From Clostridioides sp. ES-S-0010-02 (GTDB lineage: Bacteria > Bacillota > Clostridia > Peptostreptococcales > Peptostreptococcaceae): a stretch of 64,000 nucleotides of DNA. Each line of letters begins with the position of its first letter. Position 1 is the stretch's first letter. Of this stretch, positions 1-64,000 are shown in pieces. The translations under genes were made by a program, and so were the position numbers. Location: contig CP067345.1 in assembly GCA_020641055.1 (NCBI GenBank), forward strand, positions 1,233,317-1,297,316. The letters are read 5' to 3'. The notes under the pieces were generated by a model. The model was not told where the DNA came from and made no database searches. It was given only the letters and a program-made list of their open reading frames with translations.

Positions 1-425
1 GTAACTTAATGCCTTATATAACAAAAATAGCAGTGGGTAAATTAAAAGAACTAAGTGTATATGGAAATGATTATCCAACTCATGATGGGACTGGAGTTAG
101 AGATTATATACATGTATTAGATTTAGCTGCTGGTCATGTAAAGGCATTACAAAAATTAGAAGAAAATCCAGGACTTGTTGTTTACAATTTAGGAACTGGT
201 AAAGGATATAGTGTTCTTGATTTAGTTAAAGCATTTTCTAAAGCCAGTGGAAAAGAGATACCATACAAAATTGTTGGAAGAAGAGCTGGAGATGTAGCAA
301 TGTGTTATGCAGATTCATCAAAAGCAGAGAAAGAACTTGGATGGAAAGCTAAATATGAACTTGAAGAAATGTGCCAAGATTCTTGGAGATGGCAAAGTAT
401 GAATCCAAATGGATACGAAGCATAA
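1..425 (+). CDS. galE: UDP-glucose 4-epimerase, C-terminal part (5' end outside window)
   Basis: This is the C-terminal third of a short-chain-dehydrogenase-type UDP-glucose/UDP-galactose 4-epimerase. The open frame already runs through base 3, so the gene starts upstream of the window. The motif [15 protein letters not shown], the following [11 protein letters not shown] stretch and the terminal W(R/K)WQ..NP.GY segment are characteristic of bacterial GalE. The enzyme interconverts UDP-glucose and UDP-galactose in the cytoplasm and feeds cell-surface glycan synthesis. It precedes a cell-wall protein gene in the same direction, about 110 bases upstream. The catalytic SxxxYxxxK part is not visible because of the truncation. 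Confidence 0.93.
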
Positions 426-535
426 AATGTATATTAAAGGGGTAAATGTAACAAATTTGTAAATGCAAGATATTGGTAATTTTATGTTATAATTAGAGGC
501 GTGTAGTTATGTTTCTAAAAGAGGGGGAAGTTATA

Positions 536-2470
536 GTGAAAAAAAGTCTAAAAAAGTATTTAGTACTAGCAATGACTTTAGTTTTAGTATTTGCATGTGG
601 TGTACCAGAATCAAGTGCAGCCAGTAAACATGTAATTATAGTAAACTCAAGAAAAAATACTCTGGGATATTTTGTAAATAGCAAGCTTGTAAAAGAATTT
701 AAAGTTGCAACAGGGAAAAAAGGTTCAGAGACACCAACAGGGAAAACAAAGGTAGTTAACAAGATAAAAAATAGACCATATTATAAAGGAAATATACCTG
801 GAGGAAGCCCAAAAAATCCATTAGGAGATAGATGGATGGGATTAGCACTAAAAGGAACTTATGGAGATACATATGGGATACATGGAAATAATAATGAAAG
901 TTCTATAGGAAAACACATTTCTGGTGGATGTATAAGAATGCACAATAAAGAGGTTAGATGGTTATTTGACCAAGTTCCAGTAGGTTCAGATGTAATTATA
1001 GATTATAGTAATGACAGTTATACTAAAATAGCAGCAAAATATAAGATAAATTTAAACCAAACAGGATGGAAAACAGAAAATGGTAAGAAGTATTATGTAA
1101 AATCTGATGGAACATACCAAAAAAATAGTTGGTTAAAAGTAAATGGAAAAATGTATTATTTTGATGCTTCAGGAGTAATGCAAACAGGATGGAAGACAAT
1201 TAATAATAAAAAATATTACTTAGGAACTGATGGAGTAAGAGTATCTGGATGGAAGGTAATAGATGGAAAAACTTATTACTTTAATTCAGATGGAGTAATG
1301 CAAACAGGATGGCAAGAAAAAGATGGCAAGAAATACTATCTAGGAAATGATGGCTTATCAGTAGTAGGATGGCAAGAAATAGATGGTAATAAGTATTACT
1401 TTGATAAAACAGGAGTAATGCAAACAGGATGGCAGCAATTAGAAGGTAAATCTTACTATTTAGACAAAGAAGGTAAAATGCTAACAGGAACTCAAAAAAT
1501 AGATGGAAAAGATTATACTTTCAATGAAGATGGAACAATAAACCCTACATGGAACACAGTTATAGGAGCAAATAGATTTGATACAGCTAAAAAAATAAGT
1601 GAAGTTGGAAATTGGGGTGCTGATAGTTCAGATACTGTTGTATTAGTAAATGGAAATGCAATAGCAGATGGAATAACAGCAACACCTTTGGCAAGTAGTT
1701 ACAATGCAACAATATTACTTACTAATACAGATAAATTACCAACTGAAACTGTTGCAGAAATGAATTTATTAGCACCTAAAACAGTAATTTTAATAGGTGG
1801 AGAAAATGCAATAAGTTCTAAATTAGAGCAAGAAATAAAGAGTACTTTTAATGCAGAGACAAAGAGAATATCAGGTCAAGATAGATATCAAACTGCTGTA
1901 AGAATAGCTAATGAACTTGGAAACAGAGAAGAAATAAAGACAGCTTATATGGTTTCTGGAAATGGAGAGGCAGATGCTCTATCTGTAGCTTCTAAAGCTG
2001 GAGAAGAAAAACAACCTATAATACTAGTTAAGAAAGATGGAATTACAGAAGAATCTTATATTTGGCTAACAGAAAGAAAATTAGAAAATGCATATTTTAT
2101 AGGTGGACCAAATGCAATTAATGATTCAACAATAGCTAAGATGAATGAAATAACTACTGAAGATGTTTCAGGAAATAGAATATATGGAAATGACAGATTA
2201 GATACTAATGCTAAAGTTATAGAAAAATTCTATGGCGATACTGATTTACAATCTGTGTTAGTTAGCAAATCAGATGCTTTAGTAGATGCTTTATCAGCTG
2301 GACCATTAGCTGCAAAATTACACTCACCAATAGTTTTAATGGATAATTCAGGATTATCAGCAGAACAAAATAGAGTATTTGCAAATAAAAAAGTTGAAAC
2401 TCCTTATCAAATTGGAGGAGGAGTATCTTATATAGGTATGGATAAATTAATAGATATTCTTAGAAAATAA
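536..2470 (+). CDS. cwp22: Cell-wall-anchored L,D-transpeptidase (Cwp22/Ldt-Cd2 type)
   Basis: A secreted peptidoglycan cross-linking enzyme of about 644 residues. The start is taken as GTG 536 because a strong GAGGGGGA ribosome site lies at 521-528; an ATG nine codons earlier would sit upstream of that site. Residues 1-29 are a lysine-rich, hydrophobic signal peptide ending near SSAAS. A YkuD L,D-transpeptidase domain follows (about 30-165), with the HGN...S.G..ISGGCIRMHN signature and catalytic Cys at about residue 132. The usual SHGCIRM is here SGGCIRM. Residues about 175-336 hold seven toxin/choline-binding-like repeats (GW....GK.YYF...G.MQTGW). Residues about 344-644 are three CWB2 repeats (GxxRxxTA), the anchoring module of C. 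difficile Cwp proteins. The family makes 3-3 peptide cross-links, which dominate C. difficile peptidoglycan. A hairpin at 2499-2557 probably terminates it. Confidence 0.93.
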   Translation: MKKSLKKYLVLAMTLVLVFACGVPESSAASKHVIIVNSRKNTLGYFVNSKLVKEFKVATGKKGSETPTGKTKVVNKIKNRPYYKGNIPGGSPKNPLGDRWMGLALKGTYGDTYGIHGNNNESSIGKHISGGCIRMHNKEVRWLFDQVPVGSDVIIDYSNDSYTKIAAKYKINLNQTGWKTENGKKYYVKSDGTYQKNSWLKVNGKMYYFDASGVMQTGWKTINNKKYYLGTDGVRVSGWKVIDGKTYYFNSDGVMQTGWQEKDGKKYYLGNDGLSVVGWQEIDGNKYYFDKTGVMQTGWQQLEGKSYYLDKEGKMLTGTQKIDGKDYTFNEDGTINPTWNTVIGANRFDTAKKISEVGNWGADSSDTVVLVNGNAIADGITATPLASSYNATILLTNTDKLPTETVAEMNLLAPKTVILIGGENAISSKLEQEIKSTFNAETKRISGQDRYQTAVRIANELGNREEIKTAYMVSGNGEADALSVASKAGEEKQPIILVKKDGITEESYIWLTERKLENAYFIGGPNAINDSTIAKMNEITTEDVSGNRIYGNDRLDTNAKVIEKFYGDTDLQSVLVSKSDALVDALSAGPLAAKLHSPIVLMDNSGLSAEQNRVFANKKVETPYQIGGGVSYIGMDKLIDILRK

Positions 2471-2498
2471 TAAAACTATATAAATAATGTATAAAATG

Positions 2499-2557
2499 AA
2501 ATTGAGATGTAAAATTCAACAGCCTAAAGCTTTGATTGTTTATATCTCAATTTTTTT
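2499..2557 (+). terminator. Probable terminator after cwp22
   Basis: A ten-base inverted repeat (AAATTGAGAT at 2499-2508, ATCTCAATTT at 2544-2553) closes a 35-base loop and runs into a T tract. The loop is long, so it is likely but not certain. Confidence 0.65.
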
Positions 2558-2627
2558 ATTACAAAATTAAGTTTAAGTTATCTAAAAATCTTGGAATATT
2601 TTCAAAACTCATATAAAATAAATATAG

Positions 2628-3491
2628 GTGATATCATCATATGTTAAGAGGGTGAGTGAAATTATAAAGAAGAAGTATATAATGTTTATTGATGAAAGTG
2701 GGAGAGCTGATATAAATCATGAGGACCCATTTACATTAACAGGAGTAATTTTTGAATATAAATACGCAGTGAGTCAAGGTGATTATGTCTGTTGTTTAAG
2801 GAAAGAGATGGATGCATTTAAAGATTATTGCTTTGGAACTAGTAATATAGGAATACACTTGACTGATATATCCAGAAAGTCAAGAGCATTTGAAAGGTTT
2901 GATGATTCACAAATTAAGTTATTTTATGATGAATTACCTTTATTTCTATCTAAACTAGAGTGCACCATAATATCAGTAACAGTAGATAAGGCTAGATTAA
3001 AAAAATACTATGCACCTTCAAAGGAACCTTATGTTGTAGCTTTTATACATGTGCTTCAAAATTTCTATTCATTTGTAAATAATGAAAATGTAGAGTCTGC
3101 AAGAATCGTTATTGAATCAAGAGATGATGTTTCAAATTTAAAAGTACAAAAGGCATTTTTTGATGTTTTTAATAATGGAACAATATATTTAGATATAGAT
3201 GAAGAGTTAAGAGACAAGGTAAAAGGTTTTATAATTGCCAAAAAGGAAGATGTAGATTACAAAGAAGGTTTAGAAATAGCTGATATTCTATGTAATCCTC
3301 TTAGTAGAGCTAGAAGAGGATTAATAGAAGCAAATCCAAAATGTGTGCAATATGGAGAAAAAAATAAAATATTTAAATCTGTAAGAAGTAAAATATACAC
3401 TCCAACTAGTTTAAATGACATAAGAAATTGGGGTTTTAAAGAAGTTCCAATTGTAGAGCCTGTCGGACCATGGCTTGAAAAAATGAGATAG
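2628..3491 (+). CDS. DUF3800 domain protein
   Basis: A protein of about 287 residues whose N-terminal IMFIDESGRAD motif and later acidic positions (GLEIADILCNPLSR near the C-terminus) match DUF3800. That family has an RNase H-like fold, is often linked to mobile or defence loci, and its activity is not established. The start is uncertain. GTG 2628 gives the longest frame but has no convincing ribosome site. GTG 2652, eight codons later, is equally plausible, since the conserved core begins only at IMFIDESG. A four-codon ATG...TGA frame at 2641-2655, preceded by AGGTGA, ends on top of GTG 2652 and could couple translation. The gene stands alone; a consensus promoter for another transcript begins six bases after its stop. 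Confidence 0.75.
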   Translation: MISSYVKRVSEIIKKKYIMFIDESGRADINHEDPFTLTGVIFEYKYAVSQGDYVCCLRKEMDAFKDYCFGTSNIGIHLTDISRKSRAFERFDDSQIKLFYDELPLFLSKLECTIISVTVDKARLKKYYAPSKEPYVVAFIHVLQNFYSFVNNENVESARIVIESRDDVSNLKVQKAFFDVFNNGTIYLDIDEELRDKVKGFIIAKKEDVDYKEGLEIADILCNPLSRARRGLIEANPKCVQYGEKNKIFKSVRSKIYTPTSLNDIRNWGFKEVPIVEPVGPWLEKMR

Positions 3492-3496
3492 ATAGA

Positions 3497-3525
3497 TTGA
3501 CAAATTTTTAGAAAATTGATATAAT
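3497..3525 (+). promoter_or_regulatory. Consensus sigma-A promoter for a short RNA
   Basis: TTGACA at 3497-3502 and TATAAT at 3520-3525 are separated by exactly 17 bases, a perfect housekeeping promoter. It lies six bases after the DUF3800 stop and points into a region with no open frame, ending at a strong terminator about 110 bases on. Confidence 0.85.
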
Positions 3526-3531
3526 ATAAAT

Positions 3532-3645
3532 AACTTAGTTATTCAGGAATTGAAATACAGTTGCTGTTATATAACGCTTATTACTGAGACTCGGATGCCG
3601 ACTGTCAGTTAAGAATCTATACTTTTAGAAGTATAGATTTTTTTA
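3532..3645 (+). ncRNA. Candidate standalone small RNA (about 110 nt)
   Basis: The segment begins where the consensus promoter at 3497-3525 would initiate and ends in a perfect intrinsic terminator. The terminator has 11-base arms (AATCTATACTT 3614-3624, AAGTATAGATT 3629-3639), a four-base loop and six Ts. Upstream of it, bases 3584-3608 fold into a GC-richer hairpin of 11 positions with two mismatches and an ATG triloop. No convincing coding frame with a ribosome site is present, and the next gene (LysR) is convergent, so it is not a leader for a downstream gene. I do not recognise it as a known riboswitch or RNA class. A trans-acting regulator is an inference. Confidence 0.7.
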
Positions 3646-3661
3646 TTTTGGAAGAAACCCT

Positions 3662-3693
3662 AAAAAAGAGACTATTTAAAAATAACCTCTTTT
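3662..3693 (-). terminator. Terminator of the LysR gene
   Basis: Inverted repeat AAAAGAG...CTCTTTT with additional inner pairing. On the minus strand it is followed by a T run, just beyond the stop of the LysR gene at 3702. Confidence 0.65.
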
Positions 3694-3701
3694 ATTAATA
3701 C

Positions 3702-4583
3702 TTATAATTGAGCATTTTTAATGACAAAGTTTTTGAAATTTTTAATTGCAGGAGGCAAATATCTATCCTTTATAACTGCTAAGTAAAAATTTCTTTCCCA
3801 ACTTGGGTAAACAATTTGAATTACTTTTACTTTTGTAAACTTAAGCATAGGCATATTTGGTACTACAGCTATACCGAAATTTTTTGCAACTAATCCAGCA
3901 ACTACCTGGTCTTCTTCTACCTCATGAACTATGTTAGGTTGTTGATTTATTTTTTTAAACATGTCATCAATTATATATCTAAGTCCACTTCTTTGATTAA
4001 ATACTATTTGAGGATAAGGTATTGTCTCTTTTAAATCTATAGTATCTTTTGTAGCCAGTGGGTGGCTATATGGTACAATTAATACTAAATCTTGTTTGGA
4101 TACAGGTATAAATTCAATTCCCTTCTCTTTTTCAAGTTTTGAGCAAAAAGCAATATCGTATTTTCTTTCCTTAAGACCTTGGATAATATCAGTAGTTACA
4201 CCTGTATGAAATTTAAAGTCAATTGATTTATCAGGATTAGATTTTAAGAATCTATGAACCATATCAGGTATAAAGTCTGTACCAAGTGTTCTAAGGAAAG
4301 CTAAGTCAATTTGACCTTCACCAGTACCCGTTATCTTTAGTGACTTTACACTTGAGTCTAAGATTTCTAATGATTTTTCCACGTCTCTTAAAAATATTTT
4401 ACCATATTTAGTTAAAACTATATTTCTACCTTCCTTTTCAAATAGAGACACTCCAAGTTCACTTTCTAACAAAGAAATAGCATGACTCAAACTTGGTTGT
4501 GTTATAGATAAATTTTCTGCTGCTTTTGTATAGTGCTCTAAATGTGCCAATGTAACAAAATAGCGTAAGTGATATAAGTTCAA
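3702..4583 (-). CDS. LysR-family regulator of the shikimate/quinate-type cluster
   Basis: A 293-residue LysR-type regulator. The N-terminal winged helix-turn-helix (LRYFVTLAHLEHYTKAAENLSITQPSLSHAI) covers about residues 1-60, followed by the two-lobed effector domain. Start is a TTG at 4583 with AAAGGATG upstream. It is divergent from the cluster beginning at 4997, and a palindrome lies between them (4805-4826). By the usual LysR logic it probably activates that cluster in response to a pathway compound; a shikimate-type inducer would parallel the Listeria QuiR regulator. The inducer is inference. Confidence 0.88.
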   Translation of the reverse strand: MNLYHLRYFVTLAHLEHYTKAAENLSITQPSLSHAISLLESELGVSLFEKEGRNIVLTKYGKIFLRDVEKSLEILDSSVKSLKITGTGEGQIDLAFLRTLGTDFIPDMVHRFLKSNPDKSIDFKFHTGVTTDIIQGLKERKYDIAFCSKLEKEKGIEFIPVSKQDLVLIVPYSHPLATKDTIDLKETIPYPQIVFNQRSGLRYIIDDMFKKINQQPNIVHEVEEDQVVAGLVAKNFGIAVVPNMPMLKFTKVKVIQIVYPSWERNFYLAVIKDRYLPPAIKNFKNFVIKNAQL

Positions 4584-4804
4584 TTTTTGTTCATCCTTTC
4601 ATGAGTATCGTATTTTTTATTTGTATGTATTTAAAGAAGTTGACCTTAAAGAAGTTTTTCACATTTTTATTATATATGATTACAGCGTAATAATAAAAGC
4701 TTTTAAAGAAATTTATCGTTTTTTGTCTTAAATTTTAGATAGATAGAGTTAAGGTATATATTAATAAATTATATTATCAATAAAATCTATAAACAAAATC
4801 TATG

Positions 4805-4826
4805 AATTGATAGGAAATTATCAATT
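4805..4826. promoter_or_regulatory. Candidate LysR operator
   Basis: A perfect palindrome with eight-base arms (AATTGATA / TATCAATT) and a six-base spacer. It sits in the 413-base divergent intergenic region between the LysR gene and the shikimate-type cluster and contains the T-N11-A pattern expected of LysR boxes. Confidence 0.5.
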
Positions 4827-4996
4827 TGTTATTAATAAAGTCTCATGATACAATGAATTTATAAAATCTAGATAAAGATAAATCAAAAAAATATTTTTAT
4901 TTTTAAAGTAAAATAATGCTACTAGTAGAATAAATAAAAAAATAAAATCAAAAAAAAGATTAATTATAAAGAAATTAAAGGGGGCATATTTAAATT

Positions 4997-5845
4997 ATGA
5001 ATAATCAAAAAAATATTAACATTCCAATTACTATTAGTTCTTATACATTAGGCACAGAAGTTTCATTCCGTGATAGAGTGCGTATTGCAAAAGAAGCTGG
5101 ATTTGATGGCATCGGATTACGTGCTGAAAATTATGTGGATGCAAAAAACGCTGGAGTTACAGACGAAGAAATGCTTTCAATTCTTGATGAATATAATATG
5201 AAAGTTACAGAAGTAGAATATATAACTCAATGGGGGACTAAAGAGGATAGAACAGAAGCTCAACAAGAAAAAGAACAAAATGTTTATCATATGGCTCGTT
5301 TATTTAATGTTAAACATATAAACTGTGGTCTATTAGAAATGGTACCAGAAGAACAAATTATAACTGCATTAGGAGAATTATGTGATAGAGCAGGAGAACT
5401 TATTATAGGACTTGAGTTTATGCCATACAGCGGTGTGCCAGATTTAGCTACTGCTTGGCGTGTTGTAAAAGGATGTAACCGTGAAAATGCAATGCTTATA
5501 TTAGATACATGGCACTGGGCTAGAGCAAAACAAACAGTAGATGACCTTGCACCTGTTCCAGCAGAAAAGATAGTATCAATTCAAGTTTGTGATGTTTTAG
5601 AGACACCTTATGAAAAACTTAGAGATGAATCACTACATGACCGTGTAGCTCCAGGTGAAGGATATGGAAATACAGAAGAATTTGTAAAAATAATCAAAGA
5701 ACATAATATATCACCAGAAGTTATAGGTGTTGAAGTAATATCTGATTCTTTAGTAGCTAAAGGATTATCAACTACAGCTGAGACTGTATTTAAGGCAACT
5801 AAAAAAGTATTAGATAAAGCATGGCCAGAAGTATCTCCAAAATAA
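4997..5845 (+). CDS. Sugar phosphate isomerase/epimerase-fold protein, probable 3-dehydroshikimate dehydratase
   Basis: A 282-residue xylose-isomerase-like TIM-barrel protein (AP endonuclease family 2 fold). Candidate metal-binding segments are LEFMPY, LDTWHW and the RVAPGEG loop, where the acidic and histidine ligands normally sit. In quinate/shikimate catabolic clusters this fold supplies QuiC-type 3-dehydroshikimate dehydratase. Next to a shikimate dehydrogenase and shikimate kinase that is the best guess here, but the fold also covers many sugar and inositol isomerases. It is the first gene of the cluster, with a GGGGG ribosome site. Arginine is encoded mostly by CGT, unlike the AGA preference of the flanking genes. 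Confidence 0.8.
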
Positions 5846-5927
5846 AAATAGACTTATTCGATATTAAAGTATATAAAGCATAAAAATATAAGAAAAAAAT
5901 ATAAAACTTGAAAGGAAGGAAAACCTT

Positions 5928-7850
5928 ATGAAGATTAGTTCTATGTTTACACCTATAAAAATTGGTTCAATGACAGTTCCAAACCGTTTTGTAGTTCCTC
6001 CTATGGGAAATAATTTCGCAAACACAGATGGTACTTTAAGTGAAACTTCTAAGGCTTATTATCTTGAACGTGCCTTAGGTGGTTTTGGATTAATAACTAT
6101 AGAATCTAGTGTTGTGGATAAGAAAGCTAAAGGAGGACCTCGTAAACCTTGTTTGTATGATGATAGCACAATAGATAGTTTTAAAAATGTAATAGATGCC
6201 TGTCATAATGCAGGTTCAAAAGTATCTATACAATTACAACATGCTGGTTCTGAGGGAAATGAAAAAATTGCAGGGTATCCTTTAAAAGCTGCTTCTGCAA
6301 TACCTGCGTCAAATGGACGTAATACACCATTAGCAATAACAACTGAAGAAATATATGAACTTATAGAATCTTATGGAGATGCTGCGTTACGTGCAAAAAA
6401 AGCTGGTGTAGATGCTGTTGAAGTTCACTGTGCTCATGGATATTTAGTTAGTAGCTTTATATCACCAAGGACAAATAAACGTGTAGATGAATTTGGTGGA
6501 TGTTTTGAAAATAGAATGAGATTACCTCGCCTTATAATTGAAAATATACGTAAAAAGGTAGGTAATTCTATAGCAATACTATGTCGTATAAATAGTACAG
6601 ATGATATTTTAGGTGGAATTGATGTACATGATAGTTCAGTAATCGCAGCTTATTTAGAAGATTGTGGAGTAGATGGACTTCATGTTTCACGTAGTATACA
6701 TATACATGATGAATATATGTGGGCTCCTACAGTTCTTCATGCTGGATTTAGTGCAGATTTAGTTACAGAAATAAAGAAATCTGTTAGTATACCAGTAATA
6801 ACTGTTGGTCGCTATACAGAGCCACAATTTGCTGAATTAATGGTTCGTCAAGGTAGATGTGATTTAGTAGCATTTGGTAGACAAAGTTTAGCTGACCCAA
6901 GTATGCCTAACAAAGCTAAAAATGGGAAGTTAGATGAAATGATACCATGTATTGCGTGTCTACAAGGTTGTGTGCCAAATATGTTCCAAGGTAAGCCTAT
7001 AGCTTGTCTTGCAAATCCGATATTAGGTCATGAATCTGAACTTAAACCAGCTGAAACTACAAAAGAAGTTCTTGTTGTTGGTGGTGGTGTTGGAGGTATG
7101 CTTGCAGCATGGGTATGTGCTGAGAGAGGGCATAAGGTAACTCTAGTTGAAAAATCTGAAATGCTTGGTGGTCAAATGCGTTTAGCTGCATATCCTCCAG
7201 GTAAAGGAGATATTACTAATTTAGTTCGTAGTTATATTTCAAAGTGCAATCAATATGGTGTAAAAATATACACTAATACAGAAGTTACAGTAGAGTTTAT
7301 AAAAGAAAAATCACCTGATGCAGTTATTGTAGCTACTGGTGCAACTCCACTTGTACTTCCTATACCAGGAATTAATGAATCAGGATTAATACATGCAGTG
7401 GATCTTCTTGATGGAAAAGAATCTTGTGGAAAGAAAGTTCTTGTTGTTGGTGGTGGAATGGTTGGTTGTGAAGTGGCAGCCTTCCTTGGTGAACAAGAAC
7501 ATGATGTTACTGTTATTGAATTAAGAGAACAAGTTGGTGCAGATGTAATTTCTGAACATCGTAAATTCCTTATGGATGATTTTGAAAGTTACAATATACA
7601 TACTGTTACTGGTGCTAAAGTTGCTAAATTCTATAACGATGGAGTTGACTATTCACTTGCAGATGGAACAGAAGATAATTTAAAAGGCTTCGATTCAGTA
7701 GTACTTGCTATGGGTTCTCGTAATTATGACCCATTAAGCGAAGAAGTAAAGAAATTTGTGAATGAAACTTATGTTGTTGGGGATGCAGTAAAGGCTCGTA
7801 GAGCATTGGATGCAACAAAAGAAGCTTTTGAAGTAGCATTAAATATATAG
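5928..7850 (+). CDS. FMN/Fe-S/FAD ene-reductase (2,4-dienoyl-CoA reductase / BaiCD-BaiH family)
   Basis: A 640-residue NADH:flavin oxidoreductase. Residues 1 to about 335 form an old-yellow-enzyme TIM barrel (MFTPIKIGSMTVPNRFVVPPM, then QLQHAG, then EVHCAHGYLVSSFISPRTN). A cysteine cluster CIACLQGC...C ligates a 4Fe-4S centre (about 343-362). The C-terminal half has two dinucleotide-binding motifs (VVGGGVGGMLAA and VVGGGMVGCEVAA). Relatives reduce activated C=C bonds in dienoyl-CoA, bile acid or cyclohexene substrates. In this cluster a cyclohexene carboxylate such as shikimate or dehydroshikimate is a plausible substrate, by inference. RBS GGAAGG precedes the ATG. Arginine codons are mostly CGT. 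Confidence 0.88.
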   Translation: MKISSMFTPIKIGSMTVPNRFVVPPMGNNFANTDGTLSETSKAYYLERALGGFGLITIESSVVDKKAKGGPRKPCLYDDSTIDSFKNVIDACHNAGSKVSIQLQHAGSEGNEKIAGYPLKAASAIPASNGRNTPLAITTEEIYELIESYGDAALRAKKAGVDAVEVHCAHGYLVSSFISPRTNKRVDEFGGCFENRMRLPRLIIENIRKKVGNSIAILCRINSTDDILGGIDVHDSSVIAAYLEDCGVDGLHVSRSIHIHDEYMWAPTVLHAGFSADLVTEIKKSVSIPVITVGRYTEPQFAELMVRQGRCDLVAFGRQSLADPSMPNKAKNGKLDEMIPCIACLQGCVPNMFQGKPIACLANPILGHESELKPAETTKEVLVVGGGVGGMLAAWVCAERGHKVTLVEKSEMLGGQMRLAAYPPGKGDITNLVRSYISKCNQYGVKIYTNTEVTVEFIKEKSPDAVIVATGATPLVLPIPGINESGLIHAVDLLDGKESCGKKVLVVGGGMVGCEVAAFLGEQEHDVTVIELREQVGADVISEHRKFLMDDFESYNIHTVTGAKVAKFYNDGVDYSLADGTEDNLKGFDSVVLAMGSRNYDPLSEEVKKFVNETYVVGDAVKARRALDATKEAFEVALNI

Positions 7851-7867
7851 TTGAAATTAAATAGATG

Positions 7868-7906
7868 TTTCTTTGCAAATAATTAAATAGATTATTTGCA
7901 AAGAAA
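7868..7906 (+). repeat. Perfect 15-base inverted repeat inside the operon
   Basis: Arms TTTCTTTGCAAATAA (7868-7882) and TTATTTGCAAAGAAA (7892-7906) flank a nine-base loop between the ene-reductase and shikimate dehydrogenase genes. No T tract follows, so a plain terminator is unlikely. It may stabilise or process the mRNA, or be a protein site. Confidence 0.8.
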
Positions 7907-7933
7907 TTGATGATATTGGGAGGATATAAAATT

Positions 7934-8797
7934 ATGGAAATTTCAGGAAGAACAGGGTTATTCGCATTAATAGGTACACCAGTGGGGCATTCTAAATCAC
8001 CACTAATGTATAATTATAGTTTTGAAAAATTAGATTTAGATTATAGATACTTAGCTTTTGATATTACTGTGGACAAGGTAAAAGATGCACTTTCAGCTAT
8101 AAAAACGTTCAACATAAAAGGAGCAAATGTAACAATGCCATGTAAAACTGCTGTTACAGAATATATGGATGAACTTTCTCCAGCTGCTCGTATAATTGGA
8201 GCATGTAATACAATTGTAAATGAAAATGGAAAGTTAATTGGACATATAACAGATGGTGTTGGTTATGTTCGTAATTTAAAAGAAAATGGAGTTGAAGTAA
8301 AGGGTAAAAAACTTACGATTATGGGTGCTGGTGGTGCGGCAACTGCTATACAAGTACAATGTGCATTAGATGGAGCAAGAGAAATATCTATTTTCAATGC
8401 TAAGGATGATTTTTATAAAAGAGCGGAACAAACAATTGAAAATATAAAGAAAGAAGTACCAGAATGTATTGTTAATTTATATGATTTAGCAGATACAGAA
8501 AAACTTTATGAAGAAGTATCATCAAGTGATATTTTGACAAATGCAACGCTTATTGGGATGAAACCTCATGATAATGAAACTAATATAAAAGATGTTAGTG
8601 TATTAAGAAAAGAGTTAGTTGTAACAGATGTTGTTTATAATCCAAATAAAACAAAAATGATTGAGGATGCTGAAGCTAATGGTTGTAAAGCTATTGGTGG
8701 ATTAGGAATGTTATTATATCAAGGAGCTGAGGCTTTTAATCTATACACTGGATTGGAAATGCCTGTAGAAGAAATTAAAGAATTATACTTTAAATAG
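7934..8797 (+). CDS. Shikimate/quinate dehydrogenase (AroE family)
   Basis: About 287 residues. ATG 7934 is chosen because GGGAGGAT lies just upstream; an in-frame ATG at 7907 would precede that site. The N-terminal substrate domain has the diagnostic GTPVGHSKSPLMYN and NVTMPCK motifs with the shikimate-binding lysine. The NAD(P) domain has GAGGAATA. The C-terminal GLGMLLYQGAEAFNLYTG helix is typical of AroE. The family oxidises shikimate or quinate, or reduces 3-dehydroshikimate. Placement in a regulated cluster with a transporter and ene-reductase suggests a catabolic paralogue, as in Listeria qui clusters, not the housekeeping aroE. Substrate preference cannot be read from the sequence. 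Confidence 0.87.
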   Translation: MEISGRTGLFALIGTPVGHSKSPLMYNYSFEKLDLDYRYLAFDITVDKVKDALSAIKTFNIKGANVTMPCKTAVTEYMDELSPAARIIGACNTIVNENGKLIGHITDGVGYVRNLKENGVEVKGKKLTIMGAGGAATAIQVQCALDGAREISIFNAKDDFYKRAEQTIENIKKEVPECIVNLYDLADTEKLYEEVSSSDILTNATLIGMKPHDNETNIKDVSVLRKELVVTDVVYNPNKTKMIEDAEANGCKAIGGLGMLLYQGAEAFNLYTGLEMPVEEIKELYFK

Positions 8798-8845
8798 ACG
8801 AAAAAATAATACTTTAATAATATAGAATATATATGTATCTCAATG

Positions 8846-8884
8846 TTTTGATATTACTTTACAAAATATTTTGATATTACTTTA
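8846..8884 (+). repeat. Direct repeat, two copies of 16 bases
   Basis: TTTTGATATTACTTTA occurs at 8846-8861 and again at 8869-8884, a 23-base period. It lies in the gap before the MFS gene, immediately upstream of a foldable segment. Confidence 0.75.
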
Positions 8885-8892
8885 TAAGTTGT

Positions 8893-8959
8893 CATAGTGG
8901 GTTTTGTATCGGTGGTATAGTTAAATGTAAAAGTTTAGCTATTCTTTAAACCCATTATG
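8893..8959 (+). promoter_or_regulatory. Structured leader upstream of the MFS gene
   Basis: A 12-pair outer stem (CATAGTGGGTTT 8893-8904 with AAACCCATTATG 8948-8959, one G-U pair) encloses an inner nine-pair stem (ATAGTTAAA with TTTAGCTAT). No terminator T run follows. I do not recognise a known riboswitch consensus; it may be a cis-acting RNA or an extended protein site. Confidence 0.4.
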
Positions 8960-9017
8960 GGAATACGTTTATTGTATATAAAAATGTTAAGAAATTAACA
9001 AGAATGGGAGAATAACT

Positions 9018-10235
9018 ATGAATAATAAAAAATACTATCCTACTGCCATAGCGTTGTATTTTTCATATTTTTTACTTGGTATTGGAATTTCAATTTTAGG
9101 ACAATATAAACCAGAATTTGCATCTATGTGGGGAGCTAAGACACTATCAGATGGAACTCTTGATGTGAGTATTGTTTTAGCAGTTATTGCTGCATTAGGG
9201 TTAGGTAGACTTATATCATATCCATTTGCAGGCCCTATTTCAGATAAATATGGAAGAAAGGTAAGTGGACTTATAGGTAATTTTCTACATGCAATTTTCT
9301 TTATTGGAATTGTATTTTCACCAAATTTTTACATAGCGTATATATTTGCAGTAATTGGAGGTGCAGCAAACTCATTTTTAGATACTTGTGTAACACCTTC
9401 TTGTATGGAGATATTTGCTAGTCTAGGAACAATAGCAAATATGTTTACTAAATTCACAATAGCTTTAGCGCAATTTTTACTTCCTTTTATAATTGGATTT
9501 GTTGCAGCAAATTCAATATCATTTAAAGTTATTTTTATAGTAACAGCTGTTCTTATTATTGTAGATGCAATTTTAATAGCTATATTGCCATTTCCTCCAG
9601 CTAACAATGTTATTGATAATAATGGAAAGACTGTTAAGTCAGAGAAAATGAAGTTTACACCAACAAGTATAGCTCTTGTTTGTATTGGATTTACATGTAC
9701 ATCTACATTTGTACTATGGCTAAATTGTAATCAAGAATTAGGTAAATTATATGGTATGGCTGACCCTACAAAAATTCAATCTTTTTATTCAATGGGAGTA
9801 ATCTGTGCAGTATTAATAACTTCTGTGCTTATAAAAAAATATGTTAAGCCAATAAGAATACTTGTTATCTATCCTGTAATAGCTTCAATTATGTTATTAA
9901 TTGTGTATTTTGTTCAGTCTCCAACTATTTGTATGGTAGGAGGATTTGTAATAGGTTATTCAGCAGCAGGTGGTGTGCTTCAATTGACTACATCGACAGC
10001 AAATGAAATGTTTCCAACTAATAAAGGAAAAATAACATCTATAGTTATGATTGCATCTAGTATAGCTAACTATGTTATTTTAAATATAGCTGGATTTATT
10101 ACAAAATCTGGTGGAGTAAATGGGCCAAAATATGTTGTACTATTCAATGTAGCTATAACATTTGTTGGAATTTTACTTGCATTGTTTGTAAACATGAGAT
10201 ATGAAAAAGAAAAAGTACATGATTGTAATATGTAA
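9018..10235 (+). CDS. MFS transporter, probable shikimate/quinate-type uptake
   Basis: A 405-residue major facilitator with about 12 hydrophobic segments. The cytoplasmic loop 2-3 signature appears as GRLISYPFAGPISDKYGRK, the usual G-x-L-a-D-r-x-G-R-K pattern. It imports a small solute by proton symport in most relatives. It lies between the shikimate dehydrogenase and the chorismate mutase-shikimate kinase genes, so the substrate is probably shikimate, quinate or a related cyclohexane acid; this is context inference. It has its own 220-base leader with repeats and a possible RNA fold. Arginine codons are AGA, unlike the first two genes of the cluster. Confidence 0.85.
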   Translation: MNNKKYYPTAIALYFSYFLLGIGISILGQYKPEFASMWGAKTLSDGTLDVSIVLAVIAALGLGRLISYPFAGPISDKYGRKVSGLIGNFLHAIFFIGIVFSPNFYIAYIFAVIGGAANSFLDTCVTPSCMEIFASLGTIANMFTKFTIALAQFLLPFIIGFVAANSISFKVIFIVTAVLIIVDAILIAILPFPPANNVIDNNGKTVKSEKMKFTPTSIALVCIGFTCTSTFVLWLNCNQELGKLYGMADPTKIQSFYSMGVICAVLITSVLIKKYVKPIRILVIYPVIASIMLLIVYFVQSPTICMVGGFVIGYSAAGGVLQLTTSTANEMFPTNKGKITSIVMIASSIANYVILNIAGFITKSGGVNGPKYVVLFNVAITFVGILLALFVNMRYEKEKVHDCNM

Positions 10236-10298
10236 CATTAGTATAATATAATTGTAAGTATTTTTAATTTTAACATGTCTGAAAGAAGAGGTGTGACA

Positions 10299-11081
10299 AT
10301 GGAAAATATAGAAAAAATAAGAGAAAAAATAGACTTATATGATGATGAGCTGATTGATTTACTTGAGAAAAGAATGGAATGTATAAAAGGTATTATTGAT
10401 ATTAAAAAGGAAAAAGGTCTTCCCATTTTACAGCCAGACTATGAAAATAAAAAAGAAGTAGCATTAATTGAGAAGCTAAAAGGTCATAAGTTTGAAGATG
10501 AAATTATAGATATTTTCAGATATGTAGTAAAAAATAGTAAGAAAATACAGGCTAAAAATTTATTCTCTTACAATATAATGCTTGTTGGATTTATGGGGGT
10601 CGGAAAAAGCACTGTATCATCATACTTGAGTCATTTATTAGAAATGGAGCAAGTAGAAACAGATGCATATATAGTTGAGCATCAAGGGATGAGTATTTCT
10701 GAAATATTTGAAAAACGAGGAGAAGAATATTTTAGAAATCTTGAAAGCCAAGCATTAATAAATTTACAACAAAGAGAAGGACTAGTTGTTTCCTGTGGGG
10801 GAGGAATCGTACTTAGAGATAAAAATGTAGAATATATGAAAAAAAGTGGAAGAGTTGTTTTATTAACAGCAAGTCCAGAAACTATTCTTCAACGTGTTAA
10901 ACATAGTGATGAAAGACCAATACTTAATAATAATATGAATGTTGAATTTATATCTGATTTGATGAAAAGACGAGAAGAGAAATATATGGCATCAGCAGAT
11001 ATTATTGTAAATACAGATAATAAAACAATAAAAGAAATTTGTGAAGAGCTGGTCGTAAAGTTAACGGAACTTGATAAATAA
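10299..11081 (+). CDS. Chorismate mutase - shikimate kinase fusion
   Basis: About 260 residues in two domains. Residues 1 to about 80 are an AroQ-type all-helical chorismate mutase (IREKIDLYDDELIDLLEKRM...I...K). Residues about 90-260 are a shikimate kinase with the P-loop GFMGVGKST, the DAYI acidic pair, the EEYFRNLE segment, the substrate-binding CGGG and the lid arginine in HSDERPIL. ATG 10299 is chosen for the AAGAGGTG site; an ATG at 10275 lies before it. The fusion could channel imported or regenerated shikimate to shikimate 3-phosphate and act later at chorismate to prephenate. It is the last gene of the cluster, followed by a terminator. Confidence 0.88.
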   Translation: MENIEKIREKIDLYDDELIDLLEKRMECIKGIIDIKKEKGLPILQPDYENKKEVALIEKLKGHKFEDEIIDIFRYVVKNSKKIQAKNLFSYNIMLVGFMGVGKSTVSSYLSHLLEMEQVETDAYIVEHQGMSISEIFEKRGEEYFRNLESQALINLQQREGLVVSCGGGIVLRDKNVEYMKKSGRVVLLTASPETILQRVKHSDERPILNNNMNVEFISDLMKRREEKYMASADIIVNTDNKTIKEICEELVVKLTELDK

Positions 11082-11138
11082 ATTCTAATTTAACAAAACC
11101 ATTGTTAAGCGATGAAACTTTAATATTTGTACAATTAG

Positions 11139-11176
11139 TATTACTGGAAATTTTAATTTCTAGTAATATTTTTTTA
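11139..11176 (+). terminator. Terminator of the shikimate-type cluster
   Basis: Fourteen-base arms (TATTACTGGAAATT and AATTTCTAGTAATA, one G-U pair) with a two-base loop, followed by eight Ts. Confidence 0.85.
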
Positions 11177-11252
11177 TGTGTAAAAATGTAAATTCATTAA
11201 AATAAGTAGTATAATCAATATAAATTATAATAATGTAAAGGAGGATAATTTA

Positions 11253-13118
11253 GTGGGTAGTATTTTTAAGCAACTACAAAAGATTAAGGATTATGATGGA
11301 TATAAAGAATCATTTGAAATGAATTATTTATGTATATACGAAAAGATACCTTTAAGAGAACAAGTAGAACTTGCAAATAATTTGGTAGAGAATATTTTAA
11401 ATATTTATAGAAGTGAATCTAATAAAATTGACCTGTTAGAAGAGTATAGTCATAAGTCTCTAATTTGTTATTTTGAAATTTTTATGAAAAAGATAAACAC
11501 TCTAATAAAAGAGCGAATAATTGATGAAAAGTGGTTATATCAGCTAACAGAGGATTTAATATATACAAGTGAAAAAGATGAGTATGTAAAACTTGGGCTT
11601 GTTTTAAGTGAAAATTATTTAGATGTAGATAATATAAGAGAAATAGTGGATACATTTTCTAAATCTGGAGAATACATATTTTACTTAAGTAATACTATTA
11701 GAAAACTTGAGTTTTACAATACATATTTGTTTAATCTATCTAGAATATCTACAGGCTCAATAAAAGTATTTGCCATTGTCAATATGGAAAATCTAGATTC
11801 TGAAATAACCTCTTATTTAATTGAAGAAGGATATAAAGATAAAAAATATGAAGGATTACTAATGAACTATATTATTTCTACAGTAGATTTAAGCGAATAT
11901 CTTGAAAGACGAGATTTAGATAAAGATAAGGTAAACAACTTAGCATATCTTATATGCAATTATTTGTTAAGTGTAGAATTTAAATATATAGGGAATAAAG
12001 TGGAATTAGTGAATCAATTTCTTCCAATTGTAGCAAGCTATGGGACTAACTTTGATAGTCTGTATTCTATTTTTTTAATAGCAGTAGGTGTTTTAGAGGA
12101 TGACAAAGTAAGTTGTGATAAAGTTGAATTTAAGAAAGAAATGAATAATGTTTTACTTAGTGAAAAGTGGAAAAGTATATTCTTTAAAGCATTAAATGAA
12201 GCTGATGGAAAGACAGAAGATATGATAAAAATGTCAGAAATCTATGATGTACGTTTATCTTTTGATGATTTATTACCATATTTAAATAAAGATATTCGAG
12301 ATTTTGAGGTATATTGGCATATATCTAAAAAGGGAAGTGCAAGCTGTAAGTTGAAGTTATTAGATTTTTTTGAAAAAACATTTAAAACAGAAGAGTTAAT
12401 TGGAAAAATGGAAGATATAGAAAAAAATAAATTAACACAAGAATATTATGATGATATGTTATTTTTCATTGTCCTTAAAGGTAGTAAATCACTGTACCCT
12501 AAAGGAAAAAATTTATCTTTAAAAGGACTTTTTGGAAACATAAATGAAGTACGTAAGGAATCTATAAATATTTTGAAGAGGTATAGAGAGAGACTTTCTC
12601 TTAAAGAAATGCAAATAGTTAAAGAAGCTTATGAAAAAGAAAAAAATATCAAATTAAAAGATGAGTTAAGACGATTGTTATATGAAAGTAATAATTTAAA
12701 AAAAGAATTTGTAAATACTAAAAAGCTGAAGGTAAATGAGCATGGTAAAGACATTTATTTGATTTCAGTAGCTGTTGCTGGCTCAAGGTTTAGAAATAGA
12801 GAATATTTAGAAAAGGAATTGGAGAAGAGTAAGATATACTATCTAAAAAGAGAGAAAGATAATTTATATGATGAAAATGCTATTAAAATAGTTGGAGAAA
12901 CTGGGTATGTAATAGGTTATGTTCCAAGAAAAGATAATTATATTTTGAGTAATTTATTAGATGGAGGAAAACTTTTGTATTGTAGAGTAACTGAATACAA
13001 TTTAGATGAAGATTATATTTACATAAACGTATATTTAAGTTATAAAGACGTGATTGAAACTGTTGAAAATTCACTTAAAATGGTATTAGATAGAAGTAAG
13101 GTAAAAGTTATAAACTAA
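11253..13118 (+). CDS. HIRAN-domain protein of unknown function
   Basis: A 621-residue, lysine- and glutamate-rich, largely helical protein with no signal peptide or membrane segment. The start GTG 11253 follows AAAGGAGG with good spacing. The first 500 or so residues match no family I recognise. The last 110 residues look like a HIRAN domain: ISVAVAGSRFRNRE, then KREKDNLYDENAIKI, then GYVIGYVPRKDNYIL, and a beta-rich end. HIRAN domains bind DNA ends or single-stranded DNA and are usually fused to SWI2/SNF2 helicases or nucleases. Here no helicase motif is visible. The gene is monocistronic. Confidence 0.75.
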   Translation: MGSIFKQLQKIKDYDGYKESFEMNYLCIYEKIPLREQVELANNLVENILNIYRSESNKIDLLEEYSHKSLICYFEIFMKKINTLIKERIIDEKWLYQLTEDLIYTSEKDEYVKLGLVLSENYLDVDNIREIVDTFSKSGEYIFYLSNTIRKLEFYNTYLFNLSRISTGSIKVFAIVNMENLDSEITSYLIEEGYKDKKYEGLLMNYIISTVDLSEYLERRDLDKDKVNNLAYLICNYLLSVEFKYIGNKVELVNQFLPIVASYGTNFDSLYSIFLIAVGVLEDDKVSCDKVEFKKEMNNVLLSEKWKSIFFKALNEADGKTEDMIKMSEIYDVRLSFDDLLPYLNKDIRDFEVYWHISKKGSASCKLKLLDFFEKTFKTEELIGKMEDIEKNKLTQEYYDDMLFFIVLKGSKSLYPKGKNLSLKGLFGNINEVRKESINILKRYRERLSLKEMQIVKEAYEKEKNIKLKDELRRLLYESNNLKKEFVNTKKLKVNEHGKDIYLISVAVAGSRFRNREYLEKELEKSKIYYLKREKDNLYDENAIKIVGETGYVIGYVPRKDNYILSNLLDGGKLLYCRVTEYNLDEDYIYINVYLSYKDVIETVENSLKMVLDRSKVKVIN

Positions 13119-13157
13119 ATAATATTATGAATTATATGAAATTTAAACTGTAATCAA

Positions 13158-13614
13158 TCTTCACTTGATGATGGGTTATATAAAATTTTGAAAGTACAAT
13201 GGATAGAATCTATGTCACAATGTACAATCTTAGATGAGGGCGAATTTAGTGGTTATGTAGGCTTTGACGAGTGTAATGGAAATAGATTTTGGACAAAAGA
13301 GGAAATAGAATCCTTGACATTTATACCAGAAATATATAAAAGCAGTTATGGATAATTTGAATTAATGGACTTATGTGATAAACAAGAATACATATGAGCT
13401 TTTATTTATAAATCAAAACATATTGAGTATAGCTCCAAACACAGAGATAAATCAATTGTGTTATAAGGTATTTTAGAATAGAGATAAACCATGTGAAGTT
13501 TGTCCAATGAATGAACAAAAAAGTGCGTGCCTAATGTGTTGTAATGATATAACTAAGTATAAAAAAATGAATCTAAATCTGAACCTAACTGTTAGTGATG
13601 TATTTATAATATAA
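13158..13614 (+). pseudogene. Remnant of a GAF/PAS-type (probably GGDEF/EAL) signalling gene
   Basis: Two out-of-frame fragments remain. Bases 13158-13355 encode a GAF-domain tail (GYVGFDECNGNRFWTKEEIE). From about 13378 a shifted frame encodes a PAS-like piece (NKNTYELLFINQN, then LCYKVF, stop, NRDKPCEVCPM) that resembles a segment often found in clostridial GGDEF/EAL proteins. In-frame stops, a frame change, and the lack of a start or catalytic domains mark it as decayed. It fills most of the 600-base gap between the HIRAN gene and the deaminase gene. Confidence 0.65.
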
Positions 13615-13649
13615 TAGCTATTTTTATTTTAATAAAATATAGCATAAAA

Positions 13650-13718
13650 AAACCAATTGTTTTGTAAGTAGACTATACAAGTTTACTTGAACCTGTATCT
13701 CTACAAAACAATTGGTTT
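13650..13718 (-). terminator. Terminator of the deaminase gene (probably bidirectional)
   Basis: Perfect 17-base arms (AAACCAATTGTTTTGTA and its complement) around a 35-base loop. On the minus strand it follows the deaminase stop and runs into six Ts. Confidence 0.75.
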
Positions 13719-13722
13719 TATT

Positions 13723-15087
13723 TTATTTTATAATTTTAAATTTAGAAGGAATTTTAACTTCTGATTTTTCTTTTATTTTAGAAGCTTGTTTTTTAACTTT
13801 TTCCAATAACTCAGATTCGTTTACAACTAATACCTTTCTTTCTTTCATAAGCCACTTTCCATCACAAATTGTAGAATCTACATTTTCGCTAGTCATAGAA
13901 TACACTATGTTTCCAATTGGATTATGCATTGGTAAGCAATGAATTGTATCTGGATTAAGAATAATCATATCTGCTTTTTTGCCAACTTCAAGACTGCCAA
14001 TTTCTTTTTCAAGTAAAGCACATTTTGCTCCATTTATAGTAGCCATTTCTAATATTTGTTCAGCTGGAATAACTGTTGGATTTAAAGTTCTTCCTTTATG
14101 TATTAATGAAGTTAAATACATATCTCTCATTAAATCCATTCTATTATTTGAAGGAGCCCCATCAGTACCAATTGAGACTGGAATTCCTTTTTCTAGCATT
14201 TCAGGAATTGATGCAAAACCTAGTACTACTTTCATAGCTGCACCAGGGTTATGAGAAACTTTTACATCATGTAATCTGAATAAATCAATTTCTTTATGCG
14301 TAAGCCAAACTGTATGAGCAGCTAAAAGGTTTGGCCCCAAAACACCTAACTTATCAAGATATTCAACTGTTCCAACTCCAGTATTTTGTTTTACAAATGA
14401 AATTTCATCAGCTATTTCAGCTACATGCATATGTATACCTGTGTTGTATTTGTCAGCTAATTGTTTAGTTCTAACAAGTAAATCCTCAGTTGTATTAAAA
14501 ATAGTTCTTAAAGCAAACCATATTTTAATTCTTTCATTAGATGTATTATTAAACTTATGGTATAAATCTAATTGAGTGTTGATTTCTTCATCAGTAGTTT
14601 TTTGCCATGCTTCAGGAAGACCATCTCCTGTATCCATAACTGATTTAGCTAGACATGCTCTAATTCCAGTTTTATCAACAGCTTCAACCATAGCATCGAC
14701 ATATTGACCACCAGACTCTAAAAATGTAGTGACACCAGATTTTATTAGTTCTACACAACATGCAGTAGATGAGATTAAAGAATCTTCGTAATTAAAGCTA
14801 CTTTCATATGGCCAGATTCTTTCTCTAAGCCATGTTAAAAGAACAACATCATCAGAAAGACCACGACCTAATTGTTGAGATAAGTGAACGTGTGTATTGA
14901 CTAATCCTGGCATTAATATTTTTCCATTAGCATCGTATATTTCAGCATCTTTATCTACAATATTATTATCAAATTTCCCAACTTTTTTTATAATATTGTC
15001 TTCAATAAGTATACTTCCATTCTCATATACTTCTCTATCTGTATTCATAGTGATTAGATATGCATTTTTTATAAGTAATTGTGACAT
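13723..15087 (-). CDS. Amidohydrolase, probable MTA/S-adenosylhomocysteine (5'-deoxyadenosine-type) deaminase
   Basis: A cytosolic metallo-deaminase of about 454 residues from the ATZ/TRZ-MtaD amidohydrolase family. The metal-binding HVHL near the N-terminus, the HMHVAE segment, an AAHTVWL histidine, and GTDGAPSNN with the catalytic aspartate are all visible. LSDDVVLLTWLRERIWPYE is typical of the MTA/SAH deaminase branch. The expected reaction releases ammonia from the adenine ring of methylthioadenosine, SAH or 5'-deoxyadenosine. ATG 15087 is chosen because AAAAGGG lies nine bases upstream; an ATG at 15096 would overlap that site. The purine permease next door fits a purine salvage role. Guanine deaminase is a less likely alternative. 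Confidence 0.82.
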   Translation of the reverse strand: MSQLLIKNAYLITMNTDREVYENGSILIEDNIIKKVGKFDNNIVDKDAEIYDANGKILMPGLVNTHVHLSQQLGRGLSDDVVLLTWLRERIWPYESSFNYEDSLISSTACCVELIKSGVTTFLESGGQYVDAMVEAVDKTGIRACLAKSVMDTGDGLPEAWQKTTDEEINTQLDLYHKFNNTSNERIKIWFALRTIFNTTEDLLVRTKQLADKYNTGIHMHVAEIADEISFVKQNTGVGTVEYLDKLGVLGPNLLAAHTVWLTHKEIDLFRLHDVKVSHNPGAAMKVVLGFASIPEMLEKGIPVSIGTDGAPSNNRMDLMRDMYLTSLIHKGRTLNPTVIPAEQILEMATINGAKCALLEKEIGSLEVGKKADMIILNPDTIHCLPMHNPIGNIVYSMTSENVDSTICDGKWLMKERKVLVVNESELLEKVKKQASKIKEKSEVKIPSKFKIIK

Positions 15088-15242
15088 AAATATCATCCCT
15101 TTTCTATGTATTTTTCTATCTATATATTATGATAATAAATTTTATATATAAAGTTAATAGCAAAATCAATTTAGATATAAAATTGATTTTGCTATTTTTA
15201 AATTAAAAATAAATAAGCTTTTAATATATCAAAATTAAAATA

Positions 15243-16586
15243 CTAACTTAGTACTAAGTTTACAACTGCAAGTATCCCTATAACCCAAAGTGTTATACTA
15301 ACCTTATCAGTTTCTTTAGCTACAACATGCATTATTATATATGAAATAAATCCAAAACACAAACCAATACTTATACTATAAGTTAGAGGCATCAATAAAA
15401 CTGTAACAAAAGCAGGGACTGCTATTTTACTATCAGCAAAATCGATTTGTTTTATACTTTCAAACATAAATACACCAACCATGACAAGTGCAGGTGCTGC
15501 AGCATAAGTAGGAACTATACCAAGTAATGGTGTAAATATAAGTGTAGCTAAGAATAATGCCGCGGTTACTACAGAAGCAAGTCCAGTTCTTGCACCTGCT
15601 GCTATACCAGAAGCCGATTCTCCAAATGTTGTAACTGTACTAGTTCCTAAAAACGAACCTATTAAAGTAGAAGAAACATCTGCATATAACATTTTTCCAA
15701 GGTCCTTTATTTCTCCATTTTCATCTTCAAGACCCATCTGTTTGCAACAAGTGATAAGAAATGCTAACGAATCAAACATGTCTATAAACATGAAAGAGAA
15801 TATAGGTCCAATTAATGAGAATTTTAACGCTCCTATAATATCTAATTTAAAAGCAATTGGTGCTATACTTGGTGGTGTTGAGATTATTGCTGTTGGTAAT
15901 TCTACAAATCCACATATAATAGATATTACTGTTGCGACTACTATACTTATTAATATTCCACCTTTAATTTTTTTGTATTCTAATATTGCCATTAAGATAA
16001 GTGCAAAAAGAGCTATTAAAACTGTTGGTGTAAAATCTGCAAGTGAAACTATTGTATCTGGGTTTGCAATTATAACACCCATGTTTTTTAAACCAACAAA
16101 AGCAAGGAAAAGACCTATACCTGCTGAAGATGCTACTGCTAATTCTCGAGGAATTGCATCAGCAATTGTCTTTCGTAGACCTGTTACTGCGAGTGTGAAG
16201 AATACACATCCAGATAAGAATACAACTCCAAGACCTGTTTGCCATGGAATTCCTGCTCCTATAACCAATGAATATGTGAAGAATGCATTTAGACCCATAC
16301 CAGGTGCTAGTGCAAATGGTGCATTTCCTAAAATTGCAAATATCAGTGTACCAATGGCTGTAGCTAATATAGTAACTGTTATAAGTGCTGCTTTATCCAT
16401 GCCAGCTTCAGATAATATTGCTGGATTTACGAAAACTATGTATGCCATTGTTAAGAATGTAGTAACCCCACCTATTACTTCTGTCTTAAGGTTAGAGCCA
16501 CGTTCGCTGAATTTAAACATCTTGTCTAAAAAGCTTAATGATGAATTATTTCCATCTGGTTGTACATTATTAGTGTTTGGTACCAT
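15243..16586 (-). CDS. NCS2 purine permease (AzgA/PbuG-type guanine-hypoxanthine permease)
   Basis: A membrane transporter of about 447 residues. The family signatures GGVTTFLTMAYIVFVNP, APGMGLNAFF and SAGIGLFLAFVGLKN are characteristic of the AzgA-like NCS2 branch, and many hydrophobic helices follow. ATG 16586 follows GGAGGT; an in-frame upstream codon at 16598 overlaps the ribosome site. A purine riboswitch with the guanine-class cytosine lies directly upstream on the same strand with its own terminator, so the transporter should be shut off when guanine or hypoxanthine is plentiful. That supports guanine/hypoxanthine as cargo. Confidence 0.9.
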   Translation of the reverse strand: MVPNTNNVQPDGNNSSLSFLDKMFKFSERGSNLKTEVIGGVTTFLTMAYIVFVNPAILSEAGMDKAALITVTILATAIGTLIFAILGNAPFALAPGMGLNAFFTYSLVIGAGIPWQTGLGVVFLSGCVFFTLAVTGLRKTIADAIPRELAVASSAGIGLFLAFVGLKNMGVIIANPDTIVSLADFTPTVLIALFALILMAILEYKKIKGGILISIVVATVISIICGFVELPTAIISTPPSIAPIAFKLDIIGALKFSLIGPIFSFMFIDMFDSLAFLITCCKQMGLEDENGEIKDLGKMLYADVSSTLIGSFLGTSTVTTFGESASGIAAGARTGLASVVTAALFLATLIFTPLLGIVPTYAAAPALVMVGVFMFESIKQIDFADSKIAVPAFVTVLLMPLTYSISIGLCFGFISYIIMHVVAKETDKVSITLWVIGILAVVNLVLS

Positions 16587-16616
16587 TTTTACCTCCAAAA
16601 AACTTTAAAATATAAA

Positions 16617-16658
16617 CAAAAAAATATATATTCATATAGATAGAATAGAATATATATT
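16617..16658 (-). terminator. Expression-platform terminator of the purine riboswitch
   Basis: Eleven-base arms (AATATATATTC and GAATATATATT) followed on the minus strand by seven Ts. The aptamer tail GAATAGAAT can instead pair with ATTCTATTC inside this hairpin, giving a mutually exclusive antiterminator. Confidence 0.8.
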
Positions 16659-16673
16659 AAAGTTAACATTCTA

Positions 16674-16740
16674 TTCATAGAAAACTCATTTAAGGTGAGT
16701 TTGTAGAGACTATTAGACCATATTACTAATATTATATGAA
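16674..16740 (-). promoter_or_regulatory. Purine riboswitch aptamer, guanine class
   Basis: On the minus strand the 67-base element has P1 (TTCATA/TATGAA), P2 ATTAG/CTAAT with loop TAATATGG, the J2/3 CTCTAC, and P3 AAACTCA/TGAGTTT with loop CCTTAAA. The base before the closing TATGAA is C, equivalent to C74, which selects guanine or hypoxanthine over adenine. It controls the purine permease. Confidence 0.93.
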
Positions 16741-16884
16741 CATTTTCTATTTGTTTTTCTGTTGTATTATATCGTAATATTGTATTATTTACAATAAATT
16801 TAAAGAAATTATTCGTTTTTTTTGTCGATTTTATAAAAAACCGAGGTCATTTTTTATAAAGAATAATTATTTCTAAAGATAAAT

Positions 16885-16920
16885 GTTACAGAAGTATAAT
16901 AAATGTTATACTTCTGTAAC
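16885..16920. repeat. Perfect 15-base inverted repeat
   Basis: GTTACAGAAGTATAA (16885-16899) and its complement (16906-16920) flank a six-base spacer in the gap between the divergent purine permease and pentapeptide genes. No T tract follows on either strand, so it is more likely an operator or a 5' hairpin than a terminator. Confidence 0.8.
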
Positions 16921-17092
16921 ACTTATGCTATTAATGGAAATTCATTATAAATAAGTTTGTGATATAATTATAAATGTACTGAATACAAGAATATTTCGTA
17001 AAAACTTTTTAATATATTGAAAGTACATATAATAGCTTAATATAATAATAAAAACGAGTTTAAAAATAATATAATTTATAGTGGAGGAGAAA

Positions 17093-17746
17093 ATGACTAA
17101 GATTATTAAAGTACAAAAGCCTAAATTTACAGGGGAATTAGAAAATGTTGAAAATATTGAAGTTATATTAGATGATATATTCAATGATGAAAAAATATTT
17201 AATAAAACTATAGAAAATGAGGTTATAAGTGATTTAGATATTACAGGAGCAAGTTTTGAATCTTGTATATTTAGAAATGTATCCTTTGAAAATTGTAATT
17301 TAAAAAAGATTGACTTACTTGATGTAGTATTTGAAAACTGTAATTTATCCAATACGTCTTTCTATGGAGGAAGTATATACAGAGTTGAATTTAAAGACAG
17401 CAAATTAATAGGAGTTAGATTGGATGATTGTATACTTAAAAACGTATTGTTTAAGGATGTTTTAGGTAGATATTCTAACTTCTCGTTTTCTAAGTTCAAG
17501 ATAGTTTCTATTTTAGATTCAAATTTTGAAAGTTCTGTGTTTCAGGAAGTAAAAAATGAAAATTTAGTATTCGAGTATACAAATTTAAAAAAATCGAATT
17601 TTAATGGAACTAAACTTTCTGGAGTAGATTTTACCACTAATAATATTGAAGGTATTGAAGTAGGAATAAATGATATTAGGGGAGCTTGTTTTGATGTGTC
17701 GCAAGCAATTGATTTAACAAAACTGATGGGAATTATCATAAAATGA
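17093..17746 (+). CDS. Pentapeptide-repeat protein, Qnr/MfpA-like
   Basis: About 217 residues, the usual length of Qnr proteins. Most of the chain is tandem pentapeptides (for example GASFESCIFRNVSFENCNL and KSNFNGTKLSGVDF) that fold as a right-handed quadrilateral beta helix. The C-terminal end (DIRGACFDVSQAIDLTKLMGIIIK-type, residues about 190-217) is the dimerisation helix seen in Qnr-like proteins. Such proteins mimic DNA and protect gyrase or topoisomerase IV; whether this one affects quinolone susceptibility is unknown. ATG 17093 is chosen because GGAGGAG lies at 17083-17089. It is monocistronic. Confidence 0.8.
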   Translation: MTKIIKVQKPKFTGELENVENIEVILDDIFNDEKIFNKTIENEVISDLDITGASFESCIFRNVSFENCNLKKIDLLDVVFENCNLSNTSFYGGSIYRVEFKDSKLIGVRLDDCILKNVLFKDVLGRYSNFSFSKFKIVSILDSNFESSVFQEVKNENLVFEYTNLKKSNFNGTKLSGVDFTTNNIEGIEVGINDIRGACFDVSQAIDLTKLMGIIIK

Positions 17747-17874
17747 AAATTATATGCAAATATTAAATTGGGAAAACGTTAACAATATGAGAATTTTTAC
17801 CAGATTGACATTTTTATGAAAATAAAGTAAGATTATCTTAATATTCAAAATATTTTCAAAGGGGGTAGTTTGGT

Positions 17875-19152
17875 GTGAGTAAGCAGATGAGAGATATTTT
17901 TATAGTTGGTTTTGCTTTGTTCTCTATGTTCTTTGGCGCAGGAAATCTTATGTTCCCTCCATTTTTAGGAATGGAATCCGGTAAAGACTGGTTAATTCCT
18001 CTTGTTGGCTTTGTTGTTGCAGATGCTGGTATAGCAATGCTTGTTATCATAGCAACAGCAAGATGTAAAGGAAGCATGGATGATGTACTTAGAAGAGCAG
18101 GTAAAGGATTAGCAAGAGTAATGAGTGTAGCTGCTCTAGCATGTTTAGCACTTCTTGTTATACCAAGAACTTGTGCAACAACATATGAAATGGGTATTAT
18201 ACCTATATTTGGAGACCATGGAACAGTAGCTAAAGCAGTATTTTCAGTAATATTCTTTGGTTTGACTTTAGCATTTACGATTAGGTCTTCTAAAGTTATA
18301 GACATAATAGGTAAATATTTAACTCCAGCGTTATTATTAGTATTATTTGTTCTAATTGTAAAAGGGATAATATCTCCAGCAGGACCTATGAGTCCAGAAC
18401 ATATGATAGATAAAAATCTATTTGGTGAAGGTATATCACAAGGTTATCAAACAATGGATGCTCTAGGTGCAGCGTCTATGGCTACTATAATGTTAATGTC
18501 TATAGTGGCTAAAGGATATACATCAGATAAAGACCAAATAGGTATGACTATTAAAGCTGGTTTTGTAGCCTGTGTATTCCTGGCATTAGTATATGGTGGT
18601 CTTACTTATCTAGGAGCAACAGCTTCAACTTTATATGATACTAGCATACCTCAAGCATCTTTATTGGTTGAGATAACTAGTATACTATTATATGGTCAAG
18701 TAGGAAAGATAATTTTAGGTGTAATTGTAGCACTTGCCTGTTTAACTACTTCTACAGGTCTAACAGCATCAATTTCAACTTATTTTGAAGGAATAAGTAA
18801 AGCAACTTATAAACAACTAGTTATCGGTATATGTGTGGCTAGTATGCTTATATCTAATTTAGGTGTTGATGCTATAATAGCTATATCAGTTCCAATTCTA
18901 CAAACTATATATCCTGTTTTATTGGCAATAGTTATCATGGAATTAGCTGGTAAGCATATAAAAAATGATAATGCATTTAAGGGTGCAGCATATGTTACAT
19001 TACTAGTTAGTGTATTATCAGCTGTAAATGGAATGACAGGAGCTGTTCCATTTATACAAAGTTTACCACTTGCAGGTTTGGGCTTTAACTGGGTAATACC
19101 AGCTATATTGGGTGGAATAGTTGGTAACTTCATAAAAAGCAAAAACAAATAG
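17875..19152 (+). CDS. brnQ: Branched-chain amino acid transporter (LIVCS family)
   Basis: A 425-residue membrane protein with about 12 hydrophobic helices. The N-terminal FALFSMFFGAGNLMFPPFLG motif is diagnostic of BrnQ, the Na+- or H+-coupled importer of leucine, isoleucine and valine. The start is GTG 17875 after a GGGGG ribosome site. In a Stickland-fermenting clostridium this would supply substrates for energy metabolism and for sensing by CodY; that link is family knowledge, not visible here. A strong terminator follows. Confidence 0.93.
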   Translation: MSKQMRDIFIVGFALFSMFFGAGNLMFPPFLGMESGKDWLIPLVGFVVADAGIAMLVIIATARCKGSMDDVLRRAGKGLARVMSVAALACLALLVIPRTCATTYEMGIIPIFGDHGTVAKAVFSVIFFGLTLAFTIRSSKVIDIIGKYLTPALLLVLFVLIVKGIISPAGPMSPEHMIDKNLFGEGISQGYQTMDALGAASMATIMLMSIVAKGYTSDKDQIGMTIKAGFVACVFLALVYGGLTYLGATASTLYDTSIPQASLLVEITSILLYGQVGKIILGVIVALACLTTSTGLTASISTYFEGISKATYKQLVIGICVASMLISNLGVDAIIAISVPILQTIYPVLLAIVIMELAGKHIKNDNAFKGAAYVTLLVSVLSAVNGMTGAVPFIQSLPLAGLGFNWVIPAILGGIVGNFIKSKNK

Positions 19153-19198
19153 CATAATAATTTATAATTAATTTAATTTTATAATATATAATTTTTTT

Positions 19199-19248
19199 AG
19201 TACTATGGGTAGATTTAATCAAAATCTAATCTACCTATAGTACTTTTT
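19199..19248 (+). terminator. Terminator after brnQ
   Basis: Seventeen-pair stem (19199-19215 with 19228-19244, one G-U pair), then a short T run. Confidence 0.85.
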
Positions 19249-19360
19249 AGATTGGATTATAATAGTTAGCATATAATTTTTTTATAATATAATTTTTCTT
19301 TGAAGTATGATAAAATTAGTAATAGTGATAAGAAAGTACAAATTTAGGAGGTTTTAACTA

Positions 19361-20548
19361 ATGCTTAAAAAAATAACAGCACTTATGCTATCTATATGTT
19401 TAATTATTGGGATTACAGGGTGTAGTTTAGTTACAGGCAAAAATGATAAAGAGAAAATCATTGATGATTTCAAAGTTGCAGTAGTAACTCAGCCATTATC
19501 TGAAAATAAAGTACAATACAGTATAGTAGAAGATTTAGCAAAAGAGTATAAGGAAGCTAATGAAACTGATAAAGAAAAAGATGGTGAAGCTAGAGTTGAG
19601 CGAACTATAAAACATGTTGTGTTGCCAGAAAACTTTACTTCTAATATAGATAAGTCTATAAATGAAATAGTAAAATTGACTGATGATAAAGAAATTCAGG
19701 CGATTGTAGTATCAACGGACCAAGCAGGTCTTTTACCAGCATTACAAAAGGTAAAAGAAAAGCGTCCAGAAATAATAACTATCTCAGCTCCTATGGGAGA
19801 GGACAAAAACCAATTGAGTCAATATGTAGATGTAAATCTAGGAGTTGACACAGAGGAAAGAGGAAAGTTATTAGTTGAACGTTCAAAGGAACTGGGAGCA
19901 AAAGCTTTTATTCATTATGCATCTAAGGATGATTTGAAAGATGCCAATATCGCCAAAAGACTAGAAAAAATTAAAGAGACTTGTAGAAGTTTAGGAATGC
20001 AATTTGTACAAGTTGATACACCAAATGTAAATACAGAAGAAGATAAGGGCAAAATGAAGCAATTTTTAAATGAAGATATAGACAAACAGGTTAAGAAGTA
20101 TGGAAAAGATATAAATGTATTTGGTGTAAATGAGTATATGGATGAAGTTATATTAACTAAAGCTTTAGAGTTAAAATATATAGTTGCAGAGCAAAGTAAT
20201 CCATCACCAACAGATACATATCCTAGCGTTATGGGATTTAAAATAGCTAAAAAAGATGCTCAAAATTATGACAAGATAAATGATATGATAAGTGAAAAGG
20301 CTAAAGCTGCTGGCATGTCAAATAGACTTGGTGGATATCCCATGCCAATGGACGCTTTTATACCATCATTAGCGACTTATCTTGCGACTGAAATGGTACT
20401 TCAAGATTTAACACAGGAAGATGTATGTGACCCAGACTATTTAGAGGCGTTTGCAGAATTAAAATTTGGGATTGGTTCAGAGTTTATACCTTTAACAGAT
20501 ACACTTTATAATTATCAATCAGTAATATTAAATCAATTAATATATTAA
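19361..20548 (+). CDS. DUF3798 lipoprotein (periplasmic-binding-protein-like)
   Basis: A 395-residue secreted lipoprotein. The signal peptide ends in the lipobox ITGC (Cys at about residue 21). The rest resembles DUF3798, which has a type I periplasmic-binding-protein architecture (alternating beta/alpha, FKVAVVTQPLSENKVQYSIVEDL, then IQAIVVSTDQAG). Ligand and partner are unknown; no ABC permease lies nearby. It has an AGGAGG-type ribosome site, stands alone and ends at a strong terminator. Confidence 0.83.
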   Translation: MLKKITALMLSICLIIGITGCSLVTGKNDKEKIIDDFKVAVVTQPLSENKVQYSIVEDLAKEYKEANETDKEKDGEARVERTIKHVVLPENFTSNIDKSINEIVKLTDDKEIQAIVVSTDQAGLLPALQKVKEKRPEIITISAPMGEDKNQLSQYVDVNLGVDTEERGKLLVERSKELGAKAFIHYASKDDLKDANIAKRLEKIKETCRSLGMQFVQVDTPNVNTEEDKGKMKQFLNEDIDKQVKKYGKDINVFGVNEYMDEVILTKALELKYIVAEQSNPSPTDTYPSVMGFKIAKKDAQNYDKINDMISEKAKAAGMSNRLGGYPMPMDAFIPSLATYLATEMVLQDLTQEDVCDPDYLEAFAELKFGIGSEFIPLTDTLYNYQSVILNQLIY

Positions 20549-20552
20549 TATT

Positions 20553-20599
20553 AAAAGCTATGAAACTAATAATAAAAATTATTACTTCATAGCTTTTTT
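20553..20599 (+). terminator. Terminator after the DUF3798 gene
   Basis: Twelve-base arms AAAAGCTATGAA and TTCATAGCTTTT with further inner pairing, ending in six Ts. Confidence 0.88.
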
Positions 20600-20699
20600 G
20601 CTGAAGGTATCTTTTATTATTTTATAATAAGTTATAGTAAAATAAAATTTATGATTATAAATATAAATTTTGAGGTGGTAAATTTGAATTAATATAAAA

Positions 20700-22722
20700 C
20701 TAAAATATATTATTTTCTATAATTTTTATACCTTTTTCGGTGATAGAGCTACCTTTTCTTCCTTTACCAGGAGTTAAATATTCATTAGATGTCAAATATT
20801 CTAGCATATTTCTTACTTCATATTCTGTGACATTATGCTCCATAAATTTCATGAGTTTTGCTCTTCCCATTGGTTTTATATATAACGATTTTAGGATAGA
20901 AACACATATATTTTTATCATATTGATTTAAATCATGAAATATAGAGGTATTTCCTAACATATGATGATTATTTAATTTTGAAGATATATTTTGTGGCAAG
21001 TCATTTATCGTAAGTTGATTAGAACCCATATAAGCCATATATTCAATACAATTTCTCAATTCTCTGATATTGCCCATCCAAGTATAAGAATTTAAAGCTT
21101 TTAATAGATTTTTATCGAGTTTAATATTTTTATATGGAAGTTCTTTTAAAAACGATTCTAAAAGAAATGGTATATCTTCTAATCTATTTCTAAGAGGAGG
21201 CAACTCTAATGTGAACATACTTATCCTGTAAAACAAATCCATTCTAAATTTATTTTCTAAAATTAATTTTTCTAAGTTTTTGTTTGTAGCAGCTAGTATT
21301 CTTACATCAATTGGAATAATATTTGTACCACCAATTTTTCTAATTTCCTTTTCTTGTAAAACTCTTAAGAGTTTTACTTGTAAATCATGTGGCATATCTC
21401 CTATCTCATCTAAAAATATGGTTCCAGTATGAGCTAATTCAAATAATCCTTTCTTTCCACCCTTTTTTGCTCCAGTAAAAGAACCATCTTCATATCCAAA
21501 CAGTTCACTTTCAAGCAATTCACTTGGAAGTGAAGCACAATTTATTGCTACAAAAGGTTTATTTTTTCTAGGAGAATGGTTGTGTATTGATTGAGTAAAA
21601 GCTTCTTTACCAGTACCTGTTTCACCAGTTATTAGTATAGGGTTATCTGTAAGAGCCATTTTTTTGCTTTTTTGATACAGTCTTTTATAACAGTGCTATT
21701 TCCAATTATATTATTGAACTTATACTTGGCTATATAACCTCTTTTAACAGAGTCACTTCTTATTTTTGTTCTAGTATTTCTATCTTGCTTACATCTTTTA
21801 ATGTAATTAAGCAACCTTCTATATTTTTATAAAGATAAAATGGTTTTTTTGATAGTATAAATTTTTTGTCTATTTCATCCATGTATATAATCATATTATC
21901 TATGTTTAGATTTTGAGTGATTTTATCCAAAAAACTCTTTGGTAAATATTCCATTAAAGAAGGTGATTTTATGAGCTTTTCATCTAATTCCAACATGCTT
22001 AGTAAAGATTTATTTACAAATGTAACCTTGTTGAATGTATTGAAAAATATTAACCCATCTCCAATTTCGTCAATAGTCATATAGAGTATAGTTTTTAATT
22101 TAGATATATTATCTAATGATGTATTTAAAAAATCATGACTAAGTATTTCCTTAGATAGCTTGTATAGTTTTTCTATAAACTTCTCGTTTTTTAGCTTTAA
22201 TACTACTAGTAACGACATATATGTATCTAATGAAATTTTTCTCCAACCTAAGTCAACGATATTTTTTATGTATTTTGGTATAAATCTAGTCTGACCTGGT
22301 GTTATAGCTGTATCTAAATCATATATTTCTTCACAGTTTGGGTATGTTGGTACAAAATCGATATGATTTATTCCTATTTTATATAAATAAGTAGCCATTT
22401 CAAACGCTGAAGTTTTATTGGTAGTCATAAGTAATGATTTTGTACCTGGAGGTAGTTTCATCATTTTCTCATATCCAAGCTTTGAAAGTGCCTTTGTTCC
22501 ATGGATAATTTCAATGTCTTCCTTGAAATGCTTTATTAAAAAATTACTAGTTAAAGGTGATAGAGAAAGAACTACATCACCCTCTAAATTCTCTCTTATA
22601 CCATCAAGTATGTTTTGAGTTTCTATACTTATTTCATCTCCAAAAAAGCTTATTAACTCTTCTTTGTAGTGGTCAGCATTTAATTTATCATATGTTATAA
22701 GGATTAATTTTTTTCTGTCCAT
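20700..22722 (-). pseudogene. Sigma-54-dependent activator, disrupted by two frameshifts
   Basis: Read across both shifts it is a normal enhancer-binding protein. It has a PrpR-like N-terminal sensor (LILITYDKLN...), a PAS segment (DEIGDGLIFFNTFNKVTFVN), an AAA+ domain with Walker A GETGTGKE, the sigma-54 contact loop as GSFTGA (usually GAFTGA), Walker B GTIFLDEIGD, and a C-terminal DNA-binding region. The frame breaks at a run of five Ts (21763-21767, after ILEQK) and at a run of seven Ts (21659-21665, between KKAKK and MALTDNP). One extra base at each site would restore one frame. It is divergent from an operon with a sigma-54 promoter. The cause may be mutation, phase variation at homopolymers or sequencing error. 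Confidence 0.82.
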
Positions 22723-22825
22723 TTTATTTCTCCTAACTAAGGTAATATTTAGTTTGCTTTTTTAAGAGCAGAACAAGTTATATTATACAACAAATAACAT
22801 GATAAATTTATATATTTAGCTAAAT

Positions 22826-22864
22826 AATAGGATTTTATAGGTTTTTATCCTATAAAATCCTATT
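22826..22864. promoter_or_regulatory. Perfect 16-base inverted repeat, candidate enhancer site
   Basis: Arms AATAGGATTTTATAGG and its complement with a seven-base spacer, upstream of both divergent genes and so not a terminator for either. It is about 180 bases from the sigma-54 promoter, within reach of an enhancer-binding protein. Confidence 0.5.
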
Positions 22865-22968
22865 TATAAAATTAGTTTGAAAAATTATATAGAAAAATAT
22901 TTATAATATAAAGATTTTTCTACTGCATGACAATAAAAGATGTATAAATATAAGTTTAAAAAGTTAGC

Positions 22969-22982
22969 AATTGCAAGCAATT
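22969..22982. promoter_or_regulatory. Candidate upstream activating sequence
   Basis: AATTGC-AA-GCAATT is a perfect palindrome about 60 bases before the -24 element, a typical distance and form for a sigma-54 activator site. Confidence 0.45.
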
Positions 22983-23041
22983 TATATGATGTAAAAAATT
23001 AACAATAAAAAAACAAATGAAAAAATATTATTATTAAAGTA

Positions 23042-23059
23042 TTGGCATGGGTTTTGCTT
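23042..23059 (+). promoter_or_regulatory. Sigma-54 (-24/-12) promoter
   Basis: TTGGCATGGGTTTTGCTT has the invariant GG and GC separated by ten bases and matches TTGGCA-N-TTGCT closely. It lies about 50 bases before the first gene of the YjiH/YjiG/peptidase operon and divergent from a sigma-54 activator gene. Confidence 0.87.
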
Positions 23060-23109
23060 AATGAAAAGGTGTACTAATAAAATTTATTTAAGCAGGAGGG
23101 AGAATTTAT

Positions 23110-23778
23110 ATGAGCAAGTTAGAATCAACAACAGAAAAAATAGAAGTTAAATGGTATGGGTATGTAGCATTAATATTAGGAGCATTATTCTTTTCAGGAA
23201 TATTTAAAGATGCACCTGGAGCATTAAAAGTACTAGATTTTAATAATGTATTAGGAAACTTTGGTTCACTGGGGACAGTTAATGATGGTGTAGGTACATT
23301 AGCTGCAAACTTCAGAGGGGATGGAGGGACTGGTCCTCGTGATGGATGGCTATATGCATTAACTTTAATACCATCAGTTATGTTTGCACTTGGAATAGTC
23401 AGAGTTATAGACCACTTAGATGGTATGAAAGCAGCGCAAAAACTTCTTAGTCCACTATTAAAACCATTACTAGGATTACCTGGATTTGCAGGATTAACTT
23501 TAATAGCTAGTTTACAATCTACAGACGCTGCTGCATCTATGACTAAGGAACTTAAAGATGATGGGTATATAGATGAAAAGCAAAAAGCTGTTTTCTGTGC
23601 ATTTCAGTTTTCTGGAGCATCTGCAATCACAAATTTCTTTGCTTCAGGAGCAGCATTATTTCCATTTATAGGCGATGTTCCAATATTTATACCACTTGCC
23701 TTAATCTTAATTATGAAATTTGTTGGAGCAAACTTACTTAGATTATACTTAAATAAATTCGAAAAGGAGGAAGCTTAA
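23110..23778 (+). CDS. YjiH-type nucleoside-recognition (Gate) domain membrane protein
   Basis: A 222-residue membrane protein. The LQSTDAAASMTKEL and FCAFQFSGASAITNFFASGAA segments match the Gate (nucleoside recognition) fold of YjiH, related to spore maturation proteins SpmA/SpmB and half of a concentrative transporter. The next gene, two bases on, encodes the partner half. The E. coli yjiH-yjiG pair is likewise next to a peptidase gene (iadA), so transport of a peptide or acyl-amino acid is plausible but not shown. Expression should depend on sigma-54 from the promoter at 23042. Confidence 0.8.
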   Translation: MSKLESTTEKIEVKWYGYVALILGALFFSGIFKDAPGALKVLDFNNVLGNFGSLGTVNDGVGTLAANFRGDGGTGPRDGWLYALTLIPSVMFALGIVRVIDHLDGMKAAQKLLSPLLKPLLGLPGFAGLTLIASLQSTDAAASMTKELKDDGYIDEKQKAVFCAFQFSGASAITNFFASGAALFPFIGDVPIFIPLALILIMKFVGANLLRLYLNKFEKEEA

Positions 23779-23779
23779 T

Positions 23780-24265
23780 ATGAGTGATATAGCAAAAAAA
23801 GAGGTGAAAGTTAAAAAAGGAAATGTGATAGATGCATTTATTGGTGGAGCTAGAAACGGGTTTCAAATAAGCACAAATTCAATGGCTCCAAATGTTATAT
23901 TTGGTTTTGCTATAATTTCTATATTCAATTTAACTGGTCTTTTGGATATAATAGGAACAATTTTCACACCTGTAATGAGCATATTTGGACTTCCAGGTGT
24001 TGCAGCAACTGCAATAATGACAATATTTATATCAATGGGAGGAGCTTCTGGGGTAATAGCTGGCTTGTTTACAGCAGGTCAAATAAATCAAGCACATGTT
24101 GCAATACTTTTACCAATGTTATTACTTTCAGGAGCTCAGATACAGTTTATGGGTAGGTTGTTAGGAACAGCCGAATTAAAAACTAAATACTATCCACATA
24201 TGTTTATAATAGCAACTTTAAATGGATGTATTGCAATGCTTATAATGAATTATTTTGTAGTATAG
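23780..24265 (+). CDS. YjiG-type nucleoside-recognition (Gate) domain membrane protein
   Basis: A 161-residue membrane protein with the Gate-domain pattern (FIGGARNGFQISTNSMAPNV near the N-terminus, then several helices). It begins two bases after the YjiH-type gene and is very likely its obligate partner in a heteromeric permease. AAGGAGGAAG inside the end of the preceding gene serves as the ribosome site. Confidence 0.8.
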   Translation: MSDIAKKEVKVKKGNVIDAFIGGARNGFQISTNSMAPNVIFGFAIISIFNLTGLLDIIGTIFTPVMSIFGLPGVAATAIMTIFISMGGASGVIAGLFTAGQINQAHVAILLPMLLLSGAQIQFMGRLLGTAELKTKYYPHMFIIATLNGCIAMLIMNYFVV

Positions 24266-24324
24266 ACAACATATGGAAAAGAGTAATATAAGGTAAAAAT
24301 TAAAATTTATGGAGGTATTATATT

Positions 24325-25446
24325 ATGGAAAATAATAAAAGTTATATTGACTATGTACATAAGGTGTATGATTATTTACATACAATTCCAGAAAAAGGAT
24401 TTGAAGAATACAAGACATCTACATTTATTTTAGAAGAACTTAAAAAAATGGGATTTGAAAATATAGATGAAGGTGTTGCAGAAACTGGCATTATAGTAAC
24501 AATAGACTCAAAAAAAGAAGGACCAGTATTTGCGATAAGAGCAGATATAGATGCATTAGAATTTATAATAGATGGAGAAAAGAAAATGATACATGCTTGT
24601 GGTCATGATGGTCACACTTCCATGCTTCTAACAGCTGCAAGTTTAATAAAAGAGAGGGACTTAGTAAAAAAAGGAAAACTTAAAATAATTTTTCAACCAG
24701 GTGAAGAAAAACTTTATGGAGCATTAAGAGTAATAGATTCTGGTTTATTAGATGATGTTGAAGAGATGGTAGGTATGCATTTAAGACCTGGGCAAGATTG
24801 TAGATTAGGAAAGGCCATACCTGCAATGTATCATTGTGCCAGTTGCATAATGGAATTTACTATTAAAGGTATTACTTGTCATGGTTCTAAGCCACACTTA
24901 GGTGTAAATGCAGTAGATGCTGTATGTTTAGCAGTAAATGCAATAAATGCAATAAGAGTAAATCCAGCTGTTCCAAATTCTATTAAAGTTACAAATATAT
25001 CAGTTAAAGGTGAAACATATAATAATATACCAGATGAAGCTTTTATGGCTTTAGATATAAGAGCAGAGAGTAATGAAATAATAGAAGAATTAAAAGAAAA
25101 AGCTATTCATGCTATAAAAACCGCTGCAAGTTCTATAAACGCAGAGGCTATATTGCTTTCAAAAGATGGAGTTCCAGCAGCAGAGTTTGATGAAGGTCTT
25201 GTAAGTTTAGCTGAAGAGACTATTAAAGATGTACTTGGTGAAGATGCATCTATAGGTGTATTTAAAAACTCTGGTGGAGAAGATTTTCACTATTATACTC
25301 AAAAGCTAAAATGTAAGACTACATATATTGGACTAGGTGCTGATGCTACACCAGGATTCCACAATCCTAATGTGACGTTTGATACTAAGGCTTTAGAATA
25401 TGGAGTTGATATCTGGTGCAGACTAGTTGAAAAGAGATTAGGATAA
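24325..25446 (+). CDS. M20-family amidohydrolase/peptidase
   Basis: A 373-residue M20D-type metallo-hydrolase. Metal-binding signatures are AIRADIDAL, HACGHDGHTSMLL and FQPGEE, with the later SGGEDFHYY and GFHNPN positions; the dimerisation domain lies in the middle. Relatives deacylate N-acyl amino acids (hippurate, indole-acetyl amino acids) or cleave dipeptides. It is the last gene of the sigma-54-controlled operon, 59 bases after the YjiG-type gene, so it probably acts in the cytosol on whatever that pair imports. It belongs to the aminoacylase-like group; exact substrate unknown. Confidence 0.85.
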   Translation: MENNKSYIDYVHKVYDYLHTIPEKGFEEYKTSTFILEELKKMGFENIDEGVAETGIIVTIDSKKEGPVFAIRADIDALEFIIDGEKKMIHACGHDGHTSMLLTAASLIKERDLVKKGKLKIIFQPGEEKLYGALRVIDSGLLDDVEEMVGMHLRPGQDCRLGKAIPAMYHCASCIMEFTIKGITCHGSKPHLGVNAVDAVCLAVNAINAIRVNPAVPNSIKVTNISVKGETYNNIPDEAFMALDIRAESNEIIEELKEKAIHAIKTAASSINAEAILLSKDGVPAAEFDEGLVSLAEETIKDVLGEDASIGVFKNSGGEDFHYYTQKLKCKTTYIGLGADATPGFHNPNVTFDTKALEYGVDIWCRLVEKRLG

Positions 25447-25729
25447 GATTTTAAATTAATTGATTTATATTTAAAATTTTTTAAACTTATGAAAAGAGGT
25501 TTTTTATGTTAGTTGTAATATTATTGACGTAAATAGTCTCTTTTTATTTTGTTGTAATGAAGTTGTTTTTACAATATCGAAAAAATCTATTGTAGGAAAA
25601 ATAGGTATATTTTAAATCTATTAAACCAAAAAGTATTATTATTATAGTGTGTAGAGTGGTAAAATGTCCTTAGATTACAAGTAGTGACAAATTTAATATT
25701 TATAGAATTTATATTTTTAGGAGGCTTAA

Positions 25730-26920
25730 ATGAGTAAATATAATTTTGATAGAGTTGTAGACAGAGTAGGAACAGACTGTGTAAAGTGGGATTTCAGAAC
25801 TAATTGTTCACCAAAAGCACAAAAAGATGGTTTACCTTTTTGGATTGCAGATATGGATTTTGAATGTGCAGAACCAATAATAGAAGCATTACATAAAAAA
25901 ATCGACCATAAAATATTTGGGTATAGTTCTAATAATAGTGACGAATACTTTGATGCAGTTTGTGGATGGTATAAAAGAAGATTTAACTGGGAAGTAAATA
26001 GAGAAGATATTGTTTTTAGCCCTGGAGTTGTACCTGCTGTAGCTATTTTAGTAAGAATATTAACAAACTCTGGAGAAGGAGTAATAATTCAAAAACCAGT
26101 ATATTATCCATTTGAAGCAAAGATAAAAAGCAATAATAGGGAAGTTATAAATAATTCTCTAATATATGAAAATGGAACTTATAGAATGGATTACACTGAT
26201 TTAGAAGAAAAAGCTAAGTGTGGCAATAATAAAGTACTTATTCTTTGTAGCCCTCACAATCCTGTTGGTAGAGTATGGAGAGAAGAAGAATTAAAAAAAG
26301 TCGTAGAAATATGCAAAAAATATGACTTGTGGATAATAGCAGATGAAATACACTCTGACTTAATTCGAAAAGGATTTAAACATATTCCTTTACAATCATT
26401 ATGCCCAGAATATAAAGAGAAAATAGTCACATGTATAGCTCCAAGTAAGACATTCAATTTAGCTGGAATGCAATTATCCAATATAATAGTGAATAATAAA
26501 GAGTTAAAGAAGAAGTATCAAGATGAAATTACAGCTGTTGGAGTTGGTACTTCACCAAATCCTTTTGCTATTGTAGCTACTATTGCAGCATATAATGAAA
26601 GTGAAGACTGGCTTGATGAATTAAATGAATATCTAGATAATAATATAAAATTTATTGATGAATACTTAAAAGAATACTTACCAAAAGTTAAACTTGTTTA
26701 TCCAGAAGGGACATATCTAGCTTGGCTAGACTTTACTGCTTATGGATTAAATGAAGTAGAACTTGAAGATTTAATGTTTAAAAAAGCCAATGTATTATTT
26801 GATGAAGGTTATATATTTGGAAAAGAAGGTATTGGGTTTGAAAGAATAAATGTAGCATGCCCACAATCTCTATTAAAAGAATGTATGGATAGATTAAAAA
26901 CTACATTTGAAAACTTATAA
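25730..26920 (+). CDS. PLP-dependent aminotransferase / C-S lyase (MalY/PatB type)
   Basis: A 396-residue fold-type I PLP enzyme. PFWIADMDFECAEPIIEAL near the start and FSPGVVPAVAILV are hallmarks of the MalY/PatB group. The Schiff-base lysine lies in APSKTFNLAGMQ and the phosphate-binding arginine in the C-terminal FERINVACP. Group members split cystathionine or cysteine conjugates (beta C-S lyase) and may also transaminate. The gene is alone, 280 bases from the M20 gene, with GGAGG before the ATG. Confidence 0.86.
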   Translation: MSKYNFDRVVDRVGTDCVKWDFRTNCSPKAQKDGLPFWIADMDFECAEPIIEALHKKIDHKIFGYSSNNSDEYFDAVCGWYKRRFNWEVNREDIVFSPGVVPAVAILVRILTNSGEGVIIQKPVYYPFEAKIKSNNREVINNSLIYENGTYRMDYTDLEEKAKCGNNKVLILCSPHNPVGRVWREEELKKVVEICKKYDLWIIADEIHSDLIRKGFKHIPLQSLCPEYKEKIVTCIAPSKTFNLAGMQLSNIIVNNKELKKKYQDEITAVGVGTSPNPFAIVATIAAYNESEDWLDELNEYLDNNIKFIDEYLKEYLPKVKLVYPEGTYLAWLDFTAYGLNEVELEDLMFKKANVLFDEGYIFGKEGIGFERINVACPQSLLKECMDRLKTTFENL

Positions 26921-27063
26921 AACATGGGGAAAAATGTATAAAGTATATAAAAAATAAAAAATAATAAACTTGACAAAATTTAACTAATCACTTATCATAC
27001 TATTATGAATAAATAGAAAACACAAAAGTTAACTTTTATTAAAGTAAAAATAAAACTTTAAAG

Positions 27064-27333
27064 ACGTTGAAAGGAAGAGTAGGTATAGAATGTAATTAAA
27101 GCGAGTTGGTGATGGTGTGAGACCAATATGAAGTCTATAGTGAAGAACATCCTGGAGTTGCTAACTGAAATTTTAAAAGAGTAGGCTTAGTCGGAACCAA
27201 ACCGTTATCATATTGGGATGTATCGAGTAATATCTGTACATTATGAGCTGGGTTTGAATCTATTTCAAACTAATCAGGGTGGTACCGCGGAAAAGCAACC
27301 TTTCGTCCCTTTTTATAGGGATGAGAGGTTTTT
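27064..27333 (+). promoter_or_regulatory. T-box riboswitch (asparagine)
   Basis: The leader carries the invariant T-box AGGGTGGTACCGCGG (27276-27290) followed by a terminator with arms around 27297-27333 (AACCT..TCCCT and AGGGA..AGGTT) and seven Ts. Upstream is Stem I with its distal loop pattern. The best specifier is AAC (27146-27148) in a GAAGAACATC context, the asparagine codon, which matches the downstream asparagine synthetase gene. Uncharged tRNA-Asn should stabilise the antiterminator and switch on asnA. Confidence 0.92.
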
Positions 27334-27362
27334 TTAATGGAAAAATATATAGAATATAGGGA

Positions 27363-28373
27363 GTGAATAGTATGAGTACAATAATACCAAAAGATTATAA
27401 AAGCAGTCTAAATGTAATTGATACACAAGTAGCCATAAAAAAATTAAAAGATTTCTTTGAAATGAGATTGAGTAATGAGTTAAATTTAATAAGAGTTTCT
27501 TCACCACTATTTGTATTGCCTGAAACAGGTGCAAATGATAATTTAAATGGAGAAAAAGCAGTAAGCTTTGATATACCATTTATGGATAAAAATGCAGAAA
27601 TTGTTCAATCACTTGCAAAATGGAAGAGATTAGCTCTTAAAAAATATGGTTTTGCAGTTGGAAGTGGTTTATATACAGATATGAATGCAATAAGAAAAAA
27701 TGAAGAACTGGACAATATACATTCTTTATATGTAGACCAATGGGACTGGGAATTAGTTATAGAAAAAAGTAACAGAAATGAAAAAACTTTAGAAGACGTT
27801 GTAAAAAGATTATATGGAGTATTTAAAGATACTGAAATATTTGTGTGTAGTATGTATGAAGGTATAAAAGAAATTTTACCAGAAGAAATAACATTTATAA
27901 CATCACAGGAATTAGAAGATATGTATCCAGAGTTATCGCCAAAAGATAGAGAAGATAAAATTGTAAAAGATAAAAAAGCTGTATTTATAACACAAATAGG
28001 AAAGACATTAGTATCAGGAGAAAAACATGATGGAAGAAGCCCTGATTATGATGATTGGGAATTAAATGGAGATATACTATTTTATAACCCTGTTCTAGAT
28101 TCTGCATTAGAATTATCATCAATGGGAATTAGAGTTGATGAAGAATCACTAGATAGACAGTTAAAGCTTGCTGGATGTGAAGATAGAAAAGAATTTGATT
28201 ATCATAAAATGCTTTTAAATGGTGAACTTCCATATACAATTGGTGGAGGAATTGGTCAATCAAGAATCTGTATGTATTTCTTGCAAAAGGCACATATAGG
28301 GGAAGTACAAGTTGGAGTATGGCCACAAGATATGATTGAAAATTTTAGAAATGCAGGAATTGAATTGTTATAA
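27363..28373 (+). CDS. asnA: Aspartate-ammonia ligase (asparagine synthetase A)
   Basis: A 336-residue class II aminoacyl-tRNA-synthetase-like enzyme that makes asparagine from aspartate, ammonia and ATP. Typical segments are VSSPLFVLPETGANDNLNG, YTDMNAIRKNEELDNIHSLYVDQWDWE, HDGRSPDYDDWELNGDI and the C-terminal GGGIGQSRICM motif. Length is normal for AsnA. A T-box with an asparagine specifier directly upstream supports the call and gives its regulation. Confidence 0.96.
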   Translation: MNSMSTIIPKDYKSSLNVIDTQVAIKKLKDFFEMRLSNELNLIRVSSPLFVLPETGANDNLNGEKAVSFDIPFMDKNAEIVQSLAKWKRLALKKYGFAVGSGLYTDMNAIRKNEELDNIHSLYVDQWDWELVIEKSNRNEKTLEDVVKRLYGVFKDTEIFVCSMYEGIKEILPEEITFITSQELEDMYPELSPKDREDKIVKDKKAVFITQIGKTLVSGEKHDGRSPDYDDWELNGDILFYNPVLDSALELSSMGIRVDEESLDRQLKLAGCEDRKEFDYHKMLLNGELPYTIGGGIGQSRICMYFLQKAHIGEVQVGVWPQDMIENFRNAGIELL

Positions 28374-28564
28374 TTAAAAATAAATTAATATTATTGTAAA
28401 AATTATAAACAATTTAAAATACTTAAGTTATTATATAACTGTCCATATGTAATCAATACAATTTAAGTATAAACTAATTAATAAAATTTATATCTAAAAT
28501 ATTCATCAAATTAATTATATCGGTTATAATGTAGAGTAACCTATGATTATAAGAGGTGATAAAT

Positions 28565-28954
28565 ATGGAACTTTTAAAAAGATTTATTGATATAATTTTA
28601 GATACTTTAAAAAAAATTTTAGTAAGATTTAAAAATGCTAAGTTTGGATTACTTTTTATATTTGATTTACTTAAACTACCAGATTTTATGACAGATAAAA
28701 GAATAAATATAATTGATAAGGTCAAAGTAGTTTCTGTATTAGTTTTTACTGTATCCTACTTTGTATCTGGTATTGATATAATACCTGAAATGCTCGCTGG
28801 AGCATTTGGATTTATAGATGATGCTATAGTATTAATTTGGAGTATAGGTATTGTGAATGAAGAAATTAATAAGTACAGAATCATTGCAAAACAGGATAAA
28901 CATTCAAATATAATTGAAAATGTAGAATTTTCTATAAAAGATGAAGAAGAATAA
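28565..28954 (+). CDS. DUF1232 (YkvA-like) small membrane protein
   Basis: A protein of about 129 residues. The conserved core VSYFVSGIDIIPEMLAGAFGFIDDAIVLIW is DUF1232, a short membrane-associated motif of unknown function found in YkvA proteins. The start ATG 28565 has AGAGGTGAT upstream. It is monocistronic and followed by a small hairpin. Confidence 0.8.
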   Translation: MELLKRFIDIILDTLKKILVRFKNAKFGLLFIFDLLKLPDFMTDKRINIIDKVKVVSVLVFTVSYFVSGIDIIPEMLAGAFGFIDDAIVLIWSIGIVNEEINKYRIIAKQDKHSNIIENVEFSIKDEEE

Positions 28955-28978
28955 CATTTTATAAGTGTTATTCTTTTT
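28950..28978 (+). terminator. Terminator after the DUF1232 gene
   Basis: A stem of about ten pairs (GAATAACATT with AGTGTTATTC, one G-U) overlaps the stop codon and runs into five Ts. Confidence 0.7.
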
Positions 28979-29116
28979 ATTATTAACAAAAAATGGTTAA
29001 AATGTTGACGGAGAGATAAAACTCTATTATCATAAGAAGTGGGGGGATTCAATGATTGACAAAGTATTCAATGTACAAGAATACTTAATCTAAAAAAATT
29101 TATGGAGGGAAAAATT

Positions 29117-30328
29117 ATGAGTAAGAAAAAGATAGGTTTAGTGCCTAAACTAATCATCGGTATCATAGTCGGTATTTTAATCGGAAGTTATGCACCAGAA
29201 ATAATAGTTCAAATATTAGTAACAGTTAGTACTTTATTCTCAGCATTCTTAAAGTTTGTCATACCATTTATAATTATAGGATTTGTAACAGCAGGAATAG
29301 CTGATTTAGCAACAGGAGCAGGAAAGTTATTAGGAATAACTACAGGAATAGCATATGGTTCTACTTTAATTGCAGGAGTATTGTCATTTGCAGTATCTAT
29401 GTTAATATTTCCAAATTTTATTGATGCAAGTGTAGCAAGTCAAATTGGAGACCCAGAAGCAGGAATGTTAGCACCAATATTTACAATTCCACTAGAGCCT
29501 ATGGTAGATGTAACAGCAGCAATAGTGTTTGCATTTGTAATGGGACTTGGAATATCAGCTTTAAGAAATCATGGAAAAGGAGAAGTTCTATTTAATTTCT
29601 TCCAAGAATTCCAAGAAATAGTAACGAAAACGTTGTCAACAGTAATTATACCCTTATTACCATTATATATAGCAGGAACTTTTGCAAATATAACTATAGC
29701 AGGACAAGTATGGACAATATTAGGAGTATTCTGGAAAGTTTATTTAGTTGTAATACCATTACACTTTGTATACATGGCATGTCAATTCACAGCAGCAGGA
29801 GCATTCTCAGGAAAGAATCCAATCAAAATGTTAAAAAATCAAATACCTGGATATTTAACAGCTATAGGTACTCAATCTTCAGCAGCAACTATACCAGTTA
29901 ACGTTGGTTGTGCAGAAAACAATGGTGTAAGTAAACAAATAAGAGAATTCGTTGTACCTCTTTGTGCAACAATACATCTATCAGGTAGTATGATATCTAT
30001 AACTGGATTTACAACAGCAGTTTTAATGATGAATGGTATGCCTCATGGAATCAATGTATTATTCCCTTACATTGCAATGTTGGGGATAGCAATGGTTGCA
30101 GCACCAGGAGCACCAGGAGGAGCTATAATGAGTGCACTTCCTTTCTTACCAATGGTTGGAATACCATCAGATGGTGGTCTTGCGAGCTTAATGATAGCTT
30201 TATACTTAACTCAAGATAGTTTTGGTACAGCATGTAATGTATCAGGAGATAATGCAATAGCAGTAGTTGTCGATAAAATAAATGATGGAATGAGTAAAAA
30301 AGGAAATAAAGAAAAGCAAAGTGCTTAA
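29117..30328 (+). CDS. Dicarboxylate/amino acid:cation symporter (DAACS family)
   Basis: A membrane transporter of about 403 residues. The serine-rich reentrant loop (GTQSSAATIPVNVGCAENNGV) and the later TQDSFGTACNVSGDNA motif are the substrate- and ion-binding signatures of the glutamate transporter family. ATG 29117 follows GGAGGG; an in-frame ATG at 29102 overlaps it. The probable cargo is glutamate, aspartate, serine/threonine or a C4-dicarboxylate; the sequence does not settle which. Monocistronic. Confidence 0.9.
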   Translation: MSKKKIGLVPKLIIGIIVGILIGSYAPEIIVQILVTVSTLFSAFLKFVIPFIIIGFVTAGIADLATGAGKLLGITTGIAYGSTLIAGVLSFAVSMLIFPNFIDASVASQIGDPEAGMLAPIFTIPLEPMVDVTAAIVFAFVMGLGISALRNHGKGEVLFNFFQEFQEIVTKTLSTVIIPLLPLYIAGTFANITIAGQVWTILGVFWKVYLVVIPLHFVYMACQFTAAGAFSGKNPIKMLKNQIPGYLTAIGTQSSAATIPVNVGCAENNGVSKQIREFVVPLCATIHLSGSMISITGFTTAVLMMNGMPHGINVLFPYIAMLGIAMVAAPGAPGGAIMSALPFLPMVGIPSDGGLASLMIALYLTQDSFGTACNVSGDNAIAVVVDKINDGMSKKGNKEKQSA

Positions 30329-30342
30329 TTTCTTAATAAATA

Positions 30343-30380
30343 AAAATGAGTTATCTCAAAAAGAGATAGCTCATTTTTTT
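30343..30380 (+). terminator. Terminator after the DAACS gene
   Basis: Arms AAATGAGTTATCTC (30344-30357) and GAGATAGCTCATTT (30363-30376) with one G-T mismatch position, followed by Ts. Confidence 0.85.
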
Positions 30381-30447
30381 ATAATTATAAGTCTTTCGTA
30401 ATTATATATTTTTGTATTCTTTATGCTAATCTGTATCTAGTATTCTT

Positions 30448-31524
30448 CTATTTAAAAACTGTTTTAAGAGATGATATTAATAATTTATTTTCATCAGGCT
30501 TTAATATACATACTCTAAAAAAGTATTCATCTAAACCTTCAAATGAATAACAATCTCTTATTATTATCTTTTGAGGAATTAGTTTCTCACGAAGAGCTTT
30601 AGCAGTAAATTCCTTTGTTTTAATTTTACATAATATAAAATTACCTTGAGTATCATATACATCTAGGCTGTCTATGCTTTTAAGCTCCCCAAGTAAGTAA
30701 TTTCTTTCAGTATTCATTAAGGAAATAGTACTAGAGATAAAGTTTGAATCTCTAAACATTATTTCTCCCATTTTAGAGGCCATTATGTTGATATTCCATA
30801 AATCTAAGTTGTTATTTATTTTATTCTTAACAGCATTATCAGATATAAGTCCATATCCAAGTCTTATACCTGGTGTTGAAAAAAATTTTGATGTTCCTCT
30901 TATAACAAATAAATTAGAATAATCATCAACTAATTGAGTAGAAGAGTATATATTTGTATCAGTAAACTCTACATAAGTTTCATCAATCATTAAAAATTTA
31001 TTTGTGTTTTTTAATATTTCTTTTATTTCTATTTTGTTAAATGCAAATCCAGTTGGATTGTTAGGATTGCAGATTACAACTAAATCATAGTCTTTAGAAT
31101 TAATAGTCTTTATAAGATTTTCTAATTTTATATGAAAATTATCTTCTTCATTAGCAAAATATTTATCTATAGAACAATTAATTTTAGATAGTTCTTTTTC
31201 ATACTCTGAATAAGCAGGAGAAAGTAAAAGAGCTTGTTTAGGGTTAATTGTATGTATAAAAGATGAAATTAATTCTGTAGCTCCACTACCAAGTACTATA
31301 TTATCTATAGAACACTTACAGTAGTTAGATATAGAAGTTTTTAAGTCTATGTAATCAGGGTCAGGATACATAGATACTATATCTATATTGTTTACAATGT
31401 ATTGTTTGGCTAAAACTGATGTACCAAAAGGGTTTATATTAGAACTAAAATCCATAAATTCTTCTTTTGAAAAGCCATACTTACTAGATAAACTATATAA
31501 ATTAGCTCCATGATTTGTGCTCAT
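30448..31524 (-). CDS. CobD/HisC-like PLP aminotransferase (threonine-phosphate decarboxylase type)
   Basis: A 358-residue fold-type I PLP enzyme. The N-terminal HGANLYSLSSKYGFSKEEFMDFSSNINPFG is characteristic of CobD-type threonine-phosphate decarboxylases and close histidinol-phosphate aminotransferases. The PLP lysine is in GTSKFFSTPGIRLGYG. CobD makes aminopropanol phosphate for the cobalamin lower loop. No other cobalamin gene is nearby, so a HisC-like or other role is possible. Monocistronic, convergent with the DAACS gene. Confidence 0.75.
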   Translation of the reverse strand: MSTNHGANLYSLSSKYGFSKEEFMDFSSNINPFGTSVLAKQYIVNNIDIVSMYPDPDYIDLKTSISNYCKCSIDNIVLGSGATELISSFIHTINPKQALLLSPAYSEYEKELSKINCSIDKYFANEEDNFHIKLENLIKTINSKDYDLVVICNPNNPTGFAFNKIEIKEILKNTNKFLMIDETYVEFTDTNIYSSTQLVDDYSNLFVIRGTSKFFSTPGIRLGYGLISDNAVKNKINNNLDLWNINIMASKMGEIMFRDSNFISSTISLMNTERNYLLGELKSIDSLDVYDTQGNFILCKIKTKEFTAKALREKLIPQKIIIRDCYSFEGLDEYFFRVCILKPDENKLLISSLKTVFK

Positions 31525-31752
31525 AAAAGTACCTCCAAAAATAAAATTATATAATTAATAAAAATAACTGATTAATATATTTACATATAGATTATAATAC
31601 AAAGGAATATTTATTCCAAATTTTTAAGAGAAAAAGCAAAAAAGTATGGATAAGCTGTTAATTTAGGTTTAAAAATGATGAAAAAGATTTTAATTGATAT
31701 TTCAGTATGCTATAATATATAGGTTAATAGATGGAAAGCGGGAGGATTCAAG

Positions 31753-32280
31753 ATGTACAAAGTTACAGGAAAAATGTTGACAGAAGAACAGATAAAAGCA
31801 AAAGTTTATGAATTAGGTAAAAAAATAGAAGAAGATTTTAAAGGTGAAGATTTACTAGTAGTAGGTATACTTAAAGGAGCTAGTGTATTTGTTTCAGATT
31901 TAATAAGATGTATAGATTTAGATGTAAATATAGATTTTATGAGTGTTACAAGTTATGGAAATTCAACAGAATCTTCTGGTACAGTTAAAATATTAAAAGA
32001 TTTAGATGTAGATATTGAAGGAAAGAATGTGTTAATTGTAGAGGATATAATAGATTCTGGTTTAACATTAAGTAATCTAGTTGCAGCTTTAAAAACTAGA
32101 AATCCAAAATCTCTAAAATTATGCACTCTACTTGATAAGCCTCAAAGAAGAAAAGCTAATATACCTGTAGACTATGTTGGATTTGTTATAGAAGATAAAT
32201 TCATTGTTGGTTATGGAATAGATTATGCTGAAAAATACAGAAATTTACCTTATATAGGTATAGTTGAGGATGTAGAATAG
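31753..32280 (+). CDS. hpt: Hypoxanthine phosphoribosyltransferase
   Basis: A 175-residue purine salvage enzyme. The PRPP-binding loop VEDIIDSGLTL, the LVVGILKGASVF segment and the flexible-loop MSVTSYGNST match bacterial Hpt. It converts hypoxanthine or guanine with PRPP to IMP or GMP. GGGAGG precedes the ATG and a strong hairpin follows. Confidence 0.95.
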   Translation: MYKVTGKMLTEEQIKAKVYELGKKIEEDFKGEDLLVVGILKGASVFVSDLIRCIDLDVNIDFMSVTSYGNSTESSGTVKILKDLDVDIEGKNVLIVEDIIDSGLTLSNLVAALKTRNPKSLKLCTLLDKPQRRKANIPVDYVGFVIEDKFIVGYGIDYAEKYRNLPYIGIVEDVE

Positions 32281-32295
32281 ACTTAAATGTGAATT

Positions 32296-32330
32296 AAAAG
32301 CACTAATCTCTGTAGGAGTTAGTGCTTTTT
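32296..32330 (+). terminator. Terminator after hpt
   Basis: Arms AAAAGCACTAA and TTAGTGCTTTT with a short loop and a T tail. Confidence 0.88.
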
Positions 32331-32368
32331 AATTAAGTATATAAAATTTTAGTAAAGGAGACATCGGT

Positions 32369-33301
32369 ATGGATATTCAATTGAGTATATTATTATTTTT
32401 CCAGAGTTTAAGAAATCCAATTTTAAATTTTATATTTCTTGTATTTACAGTAAGTACAGAAGCACCATTATTGATATTAATTACAGCAGTTATATATTGG
32501 TGTATAAATAAAAAATGTGGACAAAAAATGTTGTTCGCGATAGTTGGAAATTTTATTGTGAACCTAGGTATTAAAGAATTTGTAAAAGCTCCTAGACCAA
32601 TAGGTATAAAAGGTCTTGAATCACTGAGAGTTTCTACCGCTGGAGGATACTCTTTTCCAAGTGCACATACTCAAACTGCAACTACATTTTGGGTTAGTAT
32701 TATGACTATATTTAAAAGAAACTATATACGTTTGTTGGGTGCAGTGATGGTTTTAGGAGTAGGATTATCTCGACTATATTTGGCTGTTCATTGGCCTATA
32801 GATGTAATTGCTGGTTGGATACTTGGCATATTTTTTACCATTGTATTTGTAAAAGTATTTGACTATATCGATGATAATAAAAAATATATTTTTCTTGTAG
32901 CATTACTCATCCCATTTATATTAATAGCAATATTTCTAAAAAGCCCTGAATATTTTGAAAAATTTGGTATTCTAGTAGGATTTATATTTGGGTATATAGT
33001 TGAAGATAAGTTTGTTAAATTTACTACAGAAAATAATAATAAAAAGATTAATTTTAGTAATAAAAATAAAAAGAGCAAAAACATAGTATTTTCGAGAATA
33101 TGTAGGTTTTTGATTGGAATAGTCACAATAGGAATTTTATATGTTGCTATTAAAGTGTTGATTTCAATATTAATAACGACTTTAAATATAAGTGACTCTA
33201 GTATGAGTATAATTTTCATGAATTTTATTAAGTATACATTGGTTGTTTTTTATGGAATAGCAGGAGCTCCTGCATTATTTAAAATTTTGAAATTAAATTA
33301 A
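32369..33301 (+). CDS. PAP2-family membrane phosphatase
   Basis: A 310-residue integral membrane protein. The three PAP2 motifs are present: KAPRPIGIKG (a KxxxRP-type motif 1), YSFPSAHTQ (PSxH) and SRLYLAVHWPIDVIAG (SRxxxxxHxxxD). The C-terminal third has several extra helices. Relatives dephosphorylate undecaprenyl diphosphate or phosphatidic acid outside the membrane. AAAGGAG precedes the ATG. Confidence 0.88.
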   Translation: MDIQLSILLFFQSLRNPILNFIFLVFTVSTEAPLLILITAVIYWCINKKCGQKMLFAIVGNFIVNLGIKEFVKAPRPIGIKGLESLRVSTAGGYSFPSAHTQTATTFWVSIMTIFKRNYIRLLGAVMVLGVGLSRLYLAVHWPIDVIAGWILGIFFTIVFVKVFDYIDDNKKYIFLVALLIPFILIAIFLKSPEYFEKFGILVGFIFGYIVEDKFVKFTTENNNKKINFSNKNKKSKNIVFSRICRFLIGIVTIGILYVAIKVLISILITTLNISDSSMSIIFMNFIKYTLVVFYGIAGAPALFKILKLN

Positions 33302-33371
33302 TTTAATTTGTACTATTGTATAGAGACTAATTTAATTTTAAGAAAATTTAAGGGTAGAAAAGAGTGATTAT

Positions 33372-34598
33372 TTGAAGAAAATAGTAGTAATAGGCGGTGG
33401 ACCAGCAGGGATGATAGCAGCCTCAACTGCATCTAAAAGAGGGTTTGATGTAACTTTAATTGAAAAAAATCATAAGTTAGGCAAGAAGCTTGCAATAACA
33501 GGAAAAGGTAGATGCAATATAACTAATGATTGTGATATAGAAGAATTAATAGAAAATGTTCCTACAAATGGTAAATTCTTATATAGTGCTTTTTACACTT
33601 TTACAAATGATGATGTAATAAGTATGTTTAATAATCTTGGAGTAAAAACTAAAACAGAAAGAGGAAAAAGAGTTTTTCCAGAAAGCGATAAAGCGTTTGA
33701 TGTTGTAAAAGCTCTTGAAAAACAAGTAAGAAGCAAAAAAGTAAATATATTATTAAACTCTAAGGTAGAAAAAATAATATCTAAAAATAATAAAATTGAA
33801 AAAGTAGTTCTAAACAATAAAAAAGAAATCAAGTGTGATTCTGTCATAATAGCAACGGGTGGATTAAGTTATCCACTTACTGGTTCTACTGGTGATGGAT
33901 ATAAATTTGCTATTTCGCAGGGTCATACTATTGTAGATACAAAACCATCTTTGATTGGTATGGAAGTTCAAGAAGGTTTTGTAAAAGATTTAGAAAAATT
34001 ATCATTAAGAAATGTTGAGATAAGAGTGTTTAATAGTAAAAAAAAGAAAGTGTATAATGATTTTGGAGAACTTGAATTTACTAAATTTGGTTTAGATGGA
34101 CCTATAATAAAGTCTGCAAGCTGTAGGATGAAAGATACAACTAAAGAAAATTATACTATACTGTTGGATTTAAAACCTGCATTAGATGAAGAAAAATTAG
34201 ATAAAAGAGTTCAAAAAGATTTTCAAAAACATACAAATAAAAAATTTGAAAAAGCATTGGATGACTTGCTTCCTAAAAAACTTATACCTATAATAATAAA
34301 TTTAAGTGAGATTTCTCCAGATACAGTTGTTCATCAAGTTTCTAGAGAAGAAAGAAAAAATTTAGTTCATTTACTAAAAAATTTGAAATTTACAGTAAAA
34401 AGATATAGACCTATTGACGAAGCCATAATAACTTCTGGTGGAGTAAAAGTGAATGAGATAAACTCAAGTACAATGGAATCAAAATTGATAGAAGGTTTAT
34501 TTTTTGCTGGTGAAGTAATAGATATAGATGCATACACAGGAGGATTTAATTTGCAAATAGCTTTTTCGACTGGATATTTGGCAGGTTTTAATTGCTAA
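33372..34598 (+). CDS. HI0933/BaiN-like FAD flavoprotein
   Basis: A 408-residue flavoprotein of the HI0933 (YhiN/BaiN-like) family. It has an N-terminal GGGPAGMIAA Rossmann motif, the diagnostic KKLAITGKGRCNITN segment, GGLSYPLTGSTGDGY in the middle and the C-terminal GLFFAGEVIDIDAYTGGFNLQIAFSTG. Its physiological substrate is mostly unknown; some relatives are proposed to act on bile acid intermediates. Translation starts at TTG 33372. Confidence 0.88.
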   Translation: MKKIVVIGGGPAGMIAASTASKRGFDVTLIEKNHKLGKKLAITGKGRCNITNDCDIEELIENVPTNGKFLYSAFYTFTNDDVISMFNNLGVKTKTERGKRVFPESDKAFDVVKALEKQVRSKKVNILLNSKVEKIISKNNKIEKVVLNNKKEIKCDSVIIATGGLSYPLTGSTGDGYKFAISQGHTIVDTKPSLIGMEVQEGFVKDLEKLSLRNVEIRVFNSKKKKVYNDFGELEFTKFGLDGPIIKSASCRMKDTTKENYTILLDLKPALDEEKLDKRVQKDFQKHTNKKFEKALDDLLPKKLIPIIINLSEISPDTVVHQVSREERKNLVHLLKNLKFTVKRYRPIDEAIITSGGVKVNEINSSTMESKLIEGLFFAGEVIDIDAYTGGFNLQIAFSTGYLAGFNC

Positions 34599-34606
34599 AA
34601 ATTACC

Positions 34607-34636
34607 TGAATTAAAAATGTTTAAAATCACATAATA
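34607..34636 (+). promoter_or_regulatory. Candidate forespore sigma-G promoter
   Basis: TGAATT (34607-34612) and CATAATA (34630-34636) are 17 bases apart, close to the sigma-G consensus (TGAATA / CATACTA), and lie about 45 bases before the spore protein gene. Confidence 0.65.
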
Positions 34637-34681
34637 TTATCAGCAACACAAAATAAATTAAACAGAAGGAAGGTAATCAAC

Positions 34682-34903
34682 ATGGCAAGTAACAATAACA
34701 ACAACAAAACAGTAGTACCAGGAGCAAAAGAAGCTTTAAACCAAATGAAATTAGAAATAGCTAATGAACTTGGTATGAGTAATTATCAACAAGTTGATAA
34801 AGGAAACCTTACTGCAAGAGAAAATGGTTATGTAGGTGGATACATGACTAAAAAATTAGTTGAAATGGCTGAACAACAAATGGCTGGAAAAAACAACAGA
34901 TAG
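34682..34903 (+). CDS. sspA: Small acid-soluble spore protein, alpha/beta type
   Basis: A 73-residue DNA-binding spore protein. It has the conserved GPR protease site (MKLEIANELG) and the second family motif GNLTARENGYVGGYMTKKLVEMAEQQ. It coats spore DNA in an A-like form and gives UV and chemical resistance. AGAAGGAAGG precedes the ATG and a sigma-G-type promoter lies upstream. The symbol sspA is by family; sspB would be the alternative paralogue. Confidence 0.95.
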   Translation: MASNNNNNKTVVPGAKEALNQMKLEIANELGMSNYQQVDKGNLTARENGYVGGYMTKKLVEMAEQQMAGKNNR

Positions 34904-34948
34904 TTAATAAATAATTATTTATAACTATTAGGCTATTGTTATAGCTAG

Positions 34949-34999
34949 AGCTATCTCAAATATAGAAAGTAATTTCTAAATTGAGATAGCTTTTTTTTA
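34949..34999 (+). terminator. Terminator after sspA
   Basis: Arms AGCTATCTCAA (34949-34959) and TTGAGATAGCT (34981-34991), an inner TAGAAA/TTTCTA stem and eight Ts. Confidence 0.9.
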
Positions 35000-35092
35000 T
35001 TAAGTTTTATATGTCGATATTTTTATGTAATAAATTTTAGAAATCTGGATAAAATAGTACAAATGAATATATTACATAAGGAGTGATGTAAA

Positions 35093-35263
35093 ATGAGTAG
35101 TGTAAACTTTGAAGATTTAAAAAATAAATTTATTAATAGTGATTTAGATGAAAAAATAAGAATATATACGACAACAGAAGGATTATCAGTAGAACAGTTT
35201 AAAGAACTATTAAAATATTATCCAATACAACACTTATCTAAATTAGAAAAAGCTCTTGGATAA
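35093..35263 (+). CDS. Unknown 56-residue protein
   Basis: A complete small frame beginning MSSVNFEDLKNKF and ending KLEKALG. AAGGAGTGATG precedes the ATG and a strong terminator follows. It is charged, probably helical, with no signal peptide or membrane segment. The EQFKELLKYYP segment suggests a small regulatory or binding protein, but I do not recognise the family. Confidence 0.7.
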   Translation: MSSVNFEDLKNKFINSDLDEKIRIYTTTEGLSVEQFKELLKYYPIQHLSKLEKALG

Positions 35264-35284
35264 TATCATATAGAAATAAAAATT

Positions 35285-35345
35285 AAAAAGGCAATTTGTT
35301 TAATATAAAAAAATAGATTTTATATTAAATAAATTGCCTTTTTAT
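35285..35345. terminator. Bidirectional terminator
   Basis: Arms AAAAAGGCAATTT (35285-35297) and AAATTGCCTTTTT (35331-35343) with an AT-rich inner stem, between the small gene and the convergent unknown gene. T and A runs flank both sides. Confidence 0.85.
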
Positions 35346-35360
35346 AATAAATTTATTTTA

Positions 35361-35822
35361 TTATGCTTTTGATATATAATTATATATTCTCTCATTTCCA
35401 AGTTCAATAGACCCAGTATTGATAAGTGTAATAATACCTTCTATATCCTTAGGAGTCAGGTACTTGTATGGAATTGATAGATTATAACCAGTATCATGTA
35501 ATAAATTTTTCAATTGAATTATTTGAGTGATATTAAAACTTTTTATAGACTTAGTAGATTTTTTTCTTGAATTAGACAAATTTTCATTTTGTATTTTTAT
35601 TAAAGTTTCAATATAGTCTATATAAGATAACTTAAATTCATATTCACTTATTATTTTTTCATCAAGTATACTATTTATAAAATCTTGAGATAATATATTA
35701 TCTGCAAATTTATCTGCTGTTAATTTTCCAGATATAATACCTTTTTGGTATTTTCTAAGAATTTTTTTTGTATAGCAGTATATTTTATTTCTTGTTTCTA
35801 AATCGAGTTGTTCTATTTGCAC
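35361..35822 (-). CDS. Unknown 153-residue protein
   Basis: A lysine- and isoleucine-rich, mostly helical cytosolic protein starting at GTG 35822 after AAAGGAAG. I recognise no domain. No membrane segment, no cysteine cluster. It is monocistronic and convergent with the 56-residue gene. Confidence 0.6.
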   Translation of the reverse strand: MQIEQLDLETRNKIYCYTKKILRKYQKGIISGKLTADKFADNILSQDFINSILDEKIISEYEFKLSYIDYIETLIKIQNENLSNSRKKSTKSIKSFNITQIIQLKNLLHDTGYNLSIPYKYLTPKDIEGIITLINTGSIELGNERIYNYISKA

Positions 35823-36013
35823 AAAAACACTTCCTTTTAATTGTAAGAATATTTATTTTGAAAAATTTATACTTAGTCTATAAAGTTTTAATAATTTATT
35901 TACAATAAATACTAAATTATAAAATATTTGTTATTTTTTATTATTACCAAGTATAAAAAATATTATAATTGTAAAACTTACAAATATATGTAAAATATTT
36001 AGGAGTGATGAAA

Positions 36014-36475
36014 ATGTTAAATGGGATAATAAAACTTTTTTATTCTGAAATTGTAAAAACAAAGATTAATAACTTAGATTCAAGTGGATATTCATTAAGG
36101 GATGAATGTAAAGAAATCAGAAATATAACTTTAAAGATAGACAGTGTGTTTTTTAAACTTTTAAAGTTAGTTTTTGGTTCAATACTGCTTATTGTAGCAT
36201 TTAATCTAAATTGGATATTAGGTATAGGAGTATTTTTAGTTGGAGTGGTATACATTCTTTATAAGAGAAATATGGAAGAACAAGTGAAGGAACATATAAA
36301 CAATGTAAAAAATAATATCGACATCTCTAAGATAACTTTTATGGATGAAAAGGGAAGAACAGGTCTAAATGCATTGATTACATTACTTCTTATAGGAATA
36401 TTGACAGGATTTAACTGGATATTAGTTCTTAGTTTTGTCGTTGTTTTTGTTTTTACTATAAAGAATGTATGTTAA
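36014..36475 (+). CDS. Unknown small membrane protein
   Basis: About 153 residues with a polar N-terminal 50, a two-helix hairpin (about 52-82), a charged central stretch and another two-helix hairpin at the C-terminus. AGGAG at 36001-36005 favours ATG 36014 over the earlier codons at 36005 and 36008. The downstream GAF-phosphatase gene begins about 40 bases on and may be co-transcribed. No family recognised. Confidence 0.65.
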   Translation: MLNGIIKLFYSEIVKTKINNLDSSGYSLRDECKEIRNITLKIDSVFFKLLKLVFGSILLIVAFNLNWILGIGVFLVGVVYILYKRNMEEQVKEHINNVKNNIDISKITFMDEKGRTGLNALITLLLIGILTGFNWILVLSFVVVFVFTIKNVC

Positions 36476-36517
36476 AATACTAATAAATAGTTTAATATAT
36501 AGGGGGAGAAATTGAGT

Positions 36518-38281
36518 ATGACTAATGGCAATTATAAAATGAAGAATTTAGTGGAAATATCTGCTATGGTGACTGAATCTACAGATTTTTTTAATATAAA
36601 AGATAAAATAATAGAAAAAATGTTAGAGGTTGTTCACCCTACAAAGGCATGTGTAAATCTATTTTATAAAAATGATTCTAAATATGCCTATTTAGTATGT
36701 TCACAAACTTTAGAATATGTACCTCAAATTTTTCCAATCAATAGTCTTAAAGGTGCAAAAATTGATTTTGACACATATCCAGAATATATCCATGAAGCTG
36801 TAAATGAGAAAAAGATAATATATGTAAAAAATGTATTTGAAGATTCTAGAGCAGAAGGGGAACGAGATTTAGCAAAATCTGAAGGTTACATTGGTAGAAT
36901 AGTTTTTCCTTTTATCATAAATAATGAAGTAGTTGGATTTATGACTTGCTTTTTGACAGAAGAAGATTTTCTAACAGAACAAGATATAGACTTTATATCT
37001 TCTGTTGCATCTCTCTTAAGTTTATCAATAGAAATAACTAATAAAAATAATAATGTACAAATTTTGGTTGATAAATTAAGAGGTTCAATAAGTGCTATAA
37101 ATGAAGCTACTAAAAAATTATATCTCAATAAAAGTATAGATGGATTTTTAGAAAACTTAAGTAAACAGGCGTGTAATATCACTAATAGTAAAGAAGCTTT
37201 GATAATTATAACAGGTCATGATAATAAAGATAAGATATTTAGCTGTTATAATACAGAGCATAAGAAGAAAACAAATTTATATCCTATGTTAGACAAGTTT
37301 GTAAATAAAGAATCCTTAGGAGGATATTTAAATAATTTAAAACCATGTTCACAAAAAGGGATAAACTTGGAAAGTTATATATATTACAAACTCCAAGATA
37401 AAAATGAGACTATAGGATGCATTGTTTGTGCAAACAGCAAAAACTACACTAGTGATGATTTAAATATTCTTAGTATATTATCTAAACAGGTTTTGGTTGG
37501 TATGCAGTTATATGAGCACAATGAAAAAGAAGTAAAGCACAAGGTTCTTGAGAATGAGTTAAATGTATTAAATAAACAGCAACAACTTATTATGGACAAA
37601 GGTAAAATGGATTGTAATGATGAAAAAGAACTTTATTTTTATCATAAACCAGCAAGAGTAGTAGGTGGAGATTTTTACTATGCTACAAAGGTAGATTCTG
37701 AACACATAGTTTATATTGTTGCTGATGTAATGGGTCATGGAATGGTTTCGAATTATGTTGTTGCAATGATAAAAGGTGCTTTTAAAGTGTTATGTAATCA
37801 GTATAAGACACCACAAGAAATAATGACAAATTTAAATAGTATGTTATATGATGAATTTGACAAGATGGGAGTATTTACAACTTGTTTGATTGGACTTATA
37901 GATATTAAAGAAAATATGATTACAGTATCTAATGCAGGACACTATAGCCCTGTAGTTGTAAAAAAAGATGGAACAATAGAAACTAACTTAAATTGTAAAA
38001 AGGGAATACCTATTGGGGTAATGGAAGATGCAACATATGAAAACAATACTCTTTCAATGGAAGACTATGCAATGGTATGTATGTATACTGATGGAATTTT
38101 AGAAATAAAAAATAAATCAAAAGAAGAATATGGTATAGATAGATTAGAAAACTTTTTAAAAGAAAATTTTAGATTAAATCACCAGTTGATAGTAGAAAAT
38201 TTAAAATTAGATTTAAGAAACTTTTCATCAAAAGATAATTATGATGATGATATTTTAATCGTTATGTTAAAGGATAGGTAG
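36518..38281 (+). CDS. GAF-domain PP2C (SpoIIE/RsbU-type) phosphatase
   Basis: About 587 residues. A GAF domain covers roughly residues 10-170, and a second GAF-like region (about 200-335) includes GCIVCANSKNYTSDDLNILS. The C-terminal 230 residues form a PPM phosphatase with RVVGGDFYYA, VADVMGHGMVSN, TCLIGLID, SNAGHYSPVV and the final DDDILIVM metal motif. Relatives dephosphorylate anti-anti-sigma factors and so control sigma-B- or sigma-F-like factors. No switch partner is adjacent. ATG 36518 fits GGGGGAG better than TTG 36512. Confidence 0.87.
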   Translation: MTNGNYKMKNLVEISAMVTESTDFFNIKDKIIEKMLEVVHPTKACVNLFYKNDSKYAYLVCSQTLEYVPQIFPINSLKGAKIDFDTYPEYIHEAVNEKKIIYVKNVFEDSRAEGERDLAKSEGYIGRIVFPFIINNEVVGFMTCFLTEEDFLTEQDIDFISSVASLLSLSIEITNKNNNVQILVDKLRGSISAINEATKKLYLNKSIDGFLENLSKQACNITNSKEALIIITGHDNKDKIFSCYNTEHKKKTNLYPMLDKFVNKESLGGYLNNLKPCSQKGINLESYIYYKLQDKNETIGCIVCANSKNYTSDDLNILSILSKQVLVGMQLYEHNEKEVKHKVLENELNVLNKQQQLIMDKGKMDCNDEKELYFYHKPARVVGGDFYYATKVDSEHIVYIVADVMGHGMVSNYVVAMIKGAFKVLCNQYKTPQEIMTNLNSMLYDEFDKMGVFTTCLIGLIDIKENMITVSNAGHYSPVVVKKDGTIETNLNCKKGIPIGVMEDATYENNTLSMEDYAMVCMYTDGILEIKNKSKEEYGIDRLENFLKENFRLNHQLIVENLKLDLRNFSSKDNYDDDILIVMLKDR

Positions 38282-38288
38282 ATTGATT

Positions 38289-38897
38289 ATGGATTTAAAT
38301 AATAAAATAGAACTTGAAAGTCCAGAAATTATAATAATAAATGGAAGTCCGAGAAATAATAGAAACTGTAGTTTTATAGCAAATGAAATAAAACTTAAAT
38401 TAGAAGAGAGTGGACTTAGTAGTAAAATATTCAATATATATGATATGTATATTGAATATTGTACAGCATGTGGGTTTTGTAATAAGACAGGGTATTGCAA
38501 ATTTAATGATGATATGAAACCTCTATATAAAATGTTTGATAAATCAAAAGGAACTATAGTAATAAGTCCTGTACATTTTGATTCAATATCAGCTAAAGTA
38601 AAAACTGTTGTTGATAGAACTCAAGCTATCTATGCGAGTAAGTATATATTAAATAAGCCTTCAATTGATAGGAATAAAAAGCGTATAGGTATGTACATTG
38701 CAGTAGGAGGTAGTAAACCTTATGATTCACAATTTAAAGGTGGGCAAATAGTTATGGACTTTTTCTTTAAGAGTATAAATACTAAACTTTTACACAATAT
38801 ATATTTAAACAATACAGATAATATACCCTACAGAGATAATCAAGAGTTTAAAGACACTCTGTCGAAGAGTCTAAAAGTTTATATTGATTCAATATAA
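38289..38897 (+). CDS. Flavodoxin-like NADPH-dependent FMN reductase
   Basis: About 202 residues with the flavodoxin-like fold. The FMN phosphate-binding loop INGSPRNNRNCSF, the cysteine segment CTACGFCNKTGYC and the PVHFDSISAKVKTVVDR region match iron-sulfur flavoprotein-type reductases. It follows the phosphatase gene by eight bases and may be in the same transcript. The physiological electron acceptor is unknown. Confidence 0.82.
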   Translation: MDLNNKIELESPEIIIINGSPRNNRNCSFIANEIKLKLEESGLSSKIFNIYDMYIEYCTACGFCNKTGYCKFNDDMKPLYKMFDKSKGTIVISPVHFDSISAKVKTVVDRTQAIYASKYILNKPSIDRNKKRIGMYIAVGGSKPYDSQFKGGQIVMDFFFKSINTKLLHNIYLNNTDNIPYRDNQEFKDTLSKSLKVYIDSI

Positions 38898-38969
38898 TTT
38901 GATTTTGTAAGTAATATTATGTATAATTGTATTGCAATAATTTAAAAATAATTAAAGGAGGGAATTTCA

Positions 38970-39539
38970 ATGAAATTACCAATAGCATTATCTAATAAAC
39001 ATGTTCATTTGAGTCAAGCTGATATAGACGTATTATTTGGAGCAGGTCATGAATTAACTAAATTTAAACCATTATCTCAACCAGGACAATTTGCCTGTGA
39101 AGAAAAAGTTGATTTAGTCGGTCCAAAGGGGACTCTAAAAGGAGTTAGAGTTTTAGGACCAGCTAGACCTCAAACTCAAGTTGAGATTTCTTTAGCAGAT
39201 GGATTCCCATTAGGAGTAAAAGCTCCAATAAAAGAATCTGGTGATATAGCTGGAACTCCTGGTGTTAAATTAGTAGGACCAGCTGGAGAAGTTGAAATGA
39301 AAGAAGGAGTTATAGTTGCTTCTAGACATATACATATGAGCAATGAAGATGCTGCTAAATTTGGTGTAACTGATAAACAAATAGTAAAAGTTAAAACATC
39401 TGGACCAAGAGCATTAGTATTTGAAAATGTATTAGTAAGAGCTAGTGATAGCTTTAATTTAGAAATGCATGTTGACATGGAAGAAGGAAATGCAGCAGGT
39501 GTTAAAAATGGAGATTTAGTAGAATTAATAGTTGATTAG
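38970..39539 (+). CDS. pduL: PduL-type phosphate acyltransferase (phosphotransacylase)
   Basis: A 189-residue enzyme with two beta-barrel repeats. Zinc-ligand histidines are in SNKHVHLSQ near the N-terminus and SRHIHMSNEDA in the second repeat. It exchanges CoA for phosphate on propionyl- or acetyl-CoA and replaces Pta in many anaerobes. No microcompartment gene or encapsulation peptide is seen, and it precedes the pyruvate:ferredoxin oxidoreductase gene, so a housekeeping acetyl-CoA to acetyl-phosphate role is likely (inference). A terminator follows, so the two genes are separate transcripts. Confidence 0.9.
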   Translation: MKLPIALSNKHVHLSQADIDVLFGAGHELTKFKPLSQPGQFACEEKVDLVGPKGTLKGVRVLGPARPQTQVEISLADGFPLGVKAPIKESGDIAGTPGVKLVGPAGEVEMKEGVIVASRHIHMSNEDAAKFGVTDKQIVKVKTSGPRALVFENVLVRASDSFNLEMHVDMEEGNAAGVKNGDLVELIVD

Positions 39540-39556
39540 TTTTATGTATGAAATTT

Positions 39557-39592
39557 ATGCTAGTGAATATTTTATTTACTAGCATATTTTTT
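39557..39592 (+). terminator. Terminator after pduL
   Basis: Arms around ATGCTAGT and ACTAGCAT with extra AT pairs, then six Ts. Confidence 0.85.
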
Positions 39593-39607
39593 AATGTAAT
39601 AAATTTC

Positions 39608-39647
39608 TATATTATAAATTTAATCTATCAGATTAATTTATAATATA
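39608..39647 (+). repeat. Long hairpin, 18 pairs, upstream of nifJ
   Basis: Left arm 39608-39626 and right arm 39630-39647 are complementary over 18 bases with one bulged T and an ATC loop. No T tract follows, so termination is unlikely. Confidence 0.7.
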
Positions 39648-40053
39648 AAGGGGTATTATGAAAATTATAATAAAAACTTACAAAAATATGATATAATATG
39701 GTAAAATTAGATATATAAAATTTATATATGATAAAGAAGGCTCTTTTACTCCTAATACCAATATATGCAAATAGATAAAAAAGTTTGAAAAATCTAACTT
39801 AATTTATTATATATTGTATACAAAATTATGAAAAAAACTTAACATATTTAATTTAAAAAAAAATCTACTTAAATATGTAATTAATTTACAATTTTCAAAG
39901 GAATTTTATCAAATCTGTAGTATTATATTAGAAGATAGAGTATTTGCGCGACTATGTGTGTTTATATTTTTGTTGTGTAAATTATATGTAAATATAAAAA
40001 AATAGACTTGTTATAAACAAGTACAATTGTAGCTATCAAGGAGGATACATATT
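39648..40053 (+). other. Long nifJ upstream region
   Basis: About 400 bases of very AT-rich DNA without a credible gene. A palindrome ACTTGTT-ATA-AACAAGT lies at 40006-40022, just before the AAGGAGG ribosome site of nifJ. It recalls half-sites of the redox repressor Rex (TTGTTA / TAACAA) but the spacing is shorter than the consensus. It is recorded as a possible operator only. Confidence 0.4.
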
Positions 40054-43000
40054 ATGGCTAAGTTTATGAAAACACTTGATGGGAATACAGCTGCAGCTCA
40101 CGTTGCCTATGCATTTACAGATGTAGCAGCTATATACCCAATCACACCATCTTCAACTATGGCTGAAGTAGTTGATGAATGGGCGTCACAAGGAAGAAAA
40201 AATATATTTGGACAAAAAGTTAATGTTGTTGAAATGCAATCAGAAGCAGGAGCAGCAGGAGCATTCCACGGTTCTTTACAAGGTGGAGCTTTAACTTCTA
40301 CTTTTACAGCATCTCAAGGTTTATTATTAATGATACCTAACATGTATAAAGTTGCAGGGGAGTTATTACCAGGAGTATTCCATGTAAGTGCTCGTGCTTT
40401 AGCATCTCAAGCTTTATCAATATTTGGGGATCATCAAGACGTTATGGCTGCTAGACAAACTGGATGTGTATTATTAGCTTCTGGTTCAGTTCAAGAAGTA
40501 GCTGATATAGCACCTGTTGCACATTTAGCTGCAATAGAAGGTAAATTACCATTTATACATTTCTTTGATGGATTCAGAACTTCACATGAAATCCAAAAAG
40601 TGGAATTATTAGAAAATGAAGATTATGCAAGTTTATTAAACTTTGAAGCAGTTCAAGCATTTAGAGATAATGCTTTATCTCCAAATCACCCAGTTACTCG
40701 TGGTACTGCTCAAAACCCAGATATATATTTCCAAACTAGAGAAGCTTCTAACAAATACTATCAAAATATAGTAGGTATAGTTGAAAAATACATGGAAAAA
40801 ATGAGTGATTTAACAGGTAGAAAACATAGTTTATTTGATTACTATGGAGCAGAAGATGCTAAATCTATATTAATTGCTATGGGTTCTGTAACAGAAACAA
40901 TAGAAGAAACTATAGATTACTTAAATGCTAAGGGAGAAAAATATGGTTTAGTTAAAGTTCATTTATATAGACCATTCTCAATGAAACATTTCTTAGATGC
41001 TGTGCCATCTACTGTTGAAAGAATATGTGTACTTGATAGAACTAAAGAGCCAGGTTCAACTGGTGAACCATTATACTTAGATGTACGTGATGTATTCTAT
41101 GGAAAAGAAAATGCTCCTATGATAATAGGTGGAAGATACGGATTAGGTTCAAAAGATACTACTCCTTCAGATATAAAAACTGTTTTTGATAACTTAGTTT
41201 CAGAACAACCTAAGAATGGATTTACAGTAGGTATAGTTGATGATGTAACTAATACTTCTTTAGCTCCATCTGAATCAATTAAAATAGCTTCTAAAGGAAC
41301 TATAAGATGTAAGTTCTGGGGATTAGGTTCTGACGGTACTGTTGGAGCTAACAAACAAGCTATAAAAATAATCGGTGACCACACTGAAAAATATGCTCAA
41401 GCTTACTTTGATTATGACTCTAAAAAATCTGGTGGTATAACTATGTCTCACTTAAGATTTGGTGATACTCCAATAAGAGCTACTTATTTAATAGATGAGG
41501 CTGACTATATTGCCTGTCATAAACAATCATATGTTTATCAATATGATTTATTAAAAGGTCTTAAAAAAGGTGGTACATTTGTACTTAACACTATATGGGA
41601 CCAAGCAGGAATTGAAGAAAACTTACCAGCTCATATGAAACAATATATAGCTAAAAATGATATAAAATTCTATACAGTTAATGCTGTTAAACTAGGACAA
41701 GAAATAGGTCTTGGAAATAGAATAAACATGATAATGCAATCTGCATTCTTTAAATTAGCTGAAATAATACCAGAAGAAGATGCTGTTAAATACTTAAAAG
41801 ATTCTATAGTTAAAGCTTATGGTAAAAAAGGTGAAAAGATAGTTAACATGAACTATGCTGCTGTTGATGCAGGAATAAATGCTTTAGTTAAAGTTGAAGT
41901 TCCAGCTTCTTGGGCAAATGCTGTTGATGCAGATAAAGAAGAAGTTAAAGAACCAGAATTTATAAGAAATATATTAAGACCAATGACTGCACAAGAAGGT
42001 AATAACTTACCAGTAAGTACATTCAATGGTATAGAAGATGGAACATTCCCTTGTGGTACTTCAGCTTATGAAAAACGTGGTATAGCTGTTGATGTTCCTG
42101 AGTGGGTAATGGATAACTGTATCCAATGTAACCAATGTTCTTTTATATGCCCTCATGCATGTATAAGACCAGTTTTAGTTACAGAAGAAGAATTAGCTAA
42201 TGCTCCAAAAGGATTTGAAGCTAAAAAAGCATTAGGTAAAGGATTAGAAGGATTAAAATATAGAATCCAAGTTAGTCCACTAGATTGTACAGGATGTGGA
42301 AACTGTGCTGACATATGTCCAGCTAAAGAAAAAGCTTTAGTTATGAAACCAATAGATACTCAACTTGATACAGAGTTAGATAACTGGGCATTTGCAGTAA
42401 ATCCTGAAGAGGTAGCTCCAAAAGTTGATGTTATGCCTGCAAACACTGTTAAAGGAAGTCAATTTAGACAACCATTAATGGAATTCTCAGGAGCATGTGC
42501 TGGATGTGGAGAAACTGCATACATCAAGTTAGTTACACAATTATATGGAGATAGAATGATGATATCTAATGCTACTGGATGTTCTTCTATATGGGGAGCT
42601 TCTGCACCTTCAACTCCTTATACTTGTAACCATGAAGGCAAAGGTCCATCTTGGGCAAACTCTTTATTTGAAGACAATGCTGAATACGGATTTGGTATGT
42701 ACACAGCTGTTAAACAAATAAGAGGAAAAATAGTAGATGCTATGACAGAATTAGTTTCTATGGATATCTGTGAAGATGCTAAAGCAGTATTTACAGAATG
42801 GTTAGATTCTAGAAATGATGGAGAAGCATCTAAAGTAGCAAGTGCTAAAGTTGTTGAATTATTAGAAAAACCAGCTTGTGATTGCACAGATGAAAAAGCT
42901 AAAGAATTAGTAAAAGCTATAAGAGATAGAAAAGATTATCTAGTTAAGAGATCTCAATGGATACTAGGTGGAGACGGTTGGGCATATGACATCGGTTACG

Positions 43001-43593
43001 GTGGATTAGACCATGTTCTTGCATCTGGCGAAAATGTAAATGTACTTGTATTTGATACAGAAGTATATTCAAATACAGGAGGTCAAGCTTCTAAAGCTAC
43101 TCCAGCTGCTGCTATGGCTAAATTTGCTGCAGCAGGTAAACAATCTAGAAAGAAAGACCTAGGTATGATGGCTATGACTTACGGAAACGTATATGTAGCT
43201 CAAGTTGCTATGGGTGCTGATAAAAACCAATTTATCAAAGCTGTTCTAGAAGCTGAAAAACATGATGGACCATCTTTAATAATAGCTTACGCTCCATGTA
43301 TAAACCATGGATTAAAAGAAGGTATGGGAAGAACTGTAGCTAACGAAGCACAAGCTGTTGCTTGCGGATACTGGCATTTATACAGATTCAATCCAGAAGT
43401 AAAAGCTGAAGGTAAAAACCCATTCACTTTAGATTCTAAGGAACCAACTGCAAGCTTCAGAGATTTCATACTTGCACAAGTAAGATACTCTGCTATAGCT
43501 AAACAATTCCCAGAAGAAGCTGATGGATTATTTGCAAAAGCTGAAGCTGATGCTAAAGAAAGATACGAAGGATATAAAAAATTAGCTGAATAA
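40054..43593 (+). CDS. nifJ: Pyruvate:ferredoxin (flavodoxin) oxidoreductase
   Basis: A single-chain, 1179-residue PFOR. It oxidatively decarboxylates pyruvate with CoA to acetyl-CoA, passing electrons to ferredoxin in the cytosol. Domain order is the normal one. The N-terminal pyrimidine-binding region has AAAHVAYAFTDVAAIYPITPSS. A CoA-binding and gamma-type region follows. A ferredoxin domain has CIQCNQCSFICPHAC and CTGCGNCADICP (two 4Fe-4S clusters). The TPP-binding part has CAGCGETAY, GDGWAYDIGYGGLDH and VLVFDTEVYSNTGGQASKATP. CGT and TTA use suggests high expression. Terminator at 43642. Confidence 0.97.
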   Translation: MAKFMKTLDGNTAAAHVAYAFTDVAAIYPITPSSTMAEVVDEWASQGRKNIFGQKVNVVEMQSEAGAAGAFHGSLQGGALTSTFTASQGLLLMIPNMYKVAGELLPGVFHVSARALASQALSIFGDHQDVMAARQTGCVLLASGSVQEVADIAPVAHLAAIEGKLPFIHFFDGFRTSHEIQKVELLENEDYASLLNFEAVQAFRDNALSPNHPVTRGTAQNPDIYFQTREASNKYYQNIVGIVEKYMEKMSDLTGRKHSLFDYYGAEDAKSILIAMGSVTETIEETIDYLNAKGEKYGLVKVHLYRPFSMKHFLDAVPSTVERICVLDRTKEPGSTGEPLYLDVRDVFYGKENAPMIIGGRYGLGSKDTTPSDIKTVFDNLVSEQPKNGFTVGIVDDVTNTSLAPSESIKIASKGTIRCKFWGLGSDGTVGANKQAIKIIGDHTEKYAQAYFDYDSKKSGGITMSHLRFGDTPIRATYLIDEADYIACHKQSYVYQYDLLKGLKKGGTFVLNTIWDQAGIEENLPAHMKQYIAKNDIKFYTVNAVKLGQEIGLGNRINMIMQSAFFKLAEIIPEEDAVKYLKDSIVKAYGKKGEKIVNMNYAAVDAGINALVKVEVPASWANAVDADKEEVKEPEFIRNILRPMTAQEGNNLPVSTFNGIEDGTFPCGTSAYEKRGIAVDVPEWVMDNCIQCNQCSFICPHACIRPVLVTEEELANAPKGFEAKKALGKGLEGLKYRIQVSPLDCTGCGNCADICPAKEKALVMKPIDTQLDTELDNWAFAVNPEEVAPKVDVMPANTVKGSQFRQPLMEFSGACAGCGETAYIKLVTQLYGDRMMISNATGCSSIWGASAPSTPYTCNHEGKGPSWANSLFEDNAEYGFGMYTAVKQIRGKIVDAMTELVSMDICEDAKAVFTEWLDSRNDGEASKVASAKVVELLEKPACDCTDEKAKELVKAIRDRKDYLVKRSQWILGGDGWAYDIGYGGLDHVLASGENVNVLVFDTEVYSNTGGQASKATPAAAMAKFAAAGKQSRKKDLGMMAMTYGNVYVAQVAMGADKNQFIKAVLEAEKHDGPSLIIAYAPCINHGLKEGMGRTVANEAQAVACGYWHLYRFNPEVKAEGKNPFTLDSKEPTASFRDFILAQVRYSAIAKQFPEEADGLFAKAEADAKERYEGYKKLAE

Positions 43594-43641
43594 TAATTAA
43601 AATATTATAATGCTTATTTAAGATATGATTTGATAATAATT

Positions 43642-43675
43642 AGGGATACTATTAAAAAATAGTATCCCTTTTTTA
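43642..43675 (+). terminator. Terminator after nifJ
   Basis: Twelve-base perfect arms AGGGATACTATT and AATAGTATCCCT with an AAAA loop and a T run. Confidence 0.9.
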
Positions 43676-43676
43676 T

Positions 43677-43862
43677 TTATATCAAACTGTGAGAATTAAG
43701 ATTTTGTTTCGGTATATTGTCTATGTTTTTTAGGAGTATTTTAGGAAGAAATATACCTGTTTTGTTGCGATAAATAATATAATTGTTTCCAAATTCATTT
43801 ATCATGTCTTTTTCTTCTTTTTTTGCTAATCTATAATATACAATTACTAGTATAGACCACAT
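43677..43862 (-). pseudogene. Remnant of an isoprenylcysteine-methyltransferase-like membrane protein (C-terminus)
   Basis: Sixty-one residues (YYRLAKKEEKDMINEFGNNY...YRNKTGIFLPK) match the C-terminal tail of ICMT/PEMT-type methyltransferases, whose EE and R/Y positions bind S-adenosylmethionine. The membrane-spanning body is missing. It abuts a TetR-type remnant on the opposite strand. Confidence 0.6.
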
Positions 43863-43877
43863 AATTTTTCAAAACTG

Positions 43878-44234
43878 ATGTTATTATTTCAAAGTTATAT
43901 AACATCAACAGTTGAATCTTCAATTGATGAATATCTTCATCAACAATTTAATGCTTCAATCCATGAAAAATCTCTTGCAGAAATACTTACTTCACTTTCT
44001 ACTATTGTTGCAGAACTATTTCAACAAGGAGTGGAAGAAGGCATATTTAAATGTGAATATACTTTAGAAGTATCAGAGATAATTTTATCTGTTTTTACTT
44101 TTTTACTTGACCCAGGTATTTTTTATTGGAATAAAGAGGAGAAAAAACGCAAATTAGAAGCATTAAGTTTGATTTTAGAAAGAAGTCTAATGGCACCAAA
44201 AGGAAGGTTTAATTTTTTTATAAGGGATTTTTAA
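43878..44234 (+). pseudogene. Remnant of a TetR-family regulator (C-terminal ligand domain)
   Basis: The 118 residues look like the C-terminal half of a TetR regulator (YITSTVESSIDEYLHQQF, then LFQQGVEEGIFKCEY). The N-terminal helix-turn-helix is missing and there is an in-frame stop just upstream, so the DNA-binding part has been deleted. It meets the methyltransferase remnant about 15 bases away, which suggests one deletion removed parts of both genes. Confidence 0.6.
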
Positions 44235-44398
44235 ATTATTTAATTATTAAATAATATTTATAATATAGGAATTTATATTTTATATTCAAATATAAGTATT
44301 CATTTTTGTGATTTAGCTTTGAATCTATCATTTTAAAAGAATCTATATTTAGTATAAAAAATATATTAAAGATAAAACACTATATAATAGTATAGATA

Positions 44399-44452
44399 CA
44401 AAAGAGTATCCCATTTAAGATTTTTAAAAATCATCTTGAGATACTCTTTTTG
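44399..44452 (-). terminator. Terminator of the CAP-domain gene
   Basis: A near-palindrome (AAAAGAGTATC...GATACTCTTTT) with inner pairing, ahead of a T run on either strand, 20 bases beyond the CAP gene stop. Confidence 0.75.
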
Positions 44453-44473
44453 TATATATAGAAAAAGAGTATT

Positions 44474-45424
44474 TTATCCTACAAAGATTTGTGTCCAGTA
44501 AATTGAACCACCACTTTTTTGTGCTACTCCAACACCTATTTTACTGTAATTTGGATTTAATATATTTTTTCTATGACCTTCAGAATTCATCCAAGCATTT
44601 ACAACTTCTTTTGGTGTTTTTTGTCCCATTGCTATATTTTCACCAGCTGTTTTATAGCTTATCCCAAACTTTTTCAACATGTCAAATGGAGAACCATAAG
44701 TTGGAGAATTATGTGCAAAGTAGTTGTTGTCAATCATATCTTGAGATTTTTTTGTAGCGACATTTGATACATCAGCATCAAGAGTAAGTGGATTTAATCC
44801 AGCTTTAGATCTCTCTACATTTACTAAATCAACAACTTCTTTTTGGTAAGCTGAAAAATTTCCAGTTGTAGAGCCTGAATTGTTATTATCTTCAGGTTTA
44901 TTAGATTCTGAGTTATTATTATCTTCAGGCTTATTATTAGAGTCTGAATTGTTGTTGTCCTCAGGTTTATTAGATTCTGAGTTATTATTGTCTTCAGGCT
45001 TATTATTAGAGTCTGAATTGTTGTTGTCCTCAGGTTTATTACTATCTTCAGGCTTATTAGTAGAACCTGAATTGTCATTATCTTCAGGCTTAGTAGAGTC
45101 TGAGTTATTATTATCCTCAGGTTTATTAGTAGAACCTGAGTTATTGTTGCCATTAGGCTTGTTAGTAATATTACAATTCTTGTCATTGTGATTTTTATCT
45201 TTACAAGAATTATCTTTGTCAGGTTTAAGTTCTGGTTTTACAGAACAATTTGGTTTTGCTGAAAACTTAAATTTAGCATTAGTATATACTAAATTTTTAT
45301 TACTTATATTCATATTATTTTCAAGTGACGAAGCACTTGCAGTAACAGCACTGGAAGCTGTTGCTAAGGTTAACACTCCTAAAGCTAGTATAGTTTTTAA
45401 TTTTGTTGGTATATTTTTTCTCAT
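44474..45424 (-). CDS. Secreted CAP/SCP-domain protein with Asn/Glu/Pro-rich repeat linker
   Basis: About 316 residues. A signal peptide (residues 1-32, ending near SASA) leads to a Lys/Asn/Cys-containing stretch. Then comes a linker of eight K-P-E-D-N-type repeats (about 92-188). The C-terminal 125 residues are a YkwD-type CAP domain with VVDLVNVERSKAGL, NYFAHNSP, GENIAMG, WMNSEGHRKNIL and GVGVAQ. No enzymatic activity is established for bacterial CAP proteins. ATG 45424 is chosen since AGAGGTG overlaps the upstream codon. A GTTAC-N6-GTAAC palindrome (45459-45474) lies in its 5' region. Confidence 0.85.
   Translation of the reverse strand: MRKNIPTKLKTILALGVLTLATASSAVTASASSLENNMNISNKNLVYTNAKFKFSAKPNCSVKPELKPDKDNSCKDKNHNDKNCNITNKPNGNNNSGSTNKPEDNNNSDSTKPEDNDNSGSTNKPEDSNKPEDNNNSDSNNKPEDNNNSESNKPEDNNNSDSNNKPEDNNNSESNKPEDNNNSGSTTGNFSAYQKEVVDLVNVERSKAGLNPLTLDADVSNVATKKSQDMIDNNYFAHNSPTYGSPFDMLKKFGISYKTAGENIAMGQKTPKEVVNAWMNSEGHRKNILNPNYSKIGVGVAQKSGGSIYWTQIFVG
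44880..45150 (-). repeat. Coding minisatellite in the CAP-domain gene
   Basis: Tandem units of about 33-36 bases encode N-K-P-E-D-N-N-N-S-x-S. Four of them form two near-identical doublets (SDSN unit then SES unit), which points to recent duplication of a 69-base block. One unit is shortened to KPEDS. Confidence 0.88.
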
Positions 45425-45474
45425 TATAAACACCTCTCAATCTAAAAATTCTAAAAATGTTACTAAATTGTAAC

Positions 45475-45774
45475 CTTTAGTGTAGGGGGTACCCGTGCAT
45501 TTATACTAACATAGAATCAAGTGTTTTTTTACTGTAAAGATATGTAAATAAAATATACCTGGAATAAATAGGTATATTTTATGATGTTTGATAATTTTCA
45601 TCATTAATCTGCATAGTATGGAATAACTGCTTTAGAAGAAATAGTGTTTTTATAATAATTCTATGATGTAAAATTCTGGTTGTGGTAAATTTTTTTTATA
45701 GTTAGTGATATTTATTTAATATATACTTTGAAAATCAGTAAAAAAAGTATCTTTAATTAGATTCTTGAAAATAG
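45475..45774. other. Intergenic region upstream of the CAP gene
   Basis: No gene is supported in this 300-base AT-rich stretch. It contains a perfect 13-base inverted repeat (45548-45560 with 45570-45582) around a nine-base loop and a small GGGTACCC palindrome near 45487. Promoters for the CAP gene probably lie at its left edge. Confidence 0.5.
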
Positions 45775-45807
45775 AAAAGTCATCTATCATAAATAGATGA
45801 CTTTTTA
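45775..45807. terminator. Terminator of the ketone-body operon
   Basis: Perfect 13-base arms AAAAGTCATCTAT and complement with a five-base loop, directly beyond the stop of the GntP-family permease gene. Confidence 0.85.
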
Positions 45808-45833
45808 TATAATAAATTGTAGTTTGATTTAGT

Positions 45834-47168
45834 TTAATACATTAGTAATCCTAATGTAATTACAATGATTTCTGCTATTAATGAACCAACTGCAACCACA
45901 ATAAAAGTTTCTTTAAAACCAGTTTTATGTGTTAATTTAGATAAACTCAAGAATGTAAGAAACACACCGCTTTGAGGTACTATTGTTAATATATTTGAAG
46001 CAATTGTAGCAACACGATGGATTAACTCTGGGTTCATACCAGTACTTAGATAATAATCTGCAAAGTTCGGCATTACTATTCCCAAAGCCCCAGAAGAGGA
46101 GCCTGTTATTGCTGACATTGTTGAAGTTAAAACAGTAAGACTTATAAGTGGACTTCCTGGTATTGACATGATAAGTTTACTGAATATATCAAAGCCTGGT
46201 GCAGCCATTATTACAGCTCCAAATGCAACAGCAGAAGATGTTGCAAAAATAGGTCCTATAGAACCACTAGCACCAATACTCAATGTTTGTATTTTTGATG
46301 ATAAAAATTTACGGAATAGAAAAGCAGATAAAACAATTGCAACTATTAAAGCTATGTAAATTACATTTTTTTTCATAAACTCTGAACCAAAAGTGCTTCC
46401 AGATATTGCTATGACTACAAGTGACAATAGAGGAAAAATACTTGCAAAAAATCCTGGTAACTCTCTATCTAAAGATTCTTCTTCTACATCTGAAGTGTAA
46501 GTTGCATAAGTTTCTCCTTTCCTAAGACTCTTGTTTAAAGTATATTTCATGTATACCAGACCAAATACAGCACAACCTATACTTCCTGCAATACTTGGTA
46601 TAGCTGCTGCAGTAAGAGATGTGTTTAAGTACTGAATAGGAATAACATTTTGAATAGCTGGTGTACCAGGAATCATAGTCATAGTAATTGTTGCAATTCC
46701 AAGCCAAAGAGGTATCTGAATAAGATTCCAAGAAATATCAAGTTTTTTAAATAGAGTTCTTGCAAGTGGAATAACTGCAAACATAACTACAAATAAACTT
46801 ATTCCACCATATGTTAATATAAAACTTACTATAAATATAGCCACTAAAACTCTATAAGGGTGATTAGAACCAAATTTATTTAGAATAAAATCAGCTATAG
46901 ATACAGTAGCTCCACTTTCCTCCATAAACTTGGCAAGTATAGAACCTAACAAGAATATTGCAAAGTAACTCATTATATAGTTTCCAAGTGCTCCCATATA
47001 ATTATTTTTGTCAGCACCCAGCATTGATGTCACAACATCCATTTTATTTAAGAGAACAACTATCAAAGTTGCTATTGGAGCAGCTATAGTTATATGAATT
47101 TCTTTAACTGAAAAATATATAATAGCTATAATACCAATAATTATACCAATTGGTGCGATAATACTCAT
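45834..47168 (-). CDS. GntP-family permease
   Basis: A 444-residue transporter with about 12 hydrophobic helices. GGISLFVVMFAVIPLARTLF, MTMIPGTPAIQNVIP and ITGSSSGALGIVMPNF are typical of the GntP family (gluconate and other hydroxy acids). It is the last gene of an operon for 3-hydroxybutyrate and acetoacetate breakdown, so 3-hydroxybutyrate or acetoacetate is the likely cargo (inference from context). Confidence 0.86.
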   Translation of the reverse strand: MSIIAPIGIIIGIIAIIYFSVKEIHITIAAPIATLIVVLLNKMDVVTSMLGADKNNYMGALGNYIMSYFAIFLLGSILAKFMEESGATVSIADFILNKFGSNHPYRVLVAIFIVSFILTYGGISLFVVMFAVIPLARTLFKKLDISWNLIQIPLWLGIATITMTMIPGTPAIQNVIPIQYLNTSLTAAAIPSIAGSIGCAVFGLVYMKYTLNKSLRKGETYATYTSDVEEESLDRELPGFFASIFPLLSLVVIAISGSTFGSEFMKKNVIYIALIVAIVLSAFLFRKFLSSKIQTLSIGASGSIGPIFATSSAVAFGAVIMAAPGFDIFSKLIMSIPGSPLISLTVLTSTMSAITGSSSGALGIVMPNFADYYLSTGMNPELIHRVATIASNILTIVPQSGVFLTFLSLSKLTHKTGFKETFIVVAVGSLIAEIIVITLGLLMY

Positions 47169-47231
47169 AAATATCCCTCCTTAGTAGAAGGACCTGAAGA
47201 ATAAATTCCTCAAGTCCTAAATATGTAATAA

Positions 47232-48008
47232 TTATTGTGCAGTATATCCTCCATCTAGTAGGCAAGCTTGTCCTGTAATTCCTTTAGCCTTATCACTAGC
47301 TAAGAACATTGCATAATCAGCAATTTCTTGAACATCTAGTAGACGTTTTTGAGGTACAAGTGGATATAGAACTTCTTCTAATACATTTTCTAGTGGTACA
47401 TTACGAGTTTTTGATAGGTCATTAAATTGACCTCTAACAAGTGGAGTATCTACATATCCAGGGCATATAGCATTAACTGTTATACCTGAGTCAGCAGCTT
47501 CAAGTGCAGCAACTTTTGTTAGACCTATAAGTCCATGTTTAGCTGAATTGTAAGCAGCTTTACCAGCAAATCCAATTACACCATTGATTGAAGCCATGTT
47601 TATTATACGACCAAATCCTTGTTTTTTCATTATAGGGAATACTTTTTTAGTAGCTATAAAAGGTGCTGTTAACATTATTTTTATCATAAATTCAAATTTA
47701 TCAGTTGGGAAATCTTCTATCATAGCAACATGTTGAAGACCAGCATTATTTATTAGTATGTCCAATCTTCCATATTTTTCTATAGTTTTATCTATTGCAT
47801 GGTTAATTTCTTCTTCTTTAGTTACATCACACTTTACATTTGCACAATCATAACCTTCTTTTTGTAATTCTGATGTAACTTTATCTAGCGCTTCTTGATT
47901 TATATCAGAGAATACTACCTTAGAACCATTCTTCAAGAATGATTCAGCTATTTGTTTACCTATTCCACTTGCAGCTCCTGTTACGAATACAACTTTGTCT
48001 TTAACCAT
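47232..48008 (-). CDS. 3-hydroxybutyrate dehydrogenase (SDR family)
   Basis: About 258 residues. The NAD-binding TGAASGIGKQIAE, the NNAGLQH and the catalytic YNSAKHG (YxxxK) are present, and GLTKVAALEAADSGITVNAICPGYVDTPLVR is close to bacterial BdhA. It interconverts D-3-hydroxybutyrate and acetoacetate. ATG 48008 follows GGAGGAAAT; an upstream TTG at 48023 overlaps that site. CoA transferase and thiolase genes lie just upstream. Confidence 0.9.
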   Translation of the reverse strand: MVKDKVVFVTGAASGIGKQIAESFLKNGSKVVFSDINQEALDKVTSELQKEGYDCANVKCDVTKEEEINHAIDKTIEKYGRLDILINNAGLQHVAMIEDFPTDKFEFMIKIMLTAPFIATKKVFPIMKKQGFGRIINMASINGVIGFAGKAAYNSAKHGLIGLTKVAALEAADSGITVNAICPGYVDTPLVRGQFNDLSKTRNVPLENVLEEVLYPLVPQKRLLDVQEIADYAMFLASDKAKGITGQACLLDGGYTAQ

Positions 48009-48105
48009 TTTTATTTCCTCCAATTTAATTTTATTTTTATATTAATTTTTTGTATTAATATTTTACATCTTTTAAATTTATTTTCTGATGTAATTTTGAT
48101 TAATT

Positions 48106-48771
48106 TTAAATAATCGATGCCTCTTTATTTAATGAATCTGATAATATTAAAGGTGCTTCAGTAGCAGAAAGAACTTCATCTAATGTGAAGATAGGATTTA
48201 TTTCTATAAGTAGAAGTCCATCTGTAGTTACTTCTATAACTCCCATCTCAGTTACAATTAAATCTACAGCATTGGTTGCAGTAAGTGGGAGAGTACAGTT
48301 ATTTAATATTTTTGCTGAACCTTTTGAAGTGTGTTCCATTGCTACAATGACTTTTTTTGCTCCAGTTACTAAATCCATAGCTCCACCCATCCCAGGAACC
48401 ATTTTACCTGGAATCATATAATTTGCTATGTTACCATATTTGTCAACTTGGAGTGCTCCAAGAACAGTTATATCTACATGACCTCCTCTAATTATTCCAA
48501 AAGAAGTGGCACTATCGAAAAAACAACCTCCAGGAAGGATAGTAACTGGCTGACCACCAGCATTTACAATAGTTTCATCACTTGAATTTCCACTTTCAGC
48601 TGGTCCTAGACCTAGAAATCCATTTTCAGATTGTAAAATAACGTTTACCTCATCTGGAATATAATTGGCTACTTTGGTTGGTAAGCCTATACCAAGGTTT
48701 ACAACAGCTCCATCCTTTAATTCCTTAGAGACTCTGTTTGCAATATATTCTTGTATTTCTAATTTATCCAT
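48106..48771 (-). CDS. atoA: Acetate/acetoacetate CoA-transferase, beta subunit
   Basis: A 221-residue subunit of a 3-oxoacid CoA-transferase. The catalytic glutamate is in [14 protein letters not shown], and the [15 protein letters not shown] motif is family-specific. With the alpha subunit it moves CoA from acetyl-CoA (or another acyl-CoA) to acetoacetate. Its start overlaps or abuts the alpha gene stop, typical of translational coupling. Confidence 0.92.
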
Positions 48772-49427
48772 TATAAATTACCTCCTTCAACGATGTAATT
48801 CACAAAAATACCTGGTGTAGTAACTTCATTTGGGTCGATATCACCTATTTCAACAATTTCGCCTGCTTCGACTATTGTAATATTAGCAGCTGAAGCCATT
48901 AAATTATTAAAGTTATTCATAGAACCTTTGTAAACTAAGTTACCTGCTTTATCTACCTTTGAAGCAAATAAAAGAGCAACATCAGCATGAATTGGTTTTT
49001 CAAGAAGATATTCTTTACTATCGACAACAATCTTTTGCTTTCCTTCTTCTATAAGAGTACCAATGCCAGTTGGTGTTAGTATTCCACCTAAGCCATAACC
49101 AGCTGCACGAATTTGTTCAGCAAGAGTTCCTTGAGGAACTAATTCAACACATGTTTCATTATCATTCATCTGTCTTCCTGTTTCTTTGTTTAATCCTATG
49201 TGAGAGGCAATTATCTTTTTGAACTGCTTATTAACAACCATCTTTCCAACACCCTTGTCAATAAAACCAGTATCATTACAAACTAATGTTAAATCTTTTA
49301 TACCTTTATCACATAAATAATCAATTAAATTTTCTGGGGAACCATTGGCCATGAATCCACCAACCATTACTGTATCTCCATCTTTGATGTGAGATAGAGC
49401 CTCATCAATGCTAACTATTTTATTCAT
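48771..49427 (-). CDS. atoD: Acetate/acetoacetate CoA-transferase, alpha subunit
   Basis: About 218 residues. [19 protein letters not shown] and [13 protein letters not shown] are the CoA-transferase alpha signatures. ATG 49427 follows AGGAGGAAAT; an open frame extends further upstream only into the thiolase gene and is a shadow. Partner of the adjacent beta subunit. Confidence 0.93.
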
Positions 49428-49435
49428 ATTTCCTC

Positions 49436-50614
49436 CTATCGTGAAACTATCATTGCTATTCCTTGACCACCACCAATACAAAGTGTTGCAAGGCCAGTTT
49501 CTACTTTACGTTTTTGCATTTCATAAATAAGGGTTACAAGTACTCTAGCTCCACTTGCTCCTATTGGATGTCCTAGTGCTATTGCACCACCATTTACATT
49601 TAGTTTAGACGAATCTATTTGAAGTTCATTTTTAACTGCAAGTGCTTGTGCCGCAAATGCTTCATTCGCCTCTATCAAGTCTATATCGTTAATATTAAGA
49701 CCTACTTTTTCTAGTGCTTTTTTAGTTGCAGGAATAGGACCAGTTCCCATTATTTCAGGTTCTACACCAGATGATGCATATGATTTTATTGTAGCAAGCG
49801 GCTTAAGCCCAAGTTCATCTGCTTTTTGTTGACTCATTAGTATCATCATTGCTGCACCATCATTGATTCCTGATGCATTTCCAGCTGTTACAGTACCATC
49901 TTTTTTAAAGGCAGGTTTAAGCTTGGATAGTATTTCAGATGTCATGCCTAATTTTGGATATTCGTCTGTATCAATAGTTTTAATTTCTCTATGATTTATT
50001 GCAGCTTCTACTGGAACAATTTCGTCTTTAAAACGATTGTTTTTTATAGCTTCTTCAGCTTTATTTTGGCTTTCTAGTGCTATTTTATCTTGCATTTCCC
50101 TTGTAATTCTAAATTTATCAGCAACATTTTCGGCAGTAATTCCCATATGATATTGATTGAAAGCATCTATAAGACCATCTGTTAGCATACTATCTACCAT
50201 AGTAACATTGCCCATTTTACTACCAAAACGAGCAGTAGGAATAATGTAAGGTGATTGACTCATATTTTCAGTACCACCTGCAATTACTACATCATTTTCA
50301 CCAGCTATAATTGATTGAGCTGCTAGTTGAATACTTTTAAGTCCTGAACCACATAATTTATTTACTGTGTAACTTGGTACAGAACTCGGTATACCTGAGT
50401 TTATGGCAATTTGCCTAGCAACATTTTGTCCAAGACCTGCTTGTAGAACATTTCCAATTATCACTTCATCTATCTCAGATAAATCAAGTTTTATACGTGA
50501 TATAGCTTCCTTAACAGCTACAACTCCAAGTTGAACAGCAGAAGTATTTTTAAATACGCCACCAAAGTTTCCTATAGGTGTTCTTACTGCTGATACAATT
50601 ACTACATCTTTCAT
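49436..50614 (-). CDS. atoB: Acetyl-CoA acetyltransferase (thiolase)
   Basis: A 392-residue degradative-type thiolase. The active-site cysteine is in [11 protein letters not shown], the His in [11 protein letters not shown] and the second Cys in CIGGGQG. It splits acetoacetyl-CoA into two acetyl-CoA, finishing 3-hydroxybutyrate or acetoacetate catabolism. First gene of the operon, divergent from a LysR gene. Confidence 0.95.
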
Positions 50615-50896
50615 GTTTAATAGTTCCTCCTTGAATGATTATTTGAAATTTTCTGAATAAAAAACTTTGAAGAACACTATAATAAATTACTTATAATACA
50701 AGCTTGTTTTTAAGTAGTTTAATTATTTTTATTCCTAATGCCTTAGGTTTTCCTCTTTCTAACTATAGATTACGGCTAAAAATGTGTTTTGTCTAAGTCT
50801 AATTTTTTATACAACATATAAGGAAAATTTATAGGATAAAAATTTAGAATATATATATAGGAATATTTTGTTAAAATATTAATGAAATTATTTCGC

Positions 50897-50925
50897 TTTT
50901 CTTATAAAATGTTCTTATAAGAAAA
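50897..50925. promoter_or_regulatory. Candidate LysR operator of the ketone-body operon
   Basis: TTTTCTTATAA and its exact complement are separated by seven bases in the divergent region between the thiolase gene and the LysR gene. It sits close to the LysR start, which suits autoregulation and activation. Confidence 0.55.
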
Positions 50926-50966
50926 AATATTAATATCAACTATACTTGTAAGAAAGGTGGTTTGAA

Positions 50967-51869
50967 ATGGATATAAAACAGTTAAAATATTTTGTTGAAA
51001 TAGTGAAATCTGGTTTTAATTTATCAATTGCATCAAAAACTCTTCACATATCTCAACCAGCCTTAAGTCAAATTATAAAAACCTTTGAAGAAAATGAAAA
51101 TGTATATTTATTTGAGAGATATAAAGGCAGGTTAAATGGCTTAACTCCAGCAGGAGAAAGATTTTATGTAAATGCAGAAAATATTATAAATGAATATAAA
51201 AATATGATGGAGGATTTGCGAGAAGATTCTGTTCAGTTTAAAGGGAAAGTTAGAATAGGAATACCACCACTTATACTTGGAATAGCTTTTTCTGATGTAG
51301 TTGCACAATTAGTTGCAAACAATCCAGACATAGAATTTGATATAGTAGAGAAGGGGGCATATGATTTAAGTAGAATGCTTATTTTGCAGGAATTAGATTA
51401 TGCAGTTCTTTTACATCCACATAAAATTGATAGGAGTGTAGTAACAGAACATGTACTTCAAGAAGACGAACTTACAGCATTTTTAAATATAAATCATCAT
51501 CTCGCAAAGAAAAATAAAATAGATTGGAATGATTTAAATGAAGAACTGCTTGCAATATTTAATCCTACATTTATGATACATCATAAATTAATGCAAAAAT
51601 TTACTGATGAAAAAGTTAAACTTAAGAGGTATATTATGTCTGGTTCTTGGGATTTCTTGTTGTTGTCAACTACAAACTCTGACTTTATAACTATTTTACC
51701 ATCACCAGTACACGATTTTTTTGAAAATAGTCAAATTATAGAAAAACCATTTAATGACCCTATCACATGGAAGGTTGTGTTATGTAGACCTAAAAAAGAG
51801 CGTTATAGTCATGTAGATGAACATGTATTTAAATTTATTATAGATTTCTTTAGTAAAAAGAATCTATGA
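50967..51869 (+). CDS. LysR-family regulator of the ketone-body operon
   Basis: A 300-residue LysR regulator. Its helix-turn-helix (MDIKQLKYFVEIVKSGFNLSIASKTLHISQPALSQ) lies at residues 1-38 and the effector domain follows. It is divergent from the atoB-atoD-atoA-bdh-gntP operon and probably controls it. GAAAGGTGG precedes the ATG. Confidence 0.9.
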   Translation: MDIKQLKYFVEIVKSGFNLSIASKTLHISQPALSQIIKTFEENENVYLFERYKGRLNGLTPAGERFYVNAENIINEYKNMMEDLREDSVQFKGKVRIGIPPLILGIAFSDVVAQLVANNPDIEFDIVEKGAYDLSRMLILQELDYAVLLHPHKIDRSVVTEHVLQEDELTAFLNINHHLAKKNKIDWNDLNEELLAIFNPTFMIHHKLMQKFTDEKVKLKRYIMSGSWDFLLLSTTNSDFITILPSPVHDFFENSQIIEKPFNDPITWKVVLCRPKKERYSHVDEHVFKFIIDFFSKKNL

Positions 51870-51897
51870 TTTGTTATTTTAATAACAAATCATAGAT
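51862..51897 (+). repeat. Perfect 17-base palindrome overlapping the LysR stop
   Basis: Arms 51862-51878 and 51881-51897 with a TT loop include the stop codon of the LysR gene. No T tract follows on the plus strand, so it may act as a Rho-independent stop only weakly or protect the 3' end. Confidence 0.75.
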
Positions 51898-52071
51898 AAA
51901 ATAATTAAGTTCAATTACAATAAACTATTAGTTTTTCAACTACATATTAATTAAGGGAAAATAAATTTTATATAATATATAAATAATTTAGAAGGTTATT
52001 AAAGTTACTTAATATATAACTTCATTAAATTCTATAACATATAAAATTTTTATTTTGAAATATATAAAAAG

Positions 52072-52097
52072 CAGTGAGTGTATTTATACACTCACTG
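52072..52097 (-). terminator. Terminator beyond the oligopeptide permease remnant
   Basis: Arms CAGTGAGTGTA and TACACTCACTG with a four-base loop; on the minus strand a T run follows. Confidence 0.8.
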
Positions 52098-52136
52098 TAA
52101 AATATTTTGTATTTTTATTTTAAAGTATTGATATTA

Positions 52137-52673
52137 TCAAGTGTTATTAGAGAACTTTTTACTTATTATAGTTAAACTCATAACTGTTAAGAAGATAAGT
52201 AAGCCAGGAAATACAGCTAAATATAACTTATCAAAAATATGTCTTTGAGCATCTTGAAGCATGTTACCCCATGATGCAAGAGGTAACTGTATACCAAGTC
52301 CTAAAAAACTAAGTGCAGATTCAGTTAAGATAGCATTTGCAATATTTAATGAACCAGCAACTGTGATAGTTTCTTTATAGAAGCCTTAGGAGCTAGATAA
52401 GTATTTAATACAATTAAAACTAAAAAACTTGGAATACTCATAAGCATGTCTACTAATCTCATCAAGAACTGGTCTAGTTTCCCACCAATATAGCCACTAA
52501 TAACACCTACAGCAGTACCAAATACTATAGAAATAAGCATTGATAAGATACCAACACTAAGTGAAATTCGTCCACCATAAAGTGTTCTAGCAAAGTAATC
52601 TCTTCCTAGTTCATCTGTACCAAAAATATGTTTTAACCTAGGTTCTTGAAGTTTAGTAGTAGTATCATAGAGA
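52137..52673 (-). pseudogene. Oligopeptide ABC permease remnant (OppC/AppC)
   Basis: The minus strand encodes a readable OppC: HIFGTDELGRDYFARTLYGG, then FGTAVGVISGYIGGKLDQFLMRLVDMLMSIPSF, and the C-terminal TESALSFLGLGIQLPLASWGNML. The EAA-loop region between about LAPKAS and ETITVAGSLNIANA is deleted with a frame change near 52380. The N-terminus is also missing. It cannot make a functional permease. Confidence 0.85.
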
Positions 52674-52814
52674 GATATTCCATCTCCAACAAACCCACCA
52701 TCTGGATGTAAGTTCCATACAAGATGTCCTTATTGTAAGGAAATATGTAAAATAGAAGTGCCAGCTTTAAAGGAAATCTCAAAAAATCATATGGTTGCAT
52801 GTCACTTAGTATAG
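52674..52814 (+). pseudogene. Oligopeptide ABC ATPase remnant (OppF/AppF C-terminus)
   Basis: The plus strand encodes DIPSPTNPPSGCKFHTRCPY, then CKEICKIEVPALKEI and NHMVACHLV with a stop at 52814, the unmistakable tail of a DppF/OppF ATPase. There is a stop just upstream and no nucleotide-binding domain. It runs opposite to the adjacent OppC remnant. Confidence 0.82.
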
Positions 52815-52965
52815 AGGTTTTCAAAACTAAATTTGGCGTATATAATAAGAATAATAGATTAAAGTAAATATTTTATAATTACATGTAAAGTGTAATACTA
52901 TCAATATTAAGATAGTTAATATATAAGTCTAATCTATAAATTATATATTGAAAAGAGATGTAGAT

Positions 52966-55005
52966 ATGTCAATTTTAGTAACTTTATTAGGTTTGTTGGT
53001 CTGTACAATAATTTCAACTATACTTAGTAAAAAATGGAGCAATATTCCTCTTGCAATTTATCAAATTGTATTAGGTGTTTTATTGTCTATTTTACCATTT
53101 AAATTTTCCTTTTCGTTTAGTCCAGATATATTCGTAATATGTGTCATAGCTCCACTATTATTTAGTGAAGGTCAAAATGTATCAAGAAGAGAATTATTAG
53201 AACTTAGAAGACCAATTTTACTTCTTGCATTTGGACTGGTTTTAACAACAGTATTTGCAGGTGGGATTTTTATACATTTTCTTATTCCTGAAATGCCACT
53301 ATCAGTTTCATTCGCTTTGGCAGCAGTAATATCTCCAACTGATTTAGTAGCAGTAAAATCAATTACACAAGGTTTAGATTTTCCTAAAAATATGATGAAT
53401 ATACTTGAAGGAGAATCGCTATTAAATGATGCTGCAGGGGTAGTGGCATTTAAAGTTGCAGTACTTGCTACCGTTACAGGCTTTTTTTCAATAAAAGAAG
53501 CAAGTATTCAATTTTTGATTACTGCATTTGGAGGAATAATAGTAGGAAGTATTTTAGGATATATAATCATAAAAATAAGACTTAATTTGCACAAGTGGAA
53601 TTTAGAAGAAATACCAATGGTAATAGTAATACAGATAATGACTCCACTTTTTGTGTATTTTGTGTCAGAAGAGCTAGGAGTATCCGGAATTTTAGCAGTT
53701 GTAATGGCAGGTATAGCCCATGGAATCGAAAAAGAACATTTACAAAATACAACAACTAAATTGAGAATAATATCAGATAATACATGGTATGTTTTGGAGT
53801 ATGTACTGAATGGGTTTGTCTTTACATTACTTGGTTTTTTGTTGCCAGGTATATATCAAGGAATTATCACTAACAACGAAGATATAGCATTAAATTTAAC
53901 TTTTATTGCTATTTTAATTGTAGTTATATTATTTATTATAAGATTTATATGGGTGTATTTATGGCACAGTTCTTTTATAAAAATCAAGAAAAATCCTTTA
54001 AATAATTTCTTTACAGGTTTTTTAGGATTTAAGAATGAAGAATTTGAAAAAGATGATACTTCTAGATGGAAATATTCATTAATAGTTGCTACTTGTGGTG
54101 TTCATGGTACATTTACACTTGCAACTGCTCTATCTATACCATTTTACCTAGACAATAAAGATATGTTTCCAATGAGAGATATTGTTTTGTTTATATCATC
54201 AGAAGTCATACTTATAAGTTTATTACTCGCAACAGTTTTATTGCCAGTACTATTAAAAAAGAATGTACAAAAGTCAGAAGACTTATTGTCTGATAGAGAG
54301 GCATATAAATTAATTTTAAAAGAAGCTATTTTAAAACTTAGCAATGAAAAAGCGCAAGAGGTACAGCCAGTAATACATGATTTAAATGAGCAGCTAGTAG
54401 ATTTAGAAAAGGGTATATTAAATATTCCAGATAACAAAATTATAAATATGATGATTGCAGAGGCAGATAATCAAGGCTTAATAGCTGTTCATAAATTATT
54501 GAATGATGGAAAAATTTCTGGTAGAGCATTTGAGTTATATAGATTTTATATTACAAAATCGAGAAAATCTGTCCAAAAATCAATATTTAAGATTGTAAAA
54601 TTAAAAATAAGTATGTGGATTATAGATAGAAAGGTAAAAACAGAAGTAAAAGAAAAGATTACAAAAATAATATCTGAAAATAAGGAACTAATTAAAGAGT
54701 TTCACCATGCATATGCACTTTCTACAAAGACAGCTATATCATTTATAAATAAAAATATTAATGAAGATAATAGGCATGAATCATTAATAGTAATTAGATT
54801 TTATAATCGTTATCTAAATTGGCTAACTAGAAAAATTCATAATGATGAGAAATTTGAAGCAAAAGTAGTATACTATAGATTAATGGCAATACAAAGTGAA
54901 AGAGATAGTATTCAACAACTAGTTGAAACCAAACAAATATCAAGAGACGTAGCTAAAGAACTATTGGAAAATATTCTCTATGATGAAATGATGATGATAG
55001 AATGA
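52966..55005 (+). CDS. Sodium/proton antiporter (CPA1 family)
   Basis: About 679 residues. The N-terminal 430 hold 12 or so helices with the CPA1 features LFSEGQ, AAVISPTDLVAVKSI and EGESLLNDAAGVVAFK, where the ND acidic pair binds cations. The C-terminal 240 residues are a charged helical cytosolic domain that is probably regulatory. It exports Na+ (or K+) for protons. ATG 52966 has an AAGAGATG site; TTG 52948 is the alternative. Confidence 0.88.
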   Translation: MSILVTLLGLLVCTIISTILSKKWSNIPLAIYQIVLGVLLSILPFKFSFSFSPDIFVICVIAPLLFSEGQNVSRRELLELRRPILLLAFGLVLTTVFAGGIFIHFLIPEMPLSVSFALAAVISPTDLVAVKSITQGLDFPKNMMNILEGESLLNDAAGVVAFKVAVLATVTGFFSIKEASIQFLITAFGGIIVGSILGYIIIKIRLNLHKWNLEEIPMVIVIQIMTPLFVYFVSEELGVSGILAVVMAGIAHGIEKEHLQNTTTKLRIISDNTWYVLEYVLNGFVFTLLGFLLPGIYQGIITNNEDIALNLTFIAILIVVILFIIRFIWVYLWHSSFIKIKKNPLNNFFTGFLGFKNEEFEKDDTSRWKYSLIVATCGVHGTFTLATALSIPFYLDNKDMFPMRDIVLFISSEVILISLLLATVLLPVLLKKNVQKSEDLLSDREAYKLILKEAILKLSNEKAQEVQPVIHDLNEQLVDLEKGILNIPDNKIINMMIAEADNQGLIAVHKLLNDGKISGRAFELYRFYITKSRKSVQKSIFKIVKLKISMWIIDRKVKTEVKEKITKIISENKELIKEFHHAYALSTKTAISFINKNINEDNRHESLIVIRFYNRYLNWLTRKIHNDEKFEAKVVYYRLMAIQSERDSIQQLVETKQISRDVAKELLENILYDEMMMIE

Positions 55006-55074
55006 AAAAAATAAACTGTATAGGATTTAAATTTTATTGGTACTAAAAAATAGGAAACAGTTTTCAATAATTGC

Positions 55075-55103
55075 TTGACATAGATATCCATTTATAATAG
55101 AAT
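55075..55103 (+). promoter_or_regulatory. Sigma-A promoter of the antiterminator gene
   Basis: TTGACA (55075-55080) and TAGAAT (55098-55103) are 17 bases apart, upstream of the RAT leader. Confidence 0.7.
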
Positions 55104-55146
55104 AAAGCTATAAATTGAATACAATATTTATGAGCGTTAACAAATT

Positions 55147-55220
55147 GGATTGTTACTGGGAAGCAGGCAATACCTAAGTTAGGATATACAGGTGAACTGT
55201 ATCTTAATTTAGGTGTTTTT
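55147..55220 (+). promoter_or_regulatory. RAT antiterminator site and terminator in front of the antiterminator gene
   Basis: GGATTGTTACTG...GCAGGCAATACCTAA is a ribonucleic antiterminator sequence. Its end overlaps the left arm of a terminator (AATACCTAA...TTTAGGTGTT, 55169-55220, with T run). A BglG/GlcT-type protein bound to it would prevent termination, so the gene probably autoregulates. Confidence 0.83.
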
Positions 55221-55261
55221 TTATGAATAAGGGAAATTGTATTTTGGGAGAGATATTGATT

Positions 55262-56104
55262 ATGATTATTCAACAAATTTACAATAATAATGTTGTGTTA
55301 GTTTTAGATGAAAACCAAAAAAAAGAATTAATACTAACAGGATGTGGAATAGGATTTCAAAAAAAGAAAGGTCAAGAAGTAGATAAAAGTAAAATCGAAA
55401 GAACCTTTGTAACACAAGATGAAAGTTTTATAGATAAAATTGGAAAATTAGCAAGCCAGGTTGATGAGAAGTTTTTTGAAGTGAGTACAGAGGTAATTGC
55501 TCATGCAGAAGGCATTTTAAATACTGAACTTTATGAGTACATATATGTAGCACTTACTGACCATATTGCATTTGCAATTAAAAGATATCATGAAAATATA
55601 AATATAAAAAATGATTTACTACATGAAATAAAAAGAATTCACAAAAAAGAATACGAGATTGGAAAATGGGCTGTAGATTATATAAATAAAGAATTTAATG
55701 TAGAGTTTCCTTTAGATGAGGCAGGATTTATAGCTATGCACATAGTAAATTCAAATTATAAAGGCAGTTCAAAGGAATCCCTGTTAATTACTAAAATTGT
55801 AAAAGACATACTAAATATTATAAGATATTATTATAGAGTTGAGTTTAAAGAAGATGATATAAATTATGATAGACTTCTTACACACTTAAAATTTTTTGCA
55901 AATAGATTAGTAAAAAGAGAGGAACTCAATGATACTAATAATGATATTGTAGATATAATCAAGATAAAGTATGAAAAAGACTATAATTGTGCATATAAAA
56001 TAAAGACACATGTAGAGAAAAACTATGAGTACTATGTAAGTCAAGATGAATTATTATATTTAACACTACATATTAAAAGAGTCATATCTGTGTTGAATTC
56101 ATGA
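55262..56104 (+). CDS. BglG-family transcription antiterminator (GlcT-like)
   Basis: About 280 residues. The N-terminal RNA-binding CAT domain (IIQQIYNNNVVLVLDENQKK...LTGCGIGFQKKKGQEV) covers residues 1-60. Two PTS regulation domains follow with their phosphorylatable histidines (VIAHAEGIL, LTDHIAFAI, FIAMHIVNS and LTLHIKRVI). It binds RAT sites when PTS sugar is present. Matching RAT leaders precede both it and ptsG, supporting GlcT. ATG 55262 follows GGGAGAG; the frame extends to an upstream ATG at 55223 that lies next to the leader terminator. Confidence 0.9.
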   Translation: MIIQQIYNNNVVLVLDENQKKELILTGCGIGFQKKKGQEVDKSKIERTFVTQDESFIDKIGKLASQVDEKFFEVSTEVIAHAEGILNTELYEYIYVALTDHIAFAIKRYHENINIKNDLLHEIKRIHKKEYEIGKWAVDYINKEFNVEFPLDEAGFIAMHIVNSNYKGSSKESLLITKIVKDILNIIRYYYRVEFKEDDINYDRLLTHLKFFANRLVKREELNDTNNDIVDIIKIKYEKDYNCAYKIKTHVEKNYEYYVSQDELLYLTLHIKRVISVLNS

Positions 56105-56188
56105 TAAACATACTAAATAAATATAAATTCAATATCGGTGTTTAAGATATTATGTAAAATTTAATAGCAATATAATAATTTTAAAACA

Positions 56189-56354
56189 TTAAGATTGTTA
56201 CTGATAATGCAGGCAAGACTTAGGTTTATAAGAAAATTATAACAGTTTATTTTTAATTCTAAAATTAGGTTGATATAGGTTTATTTATATTAACATGAGG
56301 TTTATTTTTAGGATTAAAGTTACTAGTGTAATTTTTTATAAACTTAAGTCTTTT
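56189..56354 (+). promoter_or_regulatory. RAT antiterminator site and terminator in front of ptsG
   Basis: AAGATTGTTACTG...GCAGGCAAGACTTAGG (56191-56223) matches the RAT in front of the antiterminator gene. Its tail forms the left arm of a terminator with AAGACTTAGGTTTATAA (from 56216) and TTATAAACTTAAGTCTT, ending in a T run near 56354. The loop is about 105 bases, unusually long. A TATAAT at 56171-56176 is the likely promoter element. Confidence 0.83.
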
Positions 56355-56393
56355 TTATTTAAAAAATATAAAATAATAAGGAGAGAGAAGTAA

Positions 56394-58475
56394 ATGAAAA
56401 AAATATTTGGTGTTTTACAAAAAGTAGGAAAATCTTTAATGTTACCAGTTGCATTACTTCCAGCAGCAGGTATATTGCTTGGTGTAAGTAATGCTTTAGC
56501 AGGAGATGCGTTACTTGCTCATTTTCCAGCACTAGCAAATCCTACATTCCAACTCATAATAAGTATAATGGAAAGTTCAGGGCAAATCATATTCAATAAC
56601 TTGCCACTTATATTTGCAGTTGGTGTAGCCGTGGGTCTAACCGAAGGCGAAGGTGTAGCAGCATTGGCAGCTATAGTAGGTTTTTTAATCCTTAATACGT
56701 CTATGGGTGTTATGGCAGGTGTCACGGAAGATATGATAGATAACTCTATGTATGCAAGTATTGTTGGAATACCAACAATTCAAACAGGTGTATTTGGTGG
56801 TATTATAATAGGCATAGTGGCTGCTTATCTTTATAAAAAATTTTATAAAATTGAACTACCTCAATATTTAGGTTTTTTTGCAGGTAAAAGATTTGTGCCT
56901 ATTGTTACATCATTAACAGCAATAGTAATAGGAATTATATTATCATTTATTTGGCCACCAATACAAGAAGGATTACTTAGTTTTTCAAAAAATGTTATAG
57001 AAGCAAATCAAACATTAGCAGCATTTATGGAAGGGTCTTTAGAAAGGTTATTAATACCATTTGGTTTACATCATGTTTTCCATAATCCATTCTGGTATCA
57101 ATTTGGAGAATATGTAAACAAAGCAGGTGAACTTGTAATGGGTGACCAAAAGATATTCTTTGCTCAACTTAAAGATGGAGTAAATTTCACAGCAGGTACT
57201 TTTATGACAGGTGCGTTTCCGTTTATGATGTTTGGTCTTCCAGCAGCAGCACTTGCTATGGTACATGAAGCAAAGCCAGAAAAGAGAAAATTTGTAGCAG
57301 GAATAATGGCATCAGCAGCACTTACATCTTTTTTAACAGGAATAACTGAACCAATAGAGTTTGCATTTTTATTTGTTGCACCAGCATTATTTGTAGTACA
57401 TTGTTTATTTTCAGGTTTATCATATGCAGTAATGCAACTATTAGGAGTTAAAATCGGATTCACATTTTCAGGCGGATTAATAGATTTCTTACTATTTGGT
57501 GTACTTCCTAATAGAACTCCATGGTATCTAGCTATTTTAGTAGGTATTGGATTTGCAGTATTATATTATAGTGTGTTTAGATTTATGATAAGAAAGTTTA
57601 ACCTAAAGACGCCAGGAAGAGAAGATGAATCAGAGTCTAATGTGGAGATTAGTGAGATTTCAAAAGATGAGTTAGCATCAGAAATACTAATAGCTTTAGG
57701 AAATAAAGAGAATTTAAAAAGTTTAGATGCTTGTATAACAAGACTTAGATTAGTTGTAAATGATATAGATAAAGTGGATAAAGAAAAGTTGAAATCACTT
57801 GGAGCAGCAGGTGTAATGGTTATTGGAAACAATGTCCAAGCTATATTTGGTCCAAAATCAGATGCAATAAAATCTAATATAAAAGATATAATAGAGGGAA
57901 AAGTAAAGATTGAAAATACTGATATTAAAAATATAGATAAAAAGAAAATGGAAAAAAATAATAACACAGAAAACACTAATATAGGTAATACTTTGGTGGA
58001 AGAAGAAATTTATTCATTGACAAATGGAGAAATCTTAGGTATAGAAGAAGTTCCAGACTCTGTATTTTCAAGTAAATTAATGGGCGATGGTTTTGCAATT
58101 AAATCTGATGATGGATTAATTTATTCACCAGTAGATGGAACTATTGGAGTTGTATTTCCAACTAAACATGCAATAATAATCAAATCTAAAAAAACTGGAG
58201 TAGAAATACTTATACATTTAGGTATAGAGACTGTAAACTTAGAAGGAAATGGGTTTGATGTATTTGTAAATGTAGGAGATGAAGTTAAATCGGGTGATAA
58301 ACTGGTTAATATGGACTTAGAATATATTGAAAAAAATGGTTTATCAACAATAAGCCCAGTAGTATTTACTAATTTAGAACAAAATCAAAAACTAAACATT
58401 AAAAAGGGAAAAGTCACAGCAAAAGAAAGTAATCGTGTAAGTATATTAAAAGAGAGTATTGAAAAAATAGGATAG
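56394..58475 (+). CDS. ptsG: PTS glucose-specific EIICBA
   Basis: A 693-residue fused phosphotransferase permease. The EIIC membrane domain (1 to about 400) begins FGVLQKVGKSLMLPVALLPAAGILLG and has GITEPIEFAFLFVAP. EIIB (about 425-510) has the phosphocysteine in LDACITRLRL (Cys about 447). EIIA (about 535-693) has the phospho-histidine in LIHLGIETV (His about 608). It imports and phosphorylates glucose (or N-acetylglucosamine). Linker 505-535 is Asn/Lys-rich. Some C. difficile annotations split it into BC and A genes; here the frame is continuous. Confidence 0.93.
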   Translation: MKKIFGVLQKVGKSLMLPVALLPAAGILLGVSNALAGDALLAHFPALANPTFQLIISIMESSGQIIFNNLPLIFAVGVAVGLTEGEGVAALAAIVGFLILNTSMGVMAGVTEDMIDNSMYASIVGIPTIQTGVFGGIIIGIVAAYLYKKFYKIELPQYLGFFAGKRFVPIVTSLTAIVIGIILSFIWPPIQEGLLSFSKNVIEANQTLAAFMEGSLERLLIPFGLHHVFHNPFWYQFGEYVNKAGELVMGDQKIFFAQLKDGVNFTAGTFMTGAFPFMMFGLPAAALAMVHEAKPEKRKFVAGIMASAALTSFLTGITEPIEFAFLFVAPALFVVHCLFSGLSYAVMQLLGVKIGFTFSGGLIDFLLFGVLPNRTPWYLAILVGIGFAVLYYSVFRFMIRKFNLKTPGREDESESNVEISEISKDELASEILIALGNKENLKSLDACITRLRLVVNDIDKVDKEKLKSLGAAGVMVIGNNVQAIFGPKSDAIKSNIKDIIEGKVKIENTDIKNIDKKKMEKNNNTENTNIGNTLVEEEIYSLTNGEILGIEEVPDSVFSSKLMGDGFAIKSDDGLIYSPVDGTIGVVFPTKHAIIIKSKKTGVEILIHLGIETVNLEGNGFDVFVNVGDEVKSGDKLVNMDLEYIEKNGLSTISPVVFTNLEQNQKLNIKKGKVTAKESNRVSILKESIEKIG

Positions 58476-58589
58476 ACACATCAGTATATATACTTAAAAC
58501 TTGTATGAGTTTTAGTAATTATATAAGCATAATTTTAATTTATATATTTTAGTTTAATTAATAAAAATATATGATTTATATTTCAAACA

Positions 58590-58636
58590 ATTAGAGGTAC
58601 TAGTATATCTATTTTACTAATACCTCTAATTTTTCT
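58590..58636. terminator. Terminator between ptsG and the convergent AraC gene
   Basis: Arms ATTAGAGGTA and TACCTCTAAT with an inner AGTA/TACT pairing and a T run on the plus strand. Confidence 0.8.
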
Positions 58637-58660
58637 TGAAATAAAATCTATAATAATTAT

Positions 58661-59539
58661 TTATTCATCTAACAAATTACTATCTAAAGGGCTTTTATTG
58701 TTTAGATAGTTTTTAGGAGATACACCATAATACTTTTTAAATGCCCTTACAAAGCTAGAATAATCATTAAATCCACATTTACTACAAACTTCACTCATAA
58801 GATGTCCATTGGTTATTAATGATTTAGCTAAAATCAGTCTTTTTTGAATTATATAATTGTGTATGGATGTTCCAGTATGAGATTTAAATCTTCTCATGAG
58901 ATAATATTTGCTTATAAAAAATTCAGATGCAATGCAGTCTATAGAAAGTTTATTCTCTATATTTAAGTTTATATAGTTTAATATTTTTTTTATAGTTTCA
59001 TCGTAAAATACATCTTCTACAGATTCTATGTTCTCGTTTTTTAAGAAAATTCTATTTAAAAATATCATAAGCTGTATGAACAAGGTATTTCTCAGTATTT
59101 CATTTCCAAATTCATTACTAGATTCAGAAATATTTATTTGCTCAATAAAAAGTTTGAGTGATTCAATGTCATGTATCTTTAAACGCAATAGATTACATTT
59201 ATTTTCTGTGGCTGTCTTAAAACATTTTTCTAAATCACTAGTATTATCACTGTTTTTTTTCATAAATTCTGGGCTAATCCATATTGCAGTTCTTTCATAA
59301 AATACATTTGAATCTATAACTGGTTTGTGAATTTCATTACTACTAATAAAAAGTATGTCCCAAGGTTTTAGTTTATATGGAATTCCTTCAACAAAATAAG
59401 TTACATTTCCATCTATAAATATAATTATCTTATTAAAATCGTGATTATGGTATTCAAATTCTATGTCTTTTTTATCTCGGATACTAAATATTTTAAAATT
59501 ATCATTTAAGTATCCAATTTTATTGTCTGTAATTTTCAT
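58661..59539 (-). CDS. AraC-family regulator with cupin sensor
   Basis: A 292-residue regulator. The N-terminal cupin (YHNHDFNKIIIFIDGNVTYFVEG...KPWDILFI) covers about residues 1-110 and the C-terminal double helix-turn-helix (IASEFFISKYYLMRRFKSHTG, SEVCSKCGFNDYSSFVRAFKKYYGVSPKNY) about 190-285. The ligand is probably a sugar. It is divergent from murE and convergent with ptsG; its targets are not evident. Confidence 0.9.
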   Translation of the reverse strand: MKITDNKIGYLNDNFKIFSIRDKKDIEFEYHNHDFNKIIIFIDGNVTYFVEGIPYKLKPWDILFISSNEIHKPVIDSNVFYERTAIWISPEFMKKNSDNTSDLEKCFKTATENKCNLLRLKIHDIESLKLFIEQINISESSNEFGNEILRNTLFIQLMIFLNRIFLKNENIESVEDVFYDETIKKILNYINLNIENKLSIDCIASEFFISKYYLMRRFKSHTGTSIHNYIIQKRLILAKSLITNGHLMSEVCSKCGFNDYSSFVRAFKKYYGVSPKNYLNNKSPLDSNLLDE

Positions 59540-59693
59540 AAAAGACCTCTCTTAGATTATATTATAGAGAATTATAGAGCATTTTTTACAATATTTCAAG
59601 CATTTTTAACCATTCACATAGTAAAAAATTCTTAATATAATATTACATGAAGTGTAATTTTAGCAAAAAGAGTTTAAAGGGAGGAAAGCATTT

Positions 59694-61148
59694 ATGAAAT
59701 TAAATGATATTATACAGGGGTTGGATATAATCAGTGTCAAAGGTGAATTAAATATAGATATTAATAGTGTACAATATGATTCAAGAAAGGTTACAGAAGG
59801 TACATTATTTGTATGTATAAAAGGATTTGTGTCAGATGGTCATAAATATATAAAAGATGCTATAAACAAAGGAGCAAAAGCTTTTATTGTTGAAGAAGAT
59901 GTAGACATAAAAGGGTATACGTTTATAAAAGTAAAAAATACAAGAGAAGATATGGCAAAGATAGCTGACAATTTTTATAATCATCCATCACAAAAATTTA
60001 ATGTTATAGGAGTTACAGGTACTAACGGAAAAACTAGTATAACTACTATACTAAATGAAATATTAACTTTGAATAAAAATAAAGTTGGTCTTATTGGTAC
60101 TATAAAAATATTTGATGGTGAAAAAGACATTATTTCTAATTCAACAACTCCAGAAAGTATAGATTTACAATATCATTTTAATAATATGTTAAACAATGGA
60201 TGTGATTACTGTGCTATGGAAGTTTCATCACACTCATTAGCATTAAATAGAGTTGATGAAACAGACTTTAAACTAGGAATATTCACAAACTTAACACCAG
60301 ACCATTTAGATTTTCACAAAGATTTAGAAGACTATAGAAAAGCTAAAGAAAAATTGTTTTTTAAGACTACTATGGCAAACATAATAAATATGGATGATGA
60401 GGGTGGTAAAAAGATATACGAAAATATAAAAGATATAGATGTTCCTTGTTACACATATGGAGTTGAAACTAATGCTGATTTTATGGCTAGAGATATAAAA
60501 TCAGATTCAGATGGTGTATCTTATAGATTAATAACTCCTTCTTATGAAGAAGTTATATTTATACCAGTTCCAGGAATGTTTACAGTATATAATACTTTAG
60601 CTGTTATAGCTGCTTGTTATGTACTTGGCATACCTAAACCAGTATATAAAGAAGGTCTTAGACTTTCTAATGGAGTATCAGGAAGATTTGAAACTGTACC
60701 AAACGATAAAGGTATAAGTGTAATTGTTGATTATGCTCATACTCCTGACGCACTTGAGAATGTATTAAAGACAACACAACAATTTGCAGAAGGAAAAATA
60801 ATTTCTGTATTTGGATGTGGTGGAGATAGAGATACTGAAAAGAGACCTTTAATGGGTGCTATTGGACAAAAATATTCTGATATATGTATTGTAACTTCTG
60901 ATAATCCAAGAACTGAAGAACCAGAAGCAATAATAAAGGATATACTTGAAGGAATAGATAAGGAAAAGAAAAATTATCATGTTGTTGCTGATAGAAAGCA
61001 AGCTATAGAAGAAGCTATAAGTATGGCAAAGAAAGATGATGTTGTAATTATAACAGGTAAAGGGCATGAAAATTACCAAATAATAGGTAAGGTTAAGCAT
61101 CATTTTGATGATAAAGAGATTGCCAATGAATGTTTAAGTAAAATGTAA
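59694..61148 (+). CDS. murE: UDP-N-acetylmuramoyl-L-alanyl-D-glutamate:meso-diaminopimelate ligase
   Basis: A 484-residue Mur ligase. The ATP-binding GVTGTNGKTSITTIL, the Mg2+ and lysine region HSLALNRVDETDFKLGIFTNLTPDHLDFHK and the meso-DAP-specifying DNPRTEEPE motif are present. It adds meso-diaminopimelate to UDP-MurNAc-L-Ala-D-Glu. The next gene in the direction is an antisense-free EAL protein, then a probable murF. Confidence 0.95.
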   Translation: MKLNDIIQGLDIISVKGELNIDINSVQYDSRKVTEGTLFVCIKGFVSDGHKYIKDAINKGAKAFIVEEDVDIKGYTFIKVKNTREDMAKIADNFYNHPSQKFNVIGVTGTNGKTSITTILNEILTLNKNKVGLIGTIKIFDGEKDIISNSTTPESIDLQYHFNNMLNNGCDYCAMEVSSHSLALNRVDETDFKLGIFTNLTPDHLDFHKDLEDYRKAKEKLFFKTTMANIINMDDEGGKKIYENIKDIDVPCYTYGVETNADFMARDIKSDSDGVSYRLITPSYEEVIFIPVPGMFTVYNTLAVIAACYVLGIPKPVYKEGLRLSNGVSGRFETVPNDKGISVIVDYAHTPDALENVLKTTQQFAEGKIISVFGCGGDRDTEKRPLMGAIGQKYSDICIVTSDNPRTEEPEAIIKDILEGIDKEKKNYHVVADRKQAIEEAISMAKKDDVVIITGKGHENYQIIGKVKHHFDDKEIANECLSKM

Positions 61149-61176
61149 GGTGAAAATTTAATAAAATATATATTTT

Positions 61177-61219
61177 AAGAATATAATATCAAAATTATTT
61201 TGATATTATATTCTTTTTA
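61177..61219 (+). terminator. Terminator after murE
   Basis: Eighteen-base perfect arms with a three-base loop (61177-61194 and 61198-61215) and five Ts. Confidence 0.9.
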
Positions 61220-61260
61220 TGTAGTGTACATTAATACAAATTATGTTAGTAACCTTTAAT

Positions 61261-61296
61261 ATAGATAATATAATTTATTAAAATTGTATTATCTAT
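61261..61296 (+). repeat. Hairpin upstream of the EAL gene
   Basis: Sixteen-base arms with one G-U pair and an ATTA loop; a T tract follows only after a gap, so termination is uncertain. Confidence 0.6.
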
Positions 61297-61443
61297 ATTA
61301 ATTAATTTTTTATTGTAATAAAGTTGATAATTTTGTATAATTACAGTAAATATGGAAAAATAAGTATTGTCGCAAAATTGTTAGAATAATTGATATAAAA
61401 TAATAATTGTATACATATAGATTCCAGAAAGGCAGGAAGCGTG

Positions 61444-63711
61444 ATGTTGGGTGATGCAAAAAATAATAGGCAGGGTTTGTCCATAATTGCTATCATAAGT
61501 ATCTTAGTAGTTACAATTTCCTGTTTGATTTATGGTTCAAAGTTGAATAAGACACTAGGTGAGGAAACGAATCAATATCTTTCAGAAATAGCAAATCAAA
61601 GTGTCAATGTGTTAAAAAAACAAATTAATGGCGATATAAAATTGTTACAATCAATTTCAATATGTATTGAAGGAGAAAAATCTTTTGAATTGGACAATAT
61701 TATTTCAATACTTAAAAGAGAATCTGTAAATAGTTCATTTAAAAGAATGGGTGTTATTCTACCAGATGGTATGGCATATACTACAGATGGTTATGTAGAA
61801 GATTTTTCTAAGAGAGATTATTTTTCCAAGTCAATGCAAGGAGAAGTAGTCATAACAGGTAAGTTAAAAGATGTAATAAAAGATCATAAAGACATTAATG
61901 TGTACTCTGTACCAATTTATAAGGGGAACAAGATTATTGGTGTTATATTTGCTACACATAGTACAAAGTTATATGAAAAGATACTCTCTGTACCAACTTT
62001 TAATGGAAAAGGATATTCTTATATAGCTAATAGTAATGGTGATATTGTTTTAAATCCAAGTAGCAAAAACGCAAACTCTAATATGGAAAATTTATTTTCA
62101 TATATAAATAAAAGTAATGCCTTATCAAAATCTACTCTTAATGATATGAAGTTAAATATAAAAAATTCTAAATCAGGTTCATTAAGTTATAATATGTCTG
62201 GAAAAGGATATTATTTAAGTTATGCTCCAATAGGAATTAATGATTGGTATCTTTTTTCTGAAGTTCCTAGAACTGCTGTATCTGAAAAATCATATGCTAT
62301 TATAAAACTTACACTATCAGCATGTATAGTTTTAATTGTGATATTTACATCATTAATAATTTATATCTTGATTATGCAAAAAAAGAGTAAGGAAAGGTTA
62401 GAAGAATTTGCGTTTAAAGACAGTATTACAGGAATTGGAAATTCAAATAAATTTAATCTGGAAGGTGGTAAATTTTTATCCACTCATGAGAAAAAAAATC
62501 TAGTTTTAATTTATTTTGATATAGATAAATTTAAGTTAGTAAATGATAGATTTGGATATGAAGAGGGAGATCGAGTATTAAGAAAAATTGCAGAGATGAT
62601 TGAAAATATGTTTAAAGAAGAGTCTGTATTTTCAAGAATTTCAAATGATAATTTTGCTATAATATTTGAAAAAAAGAAGGATAAAGAATCAGTTATAGAG
62701 ATATGTGAAATTATGCGTAAAAAATTATCTATGATAAAAACTAGCTTAGATGTAGAACTTAATCTGATACCATCTATAGGAGTGTATTTTATTGAAGAGG
62801 GAGAAACAAATATATCTACTTGTCTTGATAAGGCTATGATTGCAAAGACTACAGTAAAAAGAAAATACTTAAAAGTGTATGAAATTTATGCTGAGAATTT
62901 AAAGGAAACTCTTATAGAAGAACGTGATATTGAGCAAGAGATGCACGATGCTTTAAAAAATGAACAATTTAAGGTGTATTTGCAACCTAAAATTGAATTA
63001 TCTACAGGTAAAATAGTAGGTTCTGAAGCTCTTGTACGTTGGCAACATCCAAAAAAGGGATTAATAAGTCCAGGTGTGTTTATTCCTATTTTTGAAAAGA
63101 ATGGTTTTATAACAGAATTGGATATGTTTGTATTTATTCAAGTTTGTAAAAACTTTAAACGTTGGGAAAATGAAGGCTTACCTAGATTTCCTATATCAGT
63201 AAATTTATCAAGAGTACATCTTGAAAATCCAGACTTTATAGAAAAGTTTGAAAACATTGCAAAAGAATATGATATTGAACCAAATTTAATTGAAATTGAA
63301 CTAACAGAGAGTGCAATATTTGATAATACAAAAATGTTATTTAAAATAATGCAGAATTTAAAATCTGTAGGATTTAAAATATCTATGGATGATTTTGGCT
63401 CAGGGTATTCTTCTTTAAATATGCTTAAAGATATGCCAATTGATGTATTGAAATTAGATAGACAATTTTTTATAACAGTAGAAGATACAAAAAAGAGTCA
63501 AATTGTGGTTTCAAGCATTGTTCAGATGGCAAAGCAACTTGATATAAAAGTTGTTTCAGAGGGAGTTGAAACCTTAGAACAAGCAGAGTTTTTAAGATTT
63601 ATAGGATGTGATATGGCTCAAGGCTTTTTATTTGCAAAACCAATGCCAATAGAAGAATACGAAAAGTTGATATTAAATAGGAATGATATTGAAGGTATGA
63701 GTACAAATTAA
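61444..63711 (+). CDS. CACHE-GGDEF(degenerate)-EAL protein, probable c-di-GMP phosphodiesterase
   Basis: About 755 residues. A transmembrane helix near residues 15-30, a periplasmic dCACHE sensor (about 35-275) and a second helix (about 280-310) precede a GGDEF domain in which the signature is SNDNF, not GGDEF, so cyclase activity is unlikely. The EAL domain (about 500-755) keeps its catalytic set: SEALVRW, NLSRVHLENP, ELTESAIFD, DDFGSGYSSL, LKLDRQF and SEGVET. It probably hydrolyses c-di-GMP in response to an external ligand. ATG 61444 is used after AGGAAG; TTG 61447 is close. Confidence 0.88.
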   Translation: MLGDAKNNRQGLSIIAIISILVVTISCLIYGSKLNKTLGEETNQYLSEIANQSVNVLKKQINGDIKLLQSISICIEGEKSFELDNIISILKRESVNSSFKRMGVILPDGMAYTTDGYVEDFSKRDYFSKSMQGEVVITGKLKDVIKDHKDINVYSVPIYKGNKIIGVIFATHSTKLYEKILSVPTFNGKGYSYIANSNGDIVLNPSSKNANSNMENLFSYINKSNALSKSTLNDMKLNIKNSKSGSLSYNMSGKGYYLSYAPIGINDWYLFSEVPRTAVSEKSYAIIKLTLSACIVLIVIFTSLIIYILIMQKKSKERLEEFAFKDSITGIGNSNKFNLEGGKFLSTHEKKNLVLIYFDIDKFKLVNDRFGYEEGDRVLRKIAEMIENMFKEESVFSRISNDNFAIIFEKKKDKESVIEICEIMRKKLSMIKTSLDVELNLIPSIGVYFIEEGETNISTCLDKAMIAKTTVKRKYLKVYEIYAENLKETLIEERDIEQEMHDALKNEQFKVYLQPKIELSTGKIVGSEALVRWQHPKKGLISPGVFIPIFEKNGFITELDMFVFIQVCKNFKRWENEGLPRFPISVNLSRVHLENPDFIEKFENIAKEYDIEPNLIEIELTESAIFDNTKMLFKIMQNLKSVGFKISMDDFGSGYSSLNMLKDMPIDVLKLDRQFFITVEDTKKSQIVVSSIVQMAKQLDIKVVSEGVETLEQAEFLRFIGCDMAQGFLFAKPMPIEEYEKLILNRNDIEGMSTN

Positions 63712-63750
63712 AAAACTTAGTACAAAATGAAATAAAGATTTGTAAGAAGA

Positions 63751-63781
63751 GTGAACTTTGTATAGTCAAAGTTCACTTTAT
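63751..63781 (+). terminator. Terminator after the EAL gene
   Basis: Arms GTGAACTTTG and CAAAGTTCAC with a six-base loop and a short T-rich tail. Confidence 0.75.
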
Positions 63782-63969
63782 TTATGTAAAAATACTTTGG
63801 TATAAAAATATGAATTAGGTTTAGAGTATTACTTTACATTATATGGAGCATATAATATTTTCTAAAAGAGATATAATTTTTCCGTGGCTAGAAGTTTTTA
63901 ATTTGAGTGTAACAGTTTGTGAATATAAGAATATCAGCAATTATGCAAGTACTTAAGGGAGGAAAATTT

Positions 63970-64000
63970 TTGAGTAATATAACAATTAGGGAAATGGTAA
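63970..64000 (+). CDS. Start of a gene, probably murF (truncated by window end)
   Basis: TTG 63970 after GGGAGG opens a frame reading MSNITIREMV, which fits the beginning of MurF (UDP-MurNAc-tripeptide:D-Ala-D-Ala ligase). murE lies upstream in the same direction, the usual neighbour. Only ten codons are visible, so the name is an inference. Confidence 0.5.
   Translation, partial: MSNITIREMV

Follow-up and report, generated by a model that had tools for sequence, protein, structure and literature searches.

A probable small RNA gene kept almost letter for letter across Clostridioides

The short stretch that separates a DUF3800 protein gene from a LysR-type regulator gene in Clostridioides sp. 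ES-S-0010-02 raises a simple question: does it carry a small RNA gene of its own, or does it merely hold the end of a neighbouring message? We addressed this in a 64,000-nucleotide stretch of its DNA (hereafter, the window). The DUF3800 gene (2628..3491, plus strand; PF12686, E 1.1e-8) lies 5' of the interval and is itself preceded by a gene for a YkuD L,D-transpeptidase with choline-binding-type and CWB2 repeats (509-2470). On the 3' side, the LysR-type gene (3702..4583, minus strand; PF00126 and PF03466) points towards the interval.

The interval begins with a sigma-A type promoter, TTGACA-17-TATAAT with a TG before the -10, at 3497..3525 of the plus strand (-35 TTGACA at 3497-3502, 17-nt spacer, -10 TATAAT at 3520-3525). 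It agrees with the consensus at 12 of 12 positions, as the preliminary description of the locus had claimed, and is the sole exact occurrence of this pattern on either strand of the window, where dinucleotide shuffles gave a mean of 0.05 exact matches (5 of 100 shuffles held at least one). Across the whole 4.26-Mb genome we counted 31 exact matches versus 4 for a reversed-pattern control, so that some seven-eighths of these sites are in excess of the control. On the other hand, a looser promoter scan of window positions 1-9000 returned 50 sites against 51.4 expected, and terminator-like sites in the same positions numbered 2 against 2.5 expected. Since these loose scans gave no excess over shuffles, the exact promoter match alone is informative.

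Transcription from this promoter would yield a predicted small RNA at 3532..3645 (plus strand), with a start placed about 7 nt past the -10 and an end placed by the T tract. Taken from position ~3532, the RNA has a minimum free energy of -31.5 kcal/mol (z -4.59), and none of 200 shuffles was equally stable. The predicted fold consists of two hairpins followed by a U-tailed terminator. Hairpin 1 (3538..3575) is bulged and has 13 pairs; both its helices recur in the single-sequence folds of all eight Clostridioides genomes compared, with one additional pair in G004 and an outer helix in G006 and G007. Hairpin 2 (3583..3609), GC-richer, has 10 Watson-Crick pairs, two 1x1 mismatches (G.G and C.C) and an AUG loop. 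It had been described as an 11-position hairpin at 3584-3608; the coordinates hold, while two of those 11 positions turn out to be the mismatches. The intrinsic terminator (3614..3645) reads AATCTATACTT / TTAG / AAGTATAGATT at 3614-3639, with a T7 tract at 3638-3644 followed by ATTTT. Its stem of 11 pairs, which becomes 14 if pairing with the T tract is added, is evident both in the sequence and in the fold, in line with the perfect 11-base terminator reported earlier. Its absence from the terminator scan is explained by its composition, since the stem has only 2 G-C pairs and the scan requires 3.

Such a structure could belong to a known class, or could be the leader of a downstream gene. We found no Rfam 15 match at gathering score in the interval. 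The 13 sub-threshold matches in 3490-3700 all lie far below gathering (the best at 22.9 bits versus 56), and the earlier failure to assign a class is thus borne out at these cut-offs. Likewise, the 3' neighbour is convergent rather than co-directional, which rules out a leader or riboswitch of that gene, as had been argued from its orientation.

We then asked how widely the element occurs. A DNA search recovered it from all eight Clostridioides genomes, with 87-100% identity over 134-171 of the 171 query bases, and the exact 23-base core of hairpin 2 is present in C. difficile strains CD10-165, 173070, HC132 and CD160. Among 71 genomes of the family, nine matched at E up to 1e-5. Of these, G069 alone is not Clostridioides; its match covers only query positions 8-43, that is the promoter alone, in unrelated DNA, and was rejected. 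The covariance-model search of relatives that the preliminary description had proposed as a check used a model built from the eight genus sequences, which scores those same eight at 140.1-147.5 bits. At E up to 0.1 it matched 11 of the 71 family genomes, three of them outside the genus (G046, G050 and G063; E 0.02-0.09). These three matches consist mainly of the terminator stem, with upstream pairs broken or missing, and were rejected as well; in our reading, the match in G046 resembles a tRNA end followed by a terminator. The other 63 family genomes gave no credible match by DNA or covariance model. At the level of the order, 8 of 247 genomes matched with E no higher than 0.001, every one of them Clostridioides, and the other 239 gave no credible DNA match at that threshold; this sample was drawn from a larger group and searched with stricter filters, under which weak matches are lost. 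No paralogue was found in the genome itself by DNA or model search: the best remaining model match, with an E value of 0.59, is this same terminator read on the opposite strand, those after it have E values of 4.3 and 6.0, and the next DNA matches span at most about 40 bases (E 3e-4 for the element's own terminator, the others above 0.001). Plasmids gave no match to the element, and viral contigs held no exact match to a 21-base segment of hairpin 2. Two records of Phage G matched over query positions 7-43 only, which is again the promoter, and were rejected. The RNA gene is therefore kept almost letter for letter across Clostridioides, and no other genome searched yielded it.

The way in which this conservation is distributed is instructive. 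Over the eight genus genomes, the -35 is TTGACA throughout, the -10 is TATAAT in seven and TATTAT in one, and the spacer is always 17 nt long. Invariant columns amount to 6/6 in the -35, 5/6 in the -10 and 7/17 in the spacer; to 32/38 (84%) in hairpin 1, 5/7 in the linker and 26/27 in hairpin 2; and to 24/26 in the terminator stem-loop and 10/10 at 3640-3649. Past the terminator only 16 of 52 columns are invariant, in a stretch that aligns poorly. For comparison, the DUF3800 gene has 145 of 276 third codon positions (53%) and 661 of 828 positions overall (80%) invariant. Hairpin 1 is thus no more conserved than this gene as a whole (mean difference of 7.6% versus 8.0%), whereas the -35, hairpin 2 and the terminator are more constant than it. 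An invariant -35 next to a diverged spacer, together with a constant hairpin 2 and terminator, is the mark of a promoter plus a functional RNA, and the near-invariant hairpin 2 is likely its functional core. The single variable column of hairpin 2 is an A-U to G-U change, and both mismatches are kept in all eight genomes.

The same alignment agrees with the predicted fold: all 296 of 296 cells form standard pairs, versus 35-49% when the partners are slid, in a comparison whose fold was derived from the same eight sequences. Four pairs vary on one side, through exchanges involving a G-U pair; no pair varies on both. With one-sided changes only and no compensatory double change, the comparison agrees with the fold and cannot prove it. 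The covariation score is 0.042 against 0.040 for slid structures, and a letter-shuffle control is powerless here, as the observed values are attained by 500 of 500 shuffles.

With its own promoter, its own terminator and a consistent fold in all eight genus genomes, the interval fits the standalone small RNA that had been proposed for it, transcription itself being predicted. Judging from these sequence features, it is very probably genuine, conserved and functional as a small RNA gene. More specifically, we consider it rather likely that this is an independent, sigma-A-driven sRNA gene of Clostridioides whose product probably acts in trans with the assistance of Hfq. RNA polymerase with sigma A would start at ~3532, read about 113 nt and stop at the U-tailed hairpin. 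Hfq would then bind the 3' U tail, and mRNAs would pair with a segment of hairpin 1, with the linker or with hairpin 2. The genome encodes Hfq (PF17209, 104.6 bits against a cut-off of 27), and a 3' hairpin with a U tail, as present here, is a feature of Hfq-dependent sRNAs. In C. difficile, Hfq has been reported to bind sRNAs together with mRNA partners (PMC10267692).

Two observations bear on the proposed pairing with mRNAs. Most of the conserved bases of the RNA are paired in the predicted ensembles, so that few conserved positions are left free, in contrast to what a typical seed would offer. In addition, a target scan within the window, and so within some 1.5% of the genome, compared the RNA minus its terminator with 48 ORF starts. 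The best duplex, at -30.6 kcal/mol, fell short of the 1% quantile of mononucleotide shuffles (-33.0); the scan ignored accessibility. A 30-base complementarity to RNA positions 3552-3581 was found at L006 1501-1530, inside a 469-codon MutL-family gene (PF13941). The duplex is stronger than 200 of 200 shuffles in the window species (G000, -25.5 kcal/mol) and in G005 (-23.8 kcal/mol). In the other six genomes it reaches -11.2 to -16.1 kcal/mol, a strength equalled or exceeded by 36 to 125 of 200 shuffles. Since this match was picked from the whole genome for its likeness and is strong in two of eight species only, we treated it as chance.

The RNA might instead work as a structured decoy or scaffold for a protein, with hairpin 2 as the recognition site and a CsrA-titrating RNA as the nearest known idea. 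CsrA sites display a GGA in a loop, and RNAs of the CsrB/RsmY type that bind CsrA are short, hairpin-rich and GGA-containing. CsrA is encoded in this genome, the constancy of hairpin 2 and its two mismatches would suit a binding site, and each RNA contains 2 to 4 GGA triplets, one of which is largely unpaired in G003 and G002. However, this is few for a titrating RNA, and the predicted ensembles leave only 1 of 3 bases free in each of the two GGA common to all eight sequences, which sets the RNA apart from CsrB and RsmY; two of the eight have an additional GGA in a loop. We see such a protein-binding role as unlikely. A related and more tentative idea, to which we give little credence, is that hairpin 2, with its ten pairs and its G.G and C.C mismatches, is a genus-specific recognition site for a protein or for an RNA loop partner. 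If this were true, the RNA would represent a Clostridioides regulator of a class not described elsewhere.

A further explanation starts from the upstream gene: the interval could mainly supply the DUF3800 message with its 3' end and terminator, the internal promoter giving rise to a 3'UTR-type sRNA or to a by-product. The DUF3800 stop codon lies on the same strand, 5 nt upstream of the -35, and we read no terminator between the two, so that transcription of DUF3800 could run on into the RNA and its message may, judging by this arrangement, end at the RNA's terminator. Furthermore, the gene adjoins the RNA in all eight Clostridioides genomes. Yet a terminator alone would need neither an invariant -35 nor a nearly invariant hairpin 2. 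The DUF3800 protein matches 9 of the 71 family genomes at E up to 1e-10, and within these genomes it is nearly confined to Clostridioides. The single relative outside the genus (G034, 42% identity) has no RNA-model match in its genome at E up to 0.1, a comparison that reveals no functional pairing of the RNA with DUF3800. On balance, we find a role mainly as the DUF3800 3' end improbable.

Local control of the convergent LysR-type gene through overlapping 3' ends appears very improbable. The two genes do converge, with 56 nt between position 3645 and the LysR stop at 3702. However, we read an A/T-rich hairpin followed by a T run on the minus strand (~3695-3660), and this hairpin probably ends the LysR message short of the RNA. 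Moreover, in two of the eight relatives, G003 and G007 (L011 and L014), an intact RNA is followed, shortly past its terminator, by different sequence; G003 still has the LysR gene further on, after a longer gap (L050). The link between the RNA and LysR thus looks weaker than that between the RNA and DUF3800.

That the transcript is a short mRNA for a micro-peptide is barely conceivable, for no frame of more than 8 codons is common to the eight genus sequences, in agreement with the absence of a coding frame put forward previously. A 20-codon TTG frame does exist in the window species and in G005, in two of eight sequences only, and one-base gaps within hairpin 1 in three others (G001, G003 and G007) break any long frame there. 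Two shorter frames, one of 8 codons starting with TTG and one of 5 codons (ATG-CCG-ACT-GTC-AGT-stop), are kept in all eight, which may simply reflect DNA that hardly changes. By eye, no ribosome site precedes the 5-codon frame, which lies within hairpin 2, and the only candidate site for the 8-codon frame is an AGGA 12 nt upstream, which is rather far. Non-coding is accordingly offered here as the better reading of these frames.

Returning to the trans-acting sRNA that we favour, its characteristics resemble those of sRNAs already catalogued in this genus. A survey of C. difficile lists 94 intergenic sRNAs, 33 of them with predicted sigma-A promoters; they are often 100-200 nt long, nearly all lack an informative Rfam class and most are unique to C. 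difficile (PMC3649979). RCd1 and RCd6 are examples from that survey (Soutourina et al. 2013, PMC3649979). The sRNAs for which it states a place, such as RCd1, RCd2, RCd6, SQ1002 and SQ1498, sit beside other genes. Since SQ367, SQ1985 and SQ2025 are named there without a place, this RNA may be one of them or some other entry in the full list, and it may already be present in the published C. difficile sRNA tables.

The locus tags offer another route into the literature. We take the YkuD/CWB2 gene of the window to be CD2713 (cwp22), and hence the next tags to be CD2714 and CD2715. PMC11986978 gives the tag CD2713 to the YkuD protein ldtCd2. Among the matches listed for these presumed tags, one of them a host-pathogen network study, no paper was an sRNA study of the locus, as judged by their titles and the starts of their abstracts.

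Other short regulatory RNAs of the genus offer a useful comparison. SpoX (nc038), SpoY (nc020) and SpoZ (n00620/nc063) all appear in Hfq RIL-seq data, and these reports indicate that Hfq-bound sRNAs act on C. difficile sporulation (PMC10267692, PMC10602386). As described there, SpoY and a gene have a common start site, and the long form of SpoX as well as SpoZ are antisense to other transcripts. In contrast, the present RNA has, from its predicted layout, a private promoter and no antisense gene, and its link to Hfq is a proposal. In the C. difficile papers cited here, few sRNAs have a worked-out role (e.g., SpoX, SpoY and SpoZ in sporulation). On its own, the RNA described here, a new or perhaps already catalogued sRNA of a known kind, changes no principle. 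It is nonetheless a good candidate for study, because it occurs in every genus genome searched and its hairpin is far more constant than adjacent silent sites.

Elsewhere in the window, two RNA elements of known class were recognized: a purine riboswitch aptamer at 16658-16759 (minus strand; 79.1 bits, above the gathering score) and a T-box leader at 27058-27313 (plus strand; 124.5 bits).
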